Below are positions 1 through 48,689 of a stretch of DNA of 48,689 bases, piece after piece. The notes under the pieces are model-generated. The model searched no databases, had not been told where the DNA came from, and saw only the letters and a list, made by a program, of their open reading frames with translations. Every line of letters starts with the position of its first letter. The first letter of the stretch is position 1. Source of the DNA: Candidatus Cloacimonas sp. (GTDB lineage Bacteria > Cloacimonadota > Cloacimonadia > Cloacimonadales > Cloacimonadaceae); NCBI GenBank assembly GCA_039680785.1, contig JBDKSF010000122.1:1-48689 (forward strand), read 5' to 3'. Made by a program: the position numbers and the translations under genes.

Positions 1-1052
1 TTCTTACCTGGAATGTGTCCGCCATATTTAATCATATTTTCTGCCATTTCAGTAGGATTCAGCACAATTGCCGTATAGAAATAAGCAAAGAAAATGATGA
101 GTCCGACATATAAAACAGTGTAAAGAACGGCTCCAGGTGATAACCAACGCTGTAAAGTAGTCCAGAAAGTGCTTTTGCCTCCAATGAGTGCAGCAATGGT
201 TGCCGGGAACATTAAAACGCTCTGAGCAAAAATGATTGGAATAACACCGGCAGTATTTACCCGCAAAGGTATATAGGTACTTTGACCTCCGTAAACTTTT
301 CTTCCCACAATGCGTTTGGCATACTGAACGGGAATTTTACGCACTGCTTCGGTTACAAAAATAACGGCGGCTGTAACTGCTACCATCAATAAAACAGCTA
401 AAATTGCCTTCCAAGTGTAACTTGGGTCAACCGATATTTTTTGAAACATTCTTACAAAACCTTCCGGATACCTGGCAATGATACCGGCAAAAATGATCAG
501 TGAAATCCCGTTACCAATTCCGTGCTCAGTTATCTGCTCTCCAATCCACATAACAATCATCGTGCCACTAACCAAAGTAATAATTCCGGTTAAATGAAAA
601 AGAAAATCGGGACGCGGAACTACTCCTCCGGAAAGATTAGTAAGCCACATAGTGATAGTAACAGCGTTGAAAGCGGCTAAAGCAACTGTTCCATAACGAG
701 TTATCTGATTCAATTTCTTTTGTCCGTCGGCTCCTTCTTTACGCAGTTTTTCAAAATAAGGAATAATGCTGCCTAAAAGCTGAATCACGATGGAGGCAGT
801 AATATAGGGCATAATTCCTAAGGCAAATACAGAGGCACGTTCAAAATTCCCGCCGACAAAGAGGTCTAATAAACCAAAAAGAGTATTTCCACCTTCCCGT
901 GCACCTTCAAAAAAAGCTTTCAGAGCTGTAGCATCTACTCCCGGGAGGGGTATAAAACTCCCCAGCCGGTATAAAACAAGAAACAGGGCAGTTAATAAGA
1001 TCTTTTTCTTTAAGTCCGGAATCCGGAATACATTACCGATCGTTTTTAACAA
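1..1052 (-). CDS. secY: Preprotein translocase subunit SecY (C-terminus off the left edge)
   Basis: SecY is the pore subunit of the SecYEG translocon in the inner membrane. The translated minus strand starts LKTIGNVFRIPDLKKKIL and contains the family signatures PLPGVD, IMPYITASIV, EHGIGNGISLIIF and the late IKYGGHIPG segment, with alternating hydrophobic helices. About 350 of the usual 420-440 residues are visible. I chose the TTG at 1052-1050, because it gives the typical (M)LKTI start and lies 1 nt after the rplO stop; no in-frame ATG is nearby. It is the last visible gene of the S10-spc operon, its usual place. Confidence 0.96.
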   Translation of the reverse strand, partial: MLKTIGNVFRIPDLKKKILLTALFLVLYRLGSFIPLPGVDATALKAFFEGAREGGNTLFGLLDLFVGGNFERASVFALGIMPYITASIVIQLLGSIIPYFEKLRKEGADGQKKLNQITRYGTVALAAFNAVTITMWLTNLSGGVVPRPDFLFHLTGIITLVSGTMIVMWIGEQITEHGIGNGISLIIFAGIIARYPEGFVRMFQKISVDPSYTWKAILAVLLMVAVTAAVIFVTEAVRKIPVQYAKRIVGRKVYGGQSTYIPLRVNTAGVIPIIFAQSVLMFPATIAALIGGKSTFWTTLQRWLSPGAVLYTVLYVGLIIFFAYFYTAIVLNPTEMAENMIKYGGHIPGK

Positions 1053-1053
1053 G

Positions 1054-1509
1054 TTACACTACCTCCGCTTTGCCACCGTTCTTTTCAATCAGCTCTCTGG
1101 CTTTTTGAGAAAAAGCATTAGCTTTGATATAAACGGTTTTGGTGAAATCATCTTTAACTCCGGCTAAAACTTTGACGGGAGTATTGGCTTTTTTCCCTTT
1201 GCAGGGAATTAAACCCATCTTTTCCATAGCCGGAATATCCAGTTCTGTTATATCCAGGTTTTGTAAACGATACAAGTTCAAAGTGCGATAATCTTCGCGG
1301 AAGATATTTTTAAAACCGCGTTTAGGTAAGCGACGATGTAAAGGCATTTGACCGCCTTCAAAACGGGGCGGAACATTTCCTCCCGCACGGGCTTTTTTAC
1401 CTTTGTGTCCACGCCCGGCTTGATGTCCCCAACCGGAACCTTGTCCTTTGCCGAGGCGTTTTTTATTCTTTCTACCAGCTGGCGCTTCAAGATTAGATAA
1501 ATTCAACAT
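1054..1509 (-). CDS. rplO: 50S ribosomal protein L15
   Basis: This 151-residue L15 binds 23S rRNA late in large-subunit assembly. The basic glycine-rich N-terminus (KRLGKGQGSGWGHQAGRGHKG) and the GGQMPLHRRLPKRGF segment are diagnostic. The ATG has a GGAGGA Shine-Dalgarno. It lies between rpmD and secY as in most bacteria. Confidence 0.98.
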   Translation of the reverse strand: MLNLSNLEAPAGRKNKKRLGKGQGSGWGHQAGRGHKGKKARAGGNVPPRFEGGQMPLHRRLPKRGFKNIFREDYRTLNLYRLQNLDITELDIPAMEKMGLIPCKGKKANTPVKVLAGVKDDFTKTVYIKANAFSQKARELIEKNGGKAEVV

Positions 1510-1511
1510 TA

Positions 1512-1697
1512 CTATTCCTCCTTCAGTTCTTCAACTTTTAAGAGGTAGCCGACTTTGTCTATCATACCTCTAATAGTAGGATTATCATTATGAATGCGGC
1601 TTTTGCCTATTCTTCCCAGTCCGAGAGCTTCGATTACCTTTTTATGTTTTTCCACACGATTTATCGTGCTGCGGATTTGAGTAACTCTAATTTTCAT
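1512..1697 (-). CDS. rpmD: 50S ribosomal protein L30
   Basis: This is a 61-residue L30 of normal length. The motif [32 protein letters not shown] is split across its early part and matches the family (IR.TI.R...H...L..LGL..I). Its start overlaps the end of rpsE by 11 nt, which suggests translational coupling. Small as it is, synteny makes the call secure. Confidence 0.96.
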
Positions 1698-2214
1698 TTC
1701 TCTCCTCCTGACCGGTAATTTGAGCCATCGTTTTATTGCGTAAGCGGGAAATATCTGCTAAAGTGCGCATAGATTTTAACCCGTTTATAGTTGCTTTGAC
1801 TACATTTGTAGGGGTGTTTGAGCCGAGTGATTTGCACAGAATATTTTCAATTCCAGCTGCTTCAAAAATAGCTCTGGCTGTTCCACCTGCAATAACTCCG
1901 GTTCCTGGAGCCGCGGGTTTAATCATTACCCGGGAGGCACCAAAACGAGATACAATTTCGTGAGGAACAGTTCCTTTCACAATCGGAACTTTAAACATAT
2001 TTTTTACGGCTTTTTCTTTGGCTTTGCGAATAGCATCCACGATTTCGTTTGCTTTGCCATTGCCAATGCCAACCTTGCCATGCTTATCGCCAACTACTAC
2101 AATAGCGGAAAAACTAAAGTTTCTGCCGCCTTTAACAACTTTGGCAACCCGCTTGGTTTCTATTATTTTTTCAATTAAGCTTTCTTCTTCTGAATGGTGT
2201 TGTTCGTAATTCAT
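1687..2214 (-). CDS. rpsE: 30S ribosomal protein S5
   Basis: S5 takes part in decoding accuracy and 30S assembly. The 175-residue product has the double-stranded RNA-binding region ([34 protein letters not shown]) and the C-terminal domain with [20 protein letters not shown]. The N-terminus is acidic (EEESLIEKI), a common variable extension. The ATG follows a clear GAG-type Shine-Dalgarno after rplR. Confidence 0.98.
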
Positions 2215-2223
2215 TTTCTCTCC

Positions 2224-2595
2224 TTAGAAATCCAATCCGGCTTTACGAGCACCTTCTGCAAGGGCTTTTACTCTTCCGTGATACATATAACCGCCACGGT
2301 CAAAGGCAACTTTTTTGATTCCAGCGGCGAGGGCTTTTTCACCCAGTTTTAAGCCAACTTCGTAACTTTGTTCAGCTTTCTTCTTTCCATCCAGGGAGTC
2401 CATATCTTTGGCTATGGTAGAGAGTGAAATGAGAGTTACACCTTTGGTATCATCAATAATTTGGGCATATATATGTTTCAGAGAACGATATACAACTAAA
2501 CGCGGACGATCCGGCGTTCCGCTTAAGCGTTTGCGGAGGGCTAAATGACGACGCTTACGCAGTTCTTTTTTTAATTTACAGCTTGGAGTTATCAT
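2224..2595 (-). CDS. rplR: 50S ribosomal protein L18
   Basis: L18 binds 5S rRNA in the central protuberance. The 123-residue product shows the arginine-rich start ([24 protein letters not shown]), [10 protein letters not shown] and the final [20 protein letters not shown] block. The ATG at 2595 is preceded by AGG-type spacing, 15 nt after rplF. Confidence 0.97.
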
Positions 2596-2610
2596 ATCTT
2601 TTACCTATCC

Positions 2611-3183
2611 TTATTTAGTGCCGGCTTTTCCAGCTTTAATGATAATATGCTCATCAATATAACGAATGCCTTTACCTTTGTAATTTTCAGGAGGGCGACA
2701 ATTACGAACTTCTGCAGCAAACTGACCTACAAGCTGTTTATCAATTCCTTTGATGGTGATGATGCTTTGAAAATCAGAACGGGTTCCTTTGGAACGCGGA
2801 ACTGCTTCTGCGTTTACTTGTAATTCTTTAGGAATTTCCAGCAAAATATCATGTGAATAGCCAAGCGTGAGTTTCAGCCAAGGTCCTGTAACCTCGGAAG
2901 AATAACCAGTTCCATAAATATGCAGAATTTTTTGATATCCTGCCGTTACACCGATTACCATATTTTGAATTAAAGCACGGGTAAGACCATGCAAAGCACG
3001 CTGACTTTTGCTATCGTCACTGCGGTGAACTCTTAAAACATTATCTTCAGCTTCAATTGTGATTCCGGGCATCAGGGTTTGTTTTAGCTCACCCAGCTTC
3101 CCTTTAATTGTTATAACATTATCGCTGACTTGCACTTGTGTTCCGGGGTCTAATTTAATCGGGGCTCTTCCAATGCGTGACAT
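2611..3183 (-). CDS. rplF: 50S ribosomal protein L6
   Basis: L6 lies near the factor-binding site of the 50S subunit. I chose the ATG at 3183 (protein start MSRIGRAPIKL), which has an upstream GGGAGA and matches the family start. A longer open frame reaching 3243 would overlap rpsH by 50 nt and adds an atypical 20-residue extension. The resulting 190 residues include the duplicated L6 fold and the signature RPPENYKGKGIRYIDE near the C-terminus. Confidence 0.97.
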   Translation of the reverse strand: MSRIGRAPIKLDPGTQVQVSDNVITIKGKLGELKQTLMPGITIEAEDNVLRVHRSDDSKSQRALHGLTRALIQNMVIGVTAGYQKILHIYGTGYSSEVTGPWLKLTLGYSHDILLEIPKELQVNAEAVPRSKGTRSDFQSIITIKGIDKQLVGQFAAEVRNCRPPENYKGKGIRYIDEHIIIKAGKAGTK

Positions 3184-3193
3184 CTTCTCTCCC

Positions 3194-3607
3194 TTACCAG
3201 ACCTTGCAGATATATTCGCCGCCCACTTTTTGAAGGCGGGCATCGCGATCTACCATCACACCTTTGCTGGTAGAAATAATTGCACAACCGGTATGATTAT
3301 AAACGCAGGGTAATTTATCGGCTTTCACATAAACCCTTCTTCCGGGTTTGGATATTCTTTGGATTCCCTGTAATACAGGTTTTCCGTCATTAGTATAGCG
3401 CAGAATTACCTCAATGCGTTTGTAGTTTATTTTATGTTCCGGATCTTTATCAAGAATATGAATACTATTTACAAAATTCTCTTCAGCAAGGATGTTAACC
3501 AGTGATTCTACAAGGTTATTATGGTTAACGGTCACTTGCGAATGTCCGGCACGATATGCATTGCGAATTTTCGTCAATGCATCAGCTATCGGATCACTAA
3601 CGCTCAT
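3194..3607 (-). CDS. rpsH: 30S ribosomal protein S8
   Basis: S8 binds the central domain of 16S rRNA and in many bacteria also represses the spc operon. The 137-residue product begins MSVSDPIADALTKIRNA, has RISKPGRRVYVKADKLP, and carries the STSKGVMVDRDAR loop near the end, all family hallmarks. The ATG has a good GAG-rich ribosome binding site. Confidence 0.97.
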   Translation of the reverse strand: MSVSDPIADALTKIRNAYRAGHSQVTVNHNNLVESLVNILAEENFVNSIHILDKDPEHKINYKRIEVILRYTNDGKPVLQGIQRISKPGRRVYVKADKLPCVYNHTGCAIISTSKGVMVDRDARLQKVGGEYICKVW

Positions 3608-3623
3608 TCTTTTCCTCTCTTCT

Positions 3624-3809
3624 TTACCAGCTACTTCTGGTTATTCCAGGTATTTGACCAAGTGATGCATATTTGCGAAAACATAAACGGCACATACCGA
3701 AATCGCGCATATAGGCGCGCGGGCGTCCGCAAATCTTGCAACGGTTATATTTTCTTACTTTAAATTTGGGAGTTCGTTGTTGTTTAATGATGAGTGATTT
3801 TTTCGCCAC
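3624..3809 (-). CDS. rpsN: 30S ribosomal protein S14, zinc-binding short form
   Basis: This is the 61-residue type Z S14. Two CxxC pairs (C24/C27 and C40/C43) would bind one zinc ion; the longer zinc-free S14 lacks them. The start is GTG at 3809 (protein [11 protein letters not shown]), 10 nt before the end of rplE, with an AGGAGAT Shine-Dalgarno. It lies between rplE and rpsH as expected. Confidence 0.97.
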
Positions 3810-3819
3810 TTATATCTCC

Positions 3820-4365
3820 TTATTCATTTTTTTGGAAAGGCATACCCAGTTCTTGAAGCAGGGCACGACATTCCTCATCTGTTCTTGCCGTTGTTACAAT
3901 CGTGATATTGAGTCCACGAATAGTATCAATTTTATCATAGTCAATTTCTGGAAATACGGTTTGTTCCTTCAAACCAAAGGAGAAATTTCCCCTACCGTCA
4001 AAGGCATCTGCCGGAATACCTCTAAAATCACGAATTCTGGGTATCGCCAAAGAAATTAACCGGTCGTAAAATTCATACATTACCTCATTTCTCAAAGTTA
4101 CTTTGCACCCAATTGGCATACCTTGACGGAGCTTGAAGTTGGATATGGATTTGCGAGCTTTGGTAACAACAGGTTTGCGTCCGCAGATAATTTCCATATC
4201 TTTTACGGCATTATCTAAAAGAGCTTTATTCTGAGTTGCCTGCCCTACTCCCATACTTACAACGATCTTTTCCAGTTTGGGAACTTGGTGGCAGTTTTTA
4301 TAGCCAAATTGCTTAGTTAAAGCTCCCATCACCTGATTTTTATATTGTTCTTTCAAACGGTTCAT
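3820..4365 (-). CDS. rplE: 50S ribosomal protein L5
   Basis: L5 contacts 5S rRNA and the P-site tRNA. Signatures are the [14 protein letters not shown] segment, [29 protein letters not shown], and [21 protein letters not shown]. Two in-frame ATGs exist. The one at 4374 directly abuts the GAGGAG ribosome binding site, so I prefer the one at 4365 (MNRLKEQYK), which has normal spacing. Confidence 0.97.
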
Positions 4366-4379
4366 TTGTTCCATCTCCT

Positions 4380-4700
4380 CTACAGTTCGTCACCACTCTT
4401 TTTACAAACCCGAATGCGGCGTCCTTCGTGAATTTGATATACCGGCTTAGAAACGGCATTCAGTTTTTCATTGAAGAGCATAACATTGGAAGCATTAATA
4501 GGCGCTTCCATTGTAATAATGCCACCTTGAGGATTCTGCTGAGTTGGCTTGGCATGTTTTTTAATCATATGAATTTTTTCTACAATAACCTGTCCGGTTT
4601 TGGGAAAGACCTTCAGAATATGACCTTTTTTTCCTCTGTCGTCACCAGCAATCACTTTTACAAGATCGCCTTTTTTAAAGTGCATCTTATTTTTTACCAC
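4380..4700 (-). CDS. rplX: 50S ribosomal protein L24
   Basis: L24 is an early assembly protein with a KOW domain ([22 protein letters not shown]). The 106-residue product ends in the usual [10 protein letters not shown] region. The best start is GTG at 4700, five nt after AGGAGGAATT; an ATG five codons later is too far from that site. Confidence 0.96.
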
Positions 4701-4708
4701 AATTCCTC

Positions 4709-5077
4709 CTACAGAACTTCCGGTGCCAGGGAAACTATTTTCATATAGTGGGCTTCTCGCAATTCACGCGCCACCGGTCCAAAAATACGGGTTCCTTTGG
4801 GTTCATGTTTTTCGTCAATGATAACTGCCGCATTATCGGCAAAACGAATATAAGAACCATCGGGACGGCGAATTTCTTTACGAGTTCGGACGATAACGGC
4901 TTTTTCAACGGTGCCTTTTTTAACTTTTCCGCCGGGGGTGGCACTTTTTATGGCAACTACGATAACATCACCGATAGTTGCATATTTACGCTGTGTTCCA
5001 CCCAGAACTTTTATACACATTGCTTTTTTCGCACCGGAGTTATCGGCTATATTTAACATTGTCTGAACTTGTATCAT
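4709..5077 (-). CDS. rplN: 50S ribosomal protein L14
   Basis: The 122-residue product matches L14 over its whole length: [27 protein letters not shown] at the start, [35 protein letters not shown], and the [14 protein letters not shown] block. It lies between rpsQ and rplX and carries a GGAGTT ribosome binding site. Confidence 0.98.
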
Positions 5078-5092
5078 TTCAGTATAACTCCT

Positions 5093-5347
5093 TTATTTGC
5101 TTCTTTCCACAATTTTATGTAAAGTCCAGCGCTTACTGGCACTCATCGGGCGAGATTCAATAATTTGAACTACATCACCTTCGTGGGCAGTATTGTTTTC
5201 ATCATGAGCCATAAATTTCTTATGACGCCGAACTGTCTTTTTATATAGTGGATGGATAAATTGTCGTTGAACACGCACAACTATGGTTTTATCGTTCTTA
5301 TCACTTACGACAATTCCCTGTTTAATCATTTTATGGGTTGTAGCCAC
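5093..5347 (-). CDS. rpsQ: 30S ribosomal protein S17
   Basis: S17 is an early-binding protein of the 30S body. The 84-residue OB-fold protein has [28 protein letters not shown] and [19 protein letters not shown], all typical. The start is GTG at 5347, after a GAGGTG Shine-Dalgarno. Confidence 0.97.
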
Positions 5348-5355
5348 TTTTCACC

Positions 5356-5550
5356 TCAGTCCTTATTCTCTTTTTCTTTCATAATTGTATATATCCTGGC
5401 AATATCATGCCGGATATTTTTAATGCGATCAGGTCTGTCGAGCAGGTTTTTAGATTTTTGGAACCGAAGATTGAACAGTTCTATCCTCAGTTCTTCCAGT
5501 TTTGCCTGCAATTCTTCCATACTTAAGTCGCGAATTTCATCTGGTTTCAT
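5356..5550 (-). CDS. rpmC: 50S ribosomal protein L29
   Basis: This is a 64-residue helical L29 located at the exit tunnel. The start [18 protein letters not shown] and the internal LFNLRFQK block match the family. Its ATG overlaps the rplP stop as ATGA, implying translational coupling. Confidence 0.96.
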
Positions 5551-5966
5551 AATTCTACTCCTTCGCGGGCAATTAAGCGAGTTTTAATCGGCAGTTTATG
5601 AGCTGCCAGACGCAGCGCTTCTTTGGCAACATCAATGTCTACACCTTCAATTTCAAAAAGAACTCTGCCGGGGCGAACTACCGCTACCCAATATTCAGGA
5701 GCGCCTTTACCTTTTCCCATACGGGTTTCGGCTGGCTTTTTCGTTATTGGTTTATCGGGGAAAATTCTGATCCAGACCTTTCCTTCTCTTTTCATATGAC
5801 GGGTAATGGCAATACGGCAGGCCTCAATCTGACGGCTGGAAATGAATGAATCTTCAAGGGCTATTAATCCGTAATCGCCAAAGGAGACATTGCATCCTGT
5901 CCAGGATAGACCTTTCCTTCTTCCCTTCATCATCTTACGATGTTTAACTTTTTTGGGGGCTAACAT
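5547..5966 (-). CDS. rplP: 50S ribosomal protein L16
   Basis: L16 organises the A-site tRNA-binding region of the 50S subunit. The 139-residue product begins [11 protein letters not shown] and shows [19 protein letters not shown], the KIWIR-like [24 protein letters not shown] block and the VLFEIEGV segment. Confidence 0.98.
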
Positions 5967-5978
5967 TACATATCTCCT

Positions 5979-6626
5979 TTAACCTAAAATATCACCTTTA
6001 TATATCCAGACCTTAATACCGATAACGCCATAGGTTGTATTTGCCACTATATTAGCATAATCAATATCAGCTCTTAAAGTATGGAGGGGTGTTCTACCTT
6101 GTTTGTAACTTTCGGAACGAGCTATTTCAGCTCCTCCCAAGCGACCTGAAACCTGAACTTTAACACCTTGTGCGCCTTCTTTCATTACATAGCGGATAGC
6201 CATTTTCATTGCGCGCCTAAAAGATATTCGTTCTTCCAATTGACGGGCAATTTCTTGTCCCACCAAACGCGCTTCCAGCCAGATTTTATCTACTGGTTCT
6301 ACATTAATGGAAACAAGGAGTGGGTTCTTACGGTTCTTATTGATGAACACATTTAATTCTGTGCGAAGTTTTTCGATATCTTCTCCCTTCTTACCGATAA
6401 CTAAACCGGGACGGGCAGTATGAATATCTACGGTTATGGAATTTGTTTTACGGTATATCTTTACTTTTGATACCATCTTATCGCTTAAGCGTTTCTGAAT
6501 GTAATCTCTGATTTTAATATCTTCCTGGAGAAAATCTACATACGAACTGCCTTCAGCATACCAGACGGAATCGGTTTCTTTATTTATACCGATACGGTAA
6601 AGAACGGGATGTATTTTTTGTCCCAA
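5979..6626 (-). CDS. rpsC: 30S ribosomal protein S3 (TTG start)
   Basis: S3 forms part of the mRNA entry channel. It has an N-terminal KH domain (PGLVIGKKGEDIEKLR) and the C-terminal MKEGAQGVKVQVSGRLGGAEIAR block. The family starts MGQKIHP; here that corresponds to TTG at 6626, six nt after AGGAGG and 10 nt after rplV stops. A longer frame to 6668 would overlap rplV and adds 14 unrelated residues. The final product is 215 residues. Confidence 0.97.
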   Translation of the reverse strand: MGQKIHPVLYRIGINKETDSVWYAEGSSYVDFLQEDIKIRDYIQKRLSDKMVSKVKIYRKTNSITVDIHTARPGLVIGKKGEDIEKLRTELNVFINKNRKNPLLVSINVEPVDKIWLEARLVGQEIARQLEERISFRRAMKMAIRYVMKEGAQGVKVQVSGRLGGAEIARSESYKQGRTPLHTLRADIDYANIVANTTYGVIGIKVWIYKGDILG

Positions 6627-6636
6627 GGTCTTCCTC

Positions 6637-6978
6637 CTATTCTTCCAAGCTTTGAATTTCCAGAGCAATATGGCAGGTCTGTTTCCTGATCATATAAGCT
6701 CTACCCTGTGCACGGGGCATAAAGCGTTTCATTTGTGGACCTTCATCCGCGGTTGCCACAGTTACAAACATCTTAGTTAAATCTATTTTGGGATCCTGGT
6801 TTTGGGCATTGGCAATAGCTGAAGCCAATAATTTATTTATTGTAGCAGCTGCTCTGCGATGAGAAAAACGCAAGATATTTTGCGCTTCAGTTACTCGTTT
6901 ATAACGAATGGTATCTAAAACCAATCGTGCTTTACGGGCTGAACCGCGTGTATGGCGAAGTTTTGCTGTTGCGAGCAT
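6637..6978 (-). CDS. rplV: 50S ribosomal protein L22
   Basis: L22 lines the peptide exit tunnel. The protein shows RHTRGSARKARLVLDTIRYK, ANAQNQD, and the tunnel-tip region FMPRAQGRAYMIRKQTCHI. Two ATGs are adjacent. The second, at 6978, sits six nt from AGGAG and is preferred. Confidence 0.97.
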   Translation of the reverse strand: MLATAKLRHTRGSARKARLVLDTIRYKRVTEAQNILRFSHRRAAATINKLLASAIANAQNQDPKIDLTKMFVTVATADEGPQMKRFMPRAQGRAYMIRKQTCHIALEIQSLEE

Positions 6979-6987
6979 CATATTCTC

Positions 6988-7266
6988 CTATTTCGTCACT
7001 TTTTTCTTCTTTTCTTTATGACCACGATAGGTGCGCGTTGGAGAAAATTCTCCCAGCTTGTGTCCTACCATATTTTCGGTTACATAAACAGGTACGAATT
7101 TATGACCGTTATGAACACTGAATGTGTGGCCTATGAACAGAGGAGTTATGGTTGAACGACGAGACCAGGTTTTTATTACACTTTTCTTGCCATCAGCATC
7201 CAGCACTTCCACTTTCTTCAGCAGATGAGTATCAACGAAGGGTCCTTTTTTAATTGAACGTGCCAT
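6988..7266 (-). CDS. rpsS: 30S ribosomal protein S19
   Basis: The 92-residue S19 starts [12 protein letters not shown] and has the signatures [28 protein letters not shown] and [18 protein letters not shown]. It lies between rplB and rplV in the canonical order. S19 forms part of the 30S head. Confidence 0.98.
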
Positions 7267-7283
7267 TTTCTATAATCCTCTCA

Positions 7284-8114
7284 CTATCTCTTTTTAACCG
7301 CTTTCACAATATATTTATCACTATATTTGCGGGTTTTTCTCGTTTTACCACCCTTGGAAGGTTTACCCCAAGGAGAAACAGGATGTCCACCACCGGATGT
7401 TTTACCTTCGCCTCCTCCCATAGGATGATCTACAGGATTCATTGCTACGCCGCGAACGGTAGGACGAATTCCCATCCAGCGTTTGCGTCCGGCTTTACCT
7501 ATTTGGATCAAGGAATGATCTTGATTGCTAACGCTTCCTATCGTGGCAAGGCATTCTTTGCGAATTAAATGAACATCATTGGAAGGCATTTTAATATGGA
7601 CATAATCACCATCTTTGGCTACTACCTGAGCATAGGTTCCGGCGCTGCGAGCAATTTGTCCACCTTTTCCTCTTTTTAATTCCACATTATGAACTACGCT
7701 TCCCAACGGAATTTTTTCCAGCGGGATAGCATTACCGACTGCTATTTCGGCATCGGGTCCGCTCATAATTTTAGCTCCTACTTCCAAACCATCAGGAGCA
7801 ATGATATATCTCTTTTCTCCGTCCACATAATGCAATAATGCGATGCGGGCTGTCCGATTAGGATCATATTCTATGGTAGCGACTTTGGCAGGAATTCCGA
7901 TTTTATCTCTTTTAAAATCAATTATCCGATAGTGACGACGATTACCTCCGCCTCTATGACGACAGGTGATTCTGCCATAGTTGTTTCTGCCACCGGTTTT
8001 TTGTTTAGTTTTTAGTAAGGATTTTTCTGGCTTATCCGTAGTTAATTCATCAAAGGTATAACCGGTACGAAAACGGAGAGTCGAAGTAGTAGGTCTGTAT
8101 TTCTTTATTCCCAT
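7284..8114 (-). CDS. rplB: 50S ribosomal protein L2
   Basis: L2 is the conserved 23S-binding protein required for peptidyl transfer. I chose the ATG at 8114 ([11 protein letters not shown]), behind a GAGGTTATA site and 10 nt after rplW. A further upstream start would overlap rplW. The product (276 residues) includes [17 protein letters not shown] near residues 50-65 and the C-terminal [17 protein letters not shown] block with its functional histidine. Confidence 0.98.
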
Positions 8115-8124
8115 TATAACCTCT

Positions 8125-8412
8125 TTATACCTCAAAATCGGCAATTGTATCGCCCTTGCGCAGAGTTACAATTGCCTTTTTCCAATCAGGACGCTTACCG
8201 TTATATTTACCTAAGCTCTTGGGTTTGCCTTGATAGCAGATCGTATTCACTGCCAGAACTTTAACGGCAAAAATGCGTTCTATGGCTTTCTTAATTTCAA
8301 TTTTATTAGCATTACCACTCACTTTAAAGCTATAAGTATTTTGTTTCTGAACCTGATTACTGCTTTTTTCAGTGATTATGGGGCTGATTATTATATTGCG
8401 TGGGTGTATCAT
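8125..8412 (-). CDS. rplW: 50S ribosomal protein L23
   Basis: The 95-residue L23 lies at the exit tunnel and docks trigger factor and SRP. Recognisable blocks are [28 protein letters not shown] and [13 protein letters not shown]. Its ATG overlaps the rplD stop as ATGA. Confidence 0.97.
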
Positions 8413-9044
8413 TGGCTGAATACCTCCTCCACTTTTTTCAGGGCATCGTCTGTCATAACTATATAGCTGCTTTTCAGGACTTCATAGGCATTTATGCTGT
8501 CCGCGCGATCAGTCATAACTTTAGGCAAATTACTAAAACTTTTTACAGTGGGGATATGATGTCCCTCTGTTACAATCAGTTTATACCCTTTTTCGGGGAT
8601 GACTTTATTTAAAAATTCCAATGCCAGTTTTGTGCTTGGCTTAGTAAAATTGAGATTTTCCACGATCATTATTCTGCCTTCGCGAGCGCGGTCTGTTAAT
8701 GCCACTTTTAATGCTTGGCGTTTCTTGGTGTGTGGAATTTTGTGATACCAGTTTTTCGGATAAATGGGAAAAGCTCTTCCGCCATGCACTCTGACAGGAG
8801 ATCTGCGTGCACCCACTCTGGCATTTCCGGTTCCTTTTTGTTTAAACAGTTTCTTCGTGCTGCCGGCAGTCATACTTCTATTTTTCTTTTGCACCGTGCC
8901 TTGACGCTGATTGGCAAGATACATTGTAACTACTTCATGCAATAAAATCTTGGGTGATTTTACCTCTACCGCAAAGATGGTATCCGGTAAATCAACTTCA
9001 CCCAAAAAATCACCTTGCATATTATATCTTTTAGCTGTTGTCAT
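8409..9044 (-). CDS. rplD: 50S ribosomal protein L4
   Basis: L4 has a globular domain and a long loop reaching the exit tunnel; here the loop is KLFKQKGTGNARVGARRSPVRVHGGRAF, split by short variable parts. Length is 211 residues. In E. coli L4 also represses its own operon by binding the S10 leader. The leader here (10016-10250) could serve such a role, but nothing in the sequence proves it. Confidence 0.97.
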   Translation of the reverse strand: MTTAKRYNMQGDFLGEVDLPDTIFAVEVKSPKILLHEVVTMYLANQRQGTVQKKNRSMTAGSTKKLFKQKGTGNARVGARRSPVRVHGGRAFPIYPKNWYHKIPHTKKRQALKVALTDRAREGRIMIVENLNFTKPSTKLALEFLNKVIPEKGYKLIVTEGHHIPTVKSFSNLPKVMTDRADSINAYEVLKSSYIVMTDDALKKVEEVFSQ

Positions 9045-9054
9045 CTGTTACCGC

Positions 9055-9687
9055 CTATTGTTCCTTAAGAATGGTTACTAAAGTATTTCTATGGCCGGGA
9101 ACGGCGCCTTTTACCATTATCAGATTGTTTTCAGTATCTACTTTTACGATAGTGATATGATGAACGGTTACTTTTGTATTTCCATATTGTCCCGCCATTT
9201 TCATACCTTTAAACACTCTTGAAGGTTGAGCACATTGACCAATTGAACCGGGACCGCGAAACGACTCGTGAGACCCATGTGAAGAGATAAATCCGCCAAA
9301 ATTGTGTCTTTTCATAACACCGGTAAAACCGCGTCCTTTAGATTTGGCAGAAATGGCAACTTCCTCATTATTGTTAAATATGTCAGCTTTCAATTCATCT
9401 CCAATCTGGATTTGATCAATATTCTGTTTGTAAGAAGGGCGGAATTCTCTCACATAACGATAAAATGGACTGTTGAATTTTTTAAAATGACCTTGCATCG
9501 GTTTGCTTACTTTACGCTCCTGAATTTCTTCATAACCGAGCTGTAATGCTTCATAACCATTTTCGGTCTTGGTTCTTTTACAGATAACTTTACACGGACC
9601 CGCTTTGATGACTGTAACAGGAACTACTTTTCCTTCACTGTCAAAGACCTGGGTCATTCCTATTTTTTTCCCAATTAAACCTATCAT
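9055..9687 (-). CDS. rplC: 50S ribosomal protein L3
   Basis: L3 is an early assembly protein near the peptidyl-transferase centre. The start [15 protein letters not shown] and the [17 protein letters not shown] and [20 protein letters not shown] blocks are diagnostic. Tandem ATGs occur at 9690 and 9687; the second has better spacing from AGGAG and gives the family start. The rpsJ stop overlaps this start region. Confidence 0.97.
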
Positions 9688-9689
9688 CA

Positions 9690-10016
9690 TCAGCTCCTTG
9701 TGTTCGCTTTGATTTCTACATGAACACCTGCAGGCAAACTTAATTGCTTAAGAGCATTTGTGGTTTGCTGGGTAGGATTAACGATATCAATTAAACGCTT
9801 GTGAACCAGCATCTGAAATTGATCCTGACTCTTTTTATCAGCATGCGGGCTACGCAATACAGTATAAATGGAACGATCTGTAGGCAAAGGAATGGGACCG
9901 ACAATTTTCGCTCCTGGATTGCGAGTGGATTTTACTATTTCAGCTACTGATTTATCCAAAAGACGATGGTCGTATGCCTTTAATTTGATACGGATACGAT
10001 TATCGCGTTTATTCAC
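9690..10016 (-). CDS. rpsJ: 30S ribosomal protein S10 (GTG start)
   Basis: S10 is part of the 30S head and also the antitermination factor NusE. The product begins [22 protein letters not shown] and contains [20 protein letters not shown] and the final GVHVEIKA. The best start is GTG at 10016, five nt after GGAGG; a TTG four codons upstream would lie within that Shine-Dalgarno. The GTG is embedded in the stop region of a small upstream ORF (10009-10173), so the two are probably coupled. Confidence 0.97.
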
Positions 10017-10173
10017 CGGAACCTCCAAAAATTAAGGCATAATGCTCCTGTTCAAAATAAGGGAACATTTGAATTGTTCCGTTTTCTAAACAGAAAAGCA
10101 AACTGCTGTTTGTTAAGTTTATAGGGCGGAATGAAAAAATTTCCCTTCCGCTATTCCGTTTTAGGGATAACAT
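10009..10173 (-). CDS. Putative 54-residue leader ORF coupled to rpsJ
   Basis: The frame starts with ATG at 10173, preceded by AGGAGG four nt upstream, and stays open for 54 codons. It ends in a TAA that overlaps the rpsJ GTG start by 8 nt. The protein begins [15 protein letters not shown] and ends [10 protein letters not shown] recognise no family. It is mildly hydrophobic and aromatic with no clear membrane segment. Strong Shine-Dalgarno, position and overlap suggest a translated leader that feeds ribosomes to rpsJ. It could equally be a chance ORF in a structured 5' leader: an AT-rich frame of this length is not very rare. Several short inverted repeats lie inside it. Confidence 0.5.
10062..10080 (-). 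promoter_or_regulatory. Hairpin in the rpsJ leader
   Basis: On the minus strand, GGAACA and TGTTCC form a perfect 6-bp stem around a 7-nt loop, about 45 nt before the rpsJ start. A second stem (GCGGAA with TTCCGC, around 10127-10152) lies just upstream. Such tandem stems are common in ribosomal-protein autoregulatory leaders, but a role here is inferred only. Confidence 0.35.
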
Positions 10174-10222
10174 TGTTCCTCCTAAAGAACTATAAGCCCC
10201 TGCAAAATATGGGACTTGTGCT

Positions 10223-10239
10223 TTACACTCAAAGTGTAA
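10223..10239. promoter_or_regulatory. 17-bp palindrome near the S10 operon promoter
   Basis: TTACACT-CAA-AGTGTAA is a perfect 7-bp inverted repeat with a 3-nt centre. It lies just downstream of the predicted S10 promoter, where an operator or an initial transcript hairpin would sit. I do not recognise it as a known regulator box. Confidence 0.4.
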
Positions 10240-10254
10240 TTTTTAATTTAGAAC

Positions 10255-10283
10255 ATCAATTTTTATAAAGCTTAAACTGTCAA
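10255..10283 (-). promoter_or_regulatory. Candidate promoter of the S10-spc operon
   Basis: On the minus strand a consensus -35 TTGACA (10283-10278) is followed after 17 nt by ATTGAT (10260-10255), a weak -10. Predicted transcripts would start near 10248, giving a leader of about 230 nt before rpsJ that contains the small ORF at 10009-10173. Confidence 0.45.
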
Positions 10284-10605
10284 ATCTTTTTTTTGCCTAA
10301 AAGGGTCGCCCGCGGAATTCGTCTTTGTCTCAAGACGGATCATTCTTCACTTGCCAAGCTGACTATAGCATAACCGAATTTTATTACCTTGTTCACTTTT
10401 ATCCAAAGCTGAAGGCAACATTTAATGAACTATAACGATAGTATCTTATCTATATATGGCAAAACTTACAATATACCAGTTATACATTATTAGTCCATTC
10501 TCTCATTTTTATCTGTGTAATCAGTGTAATCTGTGAGAGCATAAATCTAATTATTCATCTTTGCGAACTGGTAAAATAGAGAAATTTTTAGATCAAAAAA
10601 AATTG
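10284..10605. other. Intergenic stretch between S10 leader and tRNA-Ala
   Basis: I see no gene here. The segment contains a short perfect stem (CGTCTT/AAGACG, about 10318-10338) and, at 10506-10540, an inverted copy of the CTCACAGATT-type repeat that is tandemly repeated at 39135-39385. Confidence 0.5.
10505..10541 (-). repeat. Single copy of the CTCACAGATT dispersed repeat
   Basis: Read on the minus strand, the segment starts CTCTCACAGATTACAC and continues with a CACAGAT block followed by an A-rich tail. It matches the unit found three times at 39135-39385, about 29 kb away and in the opposite orientation, so this is an interspersed family. Confidence 0.6.
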
Positions 10606-10681
10606 TGGTGGAGCTAAGGGGATTCGAACCCCTGGCCTAATGATTGCGAACCATTCGCTCTACCAACTGAGCTATAGCCCC
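10606..10681 (-). tRNA. tRNA-Ala (anticodon CGC)
   Basis: The 76-nt minus-strand sequence folds as a complete cloverleaf. It has a 7-bp acceptor stem GGGGCTA/TAGCTCC with the G3-U70 alanine identity pair, D-arm GCTCAGTTGGTAGAGC, anticodon loop TTCGCAA (CGC, reading GCG), and T-loop TTCGAAT. The 3' CCA is encoded. A run of eight T residues follows closely on the minus strand and may terminate transcription. Confidence 0.95.
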
Positions 10682-10695
10682 GACACATTTTTAGG

Positions 10696-10724
10696 AAAAG
10701 ATTTTGAAGAATAGTATTTGTCAA
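10696..10724 (-). promoter_or_regulatory. Candidate promoter of tRNA-Ala
   Basis: TTGACA (10724-10719 on the minus strand) lies 38 nt upstream of the mature tRNA end, a normal distance. The hexamer 17 nt further (TCTTTT) is a poor -10, so only the -35 is convincing. Confidence 0.4.
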
Positions 10725-10956
10725 GCCAAAAGTTTGGCAATCGGAACTTTTCTCAGCTCCGCATCGTCATTATAAATCCACGCTGCTATGCCAATTCAAG
10801 TAAGTTATAAGTCATTTTGGCAGTGTGTTTCCTAACTTATTCACTTATCTGAGACAAATGACTTTTTTGACTTTCTCTCTTCTCTTAACTTCCTTTTTTC
10901 TTTAAGAAATCTTTTAAAACTTTGTTGCATCTGCTTATTCGGCAGAATACAAGTAT

Positions 10957-11955
10957 TTACAGTTTACTCATATACTCCAGTAGATCTTCAACACGGTTGG
11001 AATATCCATATTCATTATCATACCAGCTGAAGACCTTCACCATTTTTCCTTTGGTATAAGTGATCAGCGAGTCAAAAATAGATGAATAGCTACTTCCTAC
11101 CACATCAATGGAGACGATGGGTTCTTCTGAGTATTGCAGATAGCCCTTCAGATATGTTTCAGCCGCTTCTTTCATTGCCAAATTTACATCTTCTTTAGTC
11201 ACTTCCGTTGCCAAATTAACACAAAGATCAACTAAAGATCCATCCGGAGTGGGAACGCGAATAGCCACGCCATCCAATTTTCCTTTCAGTTCCGGAATAA
11301 CTAAACCAATGGCTTTGGCGGCTCCAGTAGAAGTTGGAATCATACTCATCGCGGCAGCCCTGGCTCTTCTTAAATCGCTATGTGGCAAATCCAGAATTCT
11401 TTGATCGTTAGTATAGCTATGCACAGTTGTCATCAAGCCGTTTACAATACCAAATTTATCTTGTAAAACCTTAGCTATGGGAGCCAGACAGTTAGTTGTG
11501 CAGGAAGCATTGGAGACGATTAAATGTTCTGGTTTTAAAAAGGTCTGATTTACTCCCATTACGATTGTGGCATCAATTTCATCTTTTGCCGGAGCGGTTA
11601 AAATCACTTTTTTGGCTCCTGCTTTCAAATGTTTGGAGGCCTTTTCTTTGGAAGTAAAAAGTCCGGTGGATTCAACTACGAAATCAACGCCTAAATCTCT
11701 CCACGGAAGAACTTCCGGATCCTTCTCGGCAAAAATTCTGATCTTTTTACCATTTACCACTAAATTGTTTTCTTCGCTGGAAATATTGCCAGGATATATT
11801 TTGTGAATGCTGTCATATTTAAAAAGATATGCCAGCGTTTTAGCATCTGTAATATCGTTGATGGCTACTACATTCAATTCGGGATGTTTATCCAATATTA
11901 CGCGTAAAACCAAACGACCAATGCGTCCAAAACCGTTAATTGCTACACTTGTCAT
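10957..11955 (-). CDS. gapA: Glyceraldehyde-3-phosphate dehydrogenase
   Basis: GapA converts glyceraldehyde-3-phosphate, NAD and phosphate to 1,3-bisphosphoglycerate in the cytoplasm. At 332 residues it is full length. It shows the NAD-binding GFGRIGR (8-14), D34 in AINDITD (NAD preference), the active-site SNASCTTNCLAP with C152, H179 in TTVHSYT, and WYDNEYGYSNR near the C-terminus. The ATG follows GAGGAG. It starts 21 nt after a restriction endonuclease gene and no obvious separate promoter is visible, so it may be transcribed from the aldolase side. Confidence 0.98.
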   Translation of the reverse strand: MTSVAINGFGRIGRLVLRVILDKHPELNVVAINDITDAKTLAYLFKYDSIHKIYPGNISSEENNLVVNGKKIRIFAEKDPEVLPWRDLGVDFVVESTGLFTSKEKASKHLKAGAKKVILTAPAKDEIDATIVMGVNQTFLKPEHLIVSNASCTTNCLAPIAKVLQDKFGIVNGLMTTVHSYTNDQRILDLPHSDLRRARAAAMSMIPTSTGAAKAIGLVIPELKGKLDGVAIRVPTPDGSLVDLCVNLATEVTKEDVNLAMKEAAETYLKGYLQYSEEPIVSIDVVGSSYSSIFDSLITYTKGKMVKVFSWYDNEYGYSNRVEDLLEYMSKL

Positions 11956-11976
11956 AATATATCTCCTCTTAATTTT

Positions 11977-12519
11977 TTATATATCGATTAGATAGATAGC
12001 TACGGGAACAGCCGTAAAGTGTCTATTCAATCTTTCAACATCGTTTATAAGCTGTTCTCCATAAGATACCCCTGTGGACATTAATTTATGCAATTGATGG
12101 CAGGGCACAATTTCTATGCCTACATCTGCTTTATGTTCATTGAAGAAATATTGGAACTTAGCAAGGTCATAAAACATAAAAGGATACTTACCAAACTGAA
12201 CTTCGATTAGCACCTTACCAAGGCAGAAATCAATTTGCTTGTAAGAGCGAATTATTTTTGTATTATAATTCGGTAACTCTATATTAAAAGTGTCTCTTAG
12301 TTCTTTATAACCCAAACTCTGAAATTTATCTTTGAACTGGGCATATATGTCTTTTGGAGAAAATAGTGATTTACTTTTTCTTGTTTTTTCTTTACTAATC
12401 TTGGTTTGGGGTGGGGAAATAGCTTTAATTACTTCTTTTACTTCCCCAAGAATTTCAGGGTATTTCACCATCAAAATTTCCAAACCGCCAAAATATGAGT
12501 ATTCATAAATAAAGTTCAT
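11977..12519 (-). CDS. BglII/BstYI-family type II restriction endonuclease
   Basis: The product resembles BglII/BstYI-type endonucleases, which cut palindromes with a GATC core. The N-terminus (MNFIYEYSYFGGLEIL) matches the family pattern VYSHLNGLE. The core IDFCLGKVLIEVQFGKY gives D97, E106 and Q108; the D-x8-E-x-Q spacing is that of the BglII active site (D84, E93, Q95). The C-terminus (IEIVPCHQLHKLMSTGVSYGE, then VPVAIYLIDI) is also family-like. I prefer the ATG at 12519; a TTG at 12534 is weaker. No methyltransferase is visible in the window, and the gene sits between fba and gapA on the same strand, which suggests insertion. Specificity is unknown. Confidence 0.8.
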   Translation of the reverse strand: MNFIYEYSYFGGLEILMVKYPEILGEVKEVIKAISPPQTKISKEKTRKSKSLFSPKDIYAQFKDKFQSLGYKELRDTFNIELPNYNTKIIRSYKQIDFCLGKVLIEVQFGKYPFMFYDLAKFQYFFNEHKADVGIEIVPCHQLHKLMSTGVSYGEQLINDVERLNRHFTAVPVAIYLIDI

Positions 12520-12694
12520 TTTCTCAAACACCAATCAAAACACATACTAAGTGTTTTCGTTTATATCGTTTAAATTCACAATAATCGGTTTCCTCGCTTT
12601 CGGTTGTGTTTTTAACATTTCCAAGCAAGCACTTTGAAAATAAATAAAGGTTAGCTTCAGGGCACCCATTATTGCAAATTTTCTGCACTGCGTT

Positions 12695-13669
12695 TTATAG
12701 TAAAATACTATTTTCGGCGCTACCGGACATCTTGCAAAAACCCATAACGGTATTCTGCATTTTTTCTTCACCTTTAACCAACCATTTACGGGGATCAAAT
12801 TTGCTTTTATCAGGAAGATAAGCAGCCGGATCAACATCGGGAGGGCAGACAATGGCATATTTTTCTTTTTCCCAATATGCTTGAATGGCGGATGCCATAT
12901 CCATTTGGTAGTGAGTATCCTTATTGATTTTTACTACCCCATTGGCAATAGCGGTTTGTTGTTGCCAGTCAGTTAGGCCTGAAGCACCATGTAAAACCAG
13001 TCCTCTTTCCACACTGTTTTTAATCAGCAGGTCATCAATTTCTTTAATCAAATCCAGATGCAAGACAACATTTTCACCTTTTGTAACGCCATGATTGGTT
13101 CCTACGGAAGCAGCAAAAAGGTCAACATTGGTTTTAATGACAAATTCCAATGCTTCTTCCGGTTTGGTATAAAGTTCGTCCGCAGAAACAATTTCGTCTT
13201 CTGTTCCTTTAATGTGACCGATTTCTCCTTCCACCAAAGTGTTATGTTTATGTGCCAATTCCACCACTTCTTTAGTTATGCGGATATTTTCCTCCAGTTT
13301 TTCTGCCGAGGCATCCACCATCACGGAAGAAACAAGGTCATTTTCAATGCAGAATTTAATGAATTCAAAGTTTTTAGGTGTGGCATGATCAATATGTAAA
13401 CCTATCCCACATTTGGGAAATTGAGAGGCAAAGGTCTTTACGATTGTAGAAATTAATCTGGCACCAACTTGTATGTCTTGCGAAGAACCTGCCGCATATT
13501 TACAGGCACCGGTACTCATTTGTATCAAACCATCCGAATTGACGGCAGCATATCCCTGAATTATAGCTCGGATTTGAGTGTCAAAAACAACATTGGATGC
13601 GATAATGCCAAAACGCATTTTTTTGGCTTTGAGGAATACCTCTTTAAGTTGTTCACCGCTTAAAAACAT
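12695..13669 (-). CDS. fba: Class II fructose-bisphosphate aldolase family protein
   Basis: Class II aldolases use zinc to cleave fructose-1,6-bisphosphate to triose phosphates. The 324-residue protein has the LHIDHATPK zinc/substrate motif (H92, D94, H95), VEGEIGHIKG, SVGTNHGVTKG, LHGASGLTDW and the phosphate-binding VKINKDTH. These also occur in tagatose-bisphosphate aldolases and longer two-substrate forms, but proximity to gapA favours glycolysis or gluconeogenesis. The ATG follows GGAGGTATAAA. About 175 nt separate its stop from the downstream nuclease ATG. Confidence 0.92.
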   Translation of the reverse strand: MFLSGEQLKEVFLKAKKMRFGIIASNVVFDTQIRAIIQGYAAVNSDGLIQMSTGACKYAAGSSQDIQVGARLISTIVKTFASQFPKCGIGLHIDHATPKNFEFIKFCIENDLVSSVMVDASAEKLEENIRITKEVVELAHKHNTLVEGEIGHIKGTEDEIVSADELYTKPEEALEFVIKTNVDLFAASVGTNHGVTKGENVVLHLDLIKEIDDLLIKNSVERGLVLHGASGLTDWQQQTAIANGVVKINKDTHYQMDMASAIQAYWEKEKYAIVCPPDVDPAAYLPDKSKFDPRKWLVKGEEKMQNTVMGFCKMSGSAENSILL

Positions 13670-13704
13670 TTTATACCTCCAGTATGTAAAAAATCTTCTA
13701 TTTT

Positions 13705-13734
13705 ATAATCTCAAAAATTCCGTTTATTAGTCAA
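13705..13734 (-). promoter_or_regulatory. Candidate promoter of fba
   Basis: TTGACT (13734-13729) and GATTAT (13710-13705) are separated by 18 nt on the minus strand, about 36 nt ahead of the fba ATG. It could also serve the nuclease and gapA, for which no clear promoters are seen. Confidence 0.5.
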
Positions 13735-14007
13735 GAGAAATCTGCAAATTTGCCAAAAATGCCTCTTATTTATTAAGTAGGTAAATGAGCTTTATGGGTT
13801 GTAGTAGTTACCTATACAACTTGCCTTCAGATATTGTTGTTCAATGTTTTTCACGCCTTATTCCCAACGGGATTTTGCCTACCCTTTTTTCTGCAACTGC
13901 ATTATCAGGAGAAAATATTAGTAAACCAAAAAAAAAGAAAAGGGCGAGAAAGGAAGAAAGCGAAAGAGAAAGAAACAAATTTCACAGGAAGAGAGGGCAT
14001 TATAACA
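13735..14007. other. Intergenic stretch without recognised gene
   Basis: The stretch upstream of fba contains a purine-rich run (about 13926-13975) that leaves chance frames open on the plus strand. I see no codon pattern, Shine-Dalgarno or homology supporting a gene. Confidence 0.5.
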
Positions 14008-14151
14008 CTGCCTATTCTACCCAAAGCCATCCTTGTCATTAACCCTTATGCTGATTTAGCAATTCCCGAACGCTTCCCGAACGACCATAAGAGCAGCGTT
14101 AGGGAAGTGTTTGGTAAGTGTTACGGTGGCATAAGATAAAGGCGTAGGCAG
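14008..14151 (+). repeat. Long hairpin element, copy A
   Basis: A 39-nt arm (14045-14083) pairs with 14097-14135 around a 13-nt loop containing ATAAGAG. The inner 24 positions give 19 Watson-Crick pairs, 2 G-T wobbles and 3 mismatches. Outer ends CTTATGC/GCATAAG and, further out, CTGCCTA/TAGGCAG (14008-14014 and 14145-14151) are inverted repeats. The element aligns with copy B at 39826-39935. Wobbles pair only if the plus strand is the RNA. It could be a MITE-like element or a structured RNA. Confidence 0.7.
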
Positions 14152-14297
14152 AATGTAGTTATGGCAGGAGAAATTACACTTGGGAGTTTACAAATTTGGT
14201 TGAGGAAAATTTAGATAGGTATTCGGGTATCGAGTGTGAAAAGTTTTGCAGCAGAAAAAGAACTTGATTGTTCCTTTTGGCACTGCTGTAGTTATGG

Positions 14298-14330
14298 GCA
14301 AAAAAGAAGGTGGAGACATAATCTCCACCT
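14298..14330 (-). terminator. Intrinsic terminator of the 1416-residue secreted protein gene
   Basis: On the minus strand AGGTGGAGA-TTATG-TCTCCACCT forms a perfect 9-bp stem, followed by TCTTTTTTG. It lies 30 nt after the stop codon at 14360, in the right orientation. Confidence 0.9.
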
Positions 14331-14359
14331 CTTTGTATTATTTTGGGATATCGTGCTGT

Positions 14360-17300
14360 TTAATTAGTGGCGAAAACGCGGTAGAATTTCTTATTAACCG
14401 ATATTCCGCTATAGAAAAGATTGGGAGTGGTAGTTACAGTTGTCCAAGTTCCATAAGGATCATCTGCGGATTCCACCCGATAATTTGTGGCACCGGAAAC
14501 AGCGTTCCAGCTTAAATTTATCGTTCCTCCCACCTGACTGATATTAATTATTGGCGCTTCCAAAATTCCCGCTGCGGGGGTTATATCTGCCAGAAAACGG
14601 GGGCTAAATTGCATTGTATCATTATATTGGCCTCCCAAACAGACAATATCTACCGGAGTAGTAGGAATGGTTGTTCCAGCATAATCGGCGCCGGGGAAAG
14701 TTCTCATTATTAAAGTTCCGGAGGCATCCGTGGCAGTGATGTTTTCTGCCGTGGCAGCAAAAACACCTGTAGTATTGGGGGTCAAAGTAACGCCATAAAT
14801 TTTTAGCATTCTTGCCTGATCGGCTGAAGTGATGGTTGCCAAGGTTCTCGTTACTGGAACAATGGTATTATTATGAGAAGTGGCGGCACCCGGATCGGCA
14901 AGAGGAACAAATTGCAAAAGACCTGAATATACAGATAAAGTTCCCGTAATGCCAGTAATGCCGTCGTAGAGAGCATAAGTGGTTGTGATTATGCCGCTTG
15001 GGTCGTCAATAACGATGGCTGCTGTAGCATCCTGAACATATTTTTGATTGCGATTTGCTTGCTGGAAAGTAAGAACTGCTTGTCCAGTAAGACGATAGGC
15101 ACTGCCTACGGTTCCGGCTCGGAGTTGGGCTATGGTGGCTACATTTTCCGGAAAATCATAAAAAGCAGTGGCGATTGCCGAAGGTGAAAAACCGGTGGCA
15201 TAACCCTTGGCTTTTATGGTTGTATCTGAACTGACGGGAATTGGGGCGCTGTAAACATTAGAGGACTCCGTGGGCTCGGAACCATCTGTAGTATAGTGAA
15301 TAACAGCTTCCGGAGTAGTTGTGCTGATTGTAACATTGATAGAACTGGCATAAGTACCGGCAGGTGGATTGAAAACAGGCGTAACTACCATATTGCCAAA
15401 GGTATGAGTGCCAAGATTGGCTATGTAATCTATAGCATAAACAACCCACTGACTATCTTCTGCTGTAGTTCCGGCACTGGCTGCCCAATCCAAAGTGCCT
15501 TGTGTAATAGTCGGTTTACGAATGATAGTATGATCTAATGTAGCATTTGTAGTTCCTGCCACATTCCATGCAGTTCCCGGGTCTGTTCCAATCGTGCCGA
15601 TAACATCTATCCTGGTGGAATCAGCCCCCACTTTTTTGTAAAGCAAAAGAGCATCGTCTCCATTATAATAAGTAACGGTGGAAGTTATATCCGCTTGACC
15701 CAGTATGGTTGCATTGGAACCAGCATTGGCAATAACATAAACATCCATATAATTGAGAGTGCCAGCTAAATTCAGAGGATTTGAAGGTGTTGAAGAACCG
15801 TTGGCAAAAAGGCAGACCCAATAATTACTCAAGTCAATCGGTCCACCTGTGCCATTGAAAATTTCAAATGCTTTATTATTACTGCTGCCTTCTAAATATT
15901 CTGAGAAAAACAAGTCATTTGCCATTCCGGGCTGAGGTGTGGCAGTTCCACTCACAAATAGTTGATGTTCAGTAGCATAAGTAGTATTGTGGGAAATTAC
16001 ACCGTTAAAAGTTCCTGCTCCTGATGCATTCATCCGCACATAAACATTGCCGTTAAAATTATAACTTAAGGACAATGATGTAGCCCAATTACCTGTGCCA
16101 GTAGAACTTAATTCAAAAGGATAAGCAGTGGTTATTTGAATGGGTTCAACGGCTCCGGGTGCACTTAAAGTGTAGGACTGAACTGCAGAAGGAGTTCCTG
16201 CTTCGGAACTAAAAGGAGTCAAATTGCCTGAAACATTCCAAGAAACCGGTGCGGGAAGCGCTTCTCCCGTAACCAAAACATTAACTGGTGTGGCTCCTGG
16301 ACTGGTATGAACAATGTTGCCTTCGTATTCACCGATGGCAGAAGCCAACATCCGCACATAAATATTAGCATTGAAATTAGCCGGGACAGATATACTGGAA
16401 GCCCATCCTTCCGTTTGTGAAGTAGAAACCTGAAAGCCATTGGGAGCTGAAACTGTGATGCTGCCTAAAATATTGGTTCCGCTTAAAACATAGTCCCTTG
16501 TTTCGTCGGAAGGCAAATTTACAATGCTTTCCAAAGGATCAAGTTCGGGTGTGCTGGTATGAATTATGGGAGTTGGCATTGGAGTTCCTTCCCAAAGTTT
16601 AGCCCAATTATTAGTTACTCTGATTCCGTCAATTTTGGCTATGGGAGTGTTAGTTCCTTGGCGAATGGCGATTGAGCCAATTCCTGCAATGTCGGTTCCG
16701 GAAAAATCAGCTGCAGTAAGTTGCGCGGCTGGTTCAGTAGCTCCGATAACAGGATTTACCCACATAAAGACCTCATCGTTTGCTGCTCCCGAAACGATAA
16801 CATATTTCATCACAATCAGATAAGTAGTGTTTAGAGCATAGCTGTAAGGAGTTGCCGCAGCTTCTGAAAATGCACCTGCTTTGGTAACACCAAATCTTAA
16901 GTTATCGGAAGCGTCCTTTTGGACAAATACCCTGCCTTTAAAGTCAGATACACAGGGATTAGTTGCAAAATGGAAGAAATAATCAGCGGTGGTTTTGGCT
17001 TCAGAAGCATTGAACAGAAAAGCAGCGTAAAAAGTTCCCGTTGTCATATTGGTAAAGGTCTTGTTAACATCTTCCGCGGAACCGGAAAGAACTGTCTGTG
17101 CCGCTAAACCCTGATAAGCATAATAACCGGGATAAACCAAACCTTCATTGGCTACGATGGCAGGATGGGAACCTGCACTACTATGTGCATTCCAACCGTT
17201 GGAAGTTAATGTTGTTCCCGCAGTGTAATTAAATTCCTCAGCGAAAAGAGTAGTAGGAACATTTGGGTCTGTAACTGTTCCGTTTACAGCTAAGTTTTGA

Positions 17301-18610
17301 GTTGGGGCTCCTGTGCTACTATGGACAATGTTGCCAGTAAAAGTTCCTGCCGAAACACCCGTTAAACGGACATAAATAGTTCCGCTGAAATTACTTGCCA
17401 AAGAAAGAGTGGAAGTAAAAGTTGTGTCATTGGTGGAAAGATTAAAACCAGCGGGAGCAGTTATACTAATGGCGGAAGTTAAGAAGCGTCCCGTTAATGT
17501 ATAACTTTGTGCGGCTGAAGGAGTTCCCAAAATTGTACTGAAATCATTTAAATTGGCAGTAATGTCTATCAGTGGGGAAGGAGCTGAAACTGTTCCTTCC
17601 ACGGCAAGATTTATAGCAGTTGCTCCTGTGCTGGAATGAACTATATTGCCGGAAAAAGTTCCTGCCGCGGTTCCGGTTAAACGCACATAAACAAGCCCGT
17701 TAAAATTATTGGCTACGGTTAGAGCGCTCGAAAAAGTAGTGTTATCAGTAGATAGAGCAAAACCGGTGGGAGCGGTAACAGTGATGCTTCCGGTTAAATT
17801 TTGCCCGCTCAAAGTGTAGCTCTGAGCCGTTGAAGGAGTGCCGGTATAAGTGGAAAAAGGAGTTAAAGTTCCACTAACTACTATGGTGGGTGAGGCAGTT
17901 CCTTCGGCAGTTATGCTTACATCGTCAATACCCAATGCCTGTGCATAGGAAGTATAAGTTCCAGTAGTTACGGAATAATTCCAAGCAAGATATAAAGAAC
18001 TTCCTGCGGTAAGAGAGTAAGCTAAAGTGGCATTTACAGGAACTGTTGCTCCCGGAGCAGAAGCATAACCATTAGTTGTAGCATCAGCTGGGAAAGAAGT
18101 TAAAAATGAACTTCCTGCACTTGTCCAAGTAGTTCCATCAGCGGAATAATACATTTGGATGGAAAAACCAGCTGAATTAGTGCCCATCCGGTATTTTTCC
18201 ACATTATAACTGATAGCGAAAGAGTTGATTGTCGTGGAACCGTTATTACTAAGCTGAACATATACATTACCACTTTTTGTGGCAGAACTGGAAGATAAAA
18301 AACCTACAGCACGATCAGTTGCTGTTGTGGGATCACCAGCTCCGAAATTGTAAATACCGTTTCCGGCAGAATCAGTCATACTATTACCACCATTTCTTTC
18401 TGTGGCAGTTACAGCTGCAGAATATGTTCCAACCAATCGGACTGTGGTATTTTTATCTGCTTTCCAACTGGCAGGCATTGTTGCAGTGGCGGAAGTTCCT
18501 AAAACATCAAAATTTTGAGTAAGCGTTTGCCCGGATTGGATATTTACCTGAGCAGACAAACTTCCTAAAAATGCAAGGGCTAAAAGCATTACAAATAAGG
18601 TCTTTTTCAT
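14360..18610 (-). CDS. Secreted multidomain beta-rich protein, 1416 residues
   Basis: A Sec signal peptide (MKKTLFVMLLALAFLGSLSAQ) begins the protein. After an N-terminal jelly-roll-like domain (22-236), four related repeats of about 95 residues occur near 245-341, 348-445, 688-784 and 790-890. They share patterns such as SYTLSG, GFxLST, VYVRLTG and GNIVHSSTGA. Between repeats 2 and 3 is a concanavalin-like domain (450-670). Next come a lamin-tail domain (FFSEYLEGSSNNKAFEIFN, 900-1065), a chitobiase-C-like domain (VIHYTTDGSEPT, 1076-1153), an OB-fold-like domain (1158-1340) and an FN3-like end. No catalytic motif or C-terminal sorting signal is seen. The lamin-tail/OB pair often accompanies extracellular nuclease-type proteins, but no nuclease domain is present. 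It is probably a surface or adhesive protein. Confidence 0.85.
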   Translation of the reverse strand: MKKTLFVMLLALAFLGSLSAQVNIQSGQTLTQNFDVLGTSATATMPASWKADKNTTVRLVGTYSAAVTATERNGGNSMTDSAGNGIYNFGAGDPTTATDRAVGFLSSSSATKSGNVYVQLSNNGSTTINSFAISYNVEKYRMGTNSAGFSIQMYYSADGTTWTSAGSSFLTSFPADATTNGYASAPGATVPVNATLAYSLTAGSSLYLAWNYSVTTGTYTSYAQALGIDDVSITAEGTASPTIVVSGTLTPFSTYTGTPSTAQSYTLSGQNLTGSITVTAPTGFALSTDNTTFSSALTVANNFNGLVYVRLTGTAAGTFSGNIVHSSTGATAINLAVEGTVSAPSPLIDITANLNDFSTILGTPSAAQSYTLTGRFLTSAISITAPAGFNLSTNDTTFTSTLSLASNFSGTIYVRLTGVSAGTFTGNIVHSSTGAPTQNLAVNGTVTDPNVPTTLFAEEFNYTAGTTLTSNGWNAHSSAGSHPAIVANEGLVYPGYYAYQGLAAQTVLSGSAEDVNKTFTNMTTGTFYAAFLFNASEAKTTADYFFHFATNPCVSDFKGRVFVQKDASDNLRFGVTKAGAFSEAAATPYSYALNTTYLIVMKYVIVSGAANDEVFMWVNPVIGATEPAAQLTAADFSGTDIAGIGSIAIRQGTNTPIAKIDGIRVTNNWAKLWEGTPMPTPIIHTSTPELDPLESIVNLPSDETRDYVLSGTNILGSITVSAPNGFQVSTSQTEGWASSISVPANFNANIYVRMLASAIGEYEGNIVHTSPGATPVNVLVTGEALPAPVSWNVSGNLTPFSSEAGTPSAVQSYTLSAPGAVEPIQITTAYPFELSSTGTGNWATSLSLSYNFNGNVYVRMNASGAGTFNGVISHNTTYATEHQLFVSGTATPQPGMANDLFFSEYLEGSSNNKAFEIFNGTGGPIDLSNYWVCLFANGSSTPSNPLNLAGTLNYMDVYVIANAGSNATILGQADITSTVTYYNGDDALLLYKKVGADSTRIDVIGTIGTDPGTAWNVAGTTNATLDHTIIRKPTITQGTLDWAASAGTTAEDSQWVVYAIDYIANLGTHTFGNMVVTPVFNPPAGTYASSINVTISTTTPEAVIHYTTDGSEPTESSNVYSAPIPVSSDTTIKAKGYATGFSPSAIATAFYDFPENVATIAQLRAGTVGSAYRLTGQAVLTFQQANRNQKYVQDATAAIVIDDPSGIITTTYALYDGITGITGTLSVYSGLLQFVPLADPGAATSHNNTIVPVTRTLATITSADQARMLKIYGVTLTPNTTGVFAATAENITATDASGTLIMRTFPGADYAGTTIPTTPVDIVCLGGQYNDTMQFSPRFLADITPAAGILEAPIINISQVGGTINLSWNAVSGATNYRVESADDPYGTWTTVTTTPNLFYSGISVNKKFYRVFATN

Positions 18611-18670
18611 AATTCCTCCCTGTAGAATTAAGCTATTTTTATCTGATACCTAAATTTACTCGTAAAAGAT

Positions 18671-18699
18671 AATCTAATTAAATATGGCTATGCCGTCAA
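18671..18699 (-). promoter_or_regulatory. Candidate promoter of the 1416-residue protein gene
   Basis: TTGACG (18699-18694) and TAGATT (18676-18671) are spaced by 17 nt on the minus strand, about 60 nt before the ATG. Four of six -10 bases fit the consensus. Confidence 0.55.
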
Positions 18700-19042
18700 G
18701 TAAAATTATCGCTTACAGATTATTTGGGTTTTTTACACCGAGGACACAGAGGATAAATGAGAGCACCGAAAAGAAGATATGATGAGGCAGAGTTCGTCTT
18801 CTGACAATGAAGAAAAGATTTTAGAAACAAGGATTTAAGGATTAGAGGATTTTAAGGACTAAGGGACTATAGGAGTTATAAGTTTATAGAGTTATAGGAG
18901 TATAGGATTTATGAGGTTATTAGTATTTTTTGAGGTTTTTTTCCTTATGCAGGAAAAAGTAACAATAGCAAATCCTGTTGATTTTTTCCATCTAAATCAT
19001 CCTTTAAATCTGTGTCCATATCAATCCTTGGAAAACAAAAAC

Positions 19043-19071
19043 TTGACAAAATTAAGATTTGATAACATACA
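19043..19071 (+). promoter_or_regulatory. Candidate promoter of the phosphotransacylase-rpiB-glyA cluster
   Basis: TTGACA (19043-19048) matches the -35 consensus. At 17 nt spacing the -10 would be CATACA, a weak match. It lies about 90 nt ahead of the first ATG. Confidence 0.4.
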
Positions 19072-19162
19072 GCACAATTAAGCTACATAGAGGATAGGAA
19101 TTAGTTTTCCCACATAGCAAAAAAGAATTTTATCTAAAGAAAAGTATAAAGGACAAAAAAAT

Positions 19163-20065
19163 ATGCCGATTAGCAAGCTTGACCAAATGTTCGATGTTTT
19201 AGCTACGAAACCTAAAAAAAGGATGATAGCTGCTTGGGGAGTTGATTCACATACAATTTTAGCAGCATATATGGCTGTAGATATGGGGCTTATTGAAGCA
19301 ACTTTAGTTGGTGATGAAAAACAGATACTTTCTGTTTGCAAACAGCAAAATCTTGATTGTTCATACTTTAACATTGTTCCCTGTTCCACAGATGTTAAAT
19401 CCGCTTCTTTAGCTGTAGATATGATTAACCAGGGTGAAGGTGATTTTTTAATGAAAGGCCTGCTTTCCACCGATCGTTATATGAAAGCCATTTTGAATAA
19501 GGAATGCGGATTGATGGATCCGGGGGCCATTCTTTCGCATGTAACGGTTACGGAACCGAAAAATTATCATAAATTGTTGATAGTTGGTGATGTAGCCATT
19601 ATACCATTGCCGGATTTAAATCAGAAGATTGCCATCACCAATTATTTGATTAAAACGGCGCATTTATTAGGAATTGAAAAGCCAAAAGTAGGGCTTCTTT
19701 CAGCCAGCGAACAAGTTCTTCCCAAAATTACTTCTTCTGCGGACGCGGCTATTATTGCCAATATGGCTAAGCGCGGTCAAATTAAAGGAGCCATTGTAGA
19801 AGGTCCTTTGGGTTTTGATATGATCATAGATAGAGAAAGTGCACTTATTAAAGGTGTGGATAGTCCTGTCTGCGGAGATGCGGATTGCATTCTTTTTCCT
19901 AATATTGAAGCTGGCAATACTTTTTATAAGACCATCATCAAACTGCTGAAAAGTGAACTGGGAGCAATAGTTATGGGGGCGCGGGTGCCCTGTGTGTTAA
20001 CTTCCCGGGGAGATAGTGAACACAGTAAATTATATTCCATAGCTTTAGCGGCTATGTTGGCGTAA
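19163..20065 (+). CDS. ptb: Phosphate acetyl/butyryltransferase family protein (first paralogue)
   Basis: Proteins of this family exchange CoA for phosphate on acetyl- or butyryl-CoA, giving an acyl-phosphate for ATP formation. At 300 residues it has the size of phosphate butyryltransferases, not of long Pta enzymes. Typical blocks are FLMKGLLSTDRYMKAIL, PNIEAGNTFYK, VEGPLGFDMII, SPVCGDADCILFPN and the end AIVMGARVPCVLTSRGDSEHSKLYSIALA. The next gene is a paralogue starting 5 nt after this stop. No acyl kinase gene is in the window. Which acyl group is used cannot be told from sequence. Confidence 0.85.
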   Translation: MPISKLDQMFDVLATKPKKRMIAAWGVDSHTILAAYMAVDMGLIEATLVGDEKQILSVCKQQNLDCSYFNIVPCSTDVKSASLAVDMINQGEGDFLMKGLLSTDRYMKAILNKECGLMDPGAILSHVTVTEPKNYHKLLIVGDVAIIPLPDLNQKIAITNYLIKTAHLLGIEKPKVGLLSASEQVLPKITSSADAAIIANMAKRGQIKGAIVEGPLGFDMIIDRESALIKGVDSPVCGDADCILFPNIEAGNTFYKTIIKLLKSELGAIVMGARVPCVLTSRGDSEHSKLYSIALAAMLA

Positions 20066-20070
20066 AATAA

Positions 20071-20979
20071 ATGATTACGAAACTATCTGAACTGTCAGAA
20101 AAAGCTAAAAACAGCGGCAAAAAAACCCGCATTGCCGTTGCCGTTGCAGAAGATAATAATACTATAAATGCCATAATTAGAGCCACTCAAGATGGATTTG
20201 TAAAGTCCATCCTGATTGGGAATGAAGCTAAAATAAAAGATTTAATACCGGCTGATATAGCACCTAACAGATTAGAAATATTGAACATAACTGATTCAGG
20301 CAGGGCTGTTCAGGAAGCGGTTAAAATGGTCCGCAACAACGAAGCGGATGTTTTAATGAAAGGTCTGATTGGCACTGAGACATTTCTGAAAGCTGTTTTG
20401 GATAAAGAAAAAGGGCTTCTTCCTCCCAAAGCGGTGATGAGTTATGCTTGCGCCATTGAAATTCCTAAATATCATAAATTATTGTTTGTAAGCGACACCG
20501 CAGTTTTGATTGAACCCGATTTAGACCAAAAAATAGCTATGATCAATTACAGCGTGGCGATGGCAAGAAAGTTTGGCATTGAAAAGCCCAAAGTTGCCCT
20601 CCTTTCAGCCACGGAAAAAGTTACTGCCAATATGCCTGAAACAATTGATTATTCGCTGCTTAGCAAAATGGCGGAACGCGGACAGATAAAAAATTGCCTT
20701 GTAGATGGTCCCTTAGACATTTTTCTTGCCTGCGATCCCGAATCTTTAGCTATCAAAGGAATTCAAAGTCCTCTGGAAGGCGACGCGGATATTTTAATAT
20801 TTCCCAATCTGGAAAGCGCCAATAGTTTTTATAAAGGTCTGATGCTTTTTGGAGCAGGAGAATTGGCAGGCCTAATTTGCGGAACGACAAAACCAGTGAT
20901 AGTTATGAGCCGCAGCGAAAGCGAAAAATCCAAATATTACTGTATAGCCCTATCTTGTTTGATGGCGGAGGAAAAATGA
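20071..20979 (+). CDS. ptb: Phosphate acetyl/butyryltransferase family protein (second paralogue)
   Basis: This 302-residue protein is clearly related to its upstream neighbour along the full length. Shared motifs include VLMKGLIGTETFLKAVLDKEKGLL, the DLDQKIAMINY segment, IEKPKVALLSATEKV, VDGPLDIFLA, EGDADILIFPNLESANSFYKG and the end IVMSRSESEKSKYYCIALS. Its ATG has only a weak Shine-Dalgarno, so it probably depends on the preceding gene. Its stop overlaps the rpiB ATG. Divergence suggests the two differ in substrate or form a heteromer; both are inference. Confidence 0.85.
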   Translation: MITKLSELSEKAKNSGKKTRIAVAVAEDNNTINAIIRATQDGFVKSILIGNEAKIKDLIPADIAPNRLEILNITDSGRAVQEAVKMVRNNEADVLMKGLIGTETFLKAVLDKEKGLLPPKAVMSYACAIEIPKYHKLLFVSDTAVLIEPDLDQKIAMINYSVAMARKFGIEKPKVALLSATEKVTANMPETIDYSLLSKMAERGQIKNCLVDGPLDIFLACDPESLAIKGIQSPLEGDADILIFPNLESANSFYKGLMLFGAGELAGLICGTTKPVIVMSRSESEKSKYYCIALSCLMAEEK

Positions 20980-21407
20980 AAATAGCCATTGCTTCAGATC
21001 ATGCTGGCTTTGAACTGAAAGAGGCAATCAAAAATGCCTTTCCGGAAATTGAATTTGAGGATTTTGGCACGCACAGCACTCAGAGTATGGATTATCCAGA
21101 TACTGGCTATCCAGCCGCCAAAGCAGTTTCCACAAAACAATGTGAAAAGGGCATCCTTATTTGTGGCAGCGGAATTGGTATGAGCATTACTGCCAATAAG
21201 GTCTCCGGAATTAGAGCCGCATTATGTGTAAATACAGATGTAGCGCGGCTTTCACGGCTTCATAACGATGCCAATATTTTGGTTTTGGCAGGCAGGTTTA
21301 CCGCCGTTCCTTATGCCATAGAAATCACTAAGGTCTGGTTAAATACATCCTTTGAGGGTGGAAGACATATAAATAGAATTAATAAAATACATCAAGGAGA
21401 AAGGTAA
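20976..21407 (+). CDS. rpiB: Ribose-5-phosphate isomerase B
   Basis: RpiB interconverts ribose-5-phosphate and ribulose-5-phosphate. The 143-residue protein begins [16 protein letters not shown] (D8, H9), has DYPD (substrate loop), and the catalytic C63 in [12 protein letters not shown], followed by [10 protein letters not shown] and the [12 protein letters not shown] block. The start at 20976 overlaps the previous stop as ATGA and has GGAGGAAAA; a longer frame adds 33 unrelated residues. It is followed directly by glyA, a common bacterial pairing. Confidence 0.95.
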
Positions 21408-22699
21408 TGAACCACATTCAAAAAACCGATCCGGAAATTTACGCCGCCATTATGAATGAGCTAAATAGAGAGCGTGAAAATCTGGAACTTATTGCCAGCG
21501 AGAATTTTACATCCATGGCTGTTTTGGAAGCCCAGGGTAGTATTATGACTAATAAATATGCCGAAGGTTATCCCTACCGTTGGAGTAAAAAAACCGGAAC
21601 CATCAATTATAAGCTTTACGGTAGATATTATGGGGGTTGTGAATTTATCAACGATGCTGAACGATTGGCAATTGAAAGAGCGAAACAAATTTTTGGAGCC
21701 GAGCATGCGAATGTTCAGCCCCACAGCGGTTCGCAAGCAAATATGGCTGCCTATTTTACTTTAGTAAAACCGGGGGATACAGTTATGGCTTTGGAACTTT
21801 CGCATGGAGGTCATTTAACGCATGGTCATCCTCTTTCCTTTAGTGGACAGCTTTATAACATTGTTCCCTATGCAGTTAACAAAGAAACGGAACAGCTAAA
21901 TTATGATGAATTGGAAGCTTTAGCAGTTGAACATAAGCCCAAAATGATTTTAGCAGGTGCCTCCGCTTATCCGCGTAAACTGGATTTTGCCAGATTTCGT
22001 GAAATCGCCGATAAAGTAGGAGCCAAGTTAATGGTTGATATGGCTCATATTGCAGGACTTGTAGCTGCCGGTTTACATCAAAGTCCTGTCCCTTATGCAG
22101 ATATTGTTACAACCACAACTCATAAGACATTACGCGGTCCGCGCGCCGGACTTATTTTATGCAAAGAAGAATTTGCCAAAGAAGTAGATAGCAAGGTATT
22201 TCCGGGTGTGCAAGGCGGTCCTTTGATGCATATTATTGCGGCAAAAGCAGTTGCTTTCCAAGAAGCGCTTCAGCCAGAATTTAAACTTTATCAGCAAAAA
22301 GTAGTGGAAAATGCTAATGCTTTAGCCAATGCCTTAATTAACAAAGGTTTCAAACTGGTTTCCGGCGGAACGGACACTCATTTAATGTTGATTGATTTGG
22401 GACCTGAAATTAATGGCAGTCCCAGTGGCAAAAAAATGGAAGAGGCACTTGATTTGGCAGGAATCACGGCTAACAAAAATACGGTTCCTTTTGATACGAG
22501 AAGTCCATTTGTTGCTTCCGGAATTCGTTTAGGAACGCCAGCCGTTACAACTCGCGGCATGGGAAAAGCAGAAATGGAAATAATAGCCGATTTAATTAAA
22601 AGAGTGTATGATAATATTGATAACGAGGAATACTTGCAAGCGCTGAAAAAAGAAGTGCATTCTTTAACTGAGCGGTTTCCACTTTACCCAGAATTATAG
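21407..22699 (+). CDS. glyA: Serine hydroxymethyltransferase
   Basis: GlyA converts serine and tetrahydrofolate to glycine and methylene-tetrahydrofolate, using PLP. At 430 residues it shows [40 protein letters not shown], the PLP lysine K240 in [14 protein letters not shown], and [12 protein letters not shown]. An oddity is about 15 extra residues ([15 protein letters not shown], near 57-71) in the usually compact KYAEGYPGKRYYGG motif. The ATG overlaps the rpiB stop (TAATG) after GGAGAAAGG. Confidence 0.97.
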
Positions 22700-22770
22700 C
22701 GGGAGGAGACAAAAAGTAGCCCAAAGATGCCAATCTCCAGCATAAATTAAACTTAAGGGAAACAACTACA

Positions 22771-23688
22771 ATGATTGTAGAAGCATTGGACATTGGTTCC
22801 AATTCCCTAAAGTGTCTCATTGCAGACAAAGGGGAGAAGAGTTTTAATTGTTTAACGGACCTTAGAATTCCTCTTCGTCTGGGTTCCTATCTTACCCCAA
22901 AAGGAGATATTTCTGAATTGGGACAAAATAAGGCAATTTATGTTCTAAAGTGTTTGCAATTAAACATAATTAGAGCTTATAAAGTGGAAGAAATAATTGC
23001 CGCGGGCACCGAGACCTTTCGTATAGCATCCAATAAGAAAGAATTTGTCAGAAGAATATATATACAGAACTGCTTGGAAGTGAAAATTCTTTCTCCAAAA
23101 CAAGAGGCAAAATTAGAATGGAAAGGCGTGTTGAGCGGTTTGCCCAATCCTTTGCAGTCAATAACCGTTTTTGACAGCGGGGGTTTTAGCACGGAAATCA
23201 TTTCGGGCAGTGGGGGACATATTCAAAGCAGCCAAAGTTTTCCTTTAGGCGCACTTCAGCTGACCAAACAATTTGTGAAAAGCGATCCGATTTCCACGCA
23301 GGACTATAATAATTTGATATCCTATATTAATGGCGTTTTACCTGTTTCCATAACTACCAAAGATACTTTAATCGGAACCGGAGGAGGGGCTTTTGTTTGT
23401 GCCTGCGTTGCCTCAAAAGGCAAAATTAAAACCCCTCAGCAAGCTGATGGCTATGAAGTTACTTTAGCGGAACTGCAACGCCAAATTGAATTATACAAAC
23501 AAACAGACCTAAAACAACGCGAAAATATTGCCGGAATGGAAAAAGAAAGAGCGGACATAATGTTAGCCGCTGTTTTGCTTTTTTCCGCGCTGTTAAAAAT
23601 TAGCGGAAAAGATAAATTTCGCGTTTCCACCAGAGGACTCAGGCACGGAATGTTGACAATGCCAAAATGGTATGTCTGCCCCATCTAA
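22771..23688 (+). CDS. Ppx/GppA family phosphatase
   Basis: The family comprises exopolyphosphatase and guanosine pentaphosphate phosphatase, both with the actin-like ATPase fold. The 305-residue protein has the phosphate-1 motif ALDIGSNSLKCLIAD, AAGTETFRIASN, the second loop FDSGGFSTEI, GTGGGAFVC and the closing STRGLRHGMLTMP. It equals the short form lacking the C-terminal HD domain. The gene lies 71 nt after glyA and may be cotranscribed. Whether polyphosphate or pppGpp is the substrate cannot be decided here. Confidence 0.88.
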   Translation: MIVEALDIGSNSLKCLIADKGEKSFNCLTDLRIPLRLGSYLTPKGDISELGQNKAIYVLKCLQLNIIRAYKVEEIIAAGTETFRIASNKKEFVRRIYIQNCLEVKILSPKQEAKLEWKGVLSGLPNPLQSITVFDSGGFSTEIISGSGGHIQSSQSFPLGALQLTKQFVKSDPISTQDYNNLISYINGVLPVSITTKDTLIGTGGGAFVCACVASKGKIKTPQQADGYEVTLAELQRQIELYKQTDLKQRENIAGMEKERADIMLAAVLLFSALLKISGKDKFRVSTRGLRHGMLTMPKWYVCPI

Positions 23689-23779
23689 AAGTTTGAAATA
23701 AGGATAATCTATACCAATCTAACTTTTGCATTATGAAAACCTGTTTTGATGCGGGCAAAGCATACCTGCAAGAATCATA

Positions 23780-23855
23780 TCATCCTCGCGTCATTCACTT
23801 CTCTTCCGCTCCTCGTTGAGGAGGAGTAGAGGAGGGGTGGAGGACGGGAGGATGA
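23780..23855 (+). repeat. 35-bp imperfect hairpin between Ppx and HIT genes
   Basis: A pyrimidine-rich arm (23780-23814) pairs with a purine-rich arm (23821-23855) around the hexaloop GTTGAG. I count 27 Watson-Crick pairs, 5 G-T wobbles and 3 mismatches. There is no trailing T tract on either strand, so it is not a standard terminator. Wobbles form only in plus-strand RNA, the direction of both flanking genes. Confidence 0.65.
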
Positions 23856-23952
23856 GGAGAGACAAGTATAGAACTTGATGTTTGATAAGTAATTATATCA
23901 TTTGGAGATTAGCAAGAACTGGATTATTATATAACAAAGAGGTAATAAAAAG

Positions 23953-24306
23953 ATGGCGTGTGAATTTTGTAACCTTGATTGTTCTATATACCTTGCCGAA
24001 AACGAGCATTTTTTTGCAATTTGGGATAAATATCCGGTCAGTAAGGGTCATACTTTGATAATTGCCAAACGGCATACTCCCGATTATTTTGCTTTAACTG
24101 AAGCGGAAGTTGTTTCATTGCAGGCAATTACAATAACTGTGCAAAAGCTGTTGGCGGAAAAGTATAATCCGCAGGGCTACAATTTGGCGATGAATTGTGG
24201 TTCTGCTGCCGGACAAAGTATCCCCCATTTTCATTTACATATCATTCCCCGCTTCCAGAAAGATGGCAAAAACATCTTTAAAAGGAGCCGCGAATCAGTT
24301 TTTTAG
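23953..24306 (+). CDS. HIT family nucleotide-binding protein
   Basis: Histidine-triad proteins are small hydrolases or transferases acting on nucleotide phosphoramidates and dinucleotides. The 117-residue product has the triad PHFHLHIIPR (H92, H94, H96), preceded by NCGSAAGQSIPH. An N-terminal CEFC resembles the zinc-binding forms. The ATG follows AGAGGTAATAAAAAG. It ends 9 nt before the protease gene. Confidence 0.93.
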   Translation: MACEFCNLDCSIYLAENEHFFAIWDKYPVSKGHTLIIAKRHTPDYFALTEAEVVSLQAITITVQKLLAEKYNPQGYNLAMNCGSAAGQSIPHFHLHIIPRFQKDGKNIFKRSRESVF

Positions 24307-24315
24307 GAGGTTAAA

Positions 24316-27315
24316 ATGAAGCACTTTGCTCTGCTTTTATGTTTGCTACTGACAATTTCTCTTTTTGCTTATGATTTGAATGACAGAGAAGGAACCGCGG
24401 TTTTTAAAATTAAGCCAGAAATGCGTTCCGCTCTGCAAAAAACCCATAATCGCACTGGTATTGCCACAATTGATGAGAAACTGCAGAAATTACAGGTCTC
24501 ATCCATCCACCCTAAATTTAATCTATCTTCTCAAAAGAGAAATAATTGTGAGCTGGAACTGATTTTTACGGTGCAAAGTTCCTACCCTCCTCAGACAATT
24601 GTAAACTTGCTTGCTACAGACAATTATGTGCAATATGCGGAAATTGTTTATCCTGATAGCGTTTTTGCCATTCCCAATGATGAACATTATGCAGAGTCAC
24701 TCTATTTTTCTTCTCTGGAAGCAGAGACCGCTTGGGATATTCATAAAGGCGAAAATGGCTCAAATTCTGTGCTGCTTGCCATTGTAGATACCGGCTGCCG
24801 ATGGACTCATCCAGACCTGGCAGAAAATATTTGGCAAAATTTAGGCGAAGATGTAAACGACAATGGATACACAATTTATTATAACGGAAGCACTTGGGTT
24901 ATGGATGCGGGAGACCTAAATGGAATTGATGAGGACGGAAATGGGAAAATTGATGACCTGATTGGCTGGGATTTTATGCTTACCAGTTCTGGCGATGAGG
25001 CAAATAATCCCTTTGAAAACAGCGGACATGGAACTACGGTTTGTGGAATTGCTTCTGCCAGAACAAATAACACAATTGGGGTTAATTCCCTTGCCTGGAA
25101 TTTAAAAATGCTGCCCATATCCTGTAGTTTCCCAGGTTCCAGCTCTATATATAAAGGTTACGATGGCATTATTTATGCTGCAGAAATGGGAGCCGATATC
25201 ATAAATTGCAGTTGGGGTGGCTCCTCTTTTTCTTTCTCAAATCAGGAAGCCATCAATTATGCCTATTCTTTGGGCTCAACTATTGTTGCCTCTGCTGGAA
25301 ACAATAATAACGCTATCCCCGTCTATCCTGCTGCCTATCAAAATGTTATAGCTGTTGCCGCTTTGCAAAATAATGGGGTAAAATCTTCCGTTTCCAGTTA
25401 TGGTTCTTTTGTTGATGTGGGCGCTCCTACAGGTTCAGTGGGAACAGTGACTGCCAGTGGATATACAACTGTAAGTAATGCAACATCTTATGCCAGTCCG
25501 GTGGCAAGTTCTTTGGCAGGATTAATCCAATCCTATCTTCCGGAAATAAGTCAAACGGAACTGAGAGATAGAATTAAAGGTAGCTGCGATGATGTGGATG
25601 CTGTAAATCCTGGTAGAGAAAATCTTTTGGGGGAAGGAAAACTTAATGCCCGCCGTGCTCTGCAGGAAAGCAACCCTCTTCCTGATGCTGAAATTCGGCT
25701 TGCTTTAATAGAAAATAGAGGAGCAACCGATGCTAATGGAAATTTAGCGGTTGAGCCAGACGAGACATTTTCGGTCAATTTGCTGTTAAGAAGCTACGGA
25801 GAATATGCTTCCAATGGTAATTTTACGCTTTCCACAGGCAATGCTAATGTTAATATCCTCTCCGGAAGCCACAGTCAAAATATTCCTGCTGATGGTTATC
25901 TTCTTCTGGAAAATGTATTTAGCATTTATGTTTTGCCAAGTGCTACTTCTCAATATGTTACTTTTACTTTGAATACAACTGGCGATTATCCTGTGGTTGC
26001 CGGAGCTAATTTGTCCTTTAGCATTTTAATCAATGCGGGAGGAATATTTGTGTGGGAAGGAGTTGCCGGAGGAAGAGATATGAGCGGGACCTTTATTAAA
26101 AACACTTTGCAGGATTTAGGTTATGACTGCGTTTACGGAACTACTTTCCCCAGTTCGTTTTACAGTTTTGAAGCGGTCTTTTTAAGTTTTGGAGCAGTGG
26201 GCAGTAACATTGTTCGTTTTGATAACCTACTTATGTTCAATGCGTTGTCCAGTTATTTAATTTCTGGCGGAAAAGTATATATTGAAGGCGTGGATGTGGT
26301 CGGATTCGATTTTGGATACTATCTTCCGGATGTTCAAGGCGAGCAAGATGCGGATGAAGTTCTTTGGCCCCTCTTGGGAATAGTGAATGCTGAAGATGGA
26401 CAAACCAATGCTATAAATAATCTTAGTGGCGTTGCTAATACCCCAACTTCTGGAATGATTTTTACTGGCTCCACACAAACTATGGTGGATTATATAGACC
26501 GTTTTACGGCTGTTTATCCTTATGCCAGAAGTGCTTTTGAGGAAAGTGATTACGGATGTGTGGCTGTTGCCAGCGCCGGTGGCTATAATGAACGCAGCTT
26601 TGTATTTAGCTATGCTTTAAGTGAATTAACGGATGGAACTTATCCCAATACGAGAGCAAACCTCTTGGAATGCATTATGGATTTCTTTACGGCAGAAGAA
26701 GTTACCCTGCCTGTAGAACTTACTGCTTTCTATGCTGTCTTTGTTAGTGGTGCCAATATTTTTTGGAATACGGCTTCTGAAACTAATCTCGCGGGCTATA
26801 ATCTCTACAGAAACGATAAACCAGAATTTGCTTCTGCCCTAAAATTGAATGCTTCCATAATTTCTGCAGTAGGCGGTGCAAGTGGTTATCAATATAGCTT
26901 TTATGATTCTGAATTGCCCTTTGCCGATACACTTTACTATTGGCTGGAAACAATTGCCTATAATGGAATTAACGATGTTTTGGGTCCGATAGTTCTTATT
27001 TTACCTGATCCTGAACCAGAAAATCCTCCTCTGCCTCCTGAAAAAATTGAATATTTGCATAGCTATCCCAATCCCTTCAGTTCGTCTGTGGCATTGGAAT
27101 TAAAACTTAGTTCTGCCTCTGAAGCTAAAATATACATCTATAACATTAAAGGACAGCTAATTAGGAAAATGGACACTATTCCTTTGGAAACAGGCCAACA
27201 ACATTTTACCTGGGATGGCTTGGATAATAAAAAAGGTGCTGTTCCTTCCGGTATTTACCTAATGATTGTTAAAAGCGAGCAAAGAACAATCATCCACAAG
27301 CTTCTGAAAATGTAA
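24316..27315 (+). CDS. Secreted subtilisin-like serine protease with C-terminal FlgD-like domain
   Basis: A signal peptide (MKHFALLLCLLLTISLFA) is followed by a pro-region (about 20-120). The peptidase S8 domain (about 130-405) has catalytic D158 (AIVDTGCRWTHPD), H238 (SGHGT), oxyanion N329 (ASAGNN) and S391 (TSYASPVASSLAG). Next come beta-rich regions and, at about 810-900, an FN3-like segment. The last 80 residues (YPNPFSSSVALEL, IYIYNIKGQLIRK, WDGLDNKKGAVPSGIYLM) are the FlgD-like/type IX-style C-terminal domain common in FCB bacteria, suggesting surface export. An acidic calcium-binding-like loop (DLNGIDEDGNGKIDD) lies at 200-214. The 999-residue reading frame is intact. Confidence 0.93.
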   Translation: MKHFALLLCLLLTISLFAYDLNDREGTAVFKIKPEMRSALQKTHNRTGIATIDEKLQKLQVSSIHPKFNLSSQKRNNCELELIFTVQSSYPPQTIVNLLATDNYVQYAEIVYPDSVFAIPNDEHYAESLYFSSLEAETAWDIHKGENGSNSVLLAIVDTGCRWTHPDLAENIWQNLGEDVNDNGYTIYYNGSTWVMDAGDLNGIDEDGNGKIDDLIGWDFMLTSSGDEANNPFENSGHGTTVCGIASARTNNTIGVNSLAWNLKMLPISCSFPGSSSIYKGYDGIIYAAEMGADIINCSWGGSSFSFSNQEAINYAYSLGSTIVASAGNNNNAIPVYPAAYQNVIAVAALQNNGVKSSVSSYGSFVDVGAPTGSVGTVTASGYTTVSNATSYASPVASSLAGLIQSYLPEISQTELRDRIKGSCDDVDAVNPGRENLLGEGKLNARRALQESNPLPDAEIRLALIENRGATDANGNLAVEPDETFSVNLLLRSYGEYASNGNFTLSTGNANVNILSGSHSQNIPADGYLLLENVFSIYVLPSATSQYVTFTLNTTGDYPVVAGANLSFSILINAGGIFVWEGVAGGRDMSGTFIKNTLQDLGYDCVYGTTFPSSFYSFEAVFLSFGAVGSNIVRFDNLLMFNALSSYLISGGKVYIEGVDVVGFDFGYYLPDVQGEQDADEVLWPLLGIVNAEDGQTNAINNLSGVANTPTSGMIFTGSTQTMVDYIDRFTAVYPYARSAFEESDYGCVAVASAGGYNERSFVFSYALSELTDGTYPNTRANLLECIMDFFTAEEVTLPVELTAFYAVFVSGANIFWNTASETNLAGYNLYRNDKPEFASALKLNASIISAVGGASGYQYSFYDSELPFADTLYYWLETIAYNGINDVLGPIVLILPDPEPENPPLPPEKIEYLHSYPNPFSSSVALELKLSSASEAKIYIYNIKGQLIRKMDTIPLETGQQHFTWDGLDNKKGAVPSGIYLMIVKSEQRTIIHKLLKM

Positions 27316-27324
27316 CTGGAGGGG

Positions 27325-27570
27325 GGGTGTGTAGCCGGAGCTCGCTGAAGCTCCGCAAAAAAAGTGTAAAGGGGTCGCGGGGTCTTGGGGTCGAGGGGTC
27401 GAGAGGTCTTGGGGTCGAGAGGGGGGTGTGTAGCCGGAGCTCGCTGAAGCTCCGCAAAAAAGTGTAAAAGTGGAAAGGGGTCGAGAGGTCTTGAGGTCGA
27501 GGGGTCTTGGGGTCTTGAGCTGAAACCCGGTGTGTAGCCGGAGCTCGCTGAAGCTCCGCAAGAAAGTGGA
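27325..27570. repeat. Three copies of a TGTGTAGCCGGAGCTC hairpin repeat with G-rich spacers
   Basis: Near-identical units begin at about 27326, 27426 and 27531. Each has the stem CGGAGCT-CGCTGA-AGCTCCG followed by an A-rich stretch. The spacers are made of GGGGTCGA and GGTCTTGG octamers. These units directly follow the protease stop. No T tract follows the hairpins on the plus strand. Confidence 0.8.
27371..27398 (+). other. G-quadruplex-forming motif
   Basis: Four GGGG runs (27371-27374, 27379-27382, 27387-27390, 27395-27398) are separated by 4-nt loops TCGC, TCTT and TCGA. This fits a canonical intramolecular quadruplex. Further G runs continue to 27427 and, in a second cluster, 27477-27514. 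Confidence 0.6.
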
Positions 27571-27757
27571 AAAGTGTAAAAGTGGAAAGGTGAAACAAAG
27601 GATACATTTTTGTTGCAACCTGATAGATAGAAACCACCAGAACCGAAATAAATTATATCCTTGCTTTAATTCCTTTGCTGGCTCATTTTTCCCAATGGTG
27701 GCGTCCTTCTTGTAAGGGAAAATTACATTCAGCATCCATTTATTTATTCTCTTGTTC
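27571..27757. other. Short gap between repeat blocks
   Basis: I see no gene, RNA or repeat here. Minus-strand open frames across it arise from the neighbouring repeats. Confidence 0.4.
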
Positions 27758-27760
27758 AAA

Positions 27761-28465
27761 AAGCCCCTGAGGGCGACATAATCATAGCGATGGTGGCGTA
27801 AGCCCCTCGTAAAAAGATAGATACGATCGTTATCTCTTGTTATTTTGCTACCTGAAAAAGCCCCTGAGGGCGACATAATCATAGCGATGGTGGCGTAAGC
27901 CCCTCGTAAAATGAATGATACAATCGTTATCTGTTTTTATTTCGCTACCTGAAAAAGCCCCTGAGGGCGACATAATCATAGCGATGGTCGTGTAAATAAT
28001 CTGTCGGTTTTAAGCAGTTGGCTGTTGGCTGTCGGCTTTAAGTCAAAATCGGCCTATTCTATGAGATTATTAATGACCTTATTAAAAGATAGGAAAAAGA
28101 ATGAAACTGGATGGAAGATCACAAGAAAACCGATTTTAACTCAAAGACCGCTACAATCATAGCGAGGGTGGAGTAATCCCCTCGTAAAATGAATGATACA
28201 ATCGTTATCAGTTTTTATTTTGCTACCTGAGAAAGCCCCTGAGAGCGACACAATCATAGCGATGGTCGTGTAAATAATCTGTCGGTTTTAAGCAGTTGGC
28301 TGTTGGCTGTCGTCTTTAAGTCAAAATCGGCCTATTCTATGAGATTATTAATGACCTTATTCAAAGATAGTAAAAAAGAATGAAACTGGATGGAAGATCA
28401 CAAGAAAACCGATTTTAACTCAAAGGCCGACACAATGATAGCGATGGTGGCGTAAGCCCCTCGGG
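27761..28465. repeat. Tandem array of GCCCCTGAGGGCGAC / TCATAGCGATGG repeats
   Basis: Units containing GCCC-CTGA-GGGC, a TCATAGCGATGG core and GTAAGCCCCTCG start near 27761, 27856 and 27952 (period about 96 nt). More diverged copies lie at about 28141, 28233 and 28422. The sequence between units is also conserved, so these are not CRISPR repeats. A higher-order duplication of about 278 nt repeats the stretch after 27991 at 28269. The same family recurs at 39427-39640. Confidence 0.8.
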
Positions 28466-28490
28466 GAAAAACACATAACGAAAAAAGACA

Positions 28491-28735
28491 GTCCCAGCGG
28501 AACGACAGATATTAACAACGGATTTTAATCCAGTGCAATGAAGGACAGGGGAAAAAGTCCCAGCGGGACGACAGATTGAAGCGACGGGTTTTAACCCGGT
28601 GCAATGAAGGATAGGGGGAAAAAGTCCCAGCGGAACGACAGATATTAACAACGGGTATTAACCCGGTGCAAAGATGGACAGGGGAAAAAGTCCCAGCGGG
28701 ACGAAAGATATTAACAACGGATTTTAACCTGTTGG
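28491..28735. repeat. Four tandem 66-67 nt repeats with internal palindromes
   Basis: Copies begin at 28491, 28557, 28624 and 28690. Each holds GTCCCAGCGGGAC or a close variant (stem GTCCC/GGGAC), ACGACAGAT, and a CGGGTTTTAACCCG-like palindrome, followed by a purine-rich tail. The whole unit is conserved with no unique spacers. Confidence 0.85.
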
Positions 28736-28760
28736 CAAAAACACAAGAAGATTGATGTTT

Positions 28761-28910
28761 TCATCAACCACTTCACTCGCTCTATTGTTTAGCGTTTACT
28801 TTAGAGTGCCAAAACTGGTGCACTTTTAAATTCCTTTGGCATCCTCATCAATTACTTCACTCGCTCTACTGTTTAGCGTTCACTTTAGAGTGCCAAAACC
28901 GTTTCACATT
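28761..28910. repeat. Two tandem 84-nt repeats
   Basis: The block TCATCAACCACTTCACTCGC with the following AGAGTGCCAAAAC occurs at 28761 and, slightly changed, at 28845. The remainder to 29016 shows no gene. Confidence 0.75.
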
Positions 28911-29016
28911 AAAATTCCGTTGAAAATCAACCACTACTTACACTTTATGTTTAGCTGCACTTTATACTTTTACATCTTTGCAACACTTTTCTTGATTCGA
29001 AAAATGGCTTTGACTA

Positions 29017-29050
29017 CAAAAAAAGGACTGCGCCGGTTAAGCGCAATCCT
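29017..29050 (-). terminator. Intrinsic terminator of hsp20
   Basis: On the minus strand AGGATTGCGC and GCGCAGTCCT form a 10-bp stem with one G-T pair around a 7-nt loop, followed by a run of T. It begins 24 nt after the hsp20 stop. Confidence 0.92.
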
Positions 29051-29073
29051 CATATTTTGTTTTTGGTCAGAGA

Positions 29074-29511
29074 TTACTGAATGCTAATCTCTTTCTTGGG
29101 AGAGGGTTCTTTCTTTGGAATAGTGAGTTTCAGGACACCGTCTTCCATCTTGGCGGAGATTTTGGAACTCTCTACATTTTCAGGAAGAACCAGATTTCTG
29201 CGATAGCTGCCGCTATATCTTTCACAGCGATAAATGGTTCCCTTGGTTTCTTCTTTGGTTGTATCGCAATTTGCCTCGATAATCAGTTGATTGTCGTGAA
29301 TACTGATCTTTACATCGTCTTTCTTGAATCCGGGCAGATTTGCTATCACCTGAAATTCTTTATCCTGTTCTACTATATCCATAGCCATCGGGCGGAAATT
29401 ATCATCTCCTCCTTCTTCTTCGTAGAAACGATTGAAGAAATCGTCGAATAAGCTGAGCATATTGCTCATTGGTCTTAATTCATTTGTTCTGCGATAAGGT
29501 ACTATTTTCAT
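29074..29511 (-). CDS. Small heat shock protein, Hsp20/alpha-crystallin family
   Basis: Small heat shock proteins bind unfolding proteins without ATP. The 145-residue product has an N-terminal amphipathic arm (LSLFDDFFNRFYEE), an alpha-crystallin domain (about 42-135; DIVEQDKEFQVIANLPGFKKDDVKISIHDNQLIIEA split by short variable parts, then RCERYSGSYRRNLVLPE) and a terminal I-S-I tail motif for oligomer contacts. The ATG follows GGAGGTTCAAA. Its promoter carries a CIRCE operator, so HrcA control is likely, and it has its own terminator. Confidence 0.96.
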   Translation of the reverse strand: MKIVPYRRTNELRPMSNMLSLFDDFFNRFYEEEGGDDNFRPMAMDIVEQDKEFQVIANLPGFKKDDVKISIHDNQLIIEANCDTTKEETKGTIYRCERYSGSYRRNLVLPENVESSKISAKMEDGVLKLTIPKKEPSPKKEISIQ

Positions 29512-29546
29512 TTTGAACCTCCATATTTTTTATAAGTTCACTAATT

Positions 29547-29574
29547 ATTATAATCGGGTTTTTCAAAAAAGCAA
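29547..29574 (-). promoter_or_regulatory. Promoter of hsp20
   Basis: On the minus strand TTGCTT (29574-29569) and a perfect TATAAT (29552-29547) are separated by 16 nt. The start codon lies about 36 nt past the -10. The CIRCE element is 8 nt upstream of the -35. Confidence 0.7.
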
Positions 29575-29582
29575 GAAAAAAA

Positions 29583-29609
29583 TTAGCAATCTAATCAAAA
29601 GAGTGCTAA
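29583..29609. promoter_or_regulatory. CIRCE operator (HrcA binding site)
   Basis: TTAGCAATC-N9-GAGTGCTAA matches the CIRCE consensus TTAGCACTC-N9-GAGTGCTAA at 17 of 18 arm positions with the exact 9-nt spacer. It lies just upstream of the hsp20 promoter. CIRCE usually controls groE and dnaK operons, so its use on an hsp20 gene is less common. No hrcA gene is in the window. Confidence 0.9.
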
Positions 29610-29775
29610 AAATGTTATTAACCAATGGCTAACTATCTGAAAATTATTATGTTATGAGATATAAATTTTTTTCGGAAGGTATAAAAAAAGGAGGTAAGGG
29701 GACAGTTTAGGATTGCCCATCCCCAAATTGCCATAAACAAGTTAACGAATTTGGCTTCAGTTCTTATCGGTAGGG

Positions 29776-30396
29776 TTAATGGATGGGGACATTCAGAGGG
29801 CTTTCACCCAAAATATTGCCAAGATAATCGGTTGTATCTGGTGGAACGGTTTTTTTATCTAACTTCTCAGTTGGTATAGTGTTACTTTGAGGAATTGTTT
29901 CGCTGATGGCGCGTAAACGTTGACGCAAAGTATCCGGTTTGTTCTCTGTTTTTTCTTCCACCACATTAACTGCAGTTGTATCTGGTTTTGAAGCAGAAAA
30001 GAAATTCGGCATTTTAAGCCAGTTTTGTTGATAGGCATAAAATAAAATGGAACCCAAAACAATGATGATGATAATAATCCCCAGCATCCACATAAAATTA
30101 GTGGAGAGCATAATCTTTTTTTCTTTCACAGTGGTAACGGGTTTGAATTCCGGTTTTTTGCTTTCTGGCATCAAAATGGAAAATGCCTTCATCACTGCAT
30201 CAACATCAGCTTCCAGAAAGCGCGCGTAATTATAAACAATGGCTTTAGCTATGCCATAGGGACCAAGGTCGGATAAGCGATTTTCTTCGATTGCTTTTAT
30301 CTGTTCTTCGCGGAAACGCAATTCATTCCAGATATCCTTATAGCTGTATCCACGCTGCAAACGCAATTCCTGCAAATACTTACTTAGATTTTCCAA
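29776..30396 (-). CDS. RodZ-like helix-turn-helix membrane protein
   Basis: The N-terminal RodZ-type HTH (about 3-70; KYLQELRLQRGYSYKDI, then YGIAKAIVYNYARFLEAD) faces the cytoplasm. A single membrane segment (about 101-121, rich in I) follows, then a proline- and threonine-rich periplasmic tail. RodZ links MreB to the membrane in cell-shape control. The tail is shorter than in E. coli RodZ and lacks an evident C-terminal beta domain. The start is TTG at 30396, inside the end of dapF, with a weak ribosome binding site, so translation is probably coupled. Confidence 0.8.
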   Translation of the reverse strand: MENLSKYLQELRLQRGYSYKDIWNELRFREEQIKAIEENRLSDLGPYGIAKAIVYNYARFLEADVDAVMKAFSILMPESKKPEFKPVTTVKEKKIMLSTNFMWMLGIIIIIIVLGSILFYAYQQNWLKMPNFFSASKPDTTAVNVVEEKTENKPDTLRQRLRAISETIPQSNTIPTEKLDKKTVPPDTTDYLGNILGESPLNVPIH

Positions 30397-31172
30397 ATGT
30401 ATTTACCCTGAAAGGTCTCGTTAACTTCGCCGCTAAGTAGATAACCACTTTCCGAAGCAGTTATTTCAACCGTTCCTCCTGGCATCGTTACATAGACCTC
30501 ATTATCCAAAATCCCTTTCCAAATTCCGCTAAACACAGATGCAGAAGCTCCCGTTCCACAAGCAAGAGTGGCTCCGCAACCTTTTTCCCAGATTTTTATC
30601 GCTATTTTATTTTTATTTAGCAAAGAAGCAAAGTGGACATTAACTGTCTCCTCAAAACCACTATGATGTTCAATCAGCGCTCCGTATTTAAACTGGGGTT
30701 CATCGGTCAAATCATCTTTCCAGATGATAAAATGCGGATTGCCAATTTTTATCAGATCACCTGTAAATCCCTCTGCAATATAATTATTTTTCAGCATTTC
30801 GGGCACACCGAGATTAACGGTTATGGTTTTATCTGCATTTATCCGGCATTTTTTTTCGCCGGAATCGGTAAGAATCCTAAATTCCTTTTTTGCCGTTTTT
30901 TTATGCAGCAGCCAGGTTACGCAGCGTAAAGCAGAACCACACATTTCAGCTCTTGAACCGTTGGCATTGTAAATAATCATTTGAGCATCACAAATTGGGT
31001 ATGGTTTTAGCAGAACCAAACCATCCGCCCCCACGCCAAAATGTGGTTTACAAACATCTTCAGCCAGCGAAGGGAAATCGGTTTCCGCCAGTGCATTGGT
31101 TTCGGGGACAAAGTAATCCACAATTACAAAATCGTTACCTTGTGCCTGCATTTTGAGAAAAGGGATCAGCAT
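30384..31172 (-). CDS. dapF: Diaminopimelate epimerase
   Basis: DapF converts LL- to meso-diaminopimelate, for lysine and peptidoglycan. It has the start FLKMQAQGNDFVIVD, the first catalytic cysteine C78 in NANGSRAEMCGSALRC, NPHFII, and the second, C205, in GCGATLACGTGASA. Length (262) is normal. Its ATG overlaps the end of dapB by 7 nt, giving a lysine-branch pair. Confidence 0.97.
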   Translation of the reverse strand: MLIPFLKMQAQGNDFVIVDYFVPETNALAETDFPSLAEDVCKPHFGVGADGLVLLKPYPICDAQMIIYNANGSRAEMCGSALRCVTWLLHKKTAKKEFRILTDSGEKKCRINADKTITVNLGVPEMLKNNYIAEGFTGDLIKIGNPHFIIWKDDLTDEPQFKYGALIEHHSGFEETVNVHFASLLNKNKIAIKIWEKGCGATLACGTGASASVFSGIWKGILDNEVYVTMPGGTVEITASESGYLLSGEVNETFQGKYIWKI

Positions 31173-31915
31173 AAAATATCCGCAATCATATCGTTAAAGG
31201 TGAATATGCCCTTGCGGACATTAATCCATTTAGCTGCTTGTAAAGCGCCTTTGGCAAAAGTGCTGCGGGATCGGACACAATGGCTTAGTTCTATGGTTTC
31301 GGCTTCGCTGTCAAAACCAACTTTATGCGTTCCGGGGAAAGAGCCGGCTCGTAAAGAAGCAAAATGTAATTCTTCCGGCTCAATTTTTCGGTAGGCAGGA
31401 TCAAACAGGACTTTCTTTTTACGCTGACTGTTGGCTAAAATGGTTTTGGAGAGCTCAATGGCAGTTCCGGATGGACTATCTGCCTTTTGATTATGGTGCA
31501 TTTCCAAACCGTAAACATCATAATCTGAAAAACGATCAAATGCCTTAGTCGCTTCCGCTACCAAACGGTTAAAAATATTCATTCCGATGGAAAAATTGGC
31601 TCCATAAAGAAAACCTGTTCCCGCTTGTTCCACCAATTTTTGCACTTCGGCTAAATTTTGAAACCAGCCGGTAGTGCCAACTACCAGGTTTTTTTGGCAA
31701 AACAGCACTTTCTGGATATTGTTTAGAATTACGGAAGGGTGGCTAAAATCAATACAGACCTCCGCTTCTCCGATGGTTTGAAGTGAAATGTCACTGTGGC
31801 AGTTATCTTGGCGAGGGTCGATAATGGAAACGACTTTGCAATCGTAGTCATTTGCCAGATCAGCGATCATTTTTCCCATTTTCCCGTAGCCAATCAAGCA
31901 CAGTTTTAGTTCCAT
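31166..31915 (-). CDS. dapB: 4-hydroxy-tetrahydrodipicolinate reductase
   Basis: DapB reduces hydroxytetrahydrodipicolinate with NAD(P)H. The 249-residue protein has the nucleotide-binding start LIGYGKMGKMI, the DFSHP and VVGTTGW motifs, GANFSIGMNIF, and the active-site EMHHNQKADSPSGTA (H140, H141, K144). It lies one nt after the upstream peptidase stop. The other genes of the pathway are not in the window. Confidence 0.96.
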   Translation of the reverse strand: MELKLCLIGYGKMGKMIADLANDYDCKVVSIIDPRQDNCHSDISLQTIGEAEVCIDFSHPSVILNNIQKVLFCQKNLVVGTTGWFQNLAEVQKLVEQAGTGFLYGANFSIGMNIFNRLVAEATKAFDRFSDYDVYGLEMHHNQKADSPSGTAIELSKTILANSQRKKKVLFDPAYRKIEPEELHFASLRAGSFPGTHKVGFDSEAETIELSHCVRSRSTFAKGALQAAKWINVRKGIFTFNDMIADILC

Positions 31916-31916
31916 T

Positions 31917-33041
31917 TTATTTCTCCGAGTATTGAATGATCAGCTGTTCTACAAAAGCAGCGCCTTTATAAAGCTGGTCAATATCGATACTTTCCTTAAC
32001 GGTATGGATATTGTTCATCCCCGTTCCCACAATGAGGGTGGGGATTTTTTGGGCATTGAAAATATTGGCATCACTGCCGCCGCCGAGAATTTTAATATTG
32101 GAAGGGACATCCAAAGCTCTCAGAGCATTTTCAGCAAGAGTTACAACTAAAGCATTGCGAGGAATGAGAAATCCTTCATATTCTTCTTCCATTTCAAATT
32201 TATAAGAGGCATTGCCGTTTTGTTCATTATAGCGTTCTACCGTAGAAATTACCGCTTGTTCGATCTCGTTACAGACCTTATTTAGCTTGGCTTTATTATG
32301 GCTTCGAGCTTCACCTTTAACCACTACTTCCTTAGGAACGATATTGGTAGGTGATCCACTATAAATAGACCCTAAATTACAAGTAGTTTCAAAATCGATT
32401 CTTCCATTGGGCATTGCCACAATTGAATCAGAAGCCAAACGAATTGCGTTTAGTCCTTTTTCAGGTTCCACGCCCGCATGAGCTTCTTTTCCGTAAAAGT
32501 TTATGACGAAAGTATTTTGATAGGGAGCTCCGATTACCAGTTCACCTACCTGATTGCTGTCAAAAGCATAACCAATATCTGCTTTCAGTTTGGATTTGTC
32601 AAAATGCTTGGCACCCAAGAGTCCGATTTCTTCGGAAACGGTAATCAGCACTTCGATAGGAGTGTGTTCAATGCCTTTATCTTTGATATGTTTCAAGGCA
32701 ACGATAATTTCGGCGATGCCGGATTTATCATCGGCGCCCAACACTGTTGTTTCATCGCTGCGAATAATATTATTAGCAATCTTTGGTTTAATGGAATTTC
32801 CGGGGGTTACGGTATCGGAATGAGCACAAAACAGAATGGGTTTTTTATTTATGGTTCCCTCAAAACGGGCTAACAAATTTCCTGCATTGCCGTTTGTTTT
32901 AGTATAGCAATCATCTTCTTCAACGGTTGCTCCCAGCTCTTCCAAATCCATTTTCAGTTTATCCATCATTGCTCTTTCGTTTTTGGATTCGCTATCAATA
33001 TTGATAAGTTCAAGGAAATATTTAACTACATCTTTTTGCAT
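31917..33041 (-). CDS. M20 family metallopeptidase, PepT-like
   Basis: The M20 peptidases are two-zinc exopeptidases and deacylases. The 374-residue protein shows H74-x-D76 (FCAHSDTVTPG), the bridging region VLGADDKSGIAEI (about 101-111), TVSEEIGLLG with general-base glutamate near 137, and the late GGGSDANIF and MNNIHTVKESI histidine motif. It resembles the tripeptide aminopeptidase-like (PepT2) branch. The dimerisation domain occupies the middle (about 180-290). Its place ahead of dapB could mean a deacylase role in the DAP pathway, but the motifs fit peptidase better. Confidence 0.85.
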   Translation of the reverse strand: MQKDVVKYFLELINIDSESKNERAMMDKLKMDLEELGATVEEDDCYTKTNGNAGNLLARFEGTINKKPILFCAHSDTVTPGNSIKPKIANNIIRSDETTVLGADDKSGIAEIIVALKHIKDKGIEHTPIEVLITVSEEIGLLGAKHFDKSKLKADIGYAFDSNQVGELVIGAPYQNTFVINFYGKEAHAGVEPEKGLNAIRLASDSIVAMPNGRIDFETTCNLGSIYSGSPTNIVPKEVVVKGEARSHNKAKLNKVCNEIEQAVISTVERYNEQNGNASYKFEMEEEYEGFLIPRNALVVTLAENALRALDVPSNIKILGGGSDANIFNAQKIPTLIVGTGMNNIHTVKESIDIDQLYKGAAFVEQLIIQYSEK

Positions 33042-33149
33042 TTTTCATCCTTTATATGTCTCGGCATTTATTATATAATAACCAATATTTAGGTAACGGC
33101 AAATATTTCTTATGCACAATATCCTAATGTCTTCAGTTGGTAATTTTTA

Positions 33150-34220
33150 TTATCCAAGTCCCAAGCGTTCCTGTTTATATTTATTGTTTTGGATGTTTTG
33201 CCACCACTGCTTATTTTGTAGATACCAGATAATGGTTTTGCGAATGCCTGTGGCAAATGTTTCAGCAGGATGCCAGCCCAGTTCTGTTTCAATTTTTTCG
33301 GCATTTATGGCATAGCGTAAATCGTGTCCAGGCCTATCTTGCACAAAAGTAATCAGTTCCGTGTAACTATTTAAAGTGGGTGAGGGTTCAATTTCATCCA
33401 GAATTTCACATATTGTAGTTACAATATCTATATTTTTCATTTCGTTATGACCGCCTATATTATAGGTCTCTCCGTTTTTGCCTTGGCGAATAATAGTATT
33501 AATGGCTTCACAGTGATCGGTCACGAACAGCCAATCGCGAACATTAAGTCCTTTTCCGTAAACGGGTAGCGGCTTGTGTGCCAGACAGTTTAGAATAATT
33601 AAAGGAATCAGTTTTTCCGGAAATTGATACGGACCATAGTTATTGGAACAATTGGAAATAGAAACAGGCAATCCGAAAGTTCTTTGCCAGGCGCGAACCA
33701 AATGATCGGAACCCGCTTTGGAAGCTGAATAGGGTGAAGAAGGATCATAAGAGGTCTCTTCTGTAAACATTCCTGTCTCCCCCAAAGAGCCAAAGACCTC
33801 ATCAGTAGATATATGATGAAAGCGAAACTGCTTTTTTGCCTCTTCCGGCAAGGAACGAAAGTATTCCAAAGCGGTATTTAGCAAAGTTGCCGTTCCCACC
33901 AGATTTGTTTGCACAAATTCCATCGGGCCATCTATACTACGATCCACATGGGATTCGGCAGCAAAATGGACAATCGTGTCCGGTTGGAAATGGAACATTA
34001 TTTCTTGCATTTTTTCGGCAGCACAGATATCTGCCTGCTCAAAGAAATAACGCGTTCCACCATATTGGCTTTCCAAATCCTGCAAACTTTCCTTGTTGCC
34101 GGCATAAGTAAGTTTATCAATATTCAGTATGTTACCCTTAAAATTGGGGTCTGCAAAAAGGGTATGCAAATAATTGGCTCCAATAAAACCAGCTCCACCC
34201 GTTACGATAACTTTGTTCAT
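33150..34220 (-). CDS. rfbB: dTDP-glucose 4,6-dehydratase
   Basis: RfbB makes dTDP-4-keto-6-deoxyglucose for rhamnose and related sugars. It is a short-chain dehydrogenase with the NAD-binding TGGAGFIGANYLHTLF, HFAAESHVDRSI, STDEVFGSLG (with T/D/E active-site residues), catalytic YSASKAGSDHLVRAW, and RPGHDLRYAINAEKI. At 356 residues it is full length. Its ATG overlaps the parB stop (ATGA), an unusual partnership. No rfbA, rfbC or rfbD is in the window. Confidence 0.95.
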   Translation of the reverse strand: MNKVIVTGGAGFIGANYLHTLFADPNFKGNILNIDKLTYAGNKESLQDLESQYGGTRYFFEQADICAAEKMQEIMFHFQPDTIVHFAAESHVDRSIDGPMEFVQTNLVGTATLLNTALEYFRSLPEEAKKQFRFHHISTDEVFGSLGETGMFTEETSYDPSSPYSASKAGSDHLVRAWQRTFGLPVSISNCSNNYGPYQFPEKLIPLIILNCLAHKPLPVYGKGLNVRDWLFVTDHCEAINTIIRQGKNGETYNIGGHNEMKNIDIVTTICEILDEIEPSPTLNSYTELITFVQDRPGHDLRYAINAEKIETELGWHPAETFATGIRKTIIWYLQNKQWWQNIQNNKYKQERLGLG

Positions 34221-35074
34221 TCTTCCTGCCTTATTTTATTTAGGAGGGCGATAAAATTCTCCAATTCCGCGGGTGTTTTATACATAAAAGTAATTTTGCC
34301 TTTGCCTTTGTCTTCTTGCACTTTCACCTTCAGATGGAAAATGTCTTTCAGGTCTTTTTCCAGTTCTTTGTTGCGCAACTGTTTTTTGGCTTTTTCAGGT
34401 TCATCCTGTTTATTTACGGAAAATGTCTTGGCTTTTTCTTCTGCTTGCCTAACCGTTAAATTATATTTGATAATGTAATCGGCAAACTTTTTTTGCACTT
34501 CAACGGGCACGGACAATATCGCGCGTGCTTGTCCTGCATTTAGTTCTCCGGCAACAAGCATTTGTTTCACTTCTTCCGGTAATTTTAACAAGCGTAATGA
34601 ATTGGTTATCGTGGCTCTGTCTTTACCCACAATTTCCGAAATTACATTGTGCGTTAAGCCAAAATCATCCACCAGAGCACTATAGGCAATGGCTTCTTCA
34701 AGCGGGTTCAAATCTTCCCGCTGAATATTTTCTATCAAAGCAAGCTGCAATTGTTCCTTTTTAGAAACGCTCCGAATTACCACCGGCACTTTTTCCAGTC
34801 CTGCTTGTTTGGCTGCTTCCAAGCGTCTTTCACCCGCCACAAGTTCATATTCGGAATCATCCGTTTTAGTAACGATCAGGGGTTGGATAATGCCATTTTC
34901 TTTGATGGATTCAGTTAATTCCGCCAGCTTTTCCGGATCAAACTTTTTACGAGGTTGATAGCGATTGGGTTTGATACTTTCAATCGGCAAAGTAGTAATT
35001 CCAGCTGAGGGAATTGGCTCAGAGTCCTTTTCCGGAATCAAAGCCGCAAGTCCGCGTCCCAATTTTTCATTCAT
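34217..35074 (-). CDS. parB: Chromosome partitioning protein ParB
   Basis: ParB binds parS sites and CTP to form a clamp for chromosome segregation. The 285-residue protein has the N-terminal [13 protein letters not shown] box, the CTP-binding [16 protein letters not shown], the DNA-binding helix-turn-helix ([23 protein letters not shown]) and a basic linker to a C-terminal dimerisation domain. It overlaps parA upstream and rfbB downstream. I saw no TGTTTCACGTGAAACA-like parS site in the window. Confidence 0.96.
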
Positions 35075-35850
35075 AACCGGTTATCCTGTTTGTTTCTATT
35101 GATCACTTCGTTTGCCAGATTAAGGTAACTCATTGCTCCGGGTGACTTTATATCGTATAGAAAAATGGGTTTGCCAAAACCGGGCGCTTCAGTTAATTTT
35201 ATATTGCGCGGGATAATGGTTCTAAACACTTTTTCCTTAAAATAGCGATGCACTTCCTTAGCCACTTGCAAAGAGAGGTTTACCCTTTTATCAAACATCG
35301 TTAACAGCACGCCCAAAATGTTTAAACTGGGGTTTAAGTTCTTTTGAATTAAGCGGATAGTAGTAAGTAATTGGCTAACTCCTTCCAGGGCATAATATTC
35401 GCATTGAATCGGGATTAAAACCTCCGTGGCTGCTGTCATTGCATTTACGGTCAACAAACCCAGCGAGGGAGGACAATCAATTATTATATATTCAAAGGAA
35501 TTCACAATTGGTTGCAGGGCATTTTTCAGTTTGTGTTCACGGGCATATTCTTGCACCAGTTCAATTTCCGCTCCGGTTAAATCTATATTTCCCGGAATGC
35601 AAAATAGATTATCCGTAGTAGTATTCAGGATGGTTTTTTCAATGGGAGCTCTACCAATCAGGGCGTCATAAATTTGCAGTTCCACTTTGTCTTTATCAAT
35701 GCCTACTCCGCTGGTGGCATTTCCCTGAGGGTCAAAATCCACCAGTAAAGTTCTTTTTTCCAAAACTGCCAAAGCAGCAGCCAAATTTACGGCGGAAGTT
35801 GTTTTGCCAACTCCACCTTTTTGGTTTGCTACAGTTATCACTTTAGGCAT
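35071..35850 (-). CDS. parA: Chromosome partitioning ATPase ParA/Soj
   Basis: ParA is the nucleoid-bound ATPase that drives ParB-origin complexes. It has the deviant Walker [17 protein letters not shown] (K11, K16), the A' motif [14 protein letters not shown], and Walker [15 protein letters not shown]. Length 259. The order rsmG-parA-parB matches the replication-origin neighbourhood of many bacteria. Confidence 0.97.
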
Positions 35851-35871
35851 ATCTATCCTTTTTATCTATAC

Positions 35872-36513
35872 TTAATGCACAATCAGGTTACGCTGTTTAA
35901 TGCCGATTATTTTGCGCGTTCCCAGGGACGGAATATTTTCACTTAGCAGGATTTCATAATTAAAGTCCTGCACATCATCCAATTTTTGCGCTTTATAAAA
36001 AACAGCCATTCCGCTTGGTTTCAGCAATTTTCTTAATGGGTAGAGGTATCTTTCTTCCAAAGCAATCGCTCGGCAAACAATATAATCGTAGCTTGGTCTT
36101 CTTGCCACAAAAGCATAATCTTCCAAACGACTTGTTTCCACGCTTGTAGCGGAAAGACCTAAGGCATCTACGAATTCGGTTAAGACCTTGGCTTTTTTCT
36201 GCACCGATTCCAATAAAGTAATATTCATATTGGGGACAGCCAGTTTTAACGGAATTCCGGGTAAACCACCTCCCGTGCCAAAATCCAAAACGGTTTTTTC
36301 CTGTAAATCCAAACATTCCAAAGCAACTAAGCTGTCAAGAAAATGCTGAACCCAATATCGCTCAATGGGTATATTACGCGAAACCAGATTCACATTCTTA
36401 TTGGCGGTAGAGAGCAATTGCAGATAATGTTCAAACTGCCCAATGATATGCTCTGCATTTTCCAAATTTAGTTTTTGGAGATATGCTTCAAAAAGTTGTC
36501 TATCTTCGCTCAT
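35872..36513 (-). CDS. rsmG: 16S rRNA (guanine527-N7)-methyltransferase RsmG
   Basis: RsmG methylates G527 of 16S rRNA with SAM. The 213-residue protein shows the SAM-binding VLDFGTGGGLPGIPLKL, the KKAKVLTEFVDALGL segment, and YDYIVCRAIA. It overlaps the preceding gene as ATGA and lies 21 nt before parA. Confidence 0.96.
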   Translation of the reverse strand: MSEDRQLFEAYLQKLNLENAEHIIGQFEHYLQLLSTANKNVNLVSRNIPIERYWVQHFLDSLVALECLDLQEKTVLDFGTGGGLPGIPLKLAVPNMNITLLESVQKKAKVLTEFVDALGLSATSVETSRLEDYAFVARRPSYDYIVCRAIALEERYLYPLRKLLKPSGMAVFYKAQKLDDVQDFNYEILLSENIPSLGTRKIIGIKQRNLIVH

Positions 36514-39059
36514 CTTAATTCCTTTTCCGAAGTGCGGATGAGAGCTTTCACCAAAAAAGAGCTGTCATTTGCCATCTGTTTCAGACAGTTATATGCTTCG
36601 GGAGTTCCAATTTGTTTTAAGGATTTGGCAGCTAAATAGCGATATCTTTCACAGGGATGAAAAGCATATTGGGCAAGCAAATTTACGCTCTCTGCATTTT
36701 TTATGCTTCCTAACAGCGAAAGGCAGGTTGTTACATATTTTCCGTTTTCTAAATGTTTTCGCAAGGGCTCAATTAAAGTGCTGTCACCTGTCTCGGCAAT
36801 CAAAGTTAGAGCATTTTTAGCTTTCAAGCTATCTTCGGCGTCAACATAGTTAAATAGTTCTTTTTTAAAATCGGCATTGGCATCCACCAAAACCTCCAAA
36901 GCACGATATTCCAGTCCGGACTTCGTTCCCAGCTTGTTTTTTGTAATGTAATCAATCGCTTCATCAGCTCTAAAAAGCATTATTTCACGCGCTTTTTTCA
37001 CTCTTTCAACGGCATTGCCAACTTCCCATTCTGAGGCAGCGGCAAAAATTTGTTCCATTGGCTCATCCGAAGTAGGCGGGGGCAGCATTTCCATTTCTGC
37101 CTGTTTTACTTTTTCACTTATTGCTGGGCTGATTAAATCGCTGCCAATAGCATAAGTGCCTTGTTTCCATACTTTTCCATCTGCCTTAAGGGTATCGGGA
37201 TAAATATCCGTTCCACCTTCATCCAAAAAAAGACCTATACTGCCTGTAACTCTACTGTAAGCAGCGTTTCCATAATTTTGGGGATTATTTCTTTCATAAC
37301 GATCATTGCCGCTTTTATCCACAAAAATACCTACGGAATTACTTAAACCCAAGCCATTGCCACCTTCAATGGAATAGGCATCATCGCCTTTGGCATCAAT
37401 AAAAATTCCCACACCCCAATCGTGACCTGCACCTTGACCGGGTCCATGTCGGCTGTAATATGTATCTTCACCTTCGCCATCAAAAAGAAAACCACCCGCC
37501 AAATGAATACCAGAGCCCTGAGGATAATATATGGCATTATAAACATCATTTCCACTTTCATCTATCAACATTCCCAAAGCATACCAGTAAGCTGAGCCCT
37601 GAGCATAAACCCCTCCCATATATCTATCGTTACCTTTTTTATCAAAAAGGAGTCCCAAGCCACCGGCAAAATCGGGTCTAAAACCAAATCCCATACCTTG
37701 TCCCAGAGTTAAATAATCGTTTGGCATTAAAGGTGAATGGAAATATTTTCCGCCTATTGTATAATTATCGGCACCGCCAAAATCCAGCAAAGCGCCAGTA
37801 GAACGAATTGAACCACATCCTTGAGCCAGACAACTGGCACTGTAAAAATCATTTCCCTCAATGTCTTGAAGTAGGGAAAGTCCGCGCACAGCAGCACCCT
37901 GGCTAAATAGACCACTTTCATAAATGTCGTTTCCGGAAAAATCACGATGGATTTGCAGTCCCATCATTGCCGCAAAAGAAAAATCACCTGTGCGGTAAAT
38001 ATCGTTTCCGGCTTTATCATCAGAAATTCCCAAACCGGAAAGAGCCAAAAATTGACCTCCAATGGCTGGATTCAGATAGCTGTCATCCCCATTATAATCA
38101 ATCAGCAGATAAGTATAATTTTTTGCACCGGTTGCCAAAGTCATTGTATATTTATCATTTCCGCCCGGTTCAATCAGCAGAATTAGCGGTTTTTTAAGCA
38201 TTTTATCGTTATAGTAATCATCATTTAGCGTTCCGATCAGCATTGTTCCATATTTGCCTATTTTCACTATGGGCTTTTTATTTTTGTAGGATAATTTTCC
38301 TGCTTCGCTGCTGATTACATCCGCTAAAGCTAAAAATTGCATTCCAGCTTGTTGCAAATCTAATTCGGAAAGAGACCCCATCAGTTCTTTTATTTCGGCG
38401 TCCTCAATTTCTGCCAAAACGGGTAAATGATGTTTGGCAAAATAAGCGGCATAGCTATCTTTATCTTCATTTTCCATCAGAGCCGTAAAGAGATAGGCAA
38501 CATATTTGTCCCATTGTTCATTGTCATAATTGGAATATGCTTTTGCCAAAACGGGTATAATCTGGTTTAGAGCGGTCTCGTAAAAATTGCAGATGTCTTT
38601 GGGCTGCTTTACTTTATGCCAAAAATCCTGCAGGTAAAATTCTTTGTAGCGCAGATAAATAGAAAAGGCGCTATCTTCATCAATTGCCTTTCGATAAAGA
38701 ACATCCGCCAGATAGGCAAATTTCTCATCATCATTCGCTTCATTTGCTGCCTTTCTAATTTGTTGCATCAAGTCCAAACCGTAATAGGGCTCCTGCAAAG
38801 CTCTTAAAAAGTCCTGACTTTTTCCCCAGGTAGAAAGGTCCCAATCCTTTTCGTAGTTCAAATCGGAAGGGCTCAATTGAATCGCTGCAAGCATTTTTTC
38901 CAGCTCACATAAGTCCTTCTCCGCAAGCGGATGATAATCTTTTTCTGCAAGTGTATCTTGTTTTGCCGTAAGAGAATCACCGGCAGAAAAAGTTTCTCCT
39001 TTCAGCACGGAAATCAGTATTATATGAAGCATAAAGATTAGTATGGCAGTTCTTTTCAT
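36510..39059 (-). CDS. Secreted 849-residue protein with twelve GxDxY repeats and C-terminal HEAT-like repeats
   Basis: A signal-like N-terminus (MKRTAILIFMLHIILISVLKG) and a helical region (about 45-260) precede a repeat block at 293-620. The motif [G]-[N/D/A/T/E]-D-x-Y occurs twelve times (from GGNDKYTM to GGTDIYPD) at roughly 20-45 residue intervals. Most copies are preceded by a hydrophobic LxxD strand and by alternating small residues, as in a beta-solenoid. A HEAT-like helical region (about 680-849; LGSIKNAESVNLLAQYA, KSLKQIGTPEAYNCL) ends it. I know no name for this arrangement. It heads the rsmG-parA-parB-rfbB chain and overlaps rsmG. The function is unknown. Confidence 0.7.
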   Translation of the reverse strand: MKRTAILIFMLHIILISVLKGETFSAGDSLTAKQDTLAEKDYHPLAEKDLCELEKMLAAIQLSPSDLNYEKDWDLSTWGKSQDFLRALQEPYYGLDLMQQIRKAANEANDDEKFAYLADVLYRKAIDEDSAFSIYLRYKEFYLQDFWHKVKQPKDICNFYETALNQIIPVLAKAYSNYDNEQWDKYVAYLFTALMENEDKDSYAAYFAKHHLPVLAEIEDAEIKELMGSLSELDLQQAGMQFLALADVISSEAGKLSYKNKKPIVKIGKYGTMLIGTLNDDYYNDKMLKKPLILLIEPGGNDKYTMTLATGAKNYTYLLIDYNGDDSYLNPAIGGQFLALSGLGISDDKAGNDIYRTGDFSFAAMMGLQIHRDFSGNDIYESGLFSQGAAVRGLSLLQDIEGNDFYSASCLAQGCGSIRSTGALLDFGGADNYTIGGKYFHSPLMPNDYLTLGQGMGFGFRPDFAGGLGLLFDKKGNDRYMGGVYAQGSAYWYALGMLIDESGNDVYNAIYYPQGSGIHLAGGFLFDGEGEDTYYSRHGPGQGAGHDWGVGIFIDAKGDDAYSIEGGNGLGLSNSVGIFVDKSGNDRYERNNPQNYGNAAYSRVTGSIGLFLDEGGTDIYPDTLKADGKVWKQGTYAIGSDLISPAISEKVKQAEMEMLPPPTSDEPMEQIFAAASEWEVGNAVERVKKAREIMLFRADEAIDYITKNKLGTKSGLEYRALEVLVDANADFKKELFNYVDAEDSLKAKNALTLIAETGDSTLIEPLRKHLENGKYVTTCLSLLGSIKNAESVNLLAQYAFHPCERYRYLAAKSLKQIGTPEAYNCLKQMANDSSFLVKALIRTSEKELR

Positions 39060-39078
39060 TTATTCCTCTTGAAAAATC

Positions 39079-39107
39079 AAATTCTGGGAAAGTTGTTTTG
39101 CTGTCAA
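39079..39107 (-). promoter_or_regulatory. Candidate promoter of the 849-residue gene and rsmG-parAB-rfbB
   Basis: TTGACA (39107-39102 on the minus strand) is a consensus -35; after 17 nt the hexamer is GAATTT, a poor -10. It is about 45 nt upstream of the ATG. Confidence 0.35.
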
Positions 39108-39134
39108 CCTTTAGATTATCCCAAGAGAAAAAAA

Positions 39135-39385
39135 AGAATTCTCACAGATTGCACAGATTTAACAGATAATAGGTATGGGATGAATAGGATTATTTTAGCG
39201 GAGGGCTGAGAGCTTAGAAAAAAAAGATCTCTCACAGATTGCACAGATGACACAGATTAAAAAGAGAATAGGTTTGGGATGAATGGACTATTTTAGCGGA
39301 GGGCTGAGAGCAGAGAAAAAAAAGATCTCTCACAGATTGCACAGATGACACAGATTAAAAAGAGAATAGGTTTGGGATGAACAGG
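39135..39385. repeat. Three tandem CTCACAGATT-type repeats
   Basis: Units start at 39141, 39231 and 39329 (periods 90 and 98 nt). Each contains CTCACAGATTGCACAGAT, an A-rich AGAGAATAGG part and the tail TTTTAGCGGAGGGCTGAGAG. A related single copy lies at 10505-10541 in inverse orientation. Confidence 0.8.
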
Positions 39386-39426
39386 ATTGAAAAGATGTTA
39401 GAGATTTTTAAAACAATATTTACCTT

Positions 39427-39640
39427 AAAAGCCCGGAGGGCGACACAATCATAGCGATGGGTGCGTAAGCCCCTCGTAAAAATGAAAGACACAATCTTTT
39501 TCTTTTTCATTTTCGTTTACCCATAAAGCCCCCCAAGGGCGACACAATCATAGCGATGGGTGCGTAAGCCCCTCGAAAAAGAAAGACAAAAACATCATAT
39601 TCTCATTCTCATATACCCAAAAAAAGCCCCCAAAGGCAAC
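39427..39640. repeat. Second cluster of GGGCGACACAATCATAGCG repeats
   Basis: Two good units (from about 39427 and 39524) and a partial one (about 39620) belong to the family at 27761-28465: GGGCGACACAATCATAGCGA followed by GTAAGCCCCTCG. The two sites are 11 kb apart. Confidence 0.75.
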
Positions 39641-39825
39641 ACCTCTCTTTACACAAACATTCTCTCTAACCCGATTCCTTATTCGCTGTCCCAGAATCAG
39701 ATAAAGCAATATAACACCATTCATTTAACCCTTTTAAACCCAGGCAGAGGCATAACCAAAAGTTCAAACGCCCAAACTTTTTATCTTGCATCAATCTAAT
39801 TACTTACATCTATCTCTTTACTATC

Positions 39826-39935
39826 TGCCTGCTTATGGCGCTTATAACACTCCGCTACTTCCTGAATGTATCCCGAATGAAAATAAGAGAAGCGTTCGGG
39901 ATGCGTTCGAGCAGCATTTGAGAAACAAGCAGGCA
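39826..39935 (+). repeat. Long hairpin element, copy B
   Basis: The element is bounded by the perfect inverted repeat TGCCTGCTT/AAGCAGGCA. Its inner 22 positions (39858-39879 with 39893-39914) give 16 Watson-Crick pairs, 4 T-G wobbles and 2 mismatches around a 13-nt loop AAAATAAGAGAAG. It aligns directly with copy A (14008-14151), with compensatory changes in the stem. Flanking sequence shows no clear target-site duplication. Confidence 0.75.
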
Positions 39936-40001
39936 TCTATTAAGAATGTCCCTAATGCATTGTAACTCCGTTAATTACAAAAATGGAGAAAAATATTTCG
40001 G

Positions 40002-40033
40002 TTTTGTCACCCTTTTGGGCATTTTTGTCACCC
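40002..40033. promoter_or_regulatory. Direct repeats TTTTGTCACCC upstream of the 148-residue gene
   Basis: TTTTGTCACCC occurs at 40002-40012 and 40023-40033, so the copies are 21 nt apart, two helical turns. They end 36 nt before the ATG at 40070. They may be an operator, or part of a mobile boundary. Confidence 0.35.
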
Positions 40034-40069
40034 CCTTATATATGAAGAAGAAAATTTAGGAGATACAAA

Positions 40070-40516
40070 ATGAAAGTTAGCTTCAAATACGGATTAGCCG
40101 GCTATACCGGCAAAACGGACGGACTGGTCTATTGTTATAACCGCCATACTGGCAAAGTGTATGCGCGTCACAAAAGCAATCCTCGCTTAACGAAAGAAAA
40201 TGAACGCATCGGAAAAATGTCCAAAAACATATTTGGCTTAAAACCATCGGCGGCATATAAGGACGATTTACAGCTTTACTGTATGCGCTATAATGGATTA
40301 CGAAACAACCAGGAAAAGCGTATTGGCTCCTGGGTAAATCTCTATGTGATCCTGATGACCAATATGGCAAAAGCAATGCCCAATATAAACTTAAATACTA
40401 TCACTCGCGCCGAAATTTATCAAAACGACCTGCCCTGCCAAAATATTAAAAAAGCGGTGGAGGCAGGTATCCTATCTCCAGTGGAAGGTTATGAAAGATT
40501 AACCGCTTTATTGTAA
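40070..40516 (+). CDS. Small basic hypothetical protein, 148 residues
   Basis: The frame has a good AGGAGATACAAA ribosome binding site and a strong terminator after it, so it is very probably expressed alone. The protein is basic, with a tyrosine- and glycine-rich start (KYGLAGYTGKTDGLVYCYN), then a charged region (RLTKENERIGKMSKNI) and a helical end. There is no signal peptide or membrane segment. The layout loosely recalls DUF6266-type proteins of Bacteroidetes (GxSGKxGxVVG start, basic middle), but I cannot claim homology. It lies just ahead of the cas operon; no functional link is shown. Confidence 0.65.
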   Translation: MKVSFKYGLAGYTGKTDGLVYCYNRHTGKVYARHKSNPRLTKENERIGKMSKNIFGLKPSAAYKDDLQLYCMRYNGLRNNQEKRIGSWVNLYVILMTNMAKAMPNINLNTITRAEIYQNDLPCQNIKKAVEAGILSPVEGYERLTALL

Positions 40517-40540
40517 CTACGAAATCGCTGTTTCAATAAT

Positions 40541-40579
40541 GGATAAAGTGTGCTTAAATTGTGCACTTTATCCTTTTTG
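40541..40579 (+). terminator. Intrinsic terminator of the 148-residue gene
   Basis: GGATAAAGTG and CACTTTATCC form a perfect 10-bp stem around a 13-nt loop, followed by TTTTT. It begins 24 nt after the stop codon at 40516. It separates this gene from the cas promoter. Confidence 0.9.
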
Positions 40580-40745
40580 TGTGGGGCTAATCCATTGTAT
40601 TTCCATAATTGAATTTTGGTAATCCAAGGACAAATATTTCTTATACTTTTTCTATTTCATTGAGCTCATATAGGAAAATAATTCTTCTCTTCTATATTTT
40701 TGTCTTAATACCTTAGCATTAATTCTCCATATTTAATTTTTCCAC

Positions 40746-40774
40746 TTGACAAGATTATCTTATGTAACAATAAA
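40746..40774 (+). promoter_or_regulatory. Candidate promoter of the cas operon
   Basis: TTGACA (40746-40751) and AATAAA (40769-40774) are spaced by 17 nt. The sequence from 40580 to 40745 is AT-rich, and I see neither a gene nor CRISPR repeats in it. Confidence 0.55.
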
Positions 40775-40807
40775 GAATTAATGGCGTTTTTTAGGAAGGA
40801 AGATTTT

Positions 40808-40846
40808 ATGGTGATTGTCGCTAAATATCTGACTGGGAAAGGGTGA
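40808..40846 (+). CDS. Putative 12-residue leader peptide before cas6
   Basis: ATG at 40808 follows a GGAAGGA Shine-Dalgarno and opens a frame MVIVAKYLTGKG that stops at TGA 40844-40846, one nt before the cas6 ATG. The tight spacing would let terminating ribosomes start cas6. There is no codon bias at this length, so chance cannot be excluded. Confidence 0.35.
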   Translation: MVIVAKYLTGKG

Positions 40847-40847
40847 G

Positions 40848-41519
40848 ATGAAAATTCGATATTTAATTGTCAGCTGGACTGATGTTCTGCTCGAGCCAAG
40901 GGATATACCCAAACTGAGAGGTTTCTTTGTGAATCAATTTCCTGAAGATCATATTTTTCATAATCACTTACCTGGGTTTGGATATAACTATAAAGCTCCC
41001 CAAATTCAATATCGGGTAATGGAAAAACATCCTGCCTTGCTTGCCATCAATGATGGTATAGATATTATCAAAAAGGTCTTTCTGGAAGTGGATAAACTGG
41101 AAATTAACGGTAAAACCCTCGTTTCCAACGAAAGAGAGATCTCCTTGAAAGAAGAGGACTTTGGCTTAACCGAAAACTATTATACTTACTTTTTTGCCTC
41201 TCCCTGGATGGCTTTGAACCAGGAAAACTATAAGGACTATAATAAAATGAATGCTTTTCAGCGTAACCAAAAACTAAAAACTATCCTGAAAAATAACCTC
41301 AAAACCCTTTCCAAGGCATTTAACTATTGGATTCCAGATGTGGAAAAACTAAATGTGGATGGCTGGTTTAAACCCCTGGAAGTAAATTTCCATAATCAAC
41401 CTATGCAATGCTTTACCGGCGATTTTACAACCAATTTCCTTATCCCTGAATTCCTTGGTCTCGGAAAACAAAGTGCTCGCGGCTTTGGTGTAGTAAGAAA
41501 AAGAAAGGAGGAAAAATGA
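40848..41519 (+). CDS. cas6: CRISPR-associated endoribonuclease Cas6 (Cas6b-like)
   Basis: Cas6 cuts the repeat RNA to make mature crRNAs. The 223-residue product has the N-terminal RAMP part (YKAPQIQYRVMEKHPALLAINDG, split here for brevity by no gap of note) and the C-terminal glycine-rich signature GLGKQSARGFGVVR (about 205-218). These match Cas6b-type proteins more than classical Cas6. Likely catalytic histidines (H35, H38, H40 region) are in the N-terminal half. Its stop overlaps the cas8b start as ATGA. Confidence 0.9.
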   Translation: MKIRYLIVSWTDVLLEPRDIPKLRGFFVNQFPEDHIFHNHLPGFGYNYKAPQIQYRVMEKHPALLAINDGIDIIKKVFLEVDKLEINGKTLVSNEREISLKEEDFGLTENYYTYFFASPWMALNQENYKDYNKMNAFQRNQKLKTILKNNLKTLSKAFNYWIPDVEKLNVDGWFKPLEVNFHNQPMQCFTGDFTTNFLIPEFLGLGKQSARGFGVVRKRKEEK

Positions 41520-43615
41520 TTCCTTTATATCAAGCTATAGGGAAAATAGTATTAAAAACAGTGAATTTTAACTCGCTTCCCGAAAAAGAACAAAAACTAT
41601 TGATTGTGAAACAGTATTGTAATGAACTGAACAATTATAAATGGCCGAAAAAAGTGGTCAATAATGTGGTCAATAATGTGGACAATAATGTGGACAATAA
41701 TGTGGACAATAATGTAAAAGATGATGTTGGAAGGTTATTGGAGTTAAACCTTGATACTACTAAAAAGGTATGCTATTTTTCCCAGGGTACTCAATTAATT
41801 CCTGAAAAAAAAGATGAACTCTTGGTTTTTTCTAATTATTCTCCAAATGATCCTTCTATCTATGCTGCCCACATATCGTTAAAACCACTACTGCAATTTG
41901 AACTATATAATTATGTAGAAAACAACTTCAAAAAAATACCGTGGAAAGAAGAAACTCGGGGAAAGGAGTTCTTAAACTATCTCAAAGATATACAAGAGAC
42001 ATTTTTCAGAATGGAAAATAATATTATCTCACTTAAATATGATAAGCTTAAAGAAGACCAACAAAAGGATTTTCCTGATCCTGAGAATATACCTGAACTT
42101 AAAGATAAGCTGAATGAAAAAAAGGACTACAACAAAGAATTTCAAAAATACTTAAAAAAATATCTTTCTACTACTATAAAAGATTTTGTTACAGAAAGAC
42201 AAGCTTATGCTTTAAAGATTGATGGTCAATTTTTGCATCAAACGAAGTATGCCGATTGTTATATTGATGTTTTGTATCATTACCTTTTTGACAGACATTA
42301 TTTAGATAACACAAAACAGGGCTATTGTCATATCTGTGGAAATGAATCTACCTTACCTAAAGACATAGCTATTAAACAGAAATTTTTTGGAACTACTAAC
42401 CCTCTTTATTTTGATAAAGTAGACGGAAATTTAACTCACAATGCTTTTTCAATGTGCGAAAATTGCAATCAGCAAGTTTTAATAGGAATTCAATATGCAT
42501 CTACAAAGTTGAGAACAACCTTACTTGGTTTGAAAACTATAGTCCTACCCGAAATTAAGTTTGAAATTGATAATGATGAAGAACTAATTGATCCTCAAAA
42601 ACTTAATATGGCTACAAAGCTTCTGGAGCGAATACCCTTAGATCAAAAAAGGGATGATATTAATACTCTTAATACACTTCTCAGAAGGTTAAAAGAATTT
42701 ACTTTGCTTTTTTATAACAAACCAAGCCCTACTTCACAAGAATTTATCATTAATGGTATGATTAAAAACATCAATCTAAAGGAATTAATCGCTAAAACTG
42801 AACACTTGAATAAAATGGTTCAGGATTATAACTTAGGTTCTTTATATGGTAAACAGGCATGTTTATCTTTTGAAGGGCTTAGATATTTAATTCTACCTTC
42901 AAAAGAATCTCATCCAGGTATGGATCAAAATGATTATACTGTATTGAATAAAAACATTATCAGTTCTTTAGGGACATACATATATAAAAGGAACTTTCAA
43001 TATTATGATCTTATCTGTAGGTTTGCTGATATTTATAATCGGAAAAACAATAATTTGAAAACCGAGAATAAGTATTTTTTAAATATAACCCCCTTTCTTA
43101 TGACCCTATATTTAGATCACTTAATAAAATTTAATCAATTAGAAGGAGTATCAATTATGGAACAGCGTAATTTAATTTCAAAGCTGCAGGATGAAAGAAT
43201 CACTGTATATTTTAACTCTCATTCCCAAATTTATGAAAACAACTTCTTTGCTCAAGGACTTTTCATATTGGGTATGTATATTGCCGCGATAGAATCCGAA
43301 CAGAGAAAAAAGAATATCAAAAGCACTTTAATTAATAGATTGAATCTGCGTGGTATTCCTGTTCAAAAAGTTAAGTCCTTGATGGCTATGGTTGATGAAA
43401 TGGGTAAGGTTTGGAATATATTTTATGATTCTATAACTGAAAATTATTACAGAGAATGTTTGCAAGGTATAGAGAACTCTTCTCTATCACCGGAAGAAAT
43501 TGTCTTTCACATTTTAAGTGGCAGGGCTTATTCAAATTATTTAGGTGCTATGTATAAATTAGAACATCCAGATAAAACTGAAAAAAATCAGGAGGAACAA
43601 AATGATCAACAATAA
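41516..43615 (+). CDS. cas8b: Type I-B large Cascade subunit Cas8b (Csh1-like)
   Basis: Cas8b is the large effector subunit that recognises the PAM and recruits Cas3. The 699-residue protein has a zinc-finger-like pair of CxxC motifs (C271/C274 in YCHICGNES and C314/C317 in MCENCNQQ), as expected for the Csh1/TM1802 group. A low-complexity V-[V/D]-N-N tract (residues 47-66) is encoded by a 12-nt tandem repeat. The gene lies between cas6 and cas7, with overlaps at both ends. Sequence divergence in this subunit is normal, so the family rests on cysteines, length and synteny. Confidence 0.88.
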   Translation: MIPLYQAIGKIVLKTVNFNSLPEKEQKLLIVKQYCNELNNYKWPKKVVNNVVNNVDNNVDNNVDNNVKDDVGRLLELNLDTTKKVCYFSQGTQLIPEKKDELLVFSNYSPNDPSIYAAHISLKPLLQFELYNYVENNFKKIPWKEETRGKEFLNYLKDIQETFFRMENNIISLKYDKLKEDQQKDFPDPENIPELKDKLNEKKDYNKEFQKYLKKYLSTTIKDFVTERQAYALKIDGQFLHQTKYADCYIDVLYHYLFDRHYLDNTKQGYCHICGNESTLPKDIAIKQKFFGTTNPLYFDKVDGNLTHNAFSMCENCNQQVLIGIQYASTKLRTTLLGLKTIVLPEIKFEIDNDEELIDPQKLNMATKLLERIPLDQKRDDINTLNTLLRRLKEFTLLFYNKPSPTSQEFIINGMIKNINLKELIAKTEHLNKMVQDYNLGSLYGKQACLSFEGLRYLILPSKESHPGMDQNDYTVLNKNIISSLGTYIYKRNFQYYDLICRFADIYNRKNNNLKTENKYFLNITPFLMTLYLDHLIKFNQLEGVSIMEQRNLISKLQDERITVYFNSHSQIYENNFFAQGLFILGMYIAAIESEQRKKNIKSTLINRLNLRGIPVQKVKSLMAMVDEMGKVWNIFYDSITENYYRECLQGIENSSLSPEEIVFHILSGRAYSNYLGAMYKLEHPDKTEKNQEEQNDQQ
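41654..41713 (+). repeat. Five 12-nt microsatellite units inside cas8b
   Basis: The unit GTGGTCAATAAT occurs twice, then GTGGACAATAAT three times, in frame, encoding VVNN and VDNN. A sixth degenerate unit (VKDD) follows. Unit-number change would lengthen or shorten the protein by four residues without a frameshift. Confidence 0.9.
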
Positions 43616-44471
43616 CTCAGAAATCCTATTTCTTTACGATGCACAAATGTGCAATCCTAATGGTGATATGGACAATGAAAACAAACCTCGTATGGATTAT
43701 GATACTTTCATAAACCTTGTTTCCGATGTCCGCTTAAAACGCTATATTAGAGATTATTTTGAGGATATCAAAGGGGAGGAAATTTTTATTTCCAATAAAG
43801 CCAAAGATGCTAAAGAACGCAATAGCCAAATTAAAGCAATCAAGAAAGGACATATTGATTTGATTGATGTTCGTCTATTCGGAGCTGTAACTACAGAAGA
43901 GGATAAGGGTGGACATTTTACAGGACCGGTTCAATTTAACTGGGGTTATTCCTTACATCCTGTTGAAATGGTTGATAGTTCAACGATCACTTCCAGTTTT
44001 TCAGGTGGTCAAGGTATTGGTAAAGATTATCGTTTATATTATTCCCTAATTGCCTTTTCCGGAAGTATAAATGCCAATACTGCAAAAGAAACAAATCTTT
44101 CCGAAACAGACCTGCAACTTTTAGATGAGGCAATGCTTAATTCCATTCCTCTTGCCAGAACCAGAACTAAAATTGGACAATACCCACGTTTGTATTTGCG
44201 GATAGAATTGAAGGACAAAGATAAATTTTTAAAGGACTTACGCAGTATGATTAAGGTAACTTCTCAGAATTCTAATATAGCACAAAATCTTCGTCTTATC
44301 CGAAAACCGGAAGATTATGAATTAAACATCAACCCCTTAATAGAATATTTAAATCAAAACAGAGAATTGATTTCCTGCATTAATTACTGGAAAGATGAAC
44401 AGATATCAATTCCTGAGTTTGATAAAATTTTTATCCAAGAGAACTGGAAAAAACCGCTTTCCCTTAAATGA
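43602..44471 (+). CDS. cas7: Cas7 backbone subunit of type I-B Cascade (Csh2-like)
   Basis: Cas7 polymerises along the crRNA. The 289-residue protein begins LFLYDAQMCNPNGDMDNENKPR, split only by standard family spacing, and has VSDVRLKRYIRDYF, the RLFGAV block, GPVQFNWGYSLHPV and the SSFSGGQGIGKDYRLYYSLIAFSG segment. These fit the Csh2/Cas7b group. AGGAGGAACAAA precedes its ATG, which overlaps the end of cas8b by 14 nt. Confidence 0.93.
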   Translation: MINNNSEILFLYDAQMCNPNGDMDNENKPRMDYDTFINLVSDVRLKRYIRDYFEDIKGEEIFISNKAKDAKERNSQIKAIKKGHIDLIDVRLFGAVTTEEDKGGHFTGPVQFNWGYSLHPVEMVDSSTITSSFSGGQGIGKDYRLYYSLIAFSGSINANTAKETNLSETDLQLLDEAMLNSIPLARTRTKIGQYPRLYLRIELKDKDKFLKDLRSMIKVTSQNSNIAQNLRLIRKPEDYELNINPLIEYLNQNRELISCINYWKDEQISIPEFDKIFIQENWKKPLSLK

Positions 44472-44483
44472 TGGGGGAAAGAT

Positions 44484-45263
44484 ATGAAAATACCTGATAA
44501 TTTTAATCAGATTTTAGAGCTGAAGCTAACAGGTAAATTTGCGCATTTCCGTAAATTTTATACTAACGCATCTTCTCTAACTTACATAATACCGCCCCGA
44601 ACTACAATCTGTGGTTTACTTGCTTCTATTATGCAAATCGAAAGAGACGGTTATTATGATATTATGAGTTCAGAAAATCTTGGAGTTGCCATATCTTTAG
44701 TCCCCAACATATACTATCATAAAGTATTTCAGACATTGAATTATGCACAAGATGCAACTACCAAAATTCCGATAAATGATCTTTCTGCTCATAAACAATG
44801 TCGTTTGGAACTTCTTAAAGCACAGGGTTCTGAAGATCTGGAATGGATACTTTTTCTTTGTTTCGATAGGATGAAAAGTAGTGTATTTACAGAATTGGAA
44901 AACAAGATCAAAGTAAAAGATTTTGGTTATGGTTTATATTTAGGACAAAGACAGTTTATTGCTCATCTGGAATTAATTAGAACCTATAACCAAGGTGAAT
45001 TTGAACCAATATCTGAATCTGACTATCTGGATTCTGCTATAGAAAGAGAATTGATAGAAGGCATTACTTCTCAAGATTGTGATTTAATTATGGAAAGAAT
45101 GCCTCTGGAACAGGAATTAATGGAAGGGAAAAGAAAAAGTTATCGTCAAACCAAGCGCTTTGGAAATATAGTATTAGAAACGAACGGGAAAAGAATTCCC
45201 GGTAAGTTCAAAGATTTGGTTGAATTACATAATAACCAAAGAACCAGAATATCTTTTTTATGA
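44484..45263 (+). CDS. cas5: Cas5 subunit of type I-B Cascade (Cas5h-like)
   Basis: Cas5 caps the crRNA 5' handle. The 259-residue protein starts with the RAMP-type strand ELKLTGKFAHFRKFY and the signature IIPPRTTICGLLASIM (conserved PPRTTIxGLL). The gene is 12 nt after cas7 with a GGGGGAAAG site. Its stop overlaps the cas3 start (ATGA). Confidence 0.92.
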   Translation: MKIPDNFNQILELKLTGKFAHFRKFYTNASSLTYIIPPRTTICGLLASIMQIERDGYYDIMSSENLGVAISLVPNIYYHKVFQTLNYAQDATTKIPINDLSAHKQCRLELLKAQGSEDLEWILFLCFDRMKSSVFTELENKIKVKDFGYGLYLGQRQFIAHLELIRTYNQGEFEPISESDYLDSAIERELIEGITSQDCDLIMERMPLEQELMEGKRKSYRQTKRFGNIVLETNGKRIPGKFKDLVELHNNQRTRISFL

Positions 45264-47671
45264 TTATTTCCCATCCTGCAAAAAATGGATATCAGGAGAA
45301 GCTTTTGGTAGATCATTTAGCTGAAGTGGCTTCTAATGCTAAAGAGATGATCCAAAAGCTTTCCCTGAATTTAAATACTACAACTAAAGATAATTTAGCT
45401 TCTGTTGCTGAAAAAATTGGTATAATGCATGATCTGGGAAAGGCATCTTCCTATTTTCAAAACTATATCCGGGGGGGAAAACAAAATAACTTAAGCCATC
45501 ATAGTTTTATCTCGGCAGTTATAACATATTTTAATTTTAACTCCTGGAAAGAATTTTCCTGTTTTGCTCCCTTTGCCTTTAAATGTGTGCAAAAACATCA
45601 TAGTAATTTAAGTTCTTTTTATAGTGAAGGACTGGATAATGCAGCTCTTATCAATGAGACCCTTACTATCTATAAAAGTGTATTGGATAACATAAATAAC
45701 GATGTTGATCTAACAAAACTCCTAAAAGAACACAATATCAGCTTACCGGACTTGTCCTATAGCTATTTTCAGCTTTTGAATGATAATTTGGATGATTTTT
45801 CTCTTACTTATTCTCCTGCTGATAACGATGATAAAATAGAAACATTTCTCATTCAAAATCTATTATTCTCTGTTCTTATTGATGCTGATAAACACAATGC
45901 AGCAGGGAAAGAATATGTATATTTGGATAAGCTTAAACCTAAACTTTGCTATTCACCCTCAAAATTAATTGCAGAAAAGAATAAGAAACAGGGAGCTTTA
46001 AATACTTTAAGAAATCAATTTATTGCTAATATCCAAGAAAATCTAAGCATTGAACTCTCTCAGAAATTATATACTCTAACTGCTCCAACCGGAAGCGGAA
46101 AAACATTTGCCTGTCTGGAATTTACTAATTGCATTCAAAACCTTGAGGATACTTCACGCAGAGTTATTTATTGCCTTCCCTATACTTCTATTATAGACCA
46201 AAATTATAAAGAATTTGAAAGTGTGTTACATTCTAACCTCTCTGAGCAAGCTACTTTAGATTACAGATTTATAGTAAAACATCATCATTTGGTAGATTAT
46301 TCAACAGTTACAAAAGCTGAGCCAACATACAATTTGGATGAATTGCAAAAAGATATCTTGTCTATTGAATCCTGGGAATCTGCTTGTGTTATTTCTACAT
46401 TTGTTCAATTGTTTCATTCCTTAATTGGCAATAGAAACGGGATGCTCCGAAAGCTGCATAATATAATTAATTCAATAATTCTTCTGGATGAAGTCCAAAA
46501 CTTGCCTGCAGATTATTATCCTTTACTAAGAGTTCTATTTAAAGTGCTTGCGGAAAGATTTGATACTTTTATATTGTCTTGTTCTGCCACTCAACCCTAT
46601 TTATTTCCTCAGGATACATATATAGAATTATGTCAGAAAGAACTTTTCTCAGTTCCTGATTTTAATCGTGTAAAACTAAATATTGATCTAAAGGAACAAA
46701 CTTTAGATGAGTTTTGCCAGAATTACCTGGAGCTTGGAGGTTCCAAGAGTATTTTAATTGTTATGAATACTAAACGCTCAGCTCTTGCTATATATGATTA
46801 TCTTTCTTCTAAATTCAAATCATCTTATCAAGTTTTCTGTTTAACTACTTTGCATATCCCTTTATGTAGGCAGAAAATTATAGAAAAAATTGGTTGTATC
46901 ATTAAAGAAGAAAAGACAAAAGTAGTTTTGGTTTCCACTCAATTGATCGAAGCAGGTGTTGACATAAGTTTTCAAAAAGTATATCGTGATTTTGGTCCTT
47001 TAGATAGTATTATCCAGGTTGCAGGTAGATGTAATAGACATAATGAATTAGGTGAACTTGGCGGAGAAATGTTTTTGGTCAATCTACAAAAAGATGGCAA
47101 GTTTCTTAGCCACTATGTATATGATAAATATCTATTATCTAAAACAAAAGAGTGTCTTGAAGGTAACACTACCTTAGAAAGTCGTCAGTTTACTGATATT
47201 GTAGATAACTATTATAGAAAGCTTGATGTTGGTGCAAAAGGAGAAGCCATATTAAAAGCTATCTCCGTTCTAAATTACGATCAAAACATTCAAAATCAAA
47301 TACCCATTGCTGATTTTAAAATCATTACCGATAATTATGCTACTGAGACGCTCTATATTCTTTGTGATGATACATCTACTAAAGCAATCTCATCTATAAT
47401 AAGTAAACTAGAATACATTAAGCAGAATAAGCTTACAAAGGAGGAATTACAAAAAACAAAAACAGCTCTGGAAACAGAATATCGTTCTTTGAACTCATAT
47501 CAAATAAATCTCTCCCTCAATGAACTTAACGCTATTTATGATTCGTATAAGGTAAAAAAACTTAATGACCATATTTATTACATTGAGAACGAATTTGTTA
47601 ATGACTTTTACGAATGCACAACTGGCTTTAAACTATATTCTACAGCTAAATCAAGCTGTCTTGCTTTCTGA
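45260..47671 (+). CDS. cas3: CRISPR-associated nuclease-helicase Cas3
   Basis: Cas3 unwinds and degrades target DNA after Cascade binding. The 803-residue protein has an N-terminal HD nuclease domain with H19, H57-D58 (IMHDLGKASSYF), H80/H81 and H113/H114. The superfamily 2 helicase follows: Walker A TAPTGSGKT (K281), DEVQ box (D410-Q413), SCSATQP motif III, and motifs V/VI (LVSTQLIEAGVDIS, QVAGRCNRH). Both domains appear intact. The stop overlaps the cas1 start by one nt. Confidence 0.95.
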   Translation: MIISHPAKNGYQEKLLVDHLAEVASNAKEMIQKLSLNLNTTTKDNLASVAEKIGIMHDLGKASSYFQNYIRGGKQNNLSHHSFISAVITYFNFNSWKEFSCFAPFAFKCVQKHHSNLSSFYSEGLDNAALINETLTIYKSVLDNINNDVDLTKLLKEHNISLPDLSYSYFQLLNDNLDDFSLTYSPADNDDKIETFLIQNLLFSVLIDADKHNAAGKEYVYLDKLKPKLCYSPSKLIAEKNKKQGALNTLRNQFIANIQENLSIELSQKLYTLTAPTGSGKTFACLEFTNCIQNLEDTSRRVIYCLPYTSIIDQNYKEFESVLHSNLSEQATLDYRFIVKHHHLVDYSTVTKAEPTYNLDELQKDILSIESWESACVISTFVQLFHSLIGNRNGMLRKLHNIINSIILLDEVQNLPADYYPLLRVLFKVLAERFDTFILSCSATQPYLFPQDTYIELCQKELFSVPDFNRVKLNIDLKEQTLDEFCQNYLELGGSKSILIVMNTKRSALAIYDYLSSKFKSSYQVFCLTTLHIPLCRQKIIEKIGCIIKEEKTKVVLVSTQLIEAGVDISFQKVYRDFGPLDSIIQVAGRCNRHNELGELGGEMFLVNLQKDGKFLSHYVYDKYLLSKTKECLEGNTTLESRQFTDIVDNYYRKLDVGAKGEAILKAISVLNYDQNIQNQIPIADFKIITDNYATETLYILCDDTSTKAISSIISKLEYIKQNKLTKEELQKTKTALETEYRSLNSYQINLSLNELNAIYDSYKVKKLNDHIYYIENEFVNDFYECTTGFKLYSTAKSSCLAF

Positions 47672-48689
47672 TGGAAGTTCATTTAAATACCTACGGCAGT
47701 TACTTACGCAAAAAAGATGAAATGTTTGAATTGAGCATTGAGGACAGGAAAACCAAGCTCTCTCCGGAAAAGATATCTTCCATTGTAATTTCCAATGCTG
47801 CCATTATAACTACGGATGCAATTCAATTAGCGATGGATTATAATATAGACATTGTTTTTCTGGATAAATATGGCAATCCTTATGGCAGAATTTGGTTTCC
47901 GAAGATTGGTAGTACTGTTTTAATTCGGAGAAGGCAGCTGGAAATGCTTTCCGATAATGTAGGTTTACAATTCATCAAAAACTGGGTTGCCATTAAAACA
48001 ATGAATCAGTATCGTTTTGTGCAGCGTTTACTTTCCAAGCGGGATTGTGATAAAAGTATTTTTCAAAATCGGATGCAAAATATGCAAGAGGCGGCTATTT
48101 GTATAATGCAGGCAGAAGGCAAATTGGAAGAACTTTCGGGTTCTTTTATGGGTTGGGAAGGAGGTGCGTCCAAAAATTACTTTTCTATTTTGGCAGAGCT
48201 TATTCCGGATGCTTATAAATTTGCGGGCAGAAGTTCGCGTCCTGCCAAAGATGCTTTTAATGCTATGTTGAATTATGGCTATGGTATGCTTTATTCCAAA
48301 GTGGAGCGAGCTTTAATTATTGCCGGTCTCGATCCTTATTTGGGTATTTTGCATAGTGATAACTATAACAAAAAGTCCTTTGTGTTTGATTTTATAGAGC
48401 CGTATCGTATTTTGGTGGATGAGCCGGTATTTTATATTTTTTCCCGGCATAAATTTTCGCCTGAGTTTATTGAACCGGTTCATCAAGGTGTTTTACTCAG
48501 CACTGCAGGCAAAAAATTTTTAGCTCCTTTGTTGTTAGAACATTTTGATGAAATTATCCGGTATCATAATAAAAACCGTAAACGCATTGATATGCTTCAA
48601 ACTGATGCTCATGCTTTTGCCAATTACTTAATTGAGAAAAGGGAAAACTATCTGGAGACCTCTGTAAACAGGAAATTACAAAATTTCCT
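47671..48689 (+). CDS. cas1: CRISPR-associated endonuclease Cas1 (3' end off the right edge)
   Basis: Cas1 integrates new spacers with Cas2. The ATG at 47671 shares a base with the cas3 stop. The 339 visible codons start MEVHLNTYGSYLRKKDEMFEL and contain the catalytic residues: E in GWEGGASKNYFSIL, H in GILHSDNYNKKS, and D/E in FVFDFIEPYR. Family length is about 330-345, so little is missing. No Cas4 gene lies between cas3 and cas1. The sequence style (LNTYGSYL, IVISNAAIITTDAI) recalls Cas1 of Cas4-less or type III-associated systems; that is inference. Confidence 0.93.
   Translation, partial: MEVHLNTYGSYLRKKDEMFELSIEDRKTKLSPEKISSIVISNAAIITTDAIQLAMDYNIDIVFLDKYGNPYGRIWFPKIGSTVLIRRRQLEMLSDNVGLQFIKNWVAIKTMNQYRFVQRLLSKRDCDKSIFQNRMQNMQEAAICIMQAEGKLEELSGSFMGWEGGASKNYFSILAELIPDAYKFAGRSSRPAKDAFNAMLNYGYGMLYSKVERALIIAGLDPYLGILHSDNYNKKSFVFDFIEPYRILVDEPVFYIFSRHKFSPEFIEPVHQGVLLSTAGKKFLAPLLLEHFDEIIRYHNKNRKRIDMLQTDAHAFANYLIEKRENYLETSVNRKLQNF

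Follow-up and report, generated by a model that had tools for sequence, protein, structure and literature searches.

A mosaic of REP-like hairpin modules in an intergenic island of Candidatus Cloacimonas and its likely ties to Y1 transposases of subclass 1.2

The intergenic repeat island described here is likely to be a mosaic of non-autonomous, REP-like ends of Y1 (HUH) single-strand transposase systems that was later enlarged by local tandem duplication, with two of its module families, B and C, belonging to TnpA_Y1 subclass 1.2. The window analysed is a stretch of 48,689 nucleotides from Candidatus Cloacimonas sp., namely contig 122 of a 2.07-Mb assembly of 122 contigs (G000). The reading builds on the observed anatomy of the island, the order of its modules, their copies throughout the genome, the repeats that border transposase genes and the difference between species at the site, from which we infer binding, cutting, mobilisation and loss of the transposase.

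The island (27316-28950) is intergenic and lies between two convergent genes. The modules and neighbouring genes are the following.

24316-27315, plus strand: gene of a subtilase-family protease with a Por secretion tail, left neighbour; its stop abuts the island
27329-27362, plus strand: A element copy 1, GTAG-tagged hairpin, REP-like
27370-27419, again at 27479-27514, plus strand: T, an 8-nt satellite (GGTCGAGA/GGTCTTGG) between A copies
27428-27461, plus strand: A element copy 2
27532-27565, plus strand: A element copy 3
27759-27809, plus strand: B twin-hairpin element copy 1
27856-27906, plus strand: B copy 2
27953-27995, plus strand: B copy 3, continuing into E
28038-28151, plus strand: E element copy 1, long inverted repeat (AAGTCAAAATCGG ... 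CCGATTTTAACTC)
28149-28184, plus strand: second half of B (linker and hairpin 2) fused to E copy 1, with E replacing hairpin 1
28233-28273, plus strand: B copy continuing into E copy 2, part of a 278-nt duplication
28316-28431, plus strand: E copy 2
28425-28463, plus strand: second half of B fused to E copy 2
28489-28533, plus strand: C2 twin-hairpin element copy 1
28553-28600, plus strand: C2 copy 2, whose minus strand aligns weakly over the full length of Rfam RF01687 (E 0.11; 20.5 bits at a gathering threshold of 37)
28621-28667, plus strand: C2 copy 3
28687-28731, plus strand: C2 copy 4, with a weak full-length RF01687 match (20.7 bits, E 0.1)
28762-28843, plus strand: D copy 1, local sequence in tandem duplicate, not seen dispersed
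28846-28923, plus strand: D copy 2
29074-29511, minus strand: HSP20 small heat-shock protein gene, right neighbour, convergent
39426-39476, plus strand: B element copy 1 of the second island of the window
39523-39575, plus strand: B element copy 2 of the second island

The four tandem arrays of the original prediction are all present, as three GC-rich A hairpin units at 27326-27580 (spacing 99/104), the B array from 27758, four 66/67-nt C units at 28490-28734 and two 84-nt D units at 28761-28922. The 278-nt higher-order duplication is likewise found (27877-28098 against 28155-28376, 95%), and the family that had been given as 96 nt, here 97 nt, does recur at 39426-39575. Contrary to what had been claimed, the families are not all unrelated, since the 97-nt B and the 66-nt C families share one plan (hairpin 1, linker, hairpin 2) and form chimeras. 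C2 hairpin 1 was seen continuing into hairpin 2 of B, and E into the B linker, which suggests that parts of B, C and E are interchangeable; the same fusion of E to the second half of B occurs at other islands, and the T satellite also adjoins A copies elsewhere in the genome. In folding, the typed C consensus sequences give two hairpins each (z -2.37 and -2.84), that of A gives one (z -2.12), and E reaches a z-score of -2.28; the two hairpins of the typed B consensus are weak (z -1.58, with 12 of 200 shuffles as good). The 84-nt D unit has no match outside the site among the genome matches listed and, in the sister species, a single, partial copy at the corresponding place; it was therefore rejected as a mobile repeat and is read as a local tandem duplication. 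At gathering level, an Rfam scan of the whole window returned only a tRNA (10609-10681).

The island has at least 96 matches in its own genome at E<=0.001, a lower bound because 40 of the 98 first-look candidates were scored in that search. When 95 match rows were grouped with gaps of up to 1 kb they fell into 40 clusters, whereas 1000 random placements gave 90.1 clusters on average and never fewer than 82. With so many matches in so few clusters chance is excluded as the cause of the clustering, and the genome-wide count and clustering check proposed with the original prediction thus shows repeats piling up here and in 39 other clusters. All copy numbers from model searches of genomes given below are lower bounds too, as these searches score part of the candidates.

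The order of the modules was surveyed in 226 kb of the window genome, in stretches selected around matches and including the window, where 313 module copies form 44 islands, 37 of them with two or more families. Neighbouring modules lie on the same strand in 258 of 269 pairs (mean under random orientation 134.7). The order C1 to C2 was met 33 times and its reverse 4 times, C2 to F 25 times and never reversed, B to C1 18 times against 1, and E to B 17 times against 6; in 1000 label shuffles these four counts were never attained. Such order may stem from insertion beside resident elements or from the copying of composite blocks.

In the sister species (G003) the subtilase and HSP20 genes are 93% and 92% identical to those of the window, and the gap from stop codon to stop codon measures 783 nt versus 1758 nt in the window. 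Of the modules found in this gap, namely T, A, C1, C2/B, E, B and D, T is doubled and the rest occur singly, some of them incomplete. The window has more copies of A, B, E, C2 and D. In two cousins (G002 and G006) these two genes are separated by about 55 and 67 nt, a gap that contains a terminator-like hairpin and is devoid of such repeats. Since the sister species shares the modules and the cousins have the short gap, the island either predates the split of the sister species or was lost in the cousins. A further island of 759 nt (C68) is missing in G003, where its flanks abut beside a short H/I-like stretch; this is the only clean empty site found, and what is missing there is the whole island, not one element. 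The two flanks of the window's second island map apart from each other in G003 and also in G001, a same-genus genome in a single contig of 2,246,820 bases. The proposal that the site is a hot spot for repeat insertion or recombination is thereby partly upheld: repeats do cluster, the gap varies strongly between species and the 759-nt island is absent from the sister species. The arrangement of the modules is directional and mostly on one strand, and we read the island as a REP-like mosaic with tandem amplification, not as a hot spot for insertions of unrelated elements.

The original prediction also stated that the repeats were not linked to a visible transposase. Beyond the window this is not supported, for the hairpin families go with Y1 (HUH) systems, the GTAG hairpins probably with a RAYT-like gene of the genome itself and B and C with subclass 1.2 genes of congeners. 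The GTAG tag of the A family is invariant in all 15 aligned A/A2 copies. In their stem 94.3% of cells are paired and three of seven pairs carry changes on both sides; the covariation score was reached by none of 500 shuffles and the number of pair changes by 130 of 500, and the changes mostly represent one A/A2 split. The only Y1 gene detected in G000 (C77) is a RAYT-like gene of class 2 with the motif YILMNP; on either side of it lie pairs of hairpins that have GTAC feet and are not GTAG copies, and one A2 copy shares an 18-nt palindrome (GGCGGACGCCGTTCCGCC) with these flanking repeats. The A elements are REP-like in the classical sense and appear to be GTAG REPs akin to the repeats of this surviving gene. 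The consensus of 32 C and of 22 B copies has no GTAG or GTGG foot.

A covariance model of C (R2), run on 124 genomes of the phylum with filters that lose weak matches, found C in 50 of them at E<=0.001, with 74 matches in G000, 58 in G003, 48 in G001, 39 in G006 and at most 16 in the others listed. In G001, one Y1 gene is preceded by two direct C copies and followed by a partial copy that is inverted; the G006 genome has an intact Y1 gene with C copies around it in both orientations. A second Y1 gene of G001 is preceded by four scored B elements in direct orientation and followed by an inverted one. Both G001 genes are broken by an in-frame stop; they keep the Y motif, and one has NHIH. The residues D-H-x-H, W-Q, Y, Q and H-H are invariant in the 13 proteins aligned (142-157 aa), and by YxxxQxxHH, DH[IV]H, WQ and size the enzymes bordered by B and C are assigned to TnpA_Y1 subclass 1.2. 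Their closest solved sequences in the PDB include ISHp608 TnpA, and the other matches there we take to be ISDra2 and Sulfolobus TnpA. A profile of the 13 proteins matched no subclass 1.2 gene in G000, G003 or G005 at E<=1 and two to five in each of the other five congeners. The B and C copies of the window genome and its sister species therefore look like orphans. Because of the in-frame stops in both G001 genes, and because the genomes richest in C (G000 and G003) lack such a match, present activity is doubtful.

The repeats also follow the phylogeny of the enzymes. In a tree of 96 of 97 proteins, one being left out for its length, all 61 YxxxQxxHH rows fall within a clade of 64 (94/92); sorting by motif is rough, as three loci sorted elsewhere (L202, L089 and L219) lie inside this clade. 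The C-bordered enzymes of G001 and G006 are sisters (100/100). Those with B-like flanks, recognised by nhmmer in G001, G007 and G013 and by eye in G033, group together weakly (90/27), within a clade (100/97) whose sole further member is from G024. For B and C, repeat type thus goes with transposase clade. An nhmmer scan of 71 genes found no E element within 450 nt of any of them and no cognate enzyme for module F. Class 2 RAYT-like genes of G001, G003 and G004 (L117, L110 and L123) are flanked by TTTTAACTC/GAGTCAAAA motifs that occur also in the arms of E, and since no E lies near the genes scanned these enzymes are a lead only as cognates of E.

The flanks of Y1 genes were compared at 71 loci in Cloacimonadota (30 from Y1 matches in 98 of the 124 phylum genomes, 22 further ones, 18 picked by hand and the gene of the window genome) and at 26 of 33 Y1 rows from seven genomes outside this phylum; the latter genomes were chosen for holding the twin-hairpin pattern and are not a random sample. 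The pattern scan behind this choice covered one genome for each of 84,980 species and yielded 22 stretches, spread over Cloacimonadota, Planctomycetota, Bacteroidota and an Akkermansia MAG. Flanks were counted as sharing repeats above a score of 37, which is the 99th percentile in a control of 400 cross-locus pairs drawn from 68 Cloacimonadota loci (control maximum 108); this cut-off was applied to the other phyla as well. Flank repeats are shared at 57 of the 68 Cloacimonadota loci with usable flanks, inverted at 31 and direct at 40, some loci having both. By motif, they are shared at 49 of 58 YxxxQxxHH genes (three further loci had short flanks), 20 of 26 YxxxNP (class 2) genes, one of six YxxxQ (IS200-type) genes and three of four genes with other motifs. 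Among the 49, direct repeats score higher in 29 and inverted ones in 20, and at several YxxxQxxHH genes the copies are mirrored; the remaining nine of the 58 have no shared flank repeat above the cut-off.

Twin hairpins with perfect stems number 89 at 57 YxxxQxxHH loci versus 13.2 in dinucleotide shuffles, a count whose members are not independent because many pairs are alike within one locus, and they stand on both sides at 21 of the 57. The enrichment is seen in each group: 54 versus 5.2 in Cloacimonadota (45 loci), 21 versus 5.8 in Planctomycetota (seven loci), 9 versus 0.8 in Bacteroidota (four loci of one genome) and 5 versus 0.7 in the Akkermansia MAG (one locus). The corresponding numbers are 24 versus 10.0 at 26 class 2 loci, 1 versus 0.0 at six YxxxQ loci and 9 versus 1.7 at the four other loci. 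Linkers span 10-17 nt, which is the search range, with 12 nt the commonest, and TAA or TAG stands near the linker end before the second hairpin in 40 of the 89 (16.4 expected).

A known Rfam family, RF01687 (Acido-Lenti-1), occurs at some of these loci. In a gathering-level scan of 20 loci, ten from the pattern search and ten with Y1 genes, RF01687 was present at nine of the former and three of the latter (L200, L201 and L206) and made up 26 of 27 Rfam hits, the other being Gut-1. In Planctomycetota it stands on both sides of a subclass 1.2-type gene at L200 and L206 and before the gene at L201, with 53.2-63.5 bits at these three loci (gathering threshold 37). Among the matches listed, RF01687 lies within 400 nt of three of 33 Y1 rows, with nine elements against 0.51 expected. 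The seven pattern-chosen genomes contain 84, 8, 28, 17, 46, 146 and 1 matches, dispersed and on both strands, and 14 control genomes contain none. The C elements align to the full model with 34.6 bits in G006 (the best), 30.5 in G001 and 20.7 in the window; they have the plan of RF01687 and are not members by the curated cut-off. In the loci scanned, Rfam gave no match to B elements.

By analogy with IS608-type TnpA, a subclass 1.2 transposase would bind a B or C hairpin as single-stranded DNA, probably on the lagging-strand template, and would cut at a fixed distance from the hairpin, perhaps at the TAA/TAG linker end just before hairpin 2, after which copies of the element could be pasted between genes. 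The window genome has apparently lost its subclass 1.2 transposase, which would make its B and C copies fossils, and these orphans may now change by recombination and slippage. E would be a third module, a long inverted repeat recombining with B and C at the linker.

The main competing explanation turns this around: the twin hairpins would be older intergenic repeats, structured RNAs or terminators, into which the Y1 genes inserted, and thus targets instead of ends. The repeats do far outnumber the transposase genes, with the 74 C matches found in a genome without a subclass 1.2 match, and ISPpu9 of P. putida sits inserted in REPs (PMC8450116). Random insertion would, however, predict neither the repeats flanking both sides of 49 of the 58 genes examined, mirrored at several, nor a B/C repeat sequence that changes with transposase clade, and we hold it to be unlikely. 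Less probable still, in our judgement, is that the elements act as RNAs, be it as sRNA or as 3'-end stabilisers or terminators of convergent genes. The two hairpins, the filing by Rfam and the position between convergent 3' ends speak for such a role; against it stand the dispersal over both strands in up to 146 copies per genome, the tandem arrays, the enrichment at transposase genes and the short gap between the same two genes in the cousins. A secondary RNA role for the elements may nevertheless exist.

A purely local origin without mobile DNA, by tandem duplication through slippage or unequal recombination, would agree with a sister species that has mostly single modules where the window has two to four, and D fits it. 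Yet the same modules recur in about 40 clusters, in other species and in other phyla, which requires dispersal; as the sole cause duplication is refuted for A, B, C and E by their dispersed copies, and we give it next to no credence. The assembly artefact that the original prediction had allowed for is just as improbable. Several islands lie at contig ends of this MAG, and copy numbers of arrays from short reads are unsafe, but in the separate assembly of the sister species the site shows these modules too, similarly ordered, and the single-contig G001 carries such arrays as well. The risk touches copy number only.

We therefore retain the mosaic of REP-like transposase ends with later tandem duplication. 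A wider proposal, which we favour with less assurance, is that Acido-Lenti-1 and the twin hairpins of the window are not primarily RNAs; they would be single-stranded DNA recognition ends of a further REP system, built of two unlike hairpins and a short linker and driven by subclass 1.2, spanning at least four phyla with an own hairpin pair for each transposase clade. If this is true, an orphan transposase subclass gains its partner repeat, an orphan Rfam family gains a function and REP biology reaches beyond GTAG. It would also provide a testable rule of two hairpins with a linker of about 12-15 nt, often with TAA or TAG before the second, and one type per clade. The mosaic reading itself would explain how islands of seemingly unrelated repeats originate in bacterial intergenic regions.

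In comparison with known systems, the island resembles REP/REPIN/BIME elements with their RAYT (TnpA_REP), which likewise comprise short intergenic palindromes, mosaic clusters and a Y1 gene flanked by its own repeats, and here the elements lie between convergent genes. The A family shares the tag of GTAG REPs. B and C differ from REP/RAYT in having two different hairpins, a linker and neither foot, and in going with class 1 (IS200-like, YxxxQxxHH), not class 2 (YxxxNP). IS200/IS605 elements (subclass 1.1) have a related HUH/Y1 enzyme and, according to PMC6006769, small subterminal end hairpins; whereas these are true IS copies, here paired hairpins form arrays, mirrored copies occur at several genes and gene copies are few. 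TIRYT/TIRtrons and CGTC REPs, as presented by Di Nocera et al. 2013 (PMC3733652), are also similar in that Y1 genes are flanked by non-GTAG repeats, sometimes dispersed and in dimers and clusters. PMC6006769 places 20 of 26 TIRYTs in subclass 2.1, and no enzyme is known for CGTC REPs; B and C go with subclass 1.2 genes. On one strand C2 does show CGTC, but C2 as a CGTC REP (PMC3733652) was rejected, because its GTC is inside the stem and not an unpaired tag and because C1 has CGTT.

RF01687 has the architecture of the C elements on the opposite strand, with an 8-bp stem and 4-nt loop, a 12-nt linker and a 5-bp stem with 3-nt loop, and aligns to C over its full length; the C elements differ in scoring 20-35 bits, below the gathering value. 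Rfam files RF01687 as sRNA, Weinberg 2010 (PMC2864571) scores it 'y', probably RNA, and a 2026 paper (PMC13298647) still mentions Acido-Lenti-1 as ncRNA about which little is known; unlike this label, the family is here a dispersed repeat adjoining some transposase genes. In titles and abstract openings of the open-licence literature, no link between RF01687 or subclass 1.2 and repeats of transposase genes was found. Subclass 1.2 was defined by Y---Q--HH, the HuH motif DH[IV]H, WQ and about 148 aa (Quentin et al. 2018, PMC6006769), and the enzymes described here agree with it in size (about 150 aa), in DH[IV]H, WQ and YxxxQxxHH and in having few copies per genome. The paper describes the subclass as generally without typical terminal structures, with 'no' for REP, and as mostly from Cyanobacteria and Bacteroidetes, whereas the genes found here are mostly bordered by repeats and come from Cloacimonadota, Planctomycetota, Bacteroidota and an Akkermansia MAG.

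Module F of the repeat islands, which is about 117 nt long with long inverted ends, is among the most frequent modules, with 53 copies in the searched stretches of the genome from which the window comes. The H and I (AACAAGGATTTAGGATT) modules together account for 32 copies in these stretches. No copy of module F was found in the window, and an nhmmer scan of the 450 nt around each of 71 HUH/Y1 transposase (Y1) genes found no cognate enzyme for it.

Repeat features by position
Window 39143-39386: array of H modules (CACAGATTGCACAGAT ...), 98-nt period, adjoining the second B pair of the window
Window 41654-41727: ~5 tandem copies of the 12-nt unit GTGGACAATAAT
L038:8016-8540, and other islands: module F, inverted ends, fold z-score -4.64
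L182:5790-5990 and L189:6180-6461, Akkermansia MAG: Rfam match to Gut-1 near a twin-hairpin element

The two flanks of the island at L038:7793-8551 fall at distant positions in the congener G001, 727.5 kb and 2058 kb, and this island is therefore located at a rearrangement breakpoint between species.

Class 2 RAYT-like genes in G001 (L117) and G003 (L110) carry TTTTAACTCTAAACCGA and GAGTCAAAA motifs on their flanks, and that of G004 (L123) is flanked by a related TTTAACTC...AAGTCAAA pair. The gene at these three loci is of a separate class 2 type, with the Y motif YIHANP/YIHGNP. The flank motifs are reminiscent of the arms of the long inverted repeat E.

In G001 a second transposase-like gene, which we take to be IS1182-like, follows a Y1 gene bordered by twin-hairpin C elements (L127, ~2660-2780), and the downstream C copy seems to be truncated by the end of the element carrying this second gene. 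G033 has a Y1 gene whose flanks are B-like, and a group II intron match (RF02001, L145:186-357) is present at a distance of ~1 kb from it.

Gut-1 (RF01706), another orphan Rfam RNA, is located near a twin-hairpin element at both of these loci of the Akkermansia MAG, at distances of ~55 and ~165 nt, and could, like the twin-hairpin elements, be such a repeat.
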